DNA of 44,406 nt from Fidelibacterota bacterium (GTDB lineage: Bacteria; Pseudomonadota; Alphaproteobacteria; Rhodospirillales; Rhodospirillaceae): NCBI GenBank assembly GCA_947475895.1, contig CANJMF010000024.1, positions 1 to 44,406 on the forward strand, in the 5' to 3' direction. The notes beneath the pieces are model-generated. The model was not told the origin of the DNA. It searched no databases and worked only from the letters and a program-made list of their open reading frames with translations. A program made the position numbers and the translations under genes. Shown piece after piece: positions 1 through 44,406 of the stretch. How positions within the stretch are numbered: the stretch's first letter is position 1; each line of letters begins with the position of its first letter.

Positions 1-1
1 G

Positions 2-73
2 CAGGAACGACACCGCATCAAACAGAAAACTATCGAACATCGTCGCTTGCTTCACCGCAAGCTCGCCGCCTAA
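2..73 (+). CDS. C-terminal end of an unidentified protein (partial)
   Basis: An open frame enters from the left edge and stops at TAA 71-73. The 23 visible residues are strongly basic (many His, Arg, Lys) and end in RKLAA. There is no recognisable domain in so short a tail and I do not assign a function. It may be only a chance frame. The rest lies outside the window. Confidence 0.25.
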   Translation, partial: QERHRIKQKTIEHRRLLHRKLAA

Positions 74-148
74 GATCAATCAACCAGATGAGGCCAACAC
101 TCCGCTAAATCACGCCCGCATCTGTCTCAAATGTTCTGACGACGCACA

Positions 149-733
149 GTGGGCATCTATGCGCTGGCCGCCGCCGCCATCCGCACAGACGTCCAAATCT
201 ATGCCTTCGAGCCAAACCCCCATGCTTACGCGCGCCTACGCGTGAACAAGTTCAGGAACGGGTTTGCAAACATCGTGGAGTCCAACATCGCCGTGGGCCA
301 CGAGCGCGGCGTGGTGGACTTCTCGTGGTTCACGCGCGCCAGCGGGCAGATCGCGTCGGGCGGTTCCATCGGCGCGTTCCCCGAGCGCAGCGATTTAGAG
401 CGCACGGTTGTGCGCATGGAACCCCTCGATAAAATCCTCGGCGTGCGCGACCTGGGCGAACGCGGGCTGGTGAAGATCGACGTGGAGGGTGCGGAGATGG
501 CGGTGTTCGAGGGCATGAAAGAAACCCTCAAGAAGCACCGGCCCGACATCATCGTCGAGACGTTCAATCAGCAGCACGTCGATTTCATCAACGAACGCAT
601 TCTGCCCCTGGGCTACCGCGTGTGGACCGTGGACGAAACCACCGGCTTGCATGCGACCGATGGCATCCAACTGCAAGCGCGCGAGAAAGAGGGGAATTAT
701 CTGCTGTCGGTGCGGGATGCGCCGGTGGTGTGA
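149..733 (+). pseudogene. FkbM-family methyltransferase, N-terminally truncated
   Basis: The 194 residues match the later part of an FkbM-type SAM-dependent methyltransferase. Visible are the AFEPNPHAYARLRVN motif (acidic SAM-ribose ligand region), the VKIDVEGAEMAVFEGM signature and the IIVETF strand. Family members normally begin the fold with a D-x-G-A-N-x-G SAM loop. Here the frame opens at GTG exactly at the VGIYA part of that loop, and an in-frame TGA at 137-139 blocks anything upstream. The first beta strand and half the SAM-binding glycine loop are therefore missing. I infer a rearrangement near 140-148 that removed the 5' part, leaving a probably inactive remnant. A short alternative protein started from this GTG would be unlikely to bind SAM. 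FkbM enzymes usually O-methylate sugars or polyketides; the substrate here is unknown. Confidence 0.7.
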
Positions 734-833
734 GGGCGTGAGAAGTTCTCGCGTCCGCGTTTCTGCGCGCGACGTTTTTTCACCGCAACCTTCACGGAAT
801 TAAGCCCGTTGTTTCATCCTAGCCAGGGTGAAT

Positions 834-1043
834 ATGTACGCGCTGTTTTTCGACGATGTTCAGGACTTCATCAGCGTATTCGATTCGAAGCCCTTAGCTT
901 TAGCTGTCGGTCAGCTGCTGTCGCGCGTTCGGTCTCGCCCGATTGTGTGCATTTTCAATAAGCCATCGGGTGATACGGCCGTCTGCTTCAAGATCGAGAA
1001 CGGCGTGAAAACGTTCGACGGCGGCTGTTGCCCGTTGGCGTGA
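834..1043 (+). CDS. Small hypothetical protein (69 aa)
   Basis: This short frame begins at ATG 834, preceded by an AGGGTG Shine-Dalgarno-like stretch about 5 nt away; a GTG at 828 is the alternative start. The product is mildly hydrophobic with no signal peptide, no clear transmembrane segment and a CC pair near the C-terminus. I recognise no family. It lies alone between the FkbM remnant and a 360-bp gap, in the accessory left end of the window. It may be a real orphan gene or a chance ORF. Confidence 0.35.
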   Translation: MYALFFDDVQDFISVFDSKPLALAVGQLLSRVRSRPIVCIFNKPSGDTAVCFKIENGVKTFDGGCCPLA

Positions 1044-1097
1044 GCCTGACTCCTTTGCAGGCGGCCGGCAGACCACACGCTCCGGACTATCGGCTCT

Positions 1098-1121
1098 TAA
1101 GATAGTTTCTAAGATAGTTTC
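1098..1121 (+). repeat. 12-bp direct repeat, two adjacent copies
   Basis: TAAGATAGTTTC occurs twice head to tail (1098-1109 and 1110-1121). The surrounding 1044-1403 gap is AT-richer than the core genome and shows no credible gene apart from the start of the DUF1508 transcript. The repeat could be a small operator or replication slippage. Confidence 0.6.
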
Positions 1122-1403
1122 GATTAAGAACAAAACTAGAACAAAAGACTCGTTTGGGTTGTGGTTACCAGGTATTGTGTCGCTGGGGTAATGGGGTTCT
1201 AGGTTTGGCCCACAGCTCCTGCGACGCCGTTCCGGACCGCCGCGACAACTAGCGAGCGGACCGAGGAGGCGGGAAGAGAGCGATGCCCAGCTCGGTTTTT
1301 AAATGCCTAGGTGGTCACTCTGATTTCCGGACCGTACTCGGTGCCGGCGTAGTTGTAGCGGACCAGAAAGGTGCGCAGTCATCACCTAGAGAGGAACTAC
1401 GTT

Positions 1404-1589
1404 ATGAGTACTACAGAGCCTTACTACGAACTCTACAAAGACGGCCTCGGACAATGGCGTTGGCGCTTTCGTGGTGCAAATCATGAGATCGTCGCTAGTG
1501 GCGAGGCCTACTACAATAAGGTCGACTGCCGATATGCGATTAGCCTTGTCTCTACCTCGGGGACGCGGAAGGTCTACGAGGTCAATTAA
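1404..1589 (+). CDS. DUF1508 (YegP/UPF0339-like) protein
   Basis: The 61-residue protein carries the DUF1508 signature: an aromatic start (YYELYKDGLGQWRWRF), an N-H-E-I-V-A-S-G-E turn, and a YxxKxDCxxAI helix followed by a final VYEVN strand. Family members are small alpha/beta proteins of roughly 60 residues per repeat; E. coli YegP has two repeats, so one repeat here is a normal short form. Function is not established. I chose ATG 1404 because GAGGAA (1391-1396) sits 7 nt upstream; the frame is open back to GTG 1371 but that start has no ribosome site and adds residues outside the domain. A strong terminator follows at 1634-1672, so it is a single-gene unit. Confidence 0.8.
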   Translation: MSTTEPYYELYKDGLGQWRWRFRGANHEIVASGEAYYNKVDCRYAISLVSTSGTRKVYEVN

Positions 1590-1633
1590 CTAACTACTGG
1601 TTCACACGCTTAGACGACGGTCTAGGTTTGGGG

Positions 1634-1672
1634 TCCCTCCCGAAGTTCATAGCTTCGGGTGGGATTTTTTTT
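1634..1672 (+). terminator. Intrinsic terminator of the DUF1508 gene
   Basis: A 12-bp stem (1634-1645 with 1653-1664, one mismatch, GAAG/CTTC at the loop end), a 7-nt loop, and a run of eight T at 1665-1672. It lies 45 bp after the DUF1508 stop codon. Confidence 0.9.
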
Positions 1673-1722
1673 ATCTAAATCAAAGTCGGCATAAATAAAG
1701 GTGATTGATCCGAGCGCAATAG

Positions 1723-2037
1723 TTAGCGCGGCTTATCAGCAGGAGGCGTAGGCAGTGCCCGCCCAAGTAATATGCTGAGGCTTGTCCAGAAAACGGAATC
1801 CATAAATCTACTTCTCATGCTTCGACGTTCTCGTGCAGTAGCGGAAATTCTTACAGCAAGAAGTTTGCAAACAGCCTTGATTTCAGGAGTGTTAAGGCTT
1901 GTCGGAGCGATTCGGTGAGCAAAAACGTTTCTAATTTCTCTAATAAAATGCGCGTTTCGGTGAGTCGATTTGTCGATTACGCCGAATGCGTAGCATTGAC
2001 GTCTGACATGACGTGTCCTTCTGGAGATATTGTTCAA
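1723..2037 (-). pseudogene. MltR/mannitol-repressor-like C-terminal fragment
   Basis: The translated frame contains AFGVIDKSTHRNAHFIREIRN followed by VFAHRI and LNTPEIKAVCKLL. This resembles the C-terminal helical half of the MltR-like family (x-ALGLI-x-H-x-x-L-x-x-IRxxRNxFAH, then a D/N-x-PEI-x-x-x-C segment). The N-terminal helices are absent: the frame has only a TTG start at 2037 and an in-frame stop about 13 codons further upstream. I infer a decayed or truncated gene. Codon use is less GC-biased than in the core genes, consistent with the accessory character of this end. The family match rests on motif memory and is moderate. Confidence 0.45.
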
Positions 2038-2204
2038 GCAACGTCGATCGTCGGATCATTCAAGTGCGATTTGGAAAAATGAGGCGCAACCAACGCCCCA
2101 TCAAATCGCGATGTGAATTAATTGGACAGCCAAACGGGGCCCAAATTCGGAAAGTGATGGAAATAGACCTATAACGAATTGTTATTATTACAATAATTAA
2201 CAAT

Positions 2205-2219
2205 GTTCCGTTTCTGTTC
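2205..2219 (+). promoter_or_regulatory. LexA (SOS) box of recA
   Basis: GTTC-CGTTTCT-GTTC is an exact match to the alphaproteobacterial LexA operator GTTC-N7-GTTC (a direct repeat, unlike the E. coli CTG-N10-CAG palindrome). It lies 118 bp before the recA start and about 10 bp upstream of a candidate -35 element (2230-2235). Confidence 0.88.
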
Positions 2220-2229
2220 CAAATTCTTC

Positions 2230-2259
2230 TTGCTGATGAGAACAAACAGTGTACTGTTT
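2230..2259 (+). promoter_or_regulatory. Candidate recA promoter with inverted repeat over the -10
   Basis: TTGCTG (2230-2235) and TACTGT (2252-2257) are spaced by 16 bp. The -10 lies in the right arm of an inverted repeat, AAACAGT (2244-2250) and ACTGTTT (2253-2259), separated by 2 bp. The promoter assignment is an inference; the repeat is directly visible. Confidence 0.45.
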
Positions 2260-2336
2260 GGGGCGTGGGGTTGGTCGACAGGACGATGAGTGATTGCCCC
2301 CGCGCCGGTTTGTGAATAGACCCAAAGGAGTATCCA

Positions 2337-3419
2337 ATGCCCGCCGAAGCTGCCCTGCGCCTGGTCGAAAGAGACTCAATGGACAAAAACAAAGCCCTGG
2401 ACGCCGCCCTGACCCAGATCGAGCGGTCATTCGGCAAGGGCTCGATCATGCGCCTTGGCAAGAATGAGAAGGTGGCCGATATCGCCGCTATCTCTACGGG
2501 CTCCCTGGGCCTGGATTTGGCGCTCGGCATTGGCGGCTTGCCCAAGGGCCGCATTGTTGAAATCTACGGGCCGGAAAGCTCCGGCAAAACCACCCTCGCG
2601 CTGCATGTGATCGCGGAAGCGCAAAAGAGCGGCGGCACCTGCGCCTTCATCGACGCCGAACACGCGCTCGACTCAGGCTATGCCCGCAAGCTGGGCGTCG
2701 ATCTCGAAAACCTGCTGATCTCGCAGCCCGATGCCGGCGAACAGGCCCTTGAGATCGCCGATACGCTCGTGCGCTCCGGCGCCATCGATGTGCTGGTGGT
2801 GGACTCGGTGGCAGCCCTCACGCCGCGTGCCGAACTGGAAGGCGAGATGGGCGACTCTCATATGGGCTTGCATGCCCGCCTCATGAGCCAAGCCTTGCGC
2901 AAACTAACCGCGTCGGTGGCGCGATCCAACACGCTCATCATTTTCATCAACCAGATCCGCATGAAGATCGGCGTGATGTTCGGCAACCCCGAAACCACGA
3001 CCGGCGGCAATGCGCTGAAATTCTATGCCTCGGTGCGCCTCGACATTCGCCGCATCGGCCAGTTGAAAGACAAGGAAGAAGTCGTCGGCAACCAGACCCG
3101 CGTCAAAGTGGTGAAGAACAAAGTCGCCCCGCCGTTCAAGGTGGTGGAGTTCGACATCATGTACGGCGAAGGTGTGTCGAAGAACGGCGAACTGCTCGAC
3201 CTGGGCGTGAAAGCCGGCATCGTCGAGAAATCGGGTTCGTGGTTCTCGTACAATTCCGAGCGCATCGGCCAGGGCCGCGAGAATGCGAAGAATTTCCTGC
3301 GCGAACATCCTGAAACCGCGAAAGAGATCGAAACTCAAATCCGCACCAACGCCGGCTTGCTGTCGAATGCCATGACGGCGGCGCCGGACAGCGACGACGA
3401 AAAAGACGACGCCGAATAG
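2337..3419 (+). CDS. recA: Recombinase RecA
   Basis: RecA forms ATP-dependent filaments on single-stranded DNA, drives homologous strand exchange and triggers LexA self-cleavage. The 360 residues are near full family length. The Walker A motif GPESSGKT is at residues 78-85, followed by the [15 protein letters not shown] block, the Walker B strand [10 protein letters not shown], the DNA-binding loop region around [18 protein letters not shown], and an acidic tail (SDDEKDD) typical of RecA. ATG 2337 has AAGGAG at 2325-2330; Met15 (2379) is a weaker alternative, but the first start has the better ribosome site. A LexA box upstream predicts SOS induction. A terminator follows at 3530-3564. Confidence 0.98.
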
Positions 3420-3493
3420 GCCGAGGTCTCGCGCGAGGAATTGCGCAACGATAATCCGGACCCCGTTTAGACCCCTATTCAGGACCGAGATCC

Positions 3494-3564
3494 GTCAACA
3501 AACCCATCAACCCCTTGTTGACGTTAAGCAGCGGGACCGTCCCCACGGCGGTCCCGCTTTTTTT
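3494..3564 (+). terminator. recA terminator with an upstream inverted repeat
   Basis: AGCGGGACCG (3530-3539) pairs with CGGTCCCGCT (3549-3558) around a 9-nt loop and is followed by a T-run to 3564. Just before it, GTCAACAA (3494-3501) and TTGTTGAC (3515-3522) form a second, weaker inverted repeat without its own T-run. Confidence 0.9.
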
Positions 3565-3588
3565 ATGCGGGATTGCTGGTTTTTATTG

Positions 3589-3611
3589 GTGGGATCCCGT
3601 TGGGATCCCAC
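3589..3611. repeat. Perfect inverted repeat with BamHI-type cores
   Basis: GTGGGATCCC (3589-3598) and GGGATCCCAC (3602-3611) form 10-bp perfect arms around a 3-nt loop. It lies between the recA terminator and the cupin gene. No T-run follows on either side, so it is not an obvious terminator. Confidence 0.7.
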
Positions 3612-3650
3612 GTGCAGTCCCGGCCATTTTTTTTAACGCGCGCTGACAGG

Positions 3651-3676
3651 TGGACCCCGGCCTTCGCCGGGGTGAC
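3651..3676. repeat. REP-like palindromic element
   Basis: The element has the form tgga-CCCCGGC-cttc-GCCGGGG-tgac (arms 3655-3661 and 3666-3672). This is the general shape of the dispersed intergenic palindromes (GGA-CCCCGGC...GCCGGGG-TGAC) common in GC-rich proteobacteria. It sits 25 bp upstream of the cupin start and could act on the transcript as a stable hairpin. Confidence 0.6.
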
Positions 3677-3701
3677 AATGTGTGAATGACAGGAGGCGCT
3701 T

Positions 3702-4202
3702 ATGCCCAAACGTATCGATATGGCTGCCGCCAAAACCGTTGTCGGCACCATGTATCCGTCGCCGTTTCATACGCCGTGCCTCGCGCGTCATCGCAAAGTT
3801 CTGGGCGACGCCGCGGGGCTTACGCAATTCGGCGTCAATCTGACGACGCTGTCCCCCGGCGCGTGGTCGAGCCAACGGCATTGGCACAGTCACGAGGAAG
3901 AATTTATCTACATCGTGTCGGGCGAAGTGGTGCTGGTGACGAACAGCGGTGAAGAGGTTTTGCATGCGGGCGACGCGGCCGGGTTCAAGGCCGCCGATCC
4001 CGACGGGCACTGTCTGCAGAATCGGACCAACGCGGACGTGGTGTATCTCGAGGTGGGCACGCGTATTCCCAATGATGGGGATACGACGCACTATCCAGAT
4101 ATCAACATGGTGTCGCCGGCGGGCGACACGCCCGCCATGTACACGCACCGGGACGGAACGCCGTATCCGGACCTCAAGCGGCGCGGACCGGGGGATGAAT
4201 AG
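3702..4202 (+). CDS. Cupin domain protein
   Basis: A 166-residue soluble protein with one cupin_2 barrel. The first metal-binding cupin motif is visible as HWHSHEEEFIYIVSGEV, about residues 60-76 (His, His, Glu ligands), followed by GEEVLHAGDAAGF and the second motif region DGHCLQNRTNADVVYLEVG, in which one His is kept. The C-terminal segment carries YPDINMVSP and TPYPDL, a pattern seen in cupin proteins annotated only as cupin domain-containing. The exact reaction is unknown; sugar isomerase, dioxygenase or sensor roles are all possible. AGGAGG lies 6 nt before ATG 3702. It is a single gene between recA and alaS, flanked by GC-rich hairpins on both sides. Confidence 0.82.
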   Translation: MPKRIDMAAAKTVVGTMYPSPFHTPCLARHRKVLGDAAGLTQFGVNLTTLSPGAWSSQRHWHSHEEEFIYIVSGEVVLVTNSGEEVLHAGDAAGFKAADPDGHCLQNRTNADVVYLEVGTRIPNDGDTTHYPDINMVSPAGDTPAMYTHRDGTPYPDLKRRGPGDE

Positions 4203-4336
4203 GGCTCGGGGTACACGCAACCCTGAGAATGCGCAGGAATATCGCAAAGGCGGGGTTGGCCGAGGCTGTTTAGGGCCTTTCTAGACTCAGGCGCGCCTGG
4301 CGGGGTAAAAACGCCGCTCGCTCATTTCCCCGTGGT

Positions 4337-4352
4337 CCCCGGCTTGCCGGGG
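4337..4352 (+). other. GC-rich hairpin in the alaS leader
   Basis: CCCCGGC (4337-4343) and GCCGGGG (4346-4352) form a compact hairpin 26 bp before the alaS start codon, in the otherwise gene-free 4203-4378 stretch. It resembles the arms of the 3651-3676 element. It has no T-run. A role in alaS translation or mRNA stability is only a guess. Confidence 0.45.
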
Positions 4353-4378
4353 GGCGCATCAGCCAGCACATTAAGATC

Positions 4379-7039
4379 ATGTCCAGCACCAGCGATATCC
4401 GGTCCGCCTACCTGAGCTACTTCGCCAAGAACGGCCACGAAGTGGTGGCGTCGAGCCCCCTTGTGCCGCGCAACGATCCGACGCTGATGTTCACCAACGC
4501 GGGCATGGTGCAGTTCAAGAACGTGTTCACGGGCGTAGAGAGCCGGCCTTATAAGCGCGCGACCTCGTCGCAAAAGTGCGTGCGCGCGGGCGGCAAGCAC
4601 AACGATCTGGACAACGTGGGCTACACGGCGCGCCACCACACCTTCTTCGAGATGCTGGGCAATTTCTCCTTCGGCGACTACTTCAAGGAAGAAGCCATCC
4701 ATTTCGGCTGGGAGCTTTGCACCAAGGAATTCGGGCTCGATAAGAGCCGCCTGACCGTGACCGTGCACTCGTCGGACGAAGAAGCCGCCGGGCTGTGGGC
4801 CAAGATCGCGGGCTTACCTCAAGAGCGCATCGTGCGCATTCCGACGTCGGACAATTTCTGGTCCATGGGCGATACAGGCCCGTGCGGGCCGTGCACGGAA
4901 ATGTTCTGGGATCACGGCGACAAGATTCCCGGCGGTCCTCCGGGCAGCGCCGATGCGGACGGCGACCGCTTCGTGGAAATCTGGAACCACGTGTTCATGC
5001 AATATGAACAAGTGACGCCCAGCGAGCGCATCAACTTGCCCAAGCCGTCGGTGGATACGGGCATGGGCCTGGAGCGCATCACGGCCGTGCTGCAGGGCGT
5101 GCACAACAACTACGACATCGATCTGTTTAAAGCGCTGATTGCGGCCATCGCGTCGGTGACGAGCACGGACTCGCGCGGGCTGCACAAAGCCTCGCACCGG
5201 GTCATCGCCGATCACTTGCGCGCGTCGGGCTTTTTGATTGCCGACGGCGTGCTGCCGTCCAACGAAGGGCGCGGTTATGTGCTGCGCCGGATCATGCGCC
5301 GCGCCATGCGTCATGCGCACATGATGGGCTGCAAAGAGCCGGTCATGTACAAGTTGGTGCCTGCGCTGCTGGGGCAAATGGGATCGCAGTATCCGGAGCT
5401 GGAGCGCGCCAACGCGCTGATCACCGAAACGCTGCTGCTGGAAGAAACGCGCTTCAAGTCGATGTTGGAGCGGGGCTTACGTTTGCTCGACGAGGAAGCG
5501 CGCGGGCTGTCGGCGGGCGGAAGCCTGTCGGGCGATGTGGCGTTCAAACTTTACGACACCTATGGCTTCCCGCTCGATCTGACGCAGGACGCTTTGCGCG
5601 CGCGCAATATCGGCGTCGATACGGATGCCTTCAACGCCGCCATGGAACGCCAGCGCGCCGAGGCCCGCAAAGCCTGGTCGGGTTCGGGCGAAGCGGCGAC
5701 GGAAAAAGTTTGGTTCGAACTGAAAGACAAAGTCGGCGCCAGCGACTTCTTAGGCTATGCCACGGAAAGCGCCGAAGGCCGCGTGTTGGGCTTGGTGGTG
5801 GACGGCGCACCTGTTCAAGAAGCCAAGGAAGGCCAGAAAGTCGCATTGATTGCCAACCAGACGCCATTCTATGGCGAGTCCGGCGGGCAAGTGGGCGACA
5901 GCGGGATCGTCATGGCGGGCAAAGCCGAGATCGAAATTACCGACACGCACAAGAAGCTCGATAATCTGCACGTGCATATGGGCGTGGTGAAAAAAGGTGC
6001 GGTGAAAGTGGGCGACGAAGCCACGTTCACGGTGGACGCCACACGTCGCACGGCCATTCGCAGCCATCACTCGGCCACGCACTTGCTGCATGCGGCTTTG
6101 CGCAAAATCGTGGGCGGGCATGTGTCGCAGAAGGGTTCCATGGTGGCGCAGGATCGTTTGCGCTTCGACATCAGCCACAACAAGGCGCTGACGCCGGACG
6201 AAATCCGCGCGGTGGAAGACGAAGTGAACGCCGAAGTGCGCGCCAACGAAGCCGTGACCACGCGGCTGATGGATCCGGAGTCCGCCGTGAAGGCGGGCGC
6301 CATGGCGCTGTTCGGTGAAAAGTACGGCGAGGAAGTGCGCGTGGTGGCCATGGGCACGCAGCCCGATGGGTCGCCCAACTTCTCGGTGGAACTGTGCGGC
6401 GGCACGCATGTGAAGCGTACGGGCGACATCGGCCTGTTCAAGATCGTGGCTGAGTCGGCGGTGGGTGCCGGCGTGCGGCGCATCGAAGCCGTGACGGGTG
6501 CGGCAGCTGAAGCCTATGTGGTCGACGAAGAACGCATGCTGCGGGACGCGGCAGGGGTGTTGCGCATCGCCCCGGCGGAATTGCCGGGCCGGATCGCAGC
6601 CATGGTGGAAGAGCGCCGCAAGCTGGAGAACGAGATCACGGCGCTACGCAAAAAGATGGCGACCGGCGGCGGCGGTGCGGGCAACAGCCCGGCGGCCACG
6701 AAGACCCTTGGCAGCATCACCTTCTCAGGCCGCGTGCTTGAAGATGTGCCGGGTAAAGACCTCAAAGGCATCGCCGATGAGATGAAGAAGCAGATCGGCT
6801 CGGGCGTCGTGGCGCTGGTGAGCACCAGCGAAGGCAAAGCCAACGTCGTCGTCGCCGTCACCGACGATCTCACCGCCAAAGTCAGCGCGGTGGATTTGGT
6901 GCGCGTGGGCTCGGCGGCGGTAGGCGGAAAAGGCGGTGGTGGCCGTCCCGACATGGCCCAGGCGGGGGGTCCCGACGCGGGAAAAGCCCCGGAAGCCCTT
7001 GCGGCTATCGAAAGCCAACTCGCTCAAATCGCTGGATAA
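4379..7039 (+). CDS. alaS: Alanine--tRNA ligase
   Basis: AlaRS charges tRNA-Ala and edits mischarged Ser or Gly. The 886 residues cover the whole family architecture: the class II catalytic domain from residue 1 ([31 protein letters not shown]), the [11 protein letters not shown] region, the tRNA-recognition helices, the editing domain with [13 protein letters not shown] (about residues 563-575) and CGGTH (about 672-676), which carry the zinc-binding His/Cys set, and a C-terminal DHHA1 domain ending in the glycine-rich [16 protein letters not shown]. The start ATG 4379 gives the expected [16 protein letters not shown]-terminus. recA-alaS proximity is common in alphaproteobacteria; here a cupin gene sits between them. 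Confidence 0.98.
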
Positions 7040-7083
7040 AACCCGGATTTTTTGAGCGTATTTCGCGCACGCACAAAATTTTG

Positions 7084-7156
7084 TTGCAGTGCAATATTTT
7101 CCATTGACCCACACTGGCAGTACGCATATATTGTGCATCGCAACATAGATTGTTGC
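7084..7156 (+). promoter_or_regulatory. Phasin promoter flanked by PhaR-like palindromes
   Basis: TTGACC (7104-7109) and TATATT (7127-7132) are spaced by 17 bp, a strong sigma-70-type promoter. TTGCAGTGCAA (7084-7094) is a perfect palindrome just upstream of the -35. GCAACA (7140-7145) and TGTTGC (7151-7156) form an inverted repeat at about the start site. PhaR, the regulator of phasin genes in PHB-storing alphaproteobacteria, binds TGC/GCA-rich inverted repeats; that it acts here is an inference from position and sequence. The stretch 7040-7267 holds no other gene. Confidence 0.65.
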
Positions 7157-7267
7157 ACCGCTTTGATATCGCCGGCCGTGTGAAGTTTGTTTTCGGCCAA
7201 AAAAAGTAAAAAGACGAACCGTCGAAACAAACACTGAACACTGAAAAAATAGAAGGGATACCAAAAC

Positions 7268-7627
7268 ATGACACTCAACGACATCTCCACACTGAGCCAG
7301 GGCAGCCTCGACACGTTCGTGAAGACGAACACCGCCGCCGCCAAAGGCTTCGAGACCCTCTCTAAATATTTCGCTGACTACGCCAGCAAGTCTTTCGAAG
7401 AAGCGCTGAGCATCAGCAAGAAGTTCACCTCGATCAAATCACCGGTCGAGTTCATGGAACTTCAAACCAAATACGCTCAAGAGTCGTTCGAGACTCTGGT
7501 CGAAGAAACCAAGACCGTGTCTGAAATGACCACCGCGATCGTGAAGGACGTGACCACGCCCTGGACGACGCTGTTCAAGTCGACAGTGGCCGCCGCTCCG
7601 AAGGCGCCCGTGAAAAAGGCCGCCTAA
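7268..7627 (+). CDS. Phasin family protein
   Basis: A 119-residue, almost fully helical amphipathic protein of the phasin_2 type, which coats polyhydroxyalkanoate granules. Typical features are the Phe/Ala/Lys-rich helices (GFETLSKYFADYASKSFEEAL, then EFMELQTKYAQESFETLVEETK), no cysteine, and a flexible Ala/Pro/Lys tail ending in APKAPVKKAA. AGAAGGG about 10 nt upstream serves as ribosome site. The gene stands alone between its own promoter and a terminator. No PHA synthase lies in the window. The family match is clear; binding to PHB granules is inferred from the family. Confidence 0.88.
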   Translation: MTLNDISTLSQGSLDTFVKTNTAAAKGFETLSKYFADYASKSFEEALSISKKFTSIKSPVEFMELQTKYAQESFETLVEETKTVSEMTTAIVKDVTTPWTTLFKSTVAAAPKAPVKKAA

Positions 7628-7660
7628 TCCTCCCCTTCTTTGACTAGGCGTGCTTTCAGA

Positions 7661-7700
7661 ATGGCCCGAAGGGATCCTCCCCCCTTCGGGCCATTCGCCT
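7661..7700 (+). terminator. Terminator of the phasin gene
   Basis: ATGGCCCGAAGGG (7661-7673) pairs perfectly with CCCTTCGGGCCAT (7682-7694), followed by a short pyrimidine tract. The 13-bp stem is very strong although the T-run is weak. Confidence 0.75.
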
Positions 7701-7744
7701 TTCTAAACCCCTGACATCGACCGCGCCCCGCGCTAAGACAGCGC

Positions 7745-8593
7745 ATGCGCTTTTCCTCGACCGACACCTATATCGCCACCGAAGACCTCATGGTGGCCGT
7801 GAACGCCTCCGTCACGCTCGAGCGGCCGTTGCTCATCAAGGGCGAGCCGGGCACGGGCAAGACCGTGCTGGCGCACGAGATCGCCGCCTCGCTCAAACTG
7901 CCGCTGCTGACATGGCACATCAAATCCACCACGCGCGCCCAACACGGTTTGTATGAATACGACGCGGTGTCGCGCTTGCGCGATTCGCAGCTGGGCGACG
8001 CCAAGGTGAAGGACATCGGCAACTACATTCGCAAAGGCCGGCTGTGGGAGGCGTTCGAATCGGCGCCGGGCCGCACCGTTCTCCTGATCGACGAAATCGA
8101 CAAAGCCGACATCGAGTTTCCCAACGATCTGTTGCTGGAACTCGACCGCATGGAGTTCTACGTCTACGAGACGGGCGTGACGATCCGCGCCAAGAACCGC
8201 CCCATCGTCATCATCACGTCGAACAACGAGAAGGAATTGCCGGACGCGTTTTTGCGCCGCTGTTTCTTCCACTACATCCGCTTTCCCGACCGCGAGACCA
8301 TGGAGCGCATCGTCGCCGTGCACTTCCCGGACGTGAAGAAGCTGCTGGTGCGCGAGGCGCTCAATGTGTTTTTCGAGCTGCGCGAAATTCAGGGCCTGAA
8401 GAAGCGCCCGTCCACGTCGGAGCTGCTGGACTGGATCAAGCTGTTGGTGGCCGACGATCTGCCCATTGAAGCCCTGCGCGCGAAAGACGTGAAGACGGCG
8501 TTGCCGCCGCTGTACGGCGCGCTGCTCAAGAACGAGCAGGATGTGCATATGCTCGAACGCCTGGCGTTCCTGTCGCGGCGCGAAGGGCGATAA
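7745..8593 (+). CDS. MoxR-type AAA+ ATPase
   Basis: A 282-residue MoxR-group AAA+ protein. Walker A is GEPGTGKT at residues 33-40, Walker B is LLIDEID at 113-119, sensor-1 is in IVIITSNNEKELPDAFLRRCFFHY, and the C-terminal lid follows. MoxR ATPases act as chaperones that assemble or activate metal enzymes or surface complexes, nearly always with a von Willebrand A partner. The gene starts 6 nt before the core motif expects (ATG 7745, no strong ribosome site) and is followed 6 bp later by the VWA gene, so the two form an operon. The client protein is not evident from the neighbours. Confidence 0.92.
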   Translation: MRFSSTDTYIATEDLMVAVNASVTLERPLLIKGEPGTGKTVLAHEIAASLKLPLLTWHIKSTTRAQHGLYEYDAVSRLRDSQLGDAKVKDIGNYIRKGRLWEAFESAPGRTVLLIDEIDKADIEFPNDLLLELDRMEFYVYETGVTIRAKNRPIVIITSNNEKELPDAFLRRCFFHYIRFPDRETMERIVAVHFPDVKKLLVREALNVFFELREIQGLKKRPSTSELLDWIKLLVADDLPIEALRAKDVKTALPPLYGALLKNEQDVHMLERLAFLSRREGR

Positions 8594-8599
8594 GCCGCC

Positions 8600-9784
8600 A
8601 TGTTTTTCAATCTCCTCGATGGATTGAAGAAGGCCGGACTGCCGGTCTCCATCACCGAATACCTGGCGCTCATCGAAGCGGTGGAGAAGGGTGTCGCCGG
8701 CTACAGCATCGAGGATTTCTATTACCTGTCGCGCGCGGCGTTGGTGAAGGACGAGCGCAATCTCGACCGCTTCGACGTGGTGTTCGGGCGCGTGTTCAAA
8801 GGGCTTGAGGGCGACGCCGCGCTGGAAGGCGTGTTGCTCGACGTGCCCGAGGAATGGCTGAAGGCCATGAGCGAGCTGGCGCTGTCGGACGAAGACAAAG
8901 CCAAGATCGAAGCGCTAGGCGGTTGGGACAAGCTCATGGAGACCCTGCGCAAGCGCATGGAAGAGCAGAAAGAGGAACACCACGGCGGCTCGAAGTGGAT
9001 CGGCACCGGCGGCACCTCTCCCTTTGGCGCTTATGGCTATAACCCCGAAGGTGTGCGCATCGGCCAGAAAGAAAGCCGCCATCGCCGCGCCGTGAAGGTG
9101 TGGGACAAGCGCGAATTCGCCAATCTGGACGACACGATTGAGCTGGGCACGCGCAACATCAAGATGGCGCTGCGGAAATTACGGCGCTTCGCACGCACGG
9201 GCGCGGCCACGGAACTCGATATCGAAGACACCATCCGCTCGACCGCGCATCATGCGGGGCTGCTGGATTTGAAAATGGTGCCCGAGCGCCACAACGCCGT
9301 GAAGGTGTTGCTGCTGCTGGACGCCGGCGGCTCCATGGATGATCACGTGAGCGTGTGCGCCGAACTGTTCTCGGCGTGCCGTACCGAATTCAAACACCTC
9401 GAGGCGTTCTATTTTCACAATTGCGTCTACGAGGGCGTGTGGCGCGACAACCGCCGCCGCCGGACGGAGAAGGTCTCGACCCAGCAACTGCTGAATACCT
9501 ACGGCGCCGACTACAAACTGATTTTTGTCGGCGATGCCGCCATGAGCCCTTACGAGATCGCGCATCCCGGCGGGGCGGTGGAGCACTGGAACGAAGAGTC
9601 CGGCGAGACGTGGCTGACGCGCTGCCTGACCGCGTGGCCCCATGCGGTGTGGCTGAACCCCATGCCGCAGCCGCAGTGGCCCTATACGCAGTCCATTGGG
9701 ATGGTCCGGAAGCTCTTGGATCAGCGCATGTACCCGCTGACGCTGGCGGGCCTGGATTCGGCGATTTCAGAACTGAGCCACTAA
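8600..9784 (+). CDS. VWA (CoxE/YeaD-like) domain protein, partner of MoxR
   Basis: A 394-residue cytoplasmic protein with no signal peptide. The N-terminal half is helical and charged. The C-terminal half is a VWA fold with the MIDAS region LLLLDAGGSMDDHV near residues 236-250. The usual DxSxS is DxGGS here, a form common in this MoxR-linked family, with the first serine replaced by glycine. Later strands (YKLIFVGDAAMSPYEI, HAVWLNPMPQPQWPYT) fit the same family. It probably binds a metal ion and works with the MoxR ATPase encoded 6 bp upstream as a maturation machine. Its stop codon abuts the convergent crcB stop with no gap. Confidence 0.88.
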   Translation: MFFNLLDGLKKAGLPVSITEYLALIEAVEKGVAGYSIEDFYYLSRAALVKDERNLDRFDVVFGRVFKGLEGDAALEGVLLDVPEEWLKAMSELALSDEDKAKIEALGGWDKLMETLRKRMEEQKEEHHGGSKWIGTGGTSPFGAYGYNPEGVRIGQKESRHRRAVKVWDKREFANLDDTIELGTRNIKMALRKLRRFARTGAATELDIEDTIRSTAHHAGLLDLKMVPERHNAVKVLLLLDAGGSMDDHVSVCAELFSACRTEFKHLEAFYFHNCVYEGVWRDNRRRRTEKVSTQQLLNTYGADYKLIFVGDAAMSPYEIAHPGGAVEHWNEESGETWLTRCLTAWPHAVWLNPMPQPQWPYTQSIGMVRKLLDQRMYPLTLAGLDSAISELSH

Positions 9785-10174
9785 TCACTTGGGCGCGAGT
9801 GCCAGCCCTGCGAGATAGCCCAGCCACACGCCGATCATGCATAGGCCCACCGACAGCCCCACGTTGCCGGCGGCGGCCAGCCATTGGCCGCCTTGCATGA
9901 GGGTCATGGTCTGCAGGCTGAAGGCCGAGAAGGTGGTGTAGCCGCCGCAAATGCCCACCATGACGAACTGGCGGGCGTCGTTATTCGCGGGAAAGCGGCC
10001 ATCGGCGTTCATGGTCGCGGCCGCGAAGCCGATCACGAAGGAGCCCAGCACGTTGATGACCAGCGTGCCCCAGGGAAAGTCCACACCGGCGATGCTGGCG
10101 ACGGCACTGTTGCTCCAGTGCCGGGCCATGCTGCCCAATGCGCCGCCGACTCCGATCCACAGATACGCCAACAT
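9785..10174 (-). CDS. crcB: Fluoride channel CrcB/Fluc
   Basis: A 129-residue inner-membrane protein with four predicted helices that exports fluoride as a dual-topology dimer. Diagnostic motifs are GGALGSMARHW near the N-terminus, FPWGTLVINVLGSFVIGF (the conserved N in the pore), and GGYTTFSAFSLQT (Thr/Ser-rich track with two conserved Phe). I start it at ATG 10174, preceded by GGGGA; a longer reading frame exists upstream but adds nine non-family residues. It is convergent with the VWA gene. I looked for a fluoride riboswitch in the 110 bp upstream and did not see its consensus. Confidence 0.95.
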   Translation of the reverse strand: MLAYLWIGVGGALGSMARHWSNSAVASIAGVDFPWGTLVINVLGSFVIGFAAATMNADGRFPANNDARQFVMVGICGGYTTFSAFSLQTMTLMQGGQWLAAAGNVGLSVGLCMIGVWLGYLAGLALAPK

Positions 10175-10286
10175 GCTCACGTCCCCAGCTGCATCATCCA
10201 ACGATCATACGCCGACTGACGTATAGACGGGAAGGAAGAGGCGAATCACTCTTTCCAAATCGCGCCCGCAAAGGTATGCGTTGAGC

Positions 10287-10973
10287 ATGTCAGCCACATC
10301 CCGCCAGTACGCCGAATTGTATCGCCGCTTCCAGGCGCCGATTTCCAAGGTTTATGACTGCGGAAAGAAGTGCGCGCCGCTCAATAACGGCACGCCGTTC
10401 TGCTGCGACGCCGAGAACGCCATCCCGATTGTGGAGAAGAGCGAGTACGCGCTGTTACAGTCCCGCTCCGATCTGTGGAAGCCATTCAAGCCGCGCGACA
10501 AACAACAAGCCAACGAAGTCGCAGACCTGAAGGGCTCCGATTGCCGGGCCGTGGAATGCAAAGGCGCCGCCCATTGCGAGCGCGACAACCGCTCGCTGGC
10601 CTGCCGCTCGTTTCCTTACTATCCGTATTTCAACGCGCAGAAAGAGCTGATCGGCCTTGCGCACTATTGGTCGTTCGAAGGTTCGTGCTGGATCATCCAT
10701 AATCTGACCATCGTCGAGCTGCCGTTCATTCAGCAGTTCGTGGCGAGCCACGAATACCTGTTCAAGACGGACCCGGCCTGGCGCGACACCTATATCGGTC
10801 AGTCGTCGACCCATCGCGGCGTGTATTCAAAGCGAAAAAAGAAATTCCCAGTGATCGCGCGCAACGGCGATTACTTCTGGGTGCTGCCGAACTCAGGCGG
10901 CGAAATGGTGCCCGCGAAAAAATCGGAGCTGTATGAACTCCGCGCGGGCTTTCCGGGACCGGAATATAAATAG
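10287..10973 (+). CDS. Cysteine-cluster protein (YkgJ-like)
   Basis: A 228-residue soluble protein rich in cysteines in its first half: YDCGKKCAPLN, PFCCDAENAIP, DCRAVECKGAAHCERDN, LACRSFPYYPYF. This spacing resembles the CxxxC...CC...C pattern of YkgJ-type zinc or iron-binding proteins. The C-terminal half is basic and aromatic with no recognised domain. The start is ATG 10287 (TTG 10281 is in frame but less likely). Metal binding is inferred from cysteine spacing; the function is unknown. It is transcribed alone, divergent from crcB, with about 110 bp between them. Confidence 0.7.
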   Translation: MSATSRQYAELYRRFQAPISKVYDCGKKCAPLNNGTPFCCDAENAIPIVEKSEYALLQSRSDLWKPFKPRDKQQANEVADLKGSDCRAVECKGAAHCERDNRSLACRSFPYYPYFNAQKELIGLAHYWSFEGSCWIIHNLTIVELPFIQQFVASHEYLFKTDPAWRDTYIGQSSTHRGVYSKRKKKFPVIARNGDYFWVLPNSGGEMVPAKKSELYELRAGFPGPEYK

Positions 10974-11173
10974 CTGTTGGGACTTCATGTGCCGGCTCAC
11001 GTCCCGGCGAAGTCATCAGTCGACGCTCATTTAATCGTGCCGCGTTCGAATCCTCGTTGGCGCGCCAAGCGCGACGTATCTGCGAATACCTGGACCGGAC
11101 AAGGTTGGTTCCCAGCATCATTTGCGCCCCCCACGGGGGCTGCACAGGTTAGTTAGATCAATGGGTTATTTTA

Positions 11174-11202
11174 GCGAGCGACAGGCTATAATCTGCGCTC
11201 GC
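11174..11202 (+). promoter_or_regulatory. Inverted repeat enclosing a TATAAT box upstream of rsmJ
   Basis: GCGAGCG (11174-11180) and CGCTCGC (11196-11202) flank TATAAT (11187-11192). The arrangement suggests an operator over a -10 element, about 80 bp before rsmJ. No good -35 is visible. The rest of 10974-11273 shows no gene; a tRNA-like 3' tail at 11037-11067 was judged not to be a tRNA. Confidence 0.4.
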
Positions 11203-11273
11203 CGCTTCCATACAAACGTCACTTAGCTTGGCCCCAAGAATGAACCGAACCACTCTGCCGGCCACTCTATTAC

Positions 11274-11915
11274 GTGGGCAATGACTTTATGATTGACCCA
11301 AGGGCAGCAAGCGCCGCGCACGGGCTCGTCCTTGATTTCGTCGGCGGCCCTGTCGGCCATCGAAGCCGATTTGGCGGTGGACGTGGTCAGCACCTTCCCC
11401 GCGCCGCAGGGTTTACCAACGGAAGCACACCGACCGTTATTGATGCCACAGCGGGGCTGGGCCGAGACGCGTTTCTGCTCGCATCCTTGGGAGCCCAGGT
11501 AACTCTGCTGGAGCGGTCGCCAGAGGTCTATAAGCTTTTGGAAGACGGTCTCGCGGCAGCGCGCGCATCGGAGCCGCATGTTGCCGAAATCGTCGCACGT
11601 ATGACGCTTTTATATGGCGATGCAAAATTTCTGTTGTCGCGCCTCAAGGCCGACGTCGTGATCGTCGATCCGATGCATCCTCCCCGCAAGAAGTCTTCTC
11701 TCGTAAAAAAGGAAATGCGGTTGCTGCGACAGTTGGTCGGAGCGGATTCCGATTCCTTGGAATTGATGCAAGCGGCTCTCGCCGCCGCGCGTAAACGGGT
11801 CGTTTTGAAATGGCCGCTGCACGCGGACGCTTTAGAAGGGTTGCCTAAACCCTGCCATCAAATCATCGGAAAGACGACGCGATACGACGTATTCATGTGT
11901 CATAGAGACACCTAA
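11274..11915 (+). CDS. rsmJ: RsmJ-like 16S rRNA guanine-N2 methyltransferase
   Basis: The protein matches RsmJ, which methylates G1516 of 16S rRNA (E. coli numbering). Visible are LVLDFVGGPVGHRSRFGGGRG, the SAM-binding DATAGLGRDAFLLASLG, VTLLERSP, the catalytic-type DPMHPPRKKS and SLVKKEMRLLRQLVG. At 213 aa from GTG 11274, or 208 from ATG 11289, it is shorter than E. coli RsmJ (about 250 aa): the N-terminal roughly 35 residues are missing, and an in-frame TGA lies at 11241-11243. Neither start has a clear ribosome site. RsmJ is mostly gammaproteobacterial, and codon use here is less GC3-rich than in neighbours, so transfer is plausible. It could be functional, since the catalytic core is intact. 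Confidence 0.8.
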   Translation: MGNDFMIDPRAASAAHGLVLDFVGGPVGHRSRFGGGRGQHLPRAAGFTNGSTPTVIDATAGLGRDAFLLASLGAQVTLLERSPEVYKLLEDGLAAARASEPHVAEIVARMTLLYGDAKFLLSRLKADVVIVDPMHPPRKKSSLVKKEMRLLRQLVGADSDSLELMQAALAAARKRVVLKWPLHADALEGLPKPCHQIIGKTTRYDVFMCHRDT

Positions 11916-11926
11916 CGCGCGTTCGG

Positions 11927-11968
11927 GTTCGCTCAATCACGTTCGCTCAGTCACGTTCGCTCAATCAA
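11927..11968. repeat. 14-bp tandem repeat, three copies
   Basis: The unit GTTCGCTCAATCAC occurs at 11927-11940, 11941-11954 (one change) and 11955-11968 (one change). It fills the space between the convergent rsmJ and LPMO-like genes and provides the stop codon of the latter. Confidence 0.8.
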
Positions 11969-12573
11969 AGTCCCTTAGACCACATCTTATCGACGGGCTG
12001 CTTCGGGTCGGCAGTGATCTTCAGGGCCGCGCAGTGATGATAGGTGTAGCCGCCATCCGCGTTGTAGCCGTGCTCCGCCATCCATTGGATGATCTGGAGC
12101 GTACACTTATCGCAGTTCACATTCGGGATTTTGATATCCATCTCCCAGATCGAGTCCGTGGCAGGACGTTCGGTGTGCACGAAGAGGCCGTCCTTGAGGA
12201 CGGGCGGCTTCGGGTCGGCATCAATCTTGGCGGAAACCGAGATCGGGCCTTTCTCGCCCGCACGGGTGACCGTTTCCGGATCGGCCGGCAGCTTGTCGGA
12301 TGTGCGCGCGAGCGAGATGCGATAGTGCCCCGGGTGGTAGACCGTCTCGTGGATTTTGATGTGAAGGCTTTGGCCGCCTTTGACGCTGGTGACGGCGCCT
12401 GAGGGCTCGCCGGGGGCTTTCGTGGTTCCGCCGCACGGGCCCAATTTCTGAGGATCGCCGCGCTCGTCCTGAACGAGCGTGGGCGTGGGCTCCACCAAGT
12501 TGAAGTGTGACCAAGCCACAGCCGGGATCGTCAACGTGCCTAAGGCAACGACAAGGGAAGCAGTCCATTTCAT
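11965..12573 (-). CDS. Secreted polysaccharide monooxygenase-like protein (SCE4755 type)
   Basis: A 202-residue exported protein. A signal peptide (MKWTASLVVALGTLTIPAVAWS) would be cut just before His23, so the mature protein begins with histidine, as required for the copper histidine brace of lytic polysaccharide monooxygenases. Further features are HETVYHPGHY (His75, 80 and 83), VQDERGDPQKLGPCGG and NVNCDKCTLQIIQWMAEHG, followed by a YTYHHCA motif. These match the SCE4755 family of LPMO-like proteins, whose activity is not established. Copper binding by His23 and one later His is inferred. ATG 12573 is chosen because it gives a textbook signal peptide; the frame is open further upstream but that part is not protein-like. 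Confidence 0.8.
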   Translation of the reverse strand: MKWTASLVVALGTLTIPAVAWSHFNLVEPTPTLVQDERGDPQKLGPCGGTTKAPGEPSGAVTSVKGGQSLHIKIHETVYHPGHYRISLARTSDKLPADPETVTRAGEKGPISVSAKIDADPKPPVLKDGLFVHTERPATDSIWEMDIKIPNVNCDKCTLQIIQWMAEHGYNADGGYTYHHCAALKITADPKQPVDKMWSKGL

Positions 12574-12724
12574 GATTGGTTTCCTTCTCTGTGTTCGACG
12601 CATAGCGGCGGAACCGCTCCTAGGGATCATTATATGCGAAAAGCATGTAACGCGCAGCAGTGTCGGCAGCGTTGGCGTGGCGTAGTGACGACGTTGTGCG
12701 CTTGTGGTCAGTCTCCGATAGGAC

Positions 12725-13933
12725 TTAGTTCGGCAACCCACTCAAAAAAGTGCGCATTTCACGCAATACGTCCGTCGTGCTCGTCTCAAACACATAATGG
12801 GTGGAGTTTGCGATCCGAACAAAATGAACGTTCGGCAACGACGGCTCGATTCTGTCAAATCGTGCCGCAACCCTCTTTTGAGACGCTTGAAAGGCGGCAA
12901 GAGCAGCAGCGTCAACCATGCCCGGCGGCGTGATCTGCGGTACAACACTGATCGCGAGAGCCGGTACAGACATGTTTCGGTATTCACGCATTCCCAACAT
13001 GATGGCATCGCCTGGAGTGGACGGGCGATTCTTTCCCGGCGGCACCGAGACATGTCGCGGATGGTCTGACGAATAAAAATTATCGTAATCCACTCCATCA
13101 GAGTAGGCGTACTCATAGAACGCATCCAAATAGACCAGTCCGGCAATCCGATCTGGATGCCGCGTGCCCACGGAACTAAGTTCTTCGCCCGCGATAGAGT
13201 GTCCAACCAACACAGGTCTGACGATTTTCAGAACATCCAAGACTTTGATCACGTCGTCACCGAGGCGATCAGCGTCATAGGGGTTGGCGACCGGCGGCCT
13301 TACGTCGAAGGAATTCTCCCCCACTTTGGAGACGACGAACTCCGGAACCGGAGGAGCAGTAGACGCGCCGTATCCGCGCCGCGTGATGCCGTAGACATGA
13401 TAATTTTTCGCAAGCTCCGAAGCAAAATCATCCAAGACATGCGCGGTATTGCCAAGCCCCGCTAAGAGAACGAGCGGCCGTCCGGTGCCGCCCCAGTCAA
13501 GCACTTCGAGTTTAATGTTTTTGTCGACCGTTATCAGTTGCGCTTTGTGCGGCGGCTCTTTCCATTCGGTGTCAGGTGTGGCGCGGTCAAGATTCAGCGG
13601 GAAGGGCTGGCCTCTTATCGTCCAAGTTCCTGTGAGCGATTTCCCGTCGGAACTGAGTTGCCCGTCGTAAGTCGAGCCACCAAGTTCTTTCATGGAAAGT
13701 CTCAGCCGGCTGCCCTCGATTGAAATGGAATTCGCCCGGTAAGGCATTCCGTGGTCCTGATCGATGACAATCGTGGCGACCCAATTTTCATTGTCTGCTC
13801 GATTGATATTGAAAACATAACGCAGGTTATTGATCGGCTGAATGCGACCTTGCCAGATTCCCAGGAAATCTTGAGCCCACACAGGCGTCGCCAGCATACC
13901 GCTCAGCATTAAAACGCAAATGACGAGCCGCAT
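12725..13933 (-). CDS. Secreted alpha/beta hydrolase
   Basis: A 402-residue exported protein: signal peptide MRLVICVLMLSGMLATPVWAQ, then a roughly 110-residue beta-rich domain (DFLGIWQGRI to LTGTWTIRGQ) resembling small lipocalin-like or DUF domains, then an alpha/beta hydrolase fold. The nucleophile elbow is GHSIAGEE (Ser in GxSxG), preceded by the oxyanion-type strand LVLLAGLGNTAHV. The acid and base are probably in VYLDAF and the late STHYVFE (His). AGGGGAGG lies 6 nt before ATG 13933. The substrate is unknown; esterase or lipase-like activity is inferred from the fold. It is separated by about 150 bp from the LPMO-like gene on the same strand. Confidence 0.82.
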   Translation of the reverse strand: MRLVICVLMLSGMLATPVWAQDFLGIWQGRIQPINNLRYVFNINRADNENWVATIVIDQDHGMPYRANSISIEGSRLRLSMKELGGSTYDGQLSSDGKSLTGTWTIRGQPFPLNLDRATPDTEWKEPPHKAQLITVDKNIKLEVLDWGGTGRPLVLLAGLGNTAHVLDDFASELAKNYHVYGITRRGYGASTAPPVPEFVVSKVGENSFDVRPPVANPYDADRLGDDVIKVLDVLKIVRPVLVGHSIAGEELSSVGTRHPDRIAGLVYLDAFYEYAYSDGVDYDNFYSSDHPRHVSVPPGKNRPSTPGDAIMLGMREYRNMSVPALAISVVPQITPPGMVDAAALAAFQASQKRVAARFDRIEPSLPNVHFVRIANSTHYVFETSTTDVLREMRTFLSGLPN

Positions 13934-14067
13934 ATCAACCTCCCCTTTTCGTCCCGCGTCATAGTACACGGGGGAGAGACTCTCCGCACGCGCATCAAGG
14001 ATGATGCCTGCTGTTTGCGGCGCCACGTATTGCTTGAAAGAGGGCGGTATTCAGAACCGGAAGAAGC

Positions 14068-14688
14068 CTAAGCCTGCTTAAACGCGCCGTTCTCATCCAC
14101 GATCGACAGGGTGCCGTCGCTCAGGTCGAAGTACCAGCCGTGCAGTTGAAGTTTGCCGGCGTCGACGGCGGCTTTGACCCAGGGGAACGTCAGCAGGTTT
14201 TGCAGCGAGAGCTTCACCGCCTCGTGCTCGCACATGTGTTGGGCTTGTGCGGGCGGCAAATGCGCGGCCAACACTTTTTGGCGCGCGGGTTCGGCGATTT
14301 CCATCCATGAGGTGACGAAGTCGCCGTTTTCGGAATGATCCATGAGGGCTTTGATGCCGCCGCACTTGGCGTGGCCCATGACGATGACGTTCGGCACCTT
14401 CAGCACGCGCACGGCGAACTCGAGTGCGGCACTGGTGCCGTGGGCGCGGGTATCGGGTGCGAAGGGCGGCACGAGGTTGGCCACGTTGCGCACGATGAAC
14501 ATGTCGCCCGGATCGACGCCGAATTTCAGCGACGGATCAATGCGCGAGTCCGAGCACGCGATCATCATGGCACTCGGTGACTGACCGCGCGTCATCAAGT
14601 CGTCGATCAGTTCTTTGTTTTCGCGGTAGTAGCTGGAACGGAACTTGCGATATCCGTCGAGAAACTTCTGCATTCCGTGGTCAGGCAT
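14068..14688 (-). CDS. Beta-class carbonic anhydrase
   Basis: The enzyme interconverts CO2 and bicarbonate, supplying for instance carbamoyl-phosphate synthesis. The 206-residue protein has all beta-class zinc residues: Cys45 and the Asp47-Arg49 dyad in CSDSR, and His106 and Cys109 in GHAKCGG. It starts at ATG 14688, 5 bp after the icd stop, so the two are co-transcribed; Met6 (14673) is an alternative start. No signal peptide, hence cytoplasmic. Linking carbonic anhydrase to icd, which releases CO2, is an interesting but unproven functional pairing. Confidence 0.93.
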   Translation of the reverse strand: MPDHGMQKFLDGYRKFRSSYYRENKELIDDLMTRGQSPSAMMIACSDSRIDPSLKFGVDPGDMFIVRNVANLVPPFAPDTRAHGTSAALEFAVRVLKVPNVIVMGHAKCGGIKALMDHSENGDFVTSWMEIAEPARQKVLAAHLPPAQAQHMCEHEAVKLSLQNLLTFPWVKAAVDAGKLQLHGWYFDLSDGTLSIVDENGAFKQA

Positions 14689-14693
14689 GCCGG

Positions 14694-15908
14694 TTACTTC
14701 ATCGCCGCTTTCAGCATCTCGTCGAGCTTGTTGAGGAACTGGGTGGTGGTCATCCAGGGCTGCTCGGGGCCGACGAGGATCGCGAGATCCTTGGTCATGT
14801 GGCCTTGCTCGACCGCTTGGACGCAGATCTTTTCGAGGGTTTGCGCGAAGCGCACCACATCGGGCGTCCCGTCGAACTGACCGCGATACTTGAGGCCTTG
14901 GGTCCATGCGAAGATCGACGCGATGGGATTGCTCGAGGTTTCTTTGCCTTGTTGATGCAGGCGGTAGTGGCGGGTGATGGTGCCGTGGGCCGCTTCGGCT
15001 TCGATGGTCTTGCCGTCGGCGGTCATGAGCACGGAGGTCATGAGACCCAGCGAGCCAAACCCTTGCGCAACCGTGTCGGACTGCACATCGCCGTCGTAGT
15101 TCTTACAGGCCCAGACGAATGCGCCGTTCCACTTTAGGGCCGAGGCGACCATGTCGTCGATGAGGCGGTGTTCGTAGACGATGCGGGCTTCTGTGAACTT
15201 CGCCTTGTAGTGCTCGTTGTAGACTTCTTCGAAGATGTCTTTGAAGCGGCCGTCGTAGGCTTTCAAGATCGTGTTCTTGGTCGACAGGTACACCGGCCAT
15301 TTGCGCATCAAACCGTAGTTCAAGCAGCTGTGCGCGAAGTCGGCGATGCTGGCATCGAGGTTGTACATGCCCATGGCGACGCCAGCGGCGGGGAAATCGA
15401 ACACGTCGTAATTGACGGGTTCGCCGCCGCCTTCGGGCGTGAAGGTCATGGTCAGCTTGCCCTTGCCGGGCACTTTGAAATCGGTCGCCTTGTATTGATC
15501 GCCGAAGCCGTGGCGGCCGATGACGATGGGCTGGGTCCAGCTGGGCACGAGGCGCGGTACGTTTTTGCAGATGATCGGTTCGCGGAAGATCGTGCCGCCG
15601 AGAATATTGCGGATGGTGCCGTTGGGCGACTTCCACATCTTCTTGAGATTGAATTCCTTCACACGCGCTTCGTCGGGGGTGATGGTCGCGCATTTTACGC
15701 CGACGCCGTATTGCTTGATGGCGTTGGCGGCGTCGATGGTGACTTTGTCTTCGGTCTTGTCGCGGTATTCGACGCCCAGGTCGAAGTACTTAATTTCGAG
15801 ATCGAGGTAGGGCAGGATCAATTTGTCTTTGATGAACTGCCAGATGATGCGGGTCATCTCGTCGCCATCGAGGTCAACGATCGGAGTTTTGACTTTAATC
15901 TTGGCCAT
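14694..15908 (-). CDS. icd: NADP-dependent isocitrate dehydrogenase (eukaryote-type)
   Basis: The TCA-cycle enzyme that oxidatively decarboxylates isocitrate to 2-oxoglutarate. The 404 residues match the homodimeric, eukaryotic-like NADP-ICDH found in alphaproteobacteria: [12 protein letters not shown] at the N-terminus, the phosphate-binding [32 protein letters not shown], the metal-binding aspartates in [19 protein letters not shown], and the NADP region [12 protein letters not shown]. The ATG at 15908 is preceded by a GGGGGA ribosome site. Carbonic anhydrase follows in the same unit. Confidence 0.97.
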
Positions 15909-16041
15909 GAAATGTCCCCCTTGGATCCCGGCTTTGAAGGCAGTTCAGCCGGGCACGAATGTAACGGTTTCCGCGTACGGCGTTCGCCGCGGATTGATGG
16001 CGAAAAGTACGGCATCGGTCCTTAGGTCCGCAAGCCGTGAA

Positions 16042-16662
16042 TCAGCCTGATTTTGCAGGGCTACCCGTTGGAAACGCTACTTTCTGCTTGGGATTGAGCA
16101 ACTCGCGCTCGATGGCGGGGATGACGTCCTCGGCGCGGTCGACGACCGTCAACAAAGCTTCATGGCCGTGGTGCGCGAAGCCTTCGGCGGAAATGGCGCG
16201 CAGTTGCTCTAGAAGCGGCGTCCAATACCCGGCGGTGTTCAGCACGATTATCGGCTTGTTATGCAGATGGAGCTGCCGCCAGGTTACGATCTCGAACATC
16301 TCTTCCAGGGTGCCGACCCCGCCCGCGAGAATACAAAAGGCATCGCTGCGCTCGAACATCGTGCGCTTGCGCGTGTGCATGTCGGGCACCACCACCATTT
16401 CGGTCGCGCCCTGATGGGCCAGTTCTTTGTCCTCGAGGAATTTGGGAATGACGCCGACGACCTGGCCACGGCCCGTAAGGACCGCATCGGCGACCGCGCC
16501 CATGAGGCCGATATGTCCGCCCCCAAAGACAAGGGCGGTATTGTGCGCTGCAAGATGGGTTCCGAGGGCCGTGGCGTCGCGGTGAAAGGCCGGGTCGATA
16601 CCTGGGGACGAGCCGCAAAAGACGCATAAAGCGCCAAGCCGAGGCCCCGGAGCGGGGTTCAC
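16042..16662 (-). CDS. LOG-family protein (TIGR00730; cytokinin-riboside phosphoribohydrolase-like)
   Basis: A 206-residue Rossmann-like protein. The family motifs are CVFCGSSPG near the N-terminus, LVFGGGHIGLMGAVADA, and GGVGTLEEMFEIVTWRQL (the PGGxGTxxE active-site loop, here AGGVGTLEE). The LOG enzymes hydrolyse nucleoside 5'-monophosphates to base plus ribose 5-phosphate. In bacteria without plant association the role is probably nucleotide salvage. The gene is transcribed alone on the minus strand about 130 bp upstream of icd; a shared transcript is possible but unproven. Confidence 0.9.
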   Translation of the reverse strand: MNPAPGPRLGALCVFCGSSPGIDPAFHRDATALGTHLAAHNTALVFGGGHIGLMGAVADAVLTGRGQVVGVIPKFLEDKELAHQGATEMVVVPDMHTRKRTMFERSDAFCILAGGVGTLEEMFEIVTWRQLHLHNKPIIVLNTAGYWTPLLEQLRAISAEGFAHHGHEALLTVVDRAEDVIPAIERELLNPKQKVAFPTGSPAKSG

Positions 16663-16800
16663 AGGCGGCGCCGTACGTCGGGTTCGTCGGGCAATTGCGG
16701 CAATTTGGACACTTGTTACGCGGTTATATCACAAAGGTGTGAGCCGATGCTCTTGCCACTCGGGCGAGTTCTTTGTAAAGCATTGATCGACAAGTCCGCT

Positions 16801-16829
16801 GGCCGGTTTGGGGGGCTCTAAAACCGGCC
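16801..16829 (+). other. Leader hairpin upstream of the cytochrome genes
   Basis: GGCCGGTTT (16801-16809) and AAACCGGCC (16821-16829) form a 9-bp stem with an 11-nt loop, 57 bp before the first cytochrome start. It has no T-run, so it is more likely an mRNA 5' structure than a terminator. Confidence 0.4.
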
Positions 16830-16885
16830 GCAAAAAAGGCGGAATCGCCAAGCATCTTGAGCATGTCCCGTTGGAGGTATCCCGA

Positions 16886-17326
16886 ATGAACCGTTTGACT
16901 CGCTTTGTCGCAAGCGTTGCCGTGGTGGCAGCGATCGCCGCACCGGCCGCTGTTCGCGCCGATGACCAAGACACCATCGCTTATCGCGAAGACATCATGA
17001 AGACGCTGGGTGATCAAGCAGCGTCCATCGGCATGATTATCCAGGGTAAGGCCCCTGCGGAAAACATCGTCGCGCACACACAAATTTTGGCGCTGGCCGC
17101 CGCTTCGGCGCTCGACGCTTTCGAACCGAAGGTTGCCGGTGGCGAGTCCAAGCCTGAAGTCTGGGCGCAGTGGGCCGACTTCTCGAAGAAGATGAACGAA
17201 TTCTCGATGGCCGCCGCTGACCTGGCCAAAACCGCCAAAGCCGGCGGCCTTGAAGCCGTGAAGCCGAAGATGCAGGCCACGATGACCTGTAAAGGCTGCC
17301 ACGACGTCTATCGCCAGAAGAAGTAA
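16886..17326 (+). CDS. Class II cytochrome c (c'-like), first tandem copy
   Basis: A 146-residue periplasmic protein: signal peptide MNRLTRFVASVAVVAAIAAPAAVRA, then a four-helix bundle with haem attached near the C-terminus at CKGCH (CxxCH), the arrangement of class II cytochromes c. The first helix (YREDIMKTLGDQAASIGMIIQG) contains the Met and hydrophobic residues near the sixth ligand position. GGAGG lies 8 nt before ATG 16886. The next gene is a paralogue 15 bp downstream. Cytochromes c' bind NO or act as electron carriers; which applies here is unknown. Confidence 0.88.
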   Translation: MNRLTRFVASVAVVAAIAAPAAVRADDQDTIAYREDIMKTLGDQAASIGMIIQGKAPAENIVAHTQILALAAASALDAFEPKVAGGESKPEVWAQWADFSKKMNEFSMAAADLAKTAKAGGLEAVKPKMQATMTCKGCHDVYRQKK

Positions 17327-17341
17327 TTGGGAGCTATGCAC

Positions 17342-17788
17342 ATGACCCGTTTTGCGAAGTTAGCCGGTTCGGTCGCCATCGTTGCGACCATGCTCGCGCC
17401 CGTCGTGGCCAGCGCCGACGATAAAGACGTTATCGACTATCGCCAGCACCTGATGAACACGCTCGATCATCAATCGGGCGCGTTGGGCATGATCCTGTCG
17501 GGTGTGATCCCCGACAAGCACATGGCCGACCACATCGAAATCATCTCGCTCGTTGCGTCGCTCAGCCCGAAGGCGTTCGCGCCTCACGTCGAAGGCGGCC
17601 AATCGAAGCCGGAAGTTTGGTCGAAGGCTGCTGACTTCGACAAGAAGATGAAAGACTTTGTGACCGGCAGCGCGAACGTGACCAAGATCGCGCGTGACCA
17701 AGGCCCCACGGAAGCCGTCAATCACATTCTCGACGCGCTGCCGTGCAAAGGCTGTCACGACCTGTATCGCGACCCGTCGAAGAAGTAG
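17342..17788 (+). CDS. Class II cytochrome c (c'-like), second tandem copy
   Basis: A 148-residue paralogue of the preceding protein with the same plan: signal peptide MTRFAKLAGSVAIVATMLAPVVASA, first helix YRQHLMNTLDHQSGALGMILSG, a conserved GGxSKPEVW segment, and a C-terminal CKGCHDLYRD haem site. I chose ATG 17342 rather than ATG 17336 because GGGAG (17329-17333) is 8 nt upstream and the N-terminus then matches the paralogue. Clearly a gene duplication; the two copies are in one operon and end at the hairpin 17813-17841. Confidence 0.88.
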   Translation: MTRFAKLAGSVAIVATMLAPVVASADDKDVIDYRQHLMNTLDHQSGALGMILSGVIPDKHMADHIEIISLVASLSPKAFAPHVEGGQSKPEVWSKAADFDKKMKDFVTGSANVTKIARDQGPTEAVNHILDALPCKGCHDLYRDPSKK

Positions 17789-17812
17789 TTCTTCGCCGGT
17801 TTCAGTTGCCGT

Positions 17813-17841
17813 AACGCCCGTCCATATCTGAGACGGGCGTT
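17813..17841 (+). terminator. Hairpin after the cytochrome pair
   Basis: AACGCCCGTC (17813-17822) pairs perfectly with GACGGGCGTT (17832-17841). The following tract is poor in T, so termination may be partial and the three-haem cytochrome downstream may receive some read-through. Confidence 0.6.
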
Positions 17842-17869
17842 GCGCGTTCTGGGGTGTGGATTGTAAAAA

Positions 17870-19180
17870 ATGTCTAAAATCTTTCCCAAAGTATTTCTAA
17901 GTGCCGTGTTTGTTGTTGGTTTTGTATTGAGCGGCGCGGCGTTCGCGCAAGACACGCCGCCCGCTGCAAGTCCGGACGCAGCCGCGCCGGCATCCGCGGA
18001 AACCCCTGAGACGCCGGTCGATCCTATCATCGCGCGCGGCAAGTACCTGGCCGCTGCCGGTAACTGCATCAGCTGTCATACGCGGCCGGGCGGCGAGCCA
18101 TTCGCGGGCGGTCTCGCGTTCGAGACAAAGATCGGACCGATCCGCGCGACGATTCACTCGACCAACATCACGCCCGATGCCGACACCGGGATCGGCCGCT
18201 GGGTGGAAGCCGATTTGATCAAAGCGATGCACGAAGGCGTGGCGCCCGGCGGACGCAATTTGTTTCCCGCCTTTCCGTACACCTCGTTCACCAAAGTCAC
18301 CGACGACGACGTGAAGGCGATCTACGCCTATCTGAAAACCGTCGCGCCTGTGAAATACGAGCCGCCCAGCAACAGTCTGATTTTCAGTCAGCGTTGGGCC
18401 ATGTCGCTGTGGAATAAAATGTTCTTCAAGCCGGGTCGCTTCGAAGCCGTCGCGGCTAAGTCGGAGGCCTGGAATCGCGGTGCGTATCTGGTGGACGGCT
18501 TAGGCCACTGCAGCGCCTGTCATTCACCGCGCAACTTCGCCATGGCGGAGATTCCAAGCCAGGCTTATGCGGGCGGCGCCATTCTCGATCACGTGGCGGA
18601 AGGCGTCGTGCGCACATGGTCCGCGCCCAATCTCACGCCGGTGAAGGGCGGGCTGATCACATGGACGGCGGGCGATATCGTCAGCTATCTGAAGACGGGC
18701 TTTAGCGCGGCGCGCGCGGGCAGCTTTGGCCCCATGAATGAAGTCATCGCGAATAGCATGAGGTACATGACCGACGACGATCTCAAAGCGATGGCGACGT
18801 ACTTGAAAGAACTGCCGCCGCAGGATGTCATCACGGACGCCATCTCTACCGAGCAAGCGGCGGCGGGCGAAAAGGTCTACACCGCGCGCTGCAAAGAATG
18901 TCACCAGTCGTCGGGCCGGGGCGGTATGTTCAGCGCGCCGCCGTTGGCAGGCAGCGCGGTCGCTCAATCCGCCGATCCGTCGTCGTTCATCAACGTTGTG
19001 CTCTATGGCCCGAATACGCCGGAAGAGCAGATGGGAACGTTCGGCAGTTGGGAAACCATGAAGCCCTATGGAAAAGTGTTGTCGGATGAAGATCTGGCGG
19101 CGTTGGCCAATTACGTCCGCAGCGCCTGGGGCAACAAGGGCGGTCCCGTGATGCCCGCCGACGTGGCCAAGCAACGCTGA
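17870..19180 (+). CDS. Three-haem cytochrome c, alcohol-dehydrogenase-subunit type
   Basis: A 436-residue periplasmic protein with a signal peptide (MSKIFPKVFLSAVFVVGFVLSGAAFA), an Ala/Pro linker, and three cytochrome c domains with CISCH, CSACH and CKECH haem sites at about residues 65, 217 and 341. The order and the NITPD, GxGxWxxxD and FPYTSFT segments match the electron-transfer subunits of membrane-bound alcohol, gluconate or aldehyde dehydrogenases, which pass electrons to ubiquinone. No dehydrogenase subunit lies beside it, so it may serve an enzyme encoded elsewhere. Its operon context is with two class II cytochromes, suggesting one electron-transfer block. Confidence 0.9.
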   Translation: MSKIFPKVFLSAVFVVGFVLSGAAFAQDTPPAASPDAAAPASAETPETPVDPIIARGKYLAAAGNCISCHTRPGGEPFAGGLAFETKIGPIRATIHSTNITPDADTGIGRWVEADLIKAMHEGVAPGGRNLFPAFPYTSFTKVTDDDVKAIYAYLKTVAPVKYEPPSNSLIFSQRWAMSLWNKMFFKPGRFEAVAAKSEAWNRGAYLVDGLGHCSACHSPRNFAMAEIPSQAYAGGAILDHVAEGVVRTWSAPNLTPVKGGLITWTAGDIVSYLKTGFSAARAGSFGPMNEVIANSMRYMTDDDLKAMATYLKELPPQDVITDAISTEQAAAGEKVYTARCKECHQSSGRGGMFSAPPLAGSAVAQSADPSSFINVVLYGPNTPEEQMGTFGSWETMKPYGKVLSDEDLAALANYVRSAWGNKGGPVMPADVAKQR

Positions 19181-19235
19181 GCTTGTGTGCGGGAATAACG
19201 CGCGGGATTCACGGCGCTTCAATAGTGTTCTAATG

Positions 19236-19268
19236 TGCGGCCGGATTTAACTCCGGCCGCATTTTTTT
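19236..19268 (+). terminator. Terminator abutting the next start codon
   Basis: TGCGGCCGG (19236-19244) pairs with CCGGCCGCA (19253-19261) and is followed by seven T (19262-19268). The ATG of the next ORF begins at 19269, immediately after the T-run. Confidence 0.88.
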
Positions 19269-20096
19269 ATGAACACGCTCGTCATTCTGCTTTTGCCTTT
19301 CGGTCTCGCGCTGGCGCTCGCGTGCGGCCTGCGTTTGGGACTTGGGCCCGAACGCGGCGCGCGCGTGGCGGGTGTTGCGTCGGTCGTCGCGTTCCTGGTG
19401 GCGTGGGGCATCGTCTTGCGGCCGGGCTGGTTCGCAGCCGATCCCGTGGGGCGCATCGGGCATATCGCGCTGGGTGCTGCGGTGGTCGGCTTCGCCTTGG
19501 ACTTCATCGCGGCGAAGCGCTTGTGGGCAGCCTTGGCGGCGGGCGTCGTCGTGCTGGTGTCGTGCTGGGCGTCCTTGAACGGCACCTTGTGGCCGGTGAT
19601 TTCTTTCACCTGGGCCAAAGGGGCTGCGTTGATCGGCTTAACGGCAGCCGCGTTCCTGGTCGTCGTACGCCTCGACTCAATGACGGCGCGAGGGCTCACG
19701 GCCCAGATCACCGCGCTGATGATGTGCTTCGGCTTGGCTGCGGTCGCGGCAGTGGCGGGCGACAAAGCCCTGGCCGCAACGGCCCTGATTTTAGCCATGG
19801 CCATTGTGGGATATGCGGGGGCCGGCGTTCTCATGGGCTTGCCCGCGAGCGACGGCTTTGTCCTGGGGGTGGGTGCCACGCTGCTGGCCATTGCTTGGGC
19901 CTTCGTGCAGCGAAACGCGGGTGTCGCGGTGGGGCTCGTGCTGCTGCCCCTTATGCTGTTCGCTGAAGGCACCGCGCAGCGTGTGCCTTTGCCCAAAGCG
20001 CGGATCAGCAATTTCCTGTATCCCCTTGTGCTGGCAGGGGTGAGCGCTTTGCCGCTCGTCCTCGCGGTTTTGATCACCTTGGCGCTGAGATCGTGA
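19269..20096 (+). CDS. Multi-pass membrane protein of unknown function
   Basis: A 275-residue protein made almost entirely of hydrophobic helices rich in Ala, Val, Leu and Gly; I count roughly eight to nine membrane segments. Short polar loops contain RLGLGPERGAR, KRLWA and RLDSMTARG. I recognise no family. The ATG follows directly on the T-run of the preceding terminator and has no Shine-Dalgarno sequence, so either translation depends on read-through, or a promoter inside the hairpin region yields a nearly leaderless mRNA. It is followed 66 bp later by the LysM gene on the same strand. Confidence 0.6.
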   Translation: MNTLVILLLPFGLALALACGLRLGLGPERGARVAGVASVVAFLVAWGIVLRPGWFAADPVGRIGHIALGAAVVGFALDFIAAKRLWAALAAGVVVLVSCWASLNGTLWPVISFTWAKGAALIGLTAAAFLVVVRLDSMTARGLTAQITALMMCFGLAAVAAVAGDKALAATALILAMAIVGYAGAGVLMGLPASDGFVLGVGATLLAIAWAFVQRNAGVAVGLVLLPLMLFAEGTAQRVPLPKARISNFLYPLVLAGVSALPLVLAVLITLALRS

Positions 20097-20162
20097 GGGC
20101 GGCCTTATTTCCGCCACGCCTTGGTTGCATCACTCACACTGATCCCGTAGCGTGGTGATTGC

Positions 20163-21134
20163 ATGCAGTTCGCTCTCGACGATACGCCGCAGCCCACCGA
20201 AGCCGCAGCGCCAAAAGGCCCCAATCGCCGTCCGCTGATCATTGCGTTGATCGGGGTCTTGCTCATTGGCGGCATCGTTGCCCTCAACTATACCCTGAAG
20301 CATCCATCGACCTTGAAGAGTGCGCCTGTCGTCACAGGTCCCGGCGCGCCCAGCTTCGACGTGGTGCGCATCGATTCCAAAGGCAACCTGGTGATGGCCG
20401 GTCGCGGCTTGCCGAATACGACCGTGACCATTTTCGACGGCGACAAAGAGATCGGCAGCGTGAAGACGGATGGCCGCGGCGAGTGGGTTTATATCCCCGA
20501 TGCGCCGGTGTCGCCCGGCACGCGCCAATTCTCGCTGAAAGCCAAGGACGCGAACGGCAAGGAGTTGTCGTCGCAAAACGTCGTGGTGATGTCGGTCCCT
20601 GAAAACAGCGGCGAAGTGCTGGTGGTCGAGCAATCGCGCGACGGCGGCAAGAGCCGCGTTCTGCAAGGACCCGGCGCTGTAGCCGGCAAGCTGGCTGTTG
20701 AAGCCATTGATTATGCGTCGGACGGCAGGTTCATGATGAGCGGCAAGGCCGAGCCGGGTGCCACGGTTCAAGTCTATCTCGACAACGCGCTCGTGGGCCG
20801 CGCTGTGGCCAACGACAAAGGCGAGTGGCAAATGGAGCCCAAGTCGAAAGCCACGGCGGGCAAACACGTCATCCGCGCCGATCAGATCGGCGCCAACAAC
20901 AATGTGCTGGCCCGCGTGGAAGTGCCGTTCACGCTGGACCCGGCGCAAGCCAACATGCCGCCGGGATCGGTGACTGTGGTCAAGGGCAATAGCCTGTGGC
21001 GCATCGCGCGCAACGTGTACGGCCAGGGCACGGTCTTTACCGTGATCTTCGAGGCCAATAAGGACCAGATCAAAGACCCGGACCTGATCTACCCCGGACA
21101 GGTGTTCAAATTGCCGGTTAAAGATCGCCTCTAG
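20163..21134 (+). CDS. LysM-domain protein with Ig-like repeats, membrane anchored
   Basis: A 323-residue protein: cytoplasmic N-terminus, one transmembrane helix (about residues 24-43, PLIIALIGVLLIGGIVALNY), two related Ig-like beta domains (the first around NLVMAGRGLPNTTVTIFDGDKEIG, the second around RFMMSGKAEPGATVQVYLDNALVG, each ending in GEW), and a C-terminal LysM domain (VTVVKGNSLWRIARNVYGQG to DLIYPGQVFKLP) that binds peptidoglycan. It therefore spans inner membrane and cell wall. Similar proteins are known in alphaproteobacteria but have no defined function. The ATG at 20163 has no strong ribosome site. Confidence 0.85.
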   Translation: MQFALDDTPQPTEAAAPKGPNRRPLIIALIGVLLIGGIVALNYTLKHPSTLKSAPVVTGPGAPSFDVVRIDSKGNLVMAGRGLPNTTVTIFDGDKEIGSVKTDGRGEWVYIPDAPVSPGTRQFSLKAKDANGKELSSQNVVVMSVPENSGEVLVVEQSRDGGKSRVLQGPGAVAGKLAVEAIDYASDGRFMMSGKAEPGATVQVYLDNALVGRAVANDKGEWQMEPKSKATAGKHVIRADQIGANNNVLARVEVPFTLDPAQANMPPGSVTVVKGNSLWRIARNVYGQGTVFTVIFEANKDQIKDPDLIYPGQVFKLPVKDRL

Positions 21135-21239
21135 CGCTTCGCGTCCTTGAGTTAGCGTCCGGCGCGGCCCTTTCTCCTGCTTTTTTGTGTAATCAATGTT
21201 ATGGAATTATATTGATCCGTACGTATCGGGAGACCGCGT

Positions 21240-21968
21240 GTGTCCGAAGCCAAAGAAGACGTCCAAACCGCTGACATCGGCTGGCGCGATTACCTGCTGC
21301 CGCCGCTGCATCCCGAAGGCCCGGGCTTCGTCGCCATTTTTGCGTTCGTCGCGCTGATCCTGTGGTGGATCTGGACGCCGCTGGGCCTCATCGGCCTGTG
21401 CCTCACGGTGTGGTGCTATTACTTCTTCCGCGATCCCGACCGCATCACGCCGAACAAAGCCGGGCTGGTGATCAGCCCCGCCGACGGCACCGTGCAGATG
21501 ATCGGCCGGTTCCCGCCGCCGGTTGAGCTGGCCATGGGCAGCGAGCCCATGCTGCGCATCAGCGTGTTCATGAGCGTGTTCGATTGCCACGTGAACCGCG
21601 CGCCCATCGCGGGCACTGTGGTGAAAGAGGAATATACGCCGGGCAAATTCCTGAACGCCACGCTCGACAAAGCGAGCGAGGACAACGAACGCCAAGCGCT
21701 CGTCATCCGCACAGCCGACAACAAGGACTTCGCCGTGGTGCAGATCGCGGGGCTTGTCGCGCGGCGCATTCGCTGCGACGTACGCGAAGGACAATCGCTG
21801 CTGACCGGGCAACGCTTCGGCATGATCCGCTTCGGCAGCCGCGTCGACGTTTATCTGCCCAAGGGCGTTTCGGCCTTGGTGGCGGTGGGACAAAAAGCCG
21901 TCGCCGGCGAGACGGTCTTGGCCGATATGCTGTCGAGCGAAGGCAATCGTACGGGTGAGGTGCGCTAA
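21240..21968 (+). CDS. psd: Phosphatidylserine decarboxylase
   Basis: Converts phosphatidylserine to phosphatidylethanolamine at the inner membrane. The 242-residue form is the short type found in many alphaproteobacteria: two N-terminal hydrophobic helices, then [40 protein letters not shown], and [16 protein letters not shown]. In the last, the Gly-Ser pair is the self-cleavage site that makes the pyruvoyl cofactor. It starts at GTG 21240 with GGGAG nearby. The stop codon abuts the pssA start, so the two successive steps of PE synthesis form an operon. Confidence 0.96.
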
Positions 21969-22817
21969 ATGAGCGGTGACGCCAACGAAGACGACGATAT
22001 TCCACGGCGTCGGCCGTTTGTCGGACGCGTTGGCGCGGGCGCGAAACGCAGGCTGCAAAGCTTGTCGTTCAACCGCATTCTCCCCAACATCCTGACGCTT
22101 CTCGCGATGTGTGCCGGGCTCACGGCCATTCGCTACGGCATCGCCGGGCAGTGGGAACGTGCGGTTCTGGCGATTGTTGTCGCGGCTATGCTGGACGGCG
22201 TCGATGGACGCCTCGCGCGCCTTCTCCGGAGTACATCTGACTTCGGCGCGCAATTGGATTCGCTTGCCGATGCCGTGAGCTTCGGTGTCGCACCCGCACT
22301 GCTCATGTTTTTGTGGGTGATGCACGACGCGGGCGGCGTCGGTTGGGCGCTTTCGTTGCTGCATGCCGTGTGCGCGGTGCTGCGTCTCGCCCGCTTCAAC
22401 ACCATGGTGGGTGAACCCGACTTGCCGCATTGGGCGCATAACTATTTCACCGGCGTGCCGTCGCCGGCAGGAGCCGGCATCGCCATCATGCCGCTGATCT
22501 TCTGGCTTTATACGGATTCCGAATTTTTCGCGTCGCCGATTGTCGCGGGCGCGTTCCTGCTCACGTCGTCCATTCTCATGGTCAGTCGCGTGCCGGTGTT
22601 TGCAGGCAAGCACCTCCGTTTGAAGCCGCAGCACGCGCTGATGTTGATGGTGGGCGTCATCGCCGTGGTGGGTTTCCTCGTGACCGATCCATGGCCGACG
22701 CTGAGCATCCTCGGCATTCTTTATCTGGCCAGCATTCCTTTGAGTGTGGTGTCGTTCCGCCGGCTTCAGGCGCATGCAGCCGCCACCGCCACCGATACGC
22801 CGCCAAATCCGCTTTAA
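21969..22817 (+). CDS. pssA: CDP-diacylglycerol--serine O-phosphatidyltransferase
   Basis: Makes phosphatidylserine from CDP-diacylglycerol and serine, the substrate of the psd product encoded just upstream. The CDP-alcohol phosphotransferase signature is clear: DGVDGRLARLLRSTSDFGAQLDSLAD. The protein has about 282 residues with roughly seven to eight membrane helices, and a long N-terminal hydrophilic segment rich in Arg and Asp. ATG 21969 follows the psd stop directly, which implies translational coupling. It converges on uvrB with a single base between stop codons. Confidence 0.96.
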   Translation: MSGDANEDDDIPRRRPFVGRVGAGAKRRLQSLSFNRILPNILTLLAMCAGLTAIRYGIAGQWERAVLAIVVAAMLDGVDGRLARLLRSTSDFGAQLDSLADAVSFGVAPALLMFLWVMHDAGGVGWALSLLHAVCAVLRLARFNTMVGEPDLPHWAHNYFTGVPSPAGAGIAIMPLIFWLYTDSEFFASPIVAGAFLLTSSILMVSRVPVFAGKHLRLKPQHALMLMVGVIAVVGFLVTDPWPTLSILGILYLASIPLSVVSFRRLQAHAAATATDTPPNPL

Positions 22818-22818
22818 G

Positions 22819-24996
22819 CTAGCGGCGTGCGCGACGCCCGGTCGGGCGACCGCTCTTGGCATTTCGATGACGCGTTTTCTGGCGGGTGTCGTGCTGACTC
22901 GGTAGCTGCGATTCGACGATATCCTGCACGTCGCTCTCGCCCACGCCGTCGATCCCGCCGCCGTATTCCAACGCCAACATTTCGAGCCGCTTGATCTCGT
23001 CGCGCAGGCGCGCGGCTTCTTCAAATTCGAGATCGCCCGCGGCTGCTTTCATCTTCTTTTCGAGACCGGCGATGGTGGCTTTGAGGTTGTGACCGATGAG
23101 ATGCGGCGCCTCGGCGAGGCCCGTGCTCACGGTCAAATGATCTTGTTCGTAGACGCTGCCCATGACGTCGGTGATGCGTGAGCGGATCGAGGCCGGCGTA
23201 ATGCCGTTGGCGGCATTGAACGCTTGCTGCTTCTCGCGGCGACGGTTGGTCTCGCCAATGGCGCGCTCCAACGATTGCGTCATGCGATCGGCATACAAGA
23301 TCACGCGGCCGTCGACGTTACGCGCGGCGCGGCCGATGGTTTGAATCAACGACGTTGTCGAGCGCAGGAAACCTTCTTTGTCGGCATCAAGGATGGCGAC
23401 GAGTCCGCACTCAGGGATATCGAGCCCCTCGCGCAATAGGTTGATGCCGATCAGTACGTCGTAAGCGCCGAGGCGTAAATCGCGGATGATCTCGATGCGC
23501 TCGAGGGTTTCGATGTCGGAGTGCATGTAGCGCACGCGCATGCCGTTCTCGTGCAGATACTCGGTCAAATCTTCGGCCATGCGCTTGGTCAGCGTTGTTA
23601 CCAGCACGCGCATGCCTTTGGCGGCGACGGCTTTACACTCGGCGAACAGATCGTCGACTTGCTTTTCTGCCGGACGAATAATGCACACAGGATCGATCAG
23701 ACCCGTGGGCCGGATGACTTGTTCGGCGAAGACGCCGCCGGTGCGGTTCATTTCCCAAGGGCCGGGTGTCGCGGACACGAACACGGTGTCGGGGCGCATC
23801 ACTTCCCACTCTTCGAATTTGAGGGGGCGGTTGTCGATGCACGAGGGTAAACGGAAGCCGTAATCGGCCAATGTCGATTTGCGCGCGTAGTCGCCTTTGA
23901 ACATGCCGCCGATCTGCGGCACGGCGACGTGACTTTCATCGACGAACAACAGCGCGTCGTCTGGGAGGTATTCGAACAATGTCGGCGGCGGTTCGCCTGC
24001 GTTGCGCCCCGTCAGGAAACGCGAATAGTTTTCGATGCTTTTGCAGTGGCCGGTGACTTCCAGCATTTCGAGATCGAAGTTGGTGCGCTGTTCGAGGCGT
24101 TGGGCTTCAACGAGTTTGCCCTGGCGGTTAAATTCCTCCAGTCGCTCCTTCAATTCGATCTTAATGCCCTTCATGGCCTGCGACAGCGCCGGGCGCGGCG
24201 TGACGTAGTGGCTGGAGGGGTAAACGACTTCCTCGGTCAGCGTCGCTGTCTTCTCGCCGGTGAGCGGATCAAACTCGTGGATGAATTCGATGTCGTCGCC
24301 GAACATGGAAACGCGCCACGCGCGATCTTCATAGTGGGCGGGAAAAATCTCAACCACGTCGCCGCGCACCCGGAAGGTGCCGCGATGGAAATCGGTGTCG
24401 TTGCGCTTGTATTGCAGCGCCACCAGTTGCTTCAACAGCTCGGCGCGGGGAATGCTCATGCCTTGTTTGAGCGTGATCGTCATGGACCCGTAAGACTCGA
24501 CCGAGCCGATACCGTAAATGCAACTGACTGAAGCGACGATGATCACGTCGCGTCGTTCCAAGATCGAACGCGTGGCCGCATGGCGCATGCGGTCGATCTG
24601 CTCGTTGATGCTGGAATCTTTCTCGATGTAGGTGTCCGTGCGCGGCACATAGGCTTCGGGTTGGTAGTAATCGTAATAGGACACGAAATATTCGACGGCG
24701 TTTTCGGGAAAAAACGATTTCATTTCACCGTAGAGCTGCGCGGCCAGAGTTTTGTTGGGCGCGAGGATGAGGGAGGGGCGCCCCATCTTTTGGATCACCT
24801 GCGCCATGGTGAAGGTTTTGCCCGAGCCCGTGACGCCGAGCAGCACCTGGTCGCGATCCTTGTTCTCGATGCCTTTGACCAGTTCGGCGATGGCCTTGGG
24901 CTGATCGCCGGCCGGGGCGTAATCGGTCACCAGCTTAAAATCGGCCCGGGGCCCGGCGGGGGGCTTGGCGTAAAGGGGAACGGCGACGGACGACAT
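22819..24996 (-). CDS. uvrB: UvrABC excinuclease subunit B
   Basis: Central helicase-like subunit of nucleotide excision repair: it receives damaged DNA from UvrA and recruits UvrC. The 725 residues include Walker A GVTGSGKT, the damage-probing beta-hairpin ([21 protein letters not shown]), the DESH box in [12 protein letters not shown], helicase motifs V and VI ([22 protein letters not shown]), and a C-terminal UVR domain ([17 protein letters not shown]) that contacts UvrC, followed by a basic tail. AGAGGT precedes ATG 24996. I found no LexA box in the 150 bp upstream, unlike recA. Confidence 0.98.
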
Positions 24997-25024
24997 GGGT
25001 ACCTCTGGAGAGGTCTATACATAG

Positions 25025-26350
<1,326 letters not shown>

Positions 26351-26373
26351 TCCTAGATTTGCTTGAAACTTGA

Positions 26374-26411
26374 GCGGGCGTCGGCAAGCAGCCGGCGCCC
26401 GTTTCTTTTTT
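26374..26411 (+). terminator. Terminator of aatA
   Basis: GCGGGCGTCGGC (26374-26385) pairs with GCCGGCGCCCGT (26391-26402) apart from one or two wobbles, with a T-rich tail to 26411. It separates aatA from the end of the opposing small-RNA gene. Confidence 0.8.
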
Positions 26412-26429
26412 GAGCAATGAGGATTTTGC

Positions 26430-26547
26430 CAAAGATAAAGGCGGTAAACGGGGGAGGACCGTTTACCGCCTTATTTTGCTGCGCCGCACTGGTTTCGCAA
26501 ATTTCCCCGGAGAGAGAAGGACTTACGAAATGCTGCAAAGCAACATT
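26430..26547 (-). ncRNA. Small RNA A, AbcR-like, first of a tandem pair
   Basis: A predicted 118-nt RNA read on the minus strand. Its 5' end forms a short hairpin (AUGUUGC/GCAGCAU). Next comes a stem between UUUCGUAA and UUGCGAAA that encloses a loop carrying GUCCUUCUCUCUCC and GGGGAAA. The RNA ends in a perfect 13-bp terminator stem (26439-26451 with 26459-26471), whose loop reads UCCUCCC, followed by UUUAUCUUU. The 31 nt at 26499-26529 are identical in copy B, and stem pairs covary between the copies (U-G versus U-A). CUCUCUCC and UCCUCCC are complementary to ribosome-binding sites, as in AbcR sRNAs. The AbcR assignment also rests on synteny with LysR, trxB and aatA; expression is unproven. 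Confidence 0.72.
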
Positions 26548-26553
26548 AAGAAC

Positions 26554-26618
26554 ACTATACCCACCGACCTGGCAGGTGGCCAATGCAAATTTGGGATAGG
26601 CGCATGCATTTGCTGCAA
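26554..26618 (-). promoter_or_regulatory. Promoter and LysR box of small RNA A
   Basis: Read on the minus strand, the -10 is TATAGT (complement of 26554-26559) and a weak -35 TTGGCC lies 18 bp upstream. ATGCA (26604-26608) and TGCAA (26614-26618) form a T-N11-A LysR-type box centred at 26611, which is 64 nt before the predicted start at 26547. The same spacing holds in copy B. Confidence 0.55.
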
Positions 26619-26630
26619 AGCAACATAAAG
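26611..26630. repeat. Extra copy of the sRNA 5'-hairpin sequence
   Basis: TGCTGCAAAGCAACATAAAG (26611-26630) differs by one base from the 5' end of small RNA A (26531-26550). It has no terminator of its own and looks like the remnant of a third unit between the two RNA genes. It overlaps the LysR box of copy A. Confidence 0.6.
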
Positions 26631-26691
26631 GCGATTGCGCGGGGGAAAAATGTAACGCCCTGCGTCTAAGGCATGGCGCAACGTACTGATG

Positions 26692-26808
26692 AAAAAGGAA
26701 AGGCGGTAAACGGGGGAGGAGCCGTTTACCGCCTAATTGCTGCGCTGCGTCTTGACCGTAAATTTCCCCGGAGAGAGAAGGACTTACGAATTGCCGCAGA
26801 GCAACATT
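26692..26808 (-). ncRNA. Small RNA B, AbcR-like, second of a tandem pair
   Basis: A predicted 117-nt RNA homologous to copy A, with gap-free alignment at an offset of 261 bp through the promoter and core. It keeps the 5' hairpin (GUUGC/GCGGC with wobble pairs), the enclosing stem (UCGUAA/UUACGG), the identical core 26760-26790, the GCGCAGCA block, and a perfect 13-bp terminator stem (26701-26713 with 26722-26734) with loop CUCCUCCC and tail UUUCCUUUUUC. Copy B lies nearer to the lysR gene and has the better LysR box. As with copy A, assignment to AbcR (alpha-r15) is inference from structure and synteny. Confidence 0.74.
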
Positions 26809-26814
26809 GATAAC

Positions 26815-26879
26815 AATGTACCCAAGCTCTCGGGAACGCGCCATTGCAAATTTTAAGCGCCGCTATGCGTCCAGCGCAT
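26815..26879 (-). promoter_or_regulatory. Promoter and LysR box of small RNA B
   Basis: On the minus strand the -10 is TACATT (complement of 26815-26820), with a poor -35 (TGGCGC, 17 bp upstream). A perfect interrupted palindrome, ATGCG (26865-26869), 5 bp, CGCAT (26875-26879), gives T-N11-A and is centred at 26872, 64 nt before the predicted start at 26808. That is the classic LysR recognition-site position. A weak -35 is expected at an activator-dependent promoter. Confidence 0.6.
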
Positions 26880-27010
26880 GGGCATACTATGAGCGGGGTT
26901 GAAAAGGATCGACCCGAATTCGGCAAATAAGAAGCTGAATTTCTTACTTAATCGGGCGGCGAAAGTCGCAAATCGAGGTTGCGCAGGCATGAAGGATTTA
27001 TGACAAACCC

Positions 27011-27979
27011 TCAGCCGGCGGGCCGCAAAGCCTCCGGCTCTTGGCCGACGACCGTCAACTGCGACTTGGTTTTTGCCAATTCGCGAATCAGGAAGTCGCG
27101 AAACACCGTGACTCGCGCCGACTGGCGCAGTTCCTCGGGGTACACGAAATACAGTTCCGTTTCTGGTCCCTGAAGCTCCGGCAGGATTCGCACAATGCCG
27201 CGGCCTTCGTGGCGGAAGTATTGCGGCAGCGATCCGATTCCGATTCCGGCCTTCACAGCGCGGTAGATGCCGTAAATGTTATTCACGCGCAGCGACGCCG
27301 TGATCGGAATGTTTTTTTCCTCGAGCACTTCGCCAAGCCAATTCACGGTGGCGGTTGGCGTGATCCCCTCACCGAAGAGAACGAGGTTGTGGTTGGCGAG
27401 ATCTTCCAAAGACTTCGGCGTGCCGTGCTCTTGCAGATATTCGGGCGATGCGTAGATGTCGTTGCGCATGGGGCCGATGGGGCGCTGAATCAGATCGGGT
27501 TGCTTCGGTTCATTGAAACGAATCGCAACGTCGGCTTCGCGCATGGCGAGATCGAGTTCGCGGTCGTCGAGGCGCAGCATCACTTCGATGCCGGGATAAG
27601 AGCGGATGAATTCCTTCAGGCGGCCCGTAAGCCACACCGATCCGAACGCGACGGTGGTGGTGACGCGCAGCAAGCCTTCGGTGTTCTCTTTGGTTTCCGT
27701 CAGCAAGCCTTCGACGTTGTTCAGTTTCGCAAACACGTCGTGCACGGTCTTGTAGAGAAGATCGCCTTGCTCGGTGAGAATCAACCCGCGCGCATGGCGG
27801 TGAAAGAGGCTGACGCCCAGCGATTCCTCAAGCGCGCTGATCTGGCGGCTAACCGCAGATTGGCTGAGGTTTAGCGTCTCGCTCGCGCGTGTGAAGCTGT
27901 CGGCTTCGGCGACAGCATGGAACACGCGCAGCTTGTCCCAATCGAGACGTCCGGTATTGCGCAAAGGCATTCGCGCCAT
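27011..27979 (-). CDS. LysR-family regulator, LsrB/VtlR type
   Basis: A 322-residue transcription factor with an N-terminal winged HTH and a C-terminal effector-binding domain. The N-terminus (LDWDKLRVFHAVAEADSFTRA, LNLSQSAVSRQISALEESLGVSLFHRHARGLILTEQG) closely matches rhizobial LsrB and Brucella VtlR, as does VTTTVAFGSVWLTGRLKEF. In Brucella VtlR activates abcR2; LsrB of Sinorhizobium controls redox and envelope genes. The gene follows trxB by 38 bp on the same strand and is followed by the two sRNA genes, whose promoters carry T-N11-A boxes. Start choice between ATG 27979 and ATG 27970 is uncertain. The regulatory link to the RNAs is inferred. Confidence 0.92.
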   Translation of the reverse strand: MARMPLRNTGRLDWDKLRVFHAVAEADSFTRASETLNLSQSAVSRQISALEESLGVSLFHRHARGLILTEQGDLLYKTVHDVFAKLNNVEGLLTETKENTEGLLRVTTTVAFGSVWLTGRLKEFIRSYPGIEVMLRLDDRELDLAMREADVAIRFNEPKQPDLIQRPIGPMRNDIYASPEYLQEHGTPKSLEDLANHNLVLFGEGITPTATVNWLGEVLEEKNIPITASLRVNNIYGIYRAVKAGIGIGSLPQYFRHEGRGIVRILPELQGPETELYFVYPEELRQSARVTVFRDFLIRELAKTKSQLTVVGQEPEALRPAG

Positions 27980-28017
27980 CCTTTCCGCGGGGTATGCCCG
28001 CGATCAGCTCGCTTCGC

Positions 28018-28971
<954 letters not shown>

Positions 28972-29026
28972 CTATCAGTCAGAAATCGGAAAAACGGGTC
29001 GAAACGGTGCGCGAACCGCATTGCAA

Positions 29027-29167
29027 TATGCGCCCCAACATAGGTTCGACATGCTTTCCGCGCAATACAACTCGCTGTGTTATGCGCCCCGCACATGGTT
29101 AAGGCGGGCCTGCGGCGAACGTGGCCATTGCGCCGCCAATGGATAATTTTGTAATAATATTGCGCCC
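29027..29167. repeat. Dispersed TATGCGCCC-type motifs between trxB and lrp
   Basis: TATGCGCCCC occurs at 29027-29036 and 29081-29090, and a related TATTGCGCCC ends at 29167. They lie in the divergent 28966-29251 region. They could be operator sites for the Lrp-type or another regulator; no footprint is known to me. The region otherwise holds only a small hairpin (CACTC/GAGTG near 29168-29183). Confidence 0.35.
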
Positions 29168-29251
29168 ACTCCGTAAAGAGTGGGAGAGAAATACCCGGAA
29201 CCGGGGTTTCGAAGAAACATTAGGGGCGCTGCACTCGCAGCCGTGAATTTT

Positions 29252-29770
29252 ATGCAGCGCGTAAAACTCGACCGCATCGATCGCCAAATTCTCAACGACC
29301 TTCAGTCCGACGGCCGCATGACCAATGTTGAATTGGCGCAACGGGCGGGAATTTCCGCCCCGCCGTGCCTACGCCGCGTCCGGGCCCTGGAAGAAGCCGG
29401 GTACATTAAAGGCTATTACGCACAACTGGACCAGGCCGGCCTCGGCTATGCCGTGACGGTGTTCGCCCACGTAGGTCTCAATAGCCAAGCCGAAGCCGAC
29501 CTTTCAGCTTTCGAAGCCCTGGCCAAAGAGTGGCCCGAAGTGCGCGAGTGCCACATGCTGGCCGGCGAAATGGATTTTCTGTTGCGGATCGTCGCCAAGG
29601 ATTGGGACGCCTATCAGAAGTTCGTCACCGAGAAACTGACCGCCGCGCCAAAAGTGGCGCACGTCAAATCGGCGCTGGCGATTCGCAGCGCGAAGAACTT
29701 GCCCGGTGTTCCGATTGCCGTGGACGGCGACAAGCCCATGCAGCCGCCGCTCGATGTGAAGGTGGGATAG
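29252..29770 (+). CDS. Lrp/AsnC family transcriptional regulator
   Basis: A 172-residue Lrp-type protein: an N-terminal winged HTH (LDRIDRQILNDLQSDGRMTNVELAQRAGISAPPCLRRVRALEEAGYIKGY) and a C-terminal RAM/ligand-binding domain (AVTVFAHVGLN, VRECHMLAGEMDFLLRIVAKD). Such regulators respond to amino acids and form octamers. The start is ATG 29252, matching the family N-terminus; GTG 29243 is a close alternative, and neither has a clear ribosome site. Divergent from trxB. Targets cannot be told from the sequence. The effector is not identifiable. Confidence 0.93.
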   Translation: MQRVKLDRIDRQILNDLQSDGRMTNVELAQRAGISAPPCLRRVRALEEAGYIKGYYAQLDQAGLGYAVTVFAHVGLNSQAEADLSAFEALAKEWPEVRECHMLAGEMDFLLRIVAKDWDAYQKFVTEKLTAAPKVAHVKSALAIRSAKNLPGVPIAVDGDKPMQPPLDVKVG

Positions 29771-29783
29771 CGGTTAGCGCGGC

Positions 29784-30266
29784 TTATTTGAATTTGACGC
29801 GCAGAACTTCATAGCCTTTAGAACCGCCCGGCGCCGACACTTCCGCAATGTCGCCAACGGTTTTGCCGATGAGCGCGCGGCCCAGGGGCGACTGCACGGA
29901 AACCTTCTTCTTGGCGAGATCGGCTTCGTAAGGCCCCACGAGCTGATAGGTCACCTCTTCGTCGTTATCCACGTCGGCCACGGTGACCGACGCGCCAAAG
30001 CGCACGGTCTTGCCCGACAGCTTCGACAGGTCGATGACGTCGGCGCGGCTGATAATGTCCTCGAGCTCAAGGATGCGGCCTTCGACGAAGCTCTGACGCT
30101 CGCGCGCGGCGTGATACTCGGCGTTTTCCGAAAGGTCGCCGTGCTCGCGCGCTTCCGCGATCTGTTTAATGATCGAATAGCGCTCAACCATCTTCAGCTG
30201 ATGGAGTTCGTCCTTCAGCGGCGCGAGACCCTCGGCCGTCATCGGAATTTTTTCGACCACGCTCAT
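29784..30266 (-). CDS. greA: Transcription elongation factor GreA
   Basis: GreA enters the secondary channel of RNA polymerase and stimulates cleavage of backtracked RNA. The 160-residue protein has the N-terminal coiled coil with the acidic tip (EHGDLSENAEYHAARERQ, containing the catalytic D-x-S-E-N-A-E-Y), and the C-terminal FKBP-like domain (PLGRALIGKTVGDIAEVSAPGG). I start it at ATG 30266, with AAGGGG upstream (complement of 30273-30278); the frame is open further but that part is not GreA-like. The intrinsic terminator 30283-30312 lies just before the ribosome site. Confidence 0.97.
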   Translation of the reverse strand: MSVVEKIPMTAEGLAPLKDELHQLKMVERYSIIKQIAEAREHGDLSENAEYHAARERQSFVEGRILELEDIISRADVIDLSKLSGKTVRFGASVTVADVDNDEEVTYQLVGPYEADLAKKKVSVQSPLGRALIGKTVGDIAEVSAPGGSKGYEVLRVKFK

Positions 30267-30282
30267 ACCCATCCCCTTAAGA

Positions 30283-30312
30283 CAAAAACGCCCACGCCGT
30301 AACGGCGGGGGC
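30283..30312 (-). terminator. Terminator between carB and greA, in the greA leader
   Basis: On the minus strand GCCCCCGCCG (complement of 30303-30312) pairs with CGGCGTGGGC (complement of 30290-30299) around UUA, with one mismatch, followed by a G and five U. It lies 27 bp after the carB stop and only 17 nt before the greA start codon. Confidence 0.85.
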
Positions 30313-30338
30313 ATCTGACTTAGAGTTGCAAATTGTAC

Positions 30339-33300
30339 TCAGGACTTAAAATAAGATTGCAGGGGGGCAACATCAAGGCCCCCGTCCTTTAAAGCGCCGA
30401 TTGCCGCCACGGCAGCTTCCGCCCCGGCCAAGGTCGTAAAATGGCAGATATTGCGGGTTAGGGCCGTTCTACGGATGGCAAAGCTGTCTTTCAGCGATTG
30501 AGCGCCCTCGGTGGTGTTTACAACCATCTGAACATTGCCGGAAATCATGGCATCGACGCAGTGCGGGCGGCCTTCTGCGACCTTATTCACCACTTCTACC
30601 CGCAAACCGGCCTCTGCGAGGGCCTTTTGGGTGCCGTGGGTGGCGATTACCTTGAAACCGAGCGCAATCAGGCGCTCTGCGAGCTTGGAAACGACGTTCT
30701 TGTCGCTGTCGCGCACCGATAGGAAGGCTGTGCCCTTGAGCGGTAAGACGGTGCCGGCACCTAACTGGGCTTTGGCGTAAGCGCGCGGGAAGTCGCGGTC
30801 GAGGCCCATGACTTCGCCGGTGGACTTCATTTCCGGTCCCAGGACGATATCGACGCCCGGGAAGCGGTTGAAGGGGAATACAGCCTCTTTCACGGCGACG
30901 TGCTTCAGTTTGCCGCGGCTCTCCCAATCGGAGCCCAAGTTGAATTCCTTCAGCTTGGCGCCGGCCATGACGCGGGCGGCGATCTTGGCGACGGGAATGC
31001 CTGTTGCCTTGGCGACGAAGGGAACCGTGCGGCTCGCGCGCGGATTGACCTCGAGAATGTACACGACGCCGTCTTTCACGGCGTACTGCACGTTCATGAG
31101 GCCGACGACCTTCAGCGCGGTGGCAAGGGCGACTGTCTGGCGTTTGATTTCGGCGACAATGTCGGCCGAGAGCGAATAGGGCGGCAGCGAACACGCCGAG
31201 TCACCGGAGTGAATGCCGGCCTCTTCGATGTGCTCCATGATGCCGGCAATATAAACCTCGGTGCCGTCGGCGAGGGCGTCGACGTCTACTTCGATGGCGC
31301 CGGAGAGATAGGAATCGATCAGCACCGGATTGTTGCCGGTGACTTTCACGGCTTCGTGCAGGTATTCGGCCAAGGCGGCATCGTCGTGGACGATGCGCAT
31401 CGCACGGCCGCCAAGCACGTATGACGGACGGATCACGACTGGATAGCCGATACGGTGCGCCGCGTTGCGAGCTTCATCGAAATTGCGCGCGGTGCCGTTG
31501 GCGGGCTGGCGCAGCTTGAGATCACCCAGCAATTGCTGGAAGCGCTCGCGGTCTTCGGCGAGATCGATGGCGTCGGGCGAGGTGCCGAGAATGGGAATGC
31601 CCGCGGCTTCCAGCGCGTGCGCAAGCTTCAATGGTGTTTGACCGCCGAGCTGCACGATGGCGCCTAGGAATTTGCCGGCCTTCTGTTCGGTGGTGATGAG
31701 CTCGATCACGTCTTCGGCGGTGAGCGGCTCGAAGTAGAGACGATCGGACGTGTCGTAGTCAGTGGACACGGTCTCAGGATTGCAGTTGACCATGATGGTC
31801 TCGAAACCGGCTTCGCGCAGGGCAAAGGCCGCGTGGACGCAGCAGTAGTCGAACTCGATGCCTTGGCCGATGCGGTTCGGTCCGCCGCCGAGAATGGCGA
31901 TTTTGTTGCGGGCACTCGGTTCGGACTCGCACTCGGGCGGGTTCAAGCCGTCGCCTTCGTAGCAGGAATACATATAAGGCGTGGGCGAGGCGAACTCGGC
32001 CGCGCACGTGTCGATACGCTTGTAGACCGGGCGCACGCCGATAGCACGGCGCGCCGCTGCGATTTCCTCCGGCTTCTTCGCAAGCAGTTGCGCGAGGCGC
32101 GCATCCGAGAAGCCCATTTTCTTGATCATCAGGAATTCCTGCGGATCGTGCGGAACGCCCTGTTTGCGGATCAAAGCTTCCATGTCGACGATGGCTTTGA
32201 TCTGACGCAGGAACCACATGTCGTATTTTGTGGCAGCGTAAATTTCGTCGAGCGTCAGGCCGGCGCGCATGGCTTGGGCAGCAACGAGCAAGCGATCGGG
32301 CCGCGTGGTCGTCAGTGCGATGCGCAGCGCATTCTTGTCTGTGGTCGGCGTGCCGTTGTCTTCCAGCGATACTTCGTTGAGGCCGGTGAGGCCTGTTTCC
32401 ATAGAGCGAAGGCCCTTTTGCAGGCTTTCGGCGAAGGTGCGGCCAACGGACATGGCTTCACCCACCGACTTCATGGCGGTGGTGAGCATCGGATTGGCGT
32501 CGGGGAATTTCTCGAAGGTGAAGCGCGGGATCTTCGTGACTACGTAGTCGATGGTGGGCTCGAAAGACGCGGGTGTCGCTTTGGTGATGTCGTTGACCAA
32601 TTCGTCGAGTGTGTAACCGACCGCGAGCTTAGCGGCGATCTTCGCGATGGGAAAGCCGGTGGCCTTCGACGCCAGTGCCGACGAACGCGACACGCGCGGG
32701 TTCATCTCGATGACCGTCATGCGGCCGGTATTCGGATTGATGGCGAACTGCACGTTCGATCCGCCGGTGTCGACGCCGATCTCGCGCAAGCACGCGATCG
32801 AGGCGTTGCGCATGATTTGGTATTCTTTGTCGGTGAGCGTCAGCGCGGGCGCGACGGTGATGGAGTCGCCCGTGTGCACGCCCATGGGATCGACGTTCTC
32901 GATGGAGCAGATGATGATGCAGTTGTCTGCTTTGTCGCGGACCACTTCCATCTCGAACTCTTTCCAGCCGAGAACAGATTCTTCGACCAGTACGGTGCCG
33001 ACCGGCGACGCGGCGATGCCGGTGCCCACGATGTATTCGTATTCTTCGGTGTTGTAGGCGATGCCGCCGCCTTCGCCGCCGAGCGTGAACGACGGACGGA
33101 TGATCGCGGGCAAGCCGACGTAAGGCATCGCTTCGCGCGCTTCCTCGACCGACTTCACCATGCGGCTTTTCGGGCTCTCGAGTCCGATTTTCGTCATGGC
33201 GTCGCGGAACAGTTGGCGGTCTTCGGCTTTGTCGATGACGTCGCGCTTCGCGCCGATCATCTCGACGTTGTATTTCGCGAGCACGCCGGTATCGGCGAGT

Positions 33301-33602
33301 TTCATGGCTGTGTTCAGCGCGGTCTGTCCGCCCATGGTGGGCAGCAGCGCATCGGGGCGCTCTTTCGCGATGATCTGTTCGACGATCTGCGGCGTGATGG
33401 GTTCGATGTAAGTCGCATCCGCCGTGTCCGGATCGGTCATGATCGTGGCGGGGTTCGAGTTCACCAGAACGACGCGGTAGCCCTCTTCGCGCAGCGCCTT
33501 ACAGGCTTGCGCGCCCGAGTAATCGAACTCGCACGCCTGCCCGATGACGATCGGGCCGGCGCCGATGATGAGGATGGTTTTGATGTCGGTGCGTTTCGGC
33601 AT
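30339..33602 (-). CDS. carB: Carbamoyl-phosphate synthase large subunit
   Basis: Makes carbamoyl phosphate from bicarbonate, ammonia (from CarA) and two ATP, for arginine and pyrimidine synthesis. The 1087 residues hold two homologous ATP-grasp halves. The first begins [33 protein letters not shown]; the second begins around [28 protein letters not shown]-terminal MGS-like allosteric domain ([19 protein letters not shown] onward) follows. The ATG at 33602 lies 2 bp after the carA stop, so the two are translationally coupled. The first half includes the [14 protein letters not shown] carboxyphosphate site. Confidence 0.98.
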
Positions 33603-33604
33603 CG

Positions 33605-34795
33605 CTACTTCTTCTTCTGCTCGGCCATCAGCTTGGTGAAGCGATGGAAGAGATAATGACTGTCTTCAGGGCCCGGCGACGCTTCGGGATGGTATTGCAC
33701 CGAGAACACCGGCTTGTCGGTTGCGCGCATGCCTTCGACGATGCCGTCGAAGAGCGACTTGTGAGTCTCGATGACATTCTTTGGCAGCGTTGCGCGATCA
33801 ACGGCGAAACCGTGGTTTTGGGAGGTGATTTCCACCTTCTTGGTTTCCAGATCCTGCACCGGTTGATTGGCACCGCGATGCCCCAGCGCCAGCTTGTACG
33901 TCTTGGCGCCAAAGGCGAGCGACAGAAGCTGGTGGCCTAAGCAGATGCCAAAGATCGGCTTGCCACTGGCGATCAGGTCTTTAATGACCGGCACGGCGTA
34001 TACGCCCGTGGCCGCCGGATCGCCCGGGCCGTTCGAGAGGAACACGCCATCGGGTTTATGGCGGAGAATGTCTTCGCTGGTGGCGGTCGCGGGAACGACG
34101 GTCACTTTGCAGCCGGCGTCGGCCAGGCAGCGCAAGATGTTGCGCTTGGCACCGTAATCGACGGCGACGACATGGAAGTCGGGCGTGCGGGCGTCTTTTT
34201 CCAGATCGCCGTAACCCTCGGTCTTGCTCCAGCAGGTTTGCGTCCAGGTGTAGGTCTGCTGGCACGAGACTTCTTTCGCCAGATCCATGCCGTTGAGGCC
34301 TGGCCACGCCTTGGCTTGGGCGAGCAGGGCCGGGATGTCGAATTTGCCTGAGGGTTCGTGGGCGATGACGCCGTTCGGGGCGCCCTTGGTGCGGATATGG
34401 CGCACGAGGCGGCGGGTATCGACGCCGGTGATGCCGATGAGGTTGTTCGAGCGCAGCCAGCCGTCGAGGTGCTGTTTGGAGCGATAATTCGAAGGGTCCG
34501 TCACGTCGTCGCGCAGGATGCAGCCGCGCGCCGCCGGCGTGGTGCTTTCAAGGTCGTCGGGATTTACGCCGACGTTGCCAATATGCGGAAAGGTAAAGGT
34601 GATGATCTGACCGGCGTAAGACGGGTCGGTCAGGATCTCCTGGTAGCCGGTGATGCTGGTGTTGAAGACGACTTCGCCGACACTGCTGCCGGTGGCGCCG
34701 ATTCCACGTCCCCAAATGACTGTCCCATCCCCTAAAACCAAAACGGCTGTGGCACCGGCGGGCTGTTGGCTCCCGGTGCTGGGAGCTACGCTCAC
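33605..34795 (-). CDS. carA: Carbamoyl-phosphate synthase small subunit (glutamine amidotransferase)
   Basis: Hydrolyses glutamine and channels ammonia to CarB. The 396-residue protein has an N-terminal CPSase domain ([47 protein letters not shown]) and a class I glutamine amidotransferase with nucleophile Cys in [15 protein letters not shown] and the His-Glu pair in YHPEASPGP. The start is GTG 34795, preceded by a weak GGGG site. It is the first gene of the carAB unit; the 276-bp region to the divergent yqeY gene contains its promoter and a small hairpin. Confidence 0.97.
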
Positions 34796-34896
34796 GATGC
34801 AATCCCCGCAGGCTTTTGGACGTGGGTCATGTGTCGTCGGCCTCTTCAGGCTTGCGTTCGACCTTGCCGTCCTCCCACATCGCGCGTGGATTCGAC

Positions 34897-34916
34897 GGCG
34901 CGGAACGCGCCTTTTT
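34897..34916 (+). terminator. Small hairpin with T-run in the carA-yqeY interval
   Basis: GGCGCG (34897-34902) and CGCGCC (34906-34911) close a 3-nt loop and are followed by five T. On the plus strand it has terminator form, yet no plus-strand gene precedes it; on the minus strand it lies in the carA 5' leader. Its role is unclear. The rest of 34796-35071 shows no gene. Confidence 0.4.
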
Positions 34917-35071
34917 GTGATGCTACAGATGTCGCTAAGTCGCGGTGTTTAAGCAAACGACCCGCATGAGTCAAGCATCGCATCTTAGCGTTGTAGCCAT
35001 GTATTCAGCGGCTTAACGCGGCGTCGAAAATCCGCTAGGCTTTCTTCTTTCCGGCACAGGGATTCGGGCAC

Positions 35072-35527
35072 ATGTTGCGCACACGTCTCAGCGACGCGCT
35101 GAAGGATTCCCTTCGCGGCAGGCAAGAGCGCGTCACCCATACCGTGCGCCTCATCTTGGCCGCGTTAAAGGATCGTGACATTGCCGCGCGCCCCAGCGGG
35201 AACGCGACCGGAATCGCCGAACCCGAAATTCTTTCGATGATGAACGGCATGATCAAGCAGCGCCGCGAAAGCATTGAAATGTTCGAGAAGGGCAATCGGC
35301 CGGAACTCGCGAAGCAGGAGCAGGAGGAGATCGAGATCATCCTCACCTTCATGCCCAAGCAAATGAGCGACGCCGAAGTGGCCGAAGCCGCCAAAGCCGC
35401 CATGGCCGAGGCCGGCGCTACGAGTGTGAAGGACATGGGCAAGGTGATGGCGATTCTTAAAGAGAAATACGCCGGTCAGATGGACTTCGCGAAGGCTTCA
35501 GGAATCGTGAAGCAGCAGTTCGGCTAA
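35072..35527 (+). CDS. GatB/YqeY domain protein
   Basis: A 151-residue soluble, helical protein matching YqeY: LRTRLSDALKDSLRGRQERVTHTVRLILAALKDRDIA at the N-terminus, then the long helix with IKQRRESIEMFEKGNRPELAKQEQEEIEII, and the C-terminal domain ending KEKYAGQMDFAKASGIVKQQFG. The C-terminal fold is related to the tRNA-binding tail of GatB, suggesting a tRNA-linked role, but no function is proven. YqeY genes are often near dnaG-rpoD, as here. Its stop overlaps that of the convergent next gene by 4 bp. Confidence 0.93.
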   Translation: MLRTRLSDALKDSLRGRQERVTHTVRLILAALKDRDIAARPSGNATGIAEPEILSMMNGMIKQRRESIEMFEKGNRPELAKQEQEEIEIILTFMPKQMSDAEVAEAAKAAMAEAGATSVKDMGKVMAILKEKYAGQMDFAKASGIVKQQFG

Positions 35528-36579
35528 GGCGTTTCGGCCCCGAAAACGCGCTTCACAAAGACCCCCATATCGGGCCCTAAGCGGTGCTTATAATCTTGCC
35601 ACCACGCATGACAGGCGGAGCGAACGCGTTCGATCTGGCATGCTGTTTTTAAGCTTTGCACAAGCTGGGCGGCCTCATCCCACGACGTGACGGTCGGCAT
35701 GGGGTGCGCGCCAAGAAGTTCAGTGTAGTAGTCGAGACCGGCGCGCCGTTCGACGATGGGAATGCAGCCGGCTTCCAGCGCCTCGTAAGCGCGGAATGTC
35801 TCCAATGCCATCCAGCCGACAGGGCAAGGGACGAAGACGCTGTCGTCCATGAGCGCGCGATAGCCATCGGTCGAGAGGCTATCACTGGCGCCAAAGCCTG
35901 ATGTGAGATGGCAGTGTCCGCCTTCAACCTTTTGCATGGCATTTAGCATCGCCGCGCGCGTGGACTTGTTGGGATCGCCCGCGAAGCTCCACATATATTT
36001 GCGATCGGCGGCGGACTTCGGCGTCTCGGTGCGCGCGAAACCGGCTTTGTAGCCGAGCGGGAAAAAGAAGATGTCGCGATGCGCCGCCAACAGGTCCGAG
36101 CGGCAGTTGCGGATGACGCCGTCGCAATAGCGATACGCGCCGAGATCATCTTTGAACACTTCGTCGCTGAGGTGCAGCAAGACCACACGGCAACCTTGTT
36201 CGAAGGCGCGGCGGTAGTAGGGCGTTTTCGCTTCGACCAAGCGGTTGTCGACGACGATCATCGGATCGGCCAGATGCGACCACGTATTGTCGACAACCTC
36301 TACGCCGACCACGTCGCGCAACAAGGCGCGAATCCAATCACGCTCCCAGGTTTGATCCGGCGGAAACTGCCAGACGAGCGTGGGTTTGGCGGATTTCGGC
36401 ACGGTTCCCAGCCGGCGATAGCACAGCCGCAGAAATTGCAACGCGTCGGGATCGCCCGGCGCCTGCTGCAGTACTTCCATAAATTTCGATGCGGCGTCCT
36501 GGAAGAGCCCGGTCTGAAACAGCACGAGGCCCGCTTGAAACGCGGGCGACGGATTGAAGTGCGGGAGAAGAACGCTCAT
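35524..36579 (-). CDS. Exostosin/RXYLT1-like glycosyltransferase with TPR-like N-terminus
   Basis: A 351-residue protein without a signal peptide. The first 60 residues (AGLVLFQTGLFQDAASKFMEVLQQAPGDPDALQFLRLCYRRLG) form a TPR-like pair of helices. The rest resembles exostosin-type glycosyltransferases: LVWQFPPDQTW, FFFPLGYKAGF, KYMWSFAGDPNKSTRAAM, FVPCPVGWMALETFRAYEALEAGCIPIVERR (a sugar-nucleotide-binding-like helix with the E-A-L-E-A-G-C-I-P motif). The donor and acceptor are unknown; a cell-surface glycan is likely. The assignment is by motif pattern. Confidence 0.7.
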   Translation of the reverse strand: MSVLLPHFNPSPAFQAGLVLFQTGLFQDAASKFMEVLQQAPGDPDALQFLRLCYRRLGTVPKSAKPTLVWQFPPDQTWERDWIRALLRDVVGVEVVDNTWSHLADPMIVVDNRLVEAKTPYYRRAFEQGCRVVLLHLSDEVFKDDLGAYRYCDGVIRNCRSDLLAAHRDIFFFPLGYKAGFARTETPKSAADRKYMWSFAGDPNKSTRAAMLNAMQKVEGGHCHLTSGFGASDSLSTDGYRALMDDSVFVPCPVGWMALETFRAYEALEAGCIPIVERRAGLDYYTELLGAHPMPTVTSWDEAAQLVQSLKTACQIERVRSACHAWWQDYKHRLGPDMGVFVKRVFGAETP

Positions 36580-36744
36580 GACAGCGACTTATGCCTGTAA
36601 ATCCTAAAGAATCCGTGATTTTTTGTGCGGGGGTGCTTTCCCTTGCGGCTGTCAGGGTTCGCTCTTATCATTTTGGCGAAACAGCCCGAAAGTCCTGACG
36701 TGACGCTCATTTTTACCTCGCTGTCGCACGCGGTCGACTAGCGC

Positions 36745-38607
36745 ATGGCATCCTTTTCTCCGCAGTTCCTGGACGAAATTCGCACGCGCATCTCGGTGTC
36801 GTCCGTGGTGGGGCGGCGCGTGAAGCTGATTCGCAAGGGCCGCGAATATGTGGGCCTCAGCCCGTTCTCCAATGAAAAGTCGCCGTCGTTCACCGTGAGC
36901 GACGAGAAGGGTTTTTATCACTGCTTCTCGACCCAAGAGCACGGCGACATCTTCACCTTTATGATGAAGACGCAAAACCTGACGTTCCCGGAAGCGGTGG
37001 AGCGCCTTGCAGAAGAAGCCGGCCTCGAGATGCCGCGTCAAACGCGCGAAGAAGTTGAGCAAGCACAGCGCGGAAACGAATTGCGCGAAACAGTGGAAGC
37101 GGCGTGCGGGATTTTCGAACAGATGCTGCATGCGCCGGAAGGTGCGCGCGCCCTCGCGTATTTGAAGGGCCGCGGCCTCAGCGATGCGACCATCAAACGC
37201 TTTCGGTTGGGGTATGCGCCAAGCGGCAACGTCGTCAAAACCAAACTGCTCGCGCGCGGTATGGCTGAAGCGCCGATGCTGGAAACGCGCATGCTGTCGC
37301 CGGGAAAAGACGGCCGTGAGTCTTTCGACTTCTTTCGCGACCGGGTGATCTTTCCGATTTGCGATGCGCGCGGACGGCCGGTTGCTTTTGGTGGCCGCAT
37401 CATGGGCGAGGGCGAGCCGAAGTATCTGAACTCGCCGGATACGCCGCTATTTCATAAGGGCCAGATGCTCTACGGCCTCGACCTCGCGCGCAACGCGGCC
37501 GCCGACAAACGCGAGATCATCATCGCCGAAGGCTACATGGATGTGATCGCCTTAGCGCAGGCCGGGTTTACGCACGCGGTCGCGCCGCTCGGGACCGCGC
37601 TCACGGAATTGCAGCTTGAGTTGTTATGGCGCATGGCGCCGGAGCCCACGCTGTGTTTCGACGGCGATAAAGCCGGCCGTGCAGCAGCTTTGCGCGCGGC
37701 TGAGCGCGCGTTGCCGATGTTGAAGCCGGGCTACTCGCTGCGGTTCGCGCTTTTGCCGCCGGGCAAGGACCCGGACGATATCTGCCGCAATGCCGGACCC
37801 GAAGCCATGGCCGAGCTGCTGGCGGCGGCTATTCCCCTCTCTGACGTCGTTTGGCGGCAGCTGGTGGGTGAGCACCCCATCGATACCCCCGAACGCCGGG
37901 CCGCCCTGGAACGGGACGCCAGCGCGAAGGCCAGCCAGATCGCCGATGGCACGGTTCAGACCCAATATGCCCGCCTTTTTCGGGAGCGCCTGTTTGAACT
38001 CTTCCGGCCCTCGAAAGCCGCCCCCGGCAAAAATCGCGGGTTTCCCTCTAAAAACCGCCCCAAGGGGTATGAGTCACCCCGGTTATCCACAGCCCCCATT
38101 AACCGGGCGCTGCCGCCCGATTCGCACGGTCAGCGCCGGGTTCGGGAACGCATCCTCCTGGCGACCCTCCTAAATCACCCCGAAATCAGCGAACATGTGG
38201 AAGAACGCCTTGGTTCTATGGCTTTTTCTGACGTTCGGCTTGACTCACTGAGGCAAACCGCCGTAATCCACATCGCTCAAAATTCGGAACTTGATTTCGC
38301 GGGTTTGCAGGCCCACTTAGCCAATCGAGGGTTTGGCGATGAGCTTGCGAATCTTCTGGATTCTGGCATTTACGTCCACGCGGGTTTCGCGCGTCCATCC
38401 GCTCCGGTGGACCAAGCGATTGCTGGATGGGACCATACCTTCGCCCTATGCCATGGGGCCGAACTGGAGGCGGATCTCAAGCGTGCCGAGATAGAATTGG
38501 CGGAGAACCCCTCGGAGCAGGCTTTTGCGACATTCAAAGCATTGCAGGATCAAAGCAGAGCTGGGGCCGGGGAAGATGATGACGGCCTAGATAACGATAC
38601 CCATTAA
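36745..38607 (+). CDS. dnaG: DNA primase DnaG with a degenerate zinc site
   Basis: Makes the RNA primers of replication. The 620 residues include the N-terminal zinc-binding-type domain, the TOPRIM catalytic core with EGYMDVIALAQAGF, APLGTALTE and the acidic LCFDGDKAGRAAA, and a C-terminal DnaB-interacting region after a Pro/Lys-rich linker (about residue 420-450). The usual Cys-His-Cys-Cys set is mostly gone: GLSPFSNEK has Ser39 and Ser42 where Cys and His are expected, Cys60 is kept, and Thr63 replaces the last Cys. The frame is intact and surrounding residues are conserved, so this is not a frameshift. ATG 36745 has no strong ribosome site. rpoD follows 48 bp downstream. Confidence 0.96.
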   Translation: MASFSPQFLDEIRTRISVSSVVGRRVKLIRKGREYVGLSPFSNEKSPSFTVSDEKGFYHCFSTQEHGDIFTFMMKTQNLTFPEAVERLAEEAGLEMPRQTREEVEQAQRGNELRETVEAACGIFEQMLHAPEGARALAYLKGRGLSDATIKRFRLGYAPSGNVVKTKLLARGMAEAPMLETRMLSPGKDGRESFDFFRDRVIFPICDARGRPVAFGGRIMGEGEPKYLNSPDTPLFHKGQMLYGLDLARNAAADKREIIIAEGYMDVIALAQAGFTHAVAPLGTALTELQLELLWRMAPEPTLCFDGDKAGRAAALRAAERALPMLKPGYSLRFALLPPGKDPDDICRNAGPEAMAELLAAAIPLSDVVWRQLVGEHPIDTPERRAALERDASAKASQIADGTVQTQYARLFRERLFELFRPSKAAPGKNRGFPSKNRPKGYESPRLSTAPINRALPPDSHGQRRVRERILLATLLNHPEISEHVEERLGSMAFSDVRLDSLRQTAVIHIAQNSELDFAGLQAHLANRGFGDELANLLDSGIYVHAGFARPSAPVDQAIAGWDHTFALCHGAELEADLKRAEIELAENPSEQAFATFKALQDQSRAGAGEDDDGLDNDTH

Positions 38608-38655
38608 CGTAAGGGCTAGGCGCTGCTGAAAAGCGGCCCCGTAAAAGGAAACGCG

Positions 38656-40959
38656 ATGCCAGTGAAACCGGCAGCTAAAGCAAAAACCAACGGCAAGACA
38701 GCGGCGCCTGCAAAGGCTGCCCCGAAAGCGGCGTTGAAAGCGGTTCCGGCGAAAGCGGTTCCGGCGAAAGCGGTTCCGGCGAAAGCGGCTCCGGCGAAAC
38801 CGACCGCGAAAGCCGCAGCGCCTGCGGCGAAAACCGCGCCCGGCAAGGCTGTGCCCGCTGCCAAAGGACCGGCGGCGAAGGTGAACCCGCAGCTGGTTGC
38901 CAAGCCCGGCATCGTGAAGCCCGGACAAAAGCAAAAAGACGAAACCGCAGACGCGCAAACGCCGGCAACGCCCGGTGATTCGCCGCTGCTCGATTCCACC
39001 AATGCATCCATCAAAAAGCTCATCGCGAAAGCGAAAGAGCGCGGCTACATTACGTATGACGAACTGAACGCTGCGTTGCCTTCGGAGGAAATGACCTCCG
39101 AACAGATCGAAGATACCATGTCGATGTTGTCCGAAATGGGCATCAACGTGGTGGAAGGCGACGAGCCCGACGAAGATAAGGAAGAAAAAGCCGAAGGCGA
39201 AGATTCGCCGAAGTCCGAAGCCTATAGCGGCGGCAATATCGACGAAGACGACGTCGGCCGTACCGACGACCCGGTGCGCATGTACTTGCGCGAAATGGGT
39301 TCGGTGGAATTGCTGTCACGCGAAGGCGAAATCGCCATTGCGAAGCGCATCGAAGCGGGCCGCGAGATGATGATCGGCGGTATTTGCGAAAGCCCCATCA
39401 CCATTCGTTCGCTGCTGTCGTGGCATGACTCGTTGCAGGACGGCAAAATGCTCCTGCGCGACATCATCGATCTCGACGCGACATACGGCGCAGGCGCCAG
39501 CGACACCGCATCCGACCAAGAGTTGGAAGTGGACGTTGTGTCCGAACCTGCCGATGGATCGGAAGAAGCACCCAAGCCTGCCAATGGCCGCCCCAGCAGT
39601 GCGGAAGCGCGGCCGGGACAGCCGGGCATTCCGGGCGCGCAGCCGGGCGTGCCGGGGCAGCCGAGCAGCCTCGATGAGAACGACGAAGCGGCCGTGTCGC
39701 TTGCCGCGATGGAATCGTCGCTGATGCCGCAGGTGCTGGAAGCGTTCGAAAAGATCGCTGCCACCTATAACAAAATGAAGAAGTCGCAAGAGTCGCGGCT
39801 TGAGACCATGCAGCAGGGCGGCGAGATCGACAAAGCCGTGGAACGCAAGTTTCAGAAGGTGAAGGTCGAGCTGGTCGAGCTGATGGAAGCCGTGCATCTC
39901 AATAATGCGCGTATTGAATCGCTCGTCGAGCAACTCAACGACCTCAATCGCAAGCTGATCGGCTTCGAAGGCCAGTTGCTGCGCTATGCCTTGAAATCGC
40001 GCATCAAGCGCGAAGAGTTCCTTGAGAACTATTACGGCAGCGAACTCGATCCGAATTGGTTGAAGCGCGTCACCAAGCTTCCGACCAAGGGCTGGAAAGA
40101 TTTCGGCCTGCGTTATGAAAAAGTGATCGAAGAAACCCGTGCGCAAGTTTCGGGCATTGCCGATGTGGCCGGCGTCTCGATCGGCGAATTCCGCCGCATT
40201 GTGAACACGGTGCAAAAGGGCGAACGCGAAGCCAGCCGCGCGAAGAAAGAGATGATCGAAGCCAACTTGCGCCTCGTGATCTCGATTGCCAAAAAATACA
40301 CCAACCGCGGTTTGCAGTTCCTCGATCTCATTCAGGAAGGCAACATCGGCCTCATGAAAGCGGTCGATAAGTTCGAATACCGCCGCGGTTATAAATTCTC
40401 GACCTATGCGACGTGGTGGATTCGTCAGGCGATTACGCGTTCGATCGCCGACCAGGCGCGCACCATCCGTATTCCGGTGCATATGATCGAGACGATCAAC
40501 AAGCTCGTTCGTACGTCGCGCCAGATGCTGCACGAAATCGGCCGCGAGCCGACGCCGGAAGAGTTGGCGGAAAAGCTGCAGATGCCGCTAGAGAAAGTGC
40601 GCAAGGTTTTAAAGATCGCGAAAGAGCCGATCTCCCTCGAAACGCCGATCGGCGACGAGGAAGACAGCCACTTGGGCGATTTCATCGAAGACAAAAACGC
40701 CGTGCAGCCGCTCGATGCCGCCATCAACGGCAACTTGCGCGAAACCTGCACACGCGTGCTGGCGAGCCTGACGGCCCGCGAAGAGCGCGTGCTGCGCATG
40801 CGCTTTGGTATCGGCATGAACACCGATCATACACTGGAAGAAGTTGGCCAGCAGTTCTCGGTCACGCGTGAGCGAATACGCCAGATCGAAGCCAAGGCCT
40901 TGCGCAAGCTCAAGCATCCGAGCCGCTCGCGCAAACTTCGCAGCTTCCTCGACAACTGA
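38656..40959 (+). CDS. rpoD: RNA polymerase primary sigma factor RpoD with a basic N-terminal extension
   Basis: The housekeeping sigma-70. Regions 1.2 ([31 protein letters not shown]), 2.1-2.4 ([56 protein letters not shown]), 3 and 4.2 ([28 protein letters not shown]) are all present and standard. At 767 residues it is longer than usual. The extra length lies in an Ala/Lys/Pro-rich N-terminus, about residues 1-90, including four KAVPA units encoded by a 15-bp tandem repeat, followed by an acidic stretch of region 1.1. ATG 38656 begins this extension; a shorter protein started later is possible. dnaG-rpoD is a typical pair, and a CAU tRNA follows the terminator. Confidence 0.97.
38736..38795 (+). 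repeat. 15-bp tandem repeat in the rpoD 5' region
   Basis: GAAAGCGGTTCCGGC occurs four times in a row (38736-38750, 38751-38765, 38766-38780, 38781-38795; the last has T to C). Three copies are identical. It encodes KAVPA units. Confidence 0.95.
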
Positions 40960-40981
40960 TCGACGGAAGCAAACGATTTAA

Positions 40982-41020
40982 AAAACGGCCGGCGGATGTT
41001 TCCGCTGGCCGTTTTGTTTT
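40982..41020 (+). terminator. Terminator of rpoD
   Basis: AAAACGGCCGGCGGA (40982-40996) pairs with TCCGCTGGCCGTTTT (41001-41015) apart from one G-T pair, with a 4-nt loop and a T-rich tail. Confidence 0.9.
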
Positions 41021-41059
41021 GAGGAGCACCGCATCGGCGTTCGATGCGAAAGCGGGTGG

Positions 41060-41136
41060 GGGCCCGTAGCTCAATTGGTTAGAGCAGGCCGCTCATAACG
41101 GTCTGGTTGCAGGTTCAAGTCCTGCCGGGCCCACCA
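41060..41136 (+). tRNA. tRNA with CAU anticodon, probably tRNA-Ile2
   Basis: A complete 77-nt tRNA with encoded CCA. The acceptor stem is GGGCCCG/CGGGCCC, the D arm contains AGCTCAATTGGTTAGAGC, the anticodon loop is CTCATAA (anticodon CAU), and the T arm is GCAGG-TTCAAGT-CCTGC. A CAU tRNA may be initiator Met, elongator Met or Ile2 (made Ile-specific by TilS lysidine). The pairs C4-G69 and C5-G68, recognised by TilS in E. coli Ile2 but absent from its elongator Met tRNA, favour Ile2. It lies 3' of rpoD and 5' of a probable island. Confidence 0.9.
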
Positions 41137-41147
41137 ATCTTTCAACG

Positions 41148-41198
41148 ACTTACGGCATGCCGTCTTTTCGATCTGTACGCCGTAAGTGCGCCGTAAGT
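41148..41198. repeat. Arm-like repeats just 3' of the tRNA
   Basis: ACTTACGGC (41148-41156) is inverted against GCCGTAAGT at 41179-41187 and 41190-41198, the latter two spaced by 11 bp. Such repeats next to a tRNA 3' end resemble integrase arm sites of an attachment region. No integrase gene is in the window, so this stays an inference. Confidence 0.45.
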
Positions 41199-41293
41199 GC
41201 AGTCGTTCGCACTATTCGTCGAAGTGCGCTGACGTGCGTCAACATTAGACAGGAGCGTAACTTGTCGGGGTGGCCGGAGAGGGGACGAAAAAG

Positions 41294-41986
41294 TCACGCT
41301 TCAGAGTAGGCGACGAATATTTCGACGCTGTAGAGCCTGAAAAACTTCAGGTACCGGTGAAACATTCCCAGACCGACAATAGTCGCTACCAAGGCGTGCC
41401 AGCACTGTGTCTCTACCCCCACTGACCAGCCATGGCACCGCCATCCGACTGCTGCATCTGTCAGAAAGATCAGGGCTCCTGTCAGGGCGACGAACGACAG
41501 ATTTCTGCAAAAACCATAGAGCTTCAGGAATGTCTCCATACGCGCGTACGCCGTCGGATCGCGCTTAGCGATAGGAAAGGCACACCAAAAAATTTCCTCA
41601 CCCGTGACCGCCCGACCAGCGTCACGGGCCGCTCGATCGGTGACTTTGCCGCGCAGTCGGCTATCCAATGGCGAATAGTAATCCTGCAGAAAGCTTTTCT
41701 TGAGAACGATGCGCCATCCCAGCGGTCGGATCGACATCAGGTTTACTGATGGACGAAAAAGCACATGGTTCACAAACTGACGCTCAAGAAGCCATCCGGA
41801 AGGTGCAGCGAGAAGCTGACCCAACACATAAGCGGACGCGATAACTAGGACTCCATCGGCCACCTTCCATTCCGCGTTTAGTAGGAAGTGGGTAGAAAAC
41901 GCAACGTCCCAAACTAGCAACGCGGCCAATCCGCTCGCGATGTAAGCGAAAACTTCGTAGTCGGAAAATCGGGCAAACTTGTCCAT
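41294..41986 (-). CDS. Multi-pass membrane protein linked to the E2-E1-JAB gene
   Basis: A 230-residue protein with about four hydrophobic helices: two near the N-terminus (residues about 12-36 and 42-66) and two near the C-terminus (about 160-184 and 190-210). A charged cytosolic middle (KSFLQDYYSPLDSRLRGKVTDRAARD) lies between them. I recognise no family. It begins 2 bp after the E2-E1-JAB stop, so the two are co-transcribed. In defence loci a small membrane protein next to a signalling or conjugation enzyme is often the membrane-damaging effector; that role here is a guess. Codon use is less GC-biased than in the core genome. Confidence 0.65.
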   Translation of the reverse strand: MDKFARFSDYEVFAYIASGLAALLVWDVAFSTHFLLNAEWKVADGVLVIASAYVLGQLLAAPSGWLLERQFVNHVLFRPSVNLMSIRPLGWRIVLKKSFLQDYYSPLDSRLRGKVTDRAARDAGRAVTGEEIFWCAFPIAKRDPTAYARMETFLKLYGFCRNLSFVALTGALIFLTDAAVGWRCHGWSVGVETQCWHALVATIVGLGMFHRYLKFFRLYSVEIFVAYSEA

Positions 41987-41988
41987 GG

Positions 41989-44277
41989 CTATATCGCACC
42001 AACAACGAGAGAGGTTTCTGCCATCGTAGCCCGATAACCGCCGGGCGTATGGATCAGGAGAAACGAAGGATTGGGACCTGCCAGGGCAATGGCACGGGCA
42101 GTGGCGCGGTCGAGAGGCGACGGCCCAGAGGTTCTCAGATGACTATGCCAAGTTCCAAGGCAATAAAGGCTTGCGCTATGACCGGCCACATAGGAATCCA
42201 ACACCTTCCGCAGTCCCTTAGTGCCGAGAACGAACTCCATCGCGCTTCTAGTGCTGTCTTCAGGAGCGGGCAGCACGTCTTCAATATAAAACGTCCGGGC
42301 GGCTTCCGACACGCGCCCCACCATCACTCCACCCGTCTCGACTGCCGGCCACCGGGCGACTTCAGCAGTCATTTTTTCGTCTGCCTTTTTCGAAATCCGC
42401 ACCTGCCAGTCAGAGCCGTCGATAGTTAGAACGACCGTGGGATAGATTACGTATGACGTCCAAAGAACGCTGAGGCCATCTGTACCAACCACACCCCACT
42501 GAATTATCCCTCCGCCGTTCGGGAGTCCTGTCGTTTGCATCTTCGCAATCTGCTCGGCCATTGGGGCGGCCATCATCGAAATCCTAGAGTCCGAAATCGC
42601 CATTGTTGCGGAACCGCAGCCCTCTCCGACATTGCGCCGCAGCAGGTTTGATCCCCGTTTCCACATCAAGTCTCGAAGGTCGGCGCGCTCAGCGATCAGC
42701 GCATACGCCTGAGTGATAAGATCGCCGGTGTTGGGGTTGCGATCGGGTCCCTCCACAGTTGCTAGCCCTACATGCCCATCCGCGAATAGGGATGTCTCAA
42801 TGACACAAGGTATTTGAGCTTCTGTTGAAGCGAAAGCCTCTCTGACAATGAGAGATGCCGTTGAATTTACAGTAGCCCAGTGGCGCCTTGGAAAGGCATG
42901 CTTAGCCTTCGCAGGCTCGCCAAGGATCGAGATCACGTTGTCGTCAATGGCTTCGGCCTTGCCGCCCAAGCCATCAATCGCGCTCTTAAGGGCCGTCGCT
43001 TTACCTCCCATCCAGCCGAGCTGGATTCCGTCAGTGCCAGGGAGCAAGGCATGACGGGCCGCGTTGTGAGGCAGCAAATTTGCCTTGTCGATGACGATCG
43101 TTGGTGCGCGGCCAGCGCGACTTAGATGGATGCTTATTTTAGAACCAAGACTGCCGGCTCCCACCTGTATCCATGGAAGAGACGGGCTATGGTCGTCGTC
43201 TCCCGACAGTTCCCGAAGCATCGGTACGCTAATCGCGTGTCGGTGGGCGGTGGGTCGAACCGGAGTGCGATCTCCATCTGCTAGGAGATTAGGCGCGGAA
43301 ACCTCGACGATGTACGGACATAGCTCAATCGGACTTGATGTCTTTATCAAGTTGAATGGCCGACGCGCGGCCAAGATGATGAGGAGAGGAAATCTCTTCC
43401 CTCCGCGATAGGTTCCAAAACACCGGTGGAGCCAACCTAACGCGGATTGCAAAGACTCCAGGCAGCCATACTCTTCCGCGCGAGCTTTTAGGCTTTCGAT
43501 GTCTGTAACGGTTTCTGGGGTATAGCGATCCGCTATGATCGGTTCGCCGGATGGACGCTTGCCCGGCCAGACAAATAGTCCGACGGACCGACCGAACGTT
43601 ATTTTTGAGCCCTTGCGGGGAAGGTGCTCGCCGAAGAGATCACCAATATTCTCTGGGTTAGGTTTTGCAGGCGTCTTGTTGAGCTCGCCAATAAATTCTG
43701 TTGATCCGTTCGATCGACTCCATCGCAGATATTCAAAACCAAACGCCGCGTGTCCACCGTCACGTGTAACGAGAGATCGCAGATAAGCCGCATCCGCGAC
43801 GGCAACGTCATCTAGGGTATCTCGCCGAACTGGCTCCCAGCCCTGTTTGGGATCTATCAACGTCTCCATCGCGGCATTCTCAAGCCAGACGACTAGCTGG
43901 TTCAGAACTGCCAGGAAGCCTTGGGCCTGAAGCAGCTCAATCAATGGACCGTCGTATATGCATGGGACGGGCGGCCAGTCAGGCCGACCCCCGTTGAAGT
44001 GAGCCAACGACCGGTCGAAATCGTTCCGCAGAAAAATGGATGGTGGCGCCAACGGAAAATTGCGTGGAAAAAATAGATCGACCGGTTCCCGCGCCAACAC
44101 CCCGTTTGGACTCCTGCCGTCCGCCAACCACGCATTCGGCAAGGAGGGATGGACAACGATACGCACGGCAATCTCCCCGTCCTCGTCACCAGCTCCGAGC
44201 ACCTCGATATTCGAGATGGCCGGATGGCTGGCGGCGAGGCGGAGCGCGCGTGTTACAGTGACCTGACGGCTTTTTTT
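41989..44277 (-). CDS. E2-E1-JAB fusion (bacterial ubiquitin-like conjugation enzyme), 5' end cut by an IS
   Basis: One polypeptide joins three ubiquitin-pathway modules (residue numbers count from TTG 44400 of the open frame). An E2-like domain (about 45-180) has FPLAPPSIFL and the likely catalytic Cys147 in PCIYDGPL. An E1/ThiF domain (about 400-650) has the nucleotide loop VGAGSLGSK, Asp438, Asn446-Arg449-His450, and a probable catalytic Cys595 in GEGCGSAT. A JAB/MPN peptidase (about 670-803) has Glu688, His752 and His754 in WHSH, then Ser761 and Asp764. All catalytic residues are present. The ORF runs on into an IS3-type element, so residues 1-41 are not native; the first native in-frame start is GTG 44202, which would cut the E2 domain. 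Expression is doubtful unless the IS supplies a start. Confidence 0.82.
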   Translation of the reverse strand, partial: KKSRQVTVTRALRLAASHPAISNIEVLGAGDEDGEIAVRIVVHPSLPNAWLADGRSPNGVLAREPVDLFFPRNFPLAPPSIFLRNDFDRSLAHFNGGRPDWPPVPCIYDGPLIELLQAQGFLAVLNQLVVWLENAAMETLIDPKQGWEPVRRDTLDDVAVADAAYLRSLVTRDGGHAAFGFEYLRWSRSNGSTEFIGELNKTPAKPNPENIGDLFGEHLPRKGSKITFGRSVGLFVWPGKRPSGEPIIADRYTPETVTDIESLKARAEEYGCLESLQSALGWLHRCFGTYRGGKRFPLLIILAARRPFNLIKTSSPIELCPYIVEVSAPNLLADGDRTPVRPTAHRHAISVPMLRELSGDDDHSPSLPWIQVGAGSLGSKISIHLSRAGRAPTIVIDKANLLPHNAARHALLPGTDGIQLGWMGGKATALKSAIDGLGGKAEAIDDNVISILGEPAKAKHAFPRRHWATVNSTASLIVREAFASTEAQIPCVIETSLFADGHVGLATVEGPDRNPNTGDLITQAYALIAERADLRDLMWKRGSNLLRRNVGEGCGSATMAISDSRISMMAAPMAEQIAKMQTTGLPNGGGIIQWGVVGTDGLSVLWTSYVIYPTVVLTIDGSDWQVRISKKADEKMTAEVARWPAVETGGVMVGRVSEAARTFYIEDVLPAPEDSTRSAMEFVLGTKGLRKVLDSYVAGHSASLYCLGTWHSHLRTSGPSPLDRATARAIALAGPNPSFLLIHTPGGYRATMAETSLVVGAI

Positions 44278-44406
44278 GTACCGGTCGATTTGAGAGAATT
44301 GACCCTGACAGAAGGAGCTGAAGATGGGGAAACGTGGATTTGGTGCCGAGCAGATTGTTTCCAAGTTAAGGCAGATCGAGGTGCTGATGGCGCAGGGCAA
44401 GACTGC
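44278..44406 (+). mobile_element. Left end of an IS3-family insertion sequence (partial)
   Basis: The transposase start at 44324 places the left end of the element between about 44259 (TGACCTG) and 44278 (TGTACC), both plausible terminal TG sequences. The right part lies beyond the window. The insertion falls at the 5' end of the E2-E1-JAB gene. Confidence 0.65.
44324..44406 (+). CDS. IS3-family transposase OrfA (partial)
   Basis: The first 27 residues, beginning MGKRGFGAEQIVSKLRQIE, match the N-terminal HTH of IS3-family OrfA proteins (x-x-x-F-x-x-E-Q-I-x-x-x-L-R-x-x-E, then a Q-G-K-T segment). GGAGCTG lies 6 nt before ATG 44324. The gene continues past the window edge. Confidence 0.8.
   Translation, partial: MGKRGFGAEQIVSKLRQIEVLMAQGKT

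Follow-up and report, generated by a model that had tools for sequence, protein, structure and literature searches.

Gene order and the two repeated units

The window, i.e., the whole stretch of 44,406 nucleotides that was analyzed, comprises positions 1–44,406 of contig CANJMF010000024.1 in assembly GCA_947475895.1 from a Fidelibacterota bacterium (Rhodospirillaceae in GTDB). Two putative small RNA (sRNA) units were located in the intergenic region between an aspartate aminotransferase-like gene on the plus strand and a LysR gene on the minus strand. The gene order was lrp-like, trxB, lysR, sRNA, and sRNA, with the lrp-like gene divergent from trxB. Table 1 summarizes the corresponding features.

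Table 1. Features of the lsrB-type locus in the window
Feature	Positions	Strand	Remarks
Aspartate aminotransferase-like gene	25046..26350	+	convergent with the sRNA units; NF004769, 581.2 bits, below cut-off 617
sRNA unit 1 (LysR-distal)	26430..26547	-	118 nt; from repeat, fold, and joint alignment
Terminator of unit 1	26438..26472	-	perfect 14-bp stem, loop UCCUCCC (DNA TCCTCCC)
Internal CU tract of unit 1	26509..26520	-	CCUUCUCUCUCC; inside the identical 31-nt core
-10-like element of unit 1	26554..26559	-	TATAGT; sigma-70-like match
Putative LsrB/VtlR box of unit 1	26604..26618	-	TTGCAGCAAATGCAT; 1 mismatch, same distance as in unit 2
sRNA unit 2 (LysR-proximal)	26692..26808	-	117 nt; starts AATGTTGC; long-range stem, CU-rich core, terminator
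Terminator of unit 2	26701..26734	-	perfect 13-bp stem, loop CUCCUCCC (DNA CTCCTCCC)
Internal CU tract of unit 2	26770..26781	-	CCUUCUCUCUCC; inside the identical 31-nt core
-10-like element of unit 2	26815..26820	-	TACATT; by eye
Putative LsrB/VtlR box of unit 2	26865..26879	-	ATGCGCTGGACGCAT; exact ATGCR-N5-YGCAT; 72 nt from its start to ATGTTGC
LysR-type regulator	27011..27979	-	LsrB/VtlR orthologue by homology and synteny; 0 cysteines
trxB, thioredoxin reductase	28018..28965	-	TIGR01292, 418.9 bits, cut-off 343.45
Lrp-like regulator	29180..29770	+	NF008370, 124.7 bits, below cut-off 233

The LysR gene was assigned to LsrB by its location directly 3' of trxB and by the clear homology of its product to LsrB of S. 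meliloti Ak57 (48% identity over 288 residues). Among the matches listed for the LysR proteins of the window, S. meliloti, Azospirillum, and Thalassospira, no NCBIfam LysR name exceeded its cut-off. The window protein contained no cysteine versus three in S. meliloti LsrB, and 26 of the 34 orthologues (window included) with an identity of 65% or more were cysteine-free. Residues C144 and C273 are described as conserved among three compared LsrB proteins (PMC11975290). Redox-active cysteines are a trait of rhizobial LsrB that is not needed for orthology; as the window LysR possesses none, the cysteine-based redox input described in PMC11975290 cannot apply in that form. The sequence suggests that the window LysR responds to an input different from the one described in rhizobia.

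The two units shared a 68-nt direct repeat with 88% identity at an offset of 261. The identical core of 31 nt (columns 19–49 of the two-unit alignment) and the unit lengths agreed with an earlier note on this DNA, which had proposed two minus-strand units of about 118 nt. However, the gap-free 261-bp offset that it described did not hold throughout, as a 2-nt gap precedes the terminators and the offset within them is 262. Both units were predicted to fold far better than dinucleotide shuffles (z of -6.36 for unit 1 and -7.07 for unit 2; none of 200 shuffles did as well). The fold predicted jointly for the two copies has 37 pairs, and none of them is lost: 32 are unchanged, 4 carry a one-sided change, and 1 carries a two-sided change from A-U to G-C. 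The earlier note had also described a compensating change in one stem.

Other parts of the earlier description were only partly retained. Both terminator stems are perfect, and the proposed 13 bp applies to unit 2, while unit 1 has 14 bp. The anti-Shine-Dalgarno (aSD) tract UCCUCCC is present in the terminator loops of both units; of the internal CU tract, also placed in a loop by that note, the predicted fold leaves CUCC alone in the apical loop, and the remainder is weakly paired. The supposedly conserved -10 region is conserved in part, with TATAGT and TACATT at the two units and a sigma-70-like promoter match for unit 1 but none for unit 2. When unit 1 was compared with 99 genomes using blastn, the sole match was its own genome. 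A third copy of the 20-nt 5' motif of the units (TGCTGCAAAGCAACATAAAG, 95%) was observed at 26611–26630, overlapping the unit 1 box, and is perhaps a relic of duplication. The earlier note had listed neither this copy nor the inverted repeat upstream of each unit.

Comparison with the rhizobial AbcR locus

The order trxB-lysR-sRNA-sRNA has been published for A. tumefaciens and S. meliloti (PMC7486931, PMC5461406), with trxB-vtlR-abcR1-abcR2 given for A. tumefaciens (PMC7486931). In S. meliloti Ak57, the order Lrp/AsnC, trxB, LysR, a 650-nt gap, and arsR was found, and the gap contained two Rfam ar15 RNAs of 110.2 and 106.5 bits. Two ar15 RNAs (97–127 bits) were detected in each of the four Rhizobiaceae control loci. 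In B. abortus, abcR1 and abcR2 lie on different chromosomes and VtlR controls only abcR2 (PMC7486931, PMC5461406), while other papers give the VtlR-controlled RNA as abcR1 instead (PMC7143759, PMC8844928). The statement of the earlier note that tandem AbcR RNAs lie close to a VtlR/LsrB gene is thus correct for A. tumefaciens and S. meliloti but not for Brucella as described in these papers.

Similar to the rhizobial pair, the window units are tandem, lie on the same strand directly 3' of trxB-lsrB, contain two CU tracts as putative aSD tracts, and have a putative LsrB box before the first RNA. They are comparable in size to S. meliloti AbcR1 and AbcR2, for which 120 and 114 nt are given (PMC7143759). 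However, the window RNA is not an ar15 member by Rfam. The ar15 model (RF02345, threshold 40 bits) matched nowhere in the window and, even at E<=10, nowhere on 26350–27010 (661 nt), where Rfam returned chance-level matches only; over the whole window, tRNA alone exceeded the gathering threshold. The same model detected the control loci, and the earlier suspicion that it may miss the RNA was confirmed. An ar15 search of 240 genomes gave no matches even in its positive controls and thus carries no information.

The two RNA pairs also differ in the position of the aSD tracts. Those of AbcR are CUCCUCCC in the 5' hairpin loop and UUCCCCUC between SL1 and SL2 (PMC8844928), and aSD pairing is proven for AbcR1/2 (PMC8844928). 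Unlike these, the two CU tracts of the window units are sited in the inner stem-loop and in the terminator loop, and the terminator loop of unit 2 equals S. meliloti AbcR aSD1 in all 8 letters (PMC8844928). Partial homology of alpha-r15 to SuhB is also mentioned (PMC7143759).

LsrB activates PabcR1 in S. meliloti and A. tumefaciens (PMC8844928, PMC7486931), and the LsrB/VtlR consensus GCAT-N3-TG-N3-T is reported at -61 to -49 of PabcR1 (PMC8844928). An inverted repeat was centered at -64 of each unit, and the right half and spacer of this box correspond to the consensus; unit 2 has a single deviation, GG in place of TG, and unit 1 matches GCAT alone. The box before abcR1 was exact in R. leguminosarum (ATGCAGAACACGCAT) and carried one mismatch in S. 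meliloti (ATGCGCAAACGGCAT), and in each case 72 nt separated its start from that of the ar15 model. The spacing between box and RNA start was equal for both window units and for abcR1 of the two rhizobia. The palindrome of Shinella abcR1, like that of S. meliloti, carried one mismatch, the R. leguminosarum box being the only exact one. By eye, no exact box was found at the matching place before the second (abcR2) copies. In S. meliloti, AbcR1 is LsrB-dependent and AbcR2 mostly RpoH1-dependent (PMC8844928), whereas both window units keep the box.

The force of the box evidence comes from this fixed place and not from counts within the genome, which were not significant: 10 matches at one mismatch in the window against 9.6 expected, and 41 genome-wide against 49 for the reversed pattern. 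Taken together, synteny, LysR homology, box kind and distance, and the missing ar15 match support the proposal of the earlier note that this is the locus and circuit of AbcR with an RNA that the model does not recognize. Elsewhere in the same genome, another exact palindrome, ATGCR-N5-YGCATAG, was found between two genes identified by eye as clpP and clpX (locus L354, about 1500–1520; G000:C2:112042-112060) and is possibly another LsrB site.

Two further systems resemble the units in part. The alpha-r14/NfeR1 RNAs also carry repeated hairpins with aSD loops, but in S. meliloti they are sited elsewhere than AbcR (PMC7143759). The alpha-r14 model (RF02344) gave no match in the window and, at one relative (L097), 23.6 bits, far below the gathering threshold of 58.8. 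In OxyR-OxyS of E. coli, a LysR-type regulator likewise lies beside its own sRNA (PMC11975290); however, both the regulator and the RNA are different, and the window LysR has no cysteine.

LsrB loci and their RNAs across the class

Relatives of the window LysR were found in 17 of 19 genomes of the genus, 66 of 73 of the family (genus included), and 170 of 289 of the class, with eight further loci from a plasmid collection. From genome contigs, the best 80 loci of 539 were taken, and downstream loci were fetched for part of the LysR relatives. After the removal of duplicates, trxB lay immediately upstream on the same strand for 205 of 231 distinct LysR proteins. Four of these 205 loci, with less than 300 nt downstream, were dropped, leaving 201 that include the window and the Rhizobiaceae.

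Within 450 nt downstream, the box was exact at 100 of the 201 loci and present within one mismatch at 127; the respective means over 20 first-order Markov shuffles were 0.7 (maximum 2) and 11.75 (maximum 19). The remaining 74 orthologue loci had no box within one mismatch. In an earlier set of 122 downstream regions, 71 exact boxes were counted against 0.42 in 50 shuffles. The surveyed loci are related by descent, and these counts are not independent. In a class sample of 86 trxB loci from 59 families, the exact box occurred at 36 loci (29 families) and a CCUCCCUGUU module at 47 loci (35 families); one or the other was present in 39 of the 59 families. When the range was 700 nt, an exact box was present at 102 loci, of which 26 carried the full GCAT-N3-TG-N3-T, and 40 carried the 5' motif TGYTGC-N2-4-GCA 74–80 nt after the box start, compared with a shuffled mean of 0.065. 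As this motif occurs both in the window and in module-bearing RNAs, it ties the RNA forms together.

The combination of trxB, box, and module was found in cultured genera including Magnetospirillum and Thalassospira, and Azospirillum showed box and module without an adjacent trxB. Three genomes of one family had two boxes 282–300 nt apart (L156, L163, and L191), and for this reason duplication probably happened more than once. At two Thalassospira loci (L035 and L041), a second exact box was observed 370 nt after the first.

The RNA body differed by lineage: Rhizobiaceae have ar15, many families have the CCUCCCUGUU form, and GGUCCUCCCC hairpins occur around the genus of the window. In many families, the downstream RNA ends with GUCUCCCAGAC, CCUCCCUGUU, and then a terminator; CCTCCCTGTT, which belongs to this form, was present at 97 of the 201 loci against 0.3 in shuffles. 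A model of the module, R1, was built from 63 sequences from LsrB loci, with the terminator omitted by RNAalifold. At E<=0.01, it had matches in 127 of the 231 class genomes. Among the 95 listed matches at E<=1e-10 (83 genomes), 60 lay 151–486 nt downstream of LysR on the same strand, 17 were at other places in genomes for which a LysR was listed, and 18 came from genomes for which none was; this placement count is partly circular because the model was built from LsrB loci. Several module copies were also seen in one small genome without a listed LysR (G345; C20, C29, C36, and C63).

No Rfam sRNA exceeded its gathering threshold in 60 loci, comprising 20 loci, 20 class loci, and another 20 on which Rfam returned a tRNA and a 5S rRNA. 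No R1 match at E<=10 was obtained in the four ar15 loci. No RNA of these kinds was seen at the loci of Methylobacterium bullatum, Microvirga VF16, and Tistrella, and none was seen by eye in several near relatives (L017 and L020-L022).

The RNA of the window shares with the module-bearing RNAs the locus, the box, and in part the 5' TGTTGC..GCA motif, but the window and its genus are without the module. In the 19 genomes of the genus, no strong R1 match was present at LsrB; the best E was 0.178 in the own genome, and the best in the genus, 3.2e-5, came from a genome in which no LysR was found. Many RNAs of the genus instead contain GGUCCUCCCC loops, up to four of them. In 16 terminators from 15 genus loci, the loop was nearly fixed, while the stems of 12–15 bp differed on both arms. 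Of 50 TCCTCC sites in 17 loci, 25 had stems of at least 5 bp, compared with a mean of 12.9 at random places; the signal is accordingly strong in terminators, and the inner hairpins are weak by the same measure. On the LysR tree, the 17 rows of GGUCCUCCCC type need 3 changes against a shuffled mean of 16.6.

A further RNA body was found on plasmid pTAV4 of Paracoccus versutus (L307, 3560-3647), where SorX (RF02784) scored 49.3 bits against a gathering threshold of 46.6 and SorY stayed below its threshold. This RNA lies directly 3' of a LysR gene with 46–47% identity and contains CCTCCCTGTT. However, this LysR gene lacks an exact box, no trxB was found in the 600 nt upstream of it, the module is absent from the window, and the SorX model gave no match in the window.

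Alpha-r15 has been placed in most Rhizobiaceae and Brucellaceae (PMC8844928) or throughout Rhizobiales (PMC7486931), and LsrB has been called unique to Rhizobiales on the basis of a small tree (PMC11975290). This last claim is not borne out by the loci surveyed here, provided that LsrB may be recognized by homology, linkage to trxB, and the box.

Explanation and meaning of the locus

These results make it likely that the window holds an LsrB-activated tandem pair of trans-acting aSD sRNAs, orthologous to abcR1 in position and promoter but with a lineage-specific RNA body. Each unit would be transcribed on the minus strand from its own promoter behind lsrB. LsrB would bind the ATGCR-N5-YGCAT box centered 64 nt upstream of each start and, by analogy with AbcR1 in S. 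meliloti and A. tumefaciens, would activate transcription. Hfq, whose gene was detected in the genome (108 bits), may help the units to pair with mRNAs. The CU-rich tracts, CUCUCUCC in the core and UCCUCCC in the terminator loop, would pair with Shine-Dalgarno regions, and the pairing would block or destabilize the mRNAs. The RNA gene itself would have been duplicated in the species of the window.

The same arrangement could have arisen if lsrB had recruited a downstream sRNA in several lineages, with promoter and function shared with AbcR but not ancestry. The missing Rfam ar15 match in the window, the different RNA bodies of the lineages, and the four ar15 loci without an R1 match agree with such recruitment. 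Still, we regard it as rather unlikely, as place, strand, box, and box distance are all the same, and the window has the 5' motif in common with Rhodospirillales RNAs bearing the 3' module.

With regard to targets, GGAGAGA-N4-10-ATG occurred 39 times in the own genome against 5 for the reversed pattern. A search with AAGGAGT gave 13 against 12 and was therefore a poor control. This crude heptamer search showed no sign of transporter enrichment, with 1 ABC ATPase in 10 genes chosen from 30 of the 39; one of the 10 genes scanned had no Pfam family. It is improbable that the RNAs mainly sponge another sRNA or titrate a protein instead of pairing with ribosome sites: the UCCUCCC tracts do sit in stable terminator loops and any mRNA targets are hypothetical, but the loop is nearly fixed while the stems vary, and the unit 2 loop equals S. 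meliloti aSD1 (PMC8844928).

It is very improbable that the repeats only terminate transcription and fill the space between lysR and the convergent aminotransferase gene, with no separate sRNAs. The unit 1 stem does score as a terminator on the plus strand too, but a plus-strand terminator-like site separate from the units lies at 26372–26404, a box, a -10-like element, a folded body, and an aSD loop are present separately for each unit, and the box recurs across the class. A protein gene was rejected as practically implausible, although a minus-strand frame (26353–26844, 163 aa) is open through both units and the repeat is in frame (261 = 87 codons). Owing to indels, the copies no longer share this frame toward their 3' ends (offset 262), raw differences are spread over codon positions as 7/9/8 (first 85 nt ungapped, some misaligned positions included), and predicted pairs are kept between the copies.

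A LysR-controlled aSD sRNA is of a known kind. In the open-access literature searched, the RNA form of the window and its class-wide spread were not met, and neither AbcR1 in Rhodospirill* nor GCCUCCCUGUU gave a match.

Beyond the LsrB-activated pair of the window, the survey inclines us, by a small degree, to the view that lsrB with a downstream LsrB-activated sRNA is a unit that dates back to the ancestor of the Alphaproteobacteria, with box and position kept and the RNA body repeatedly rebuilt around aSD tracts. These bodies would be ar15, the CCUCCCUGUU form, perhaps the SorX-like RNA of Paracoccus, and, around the genus of the window, either a tandem pair or between one and four GGUCCUCCCC hairpins. 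This view became slightly less likely because the Paracoccus locus has no trxB and no exact box. If it is true, AbcR represents a single branch of an sRNA gene that extends across the class and is mostly unannotated, and many genomes would hold an unannotated sRNA behind lsrB. The lsrB loci thus offer a direct test of an sRNA gene that keeps its place and its switch while the RNA is replaced.
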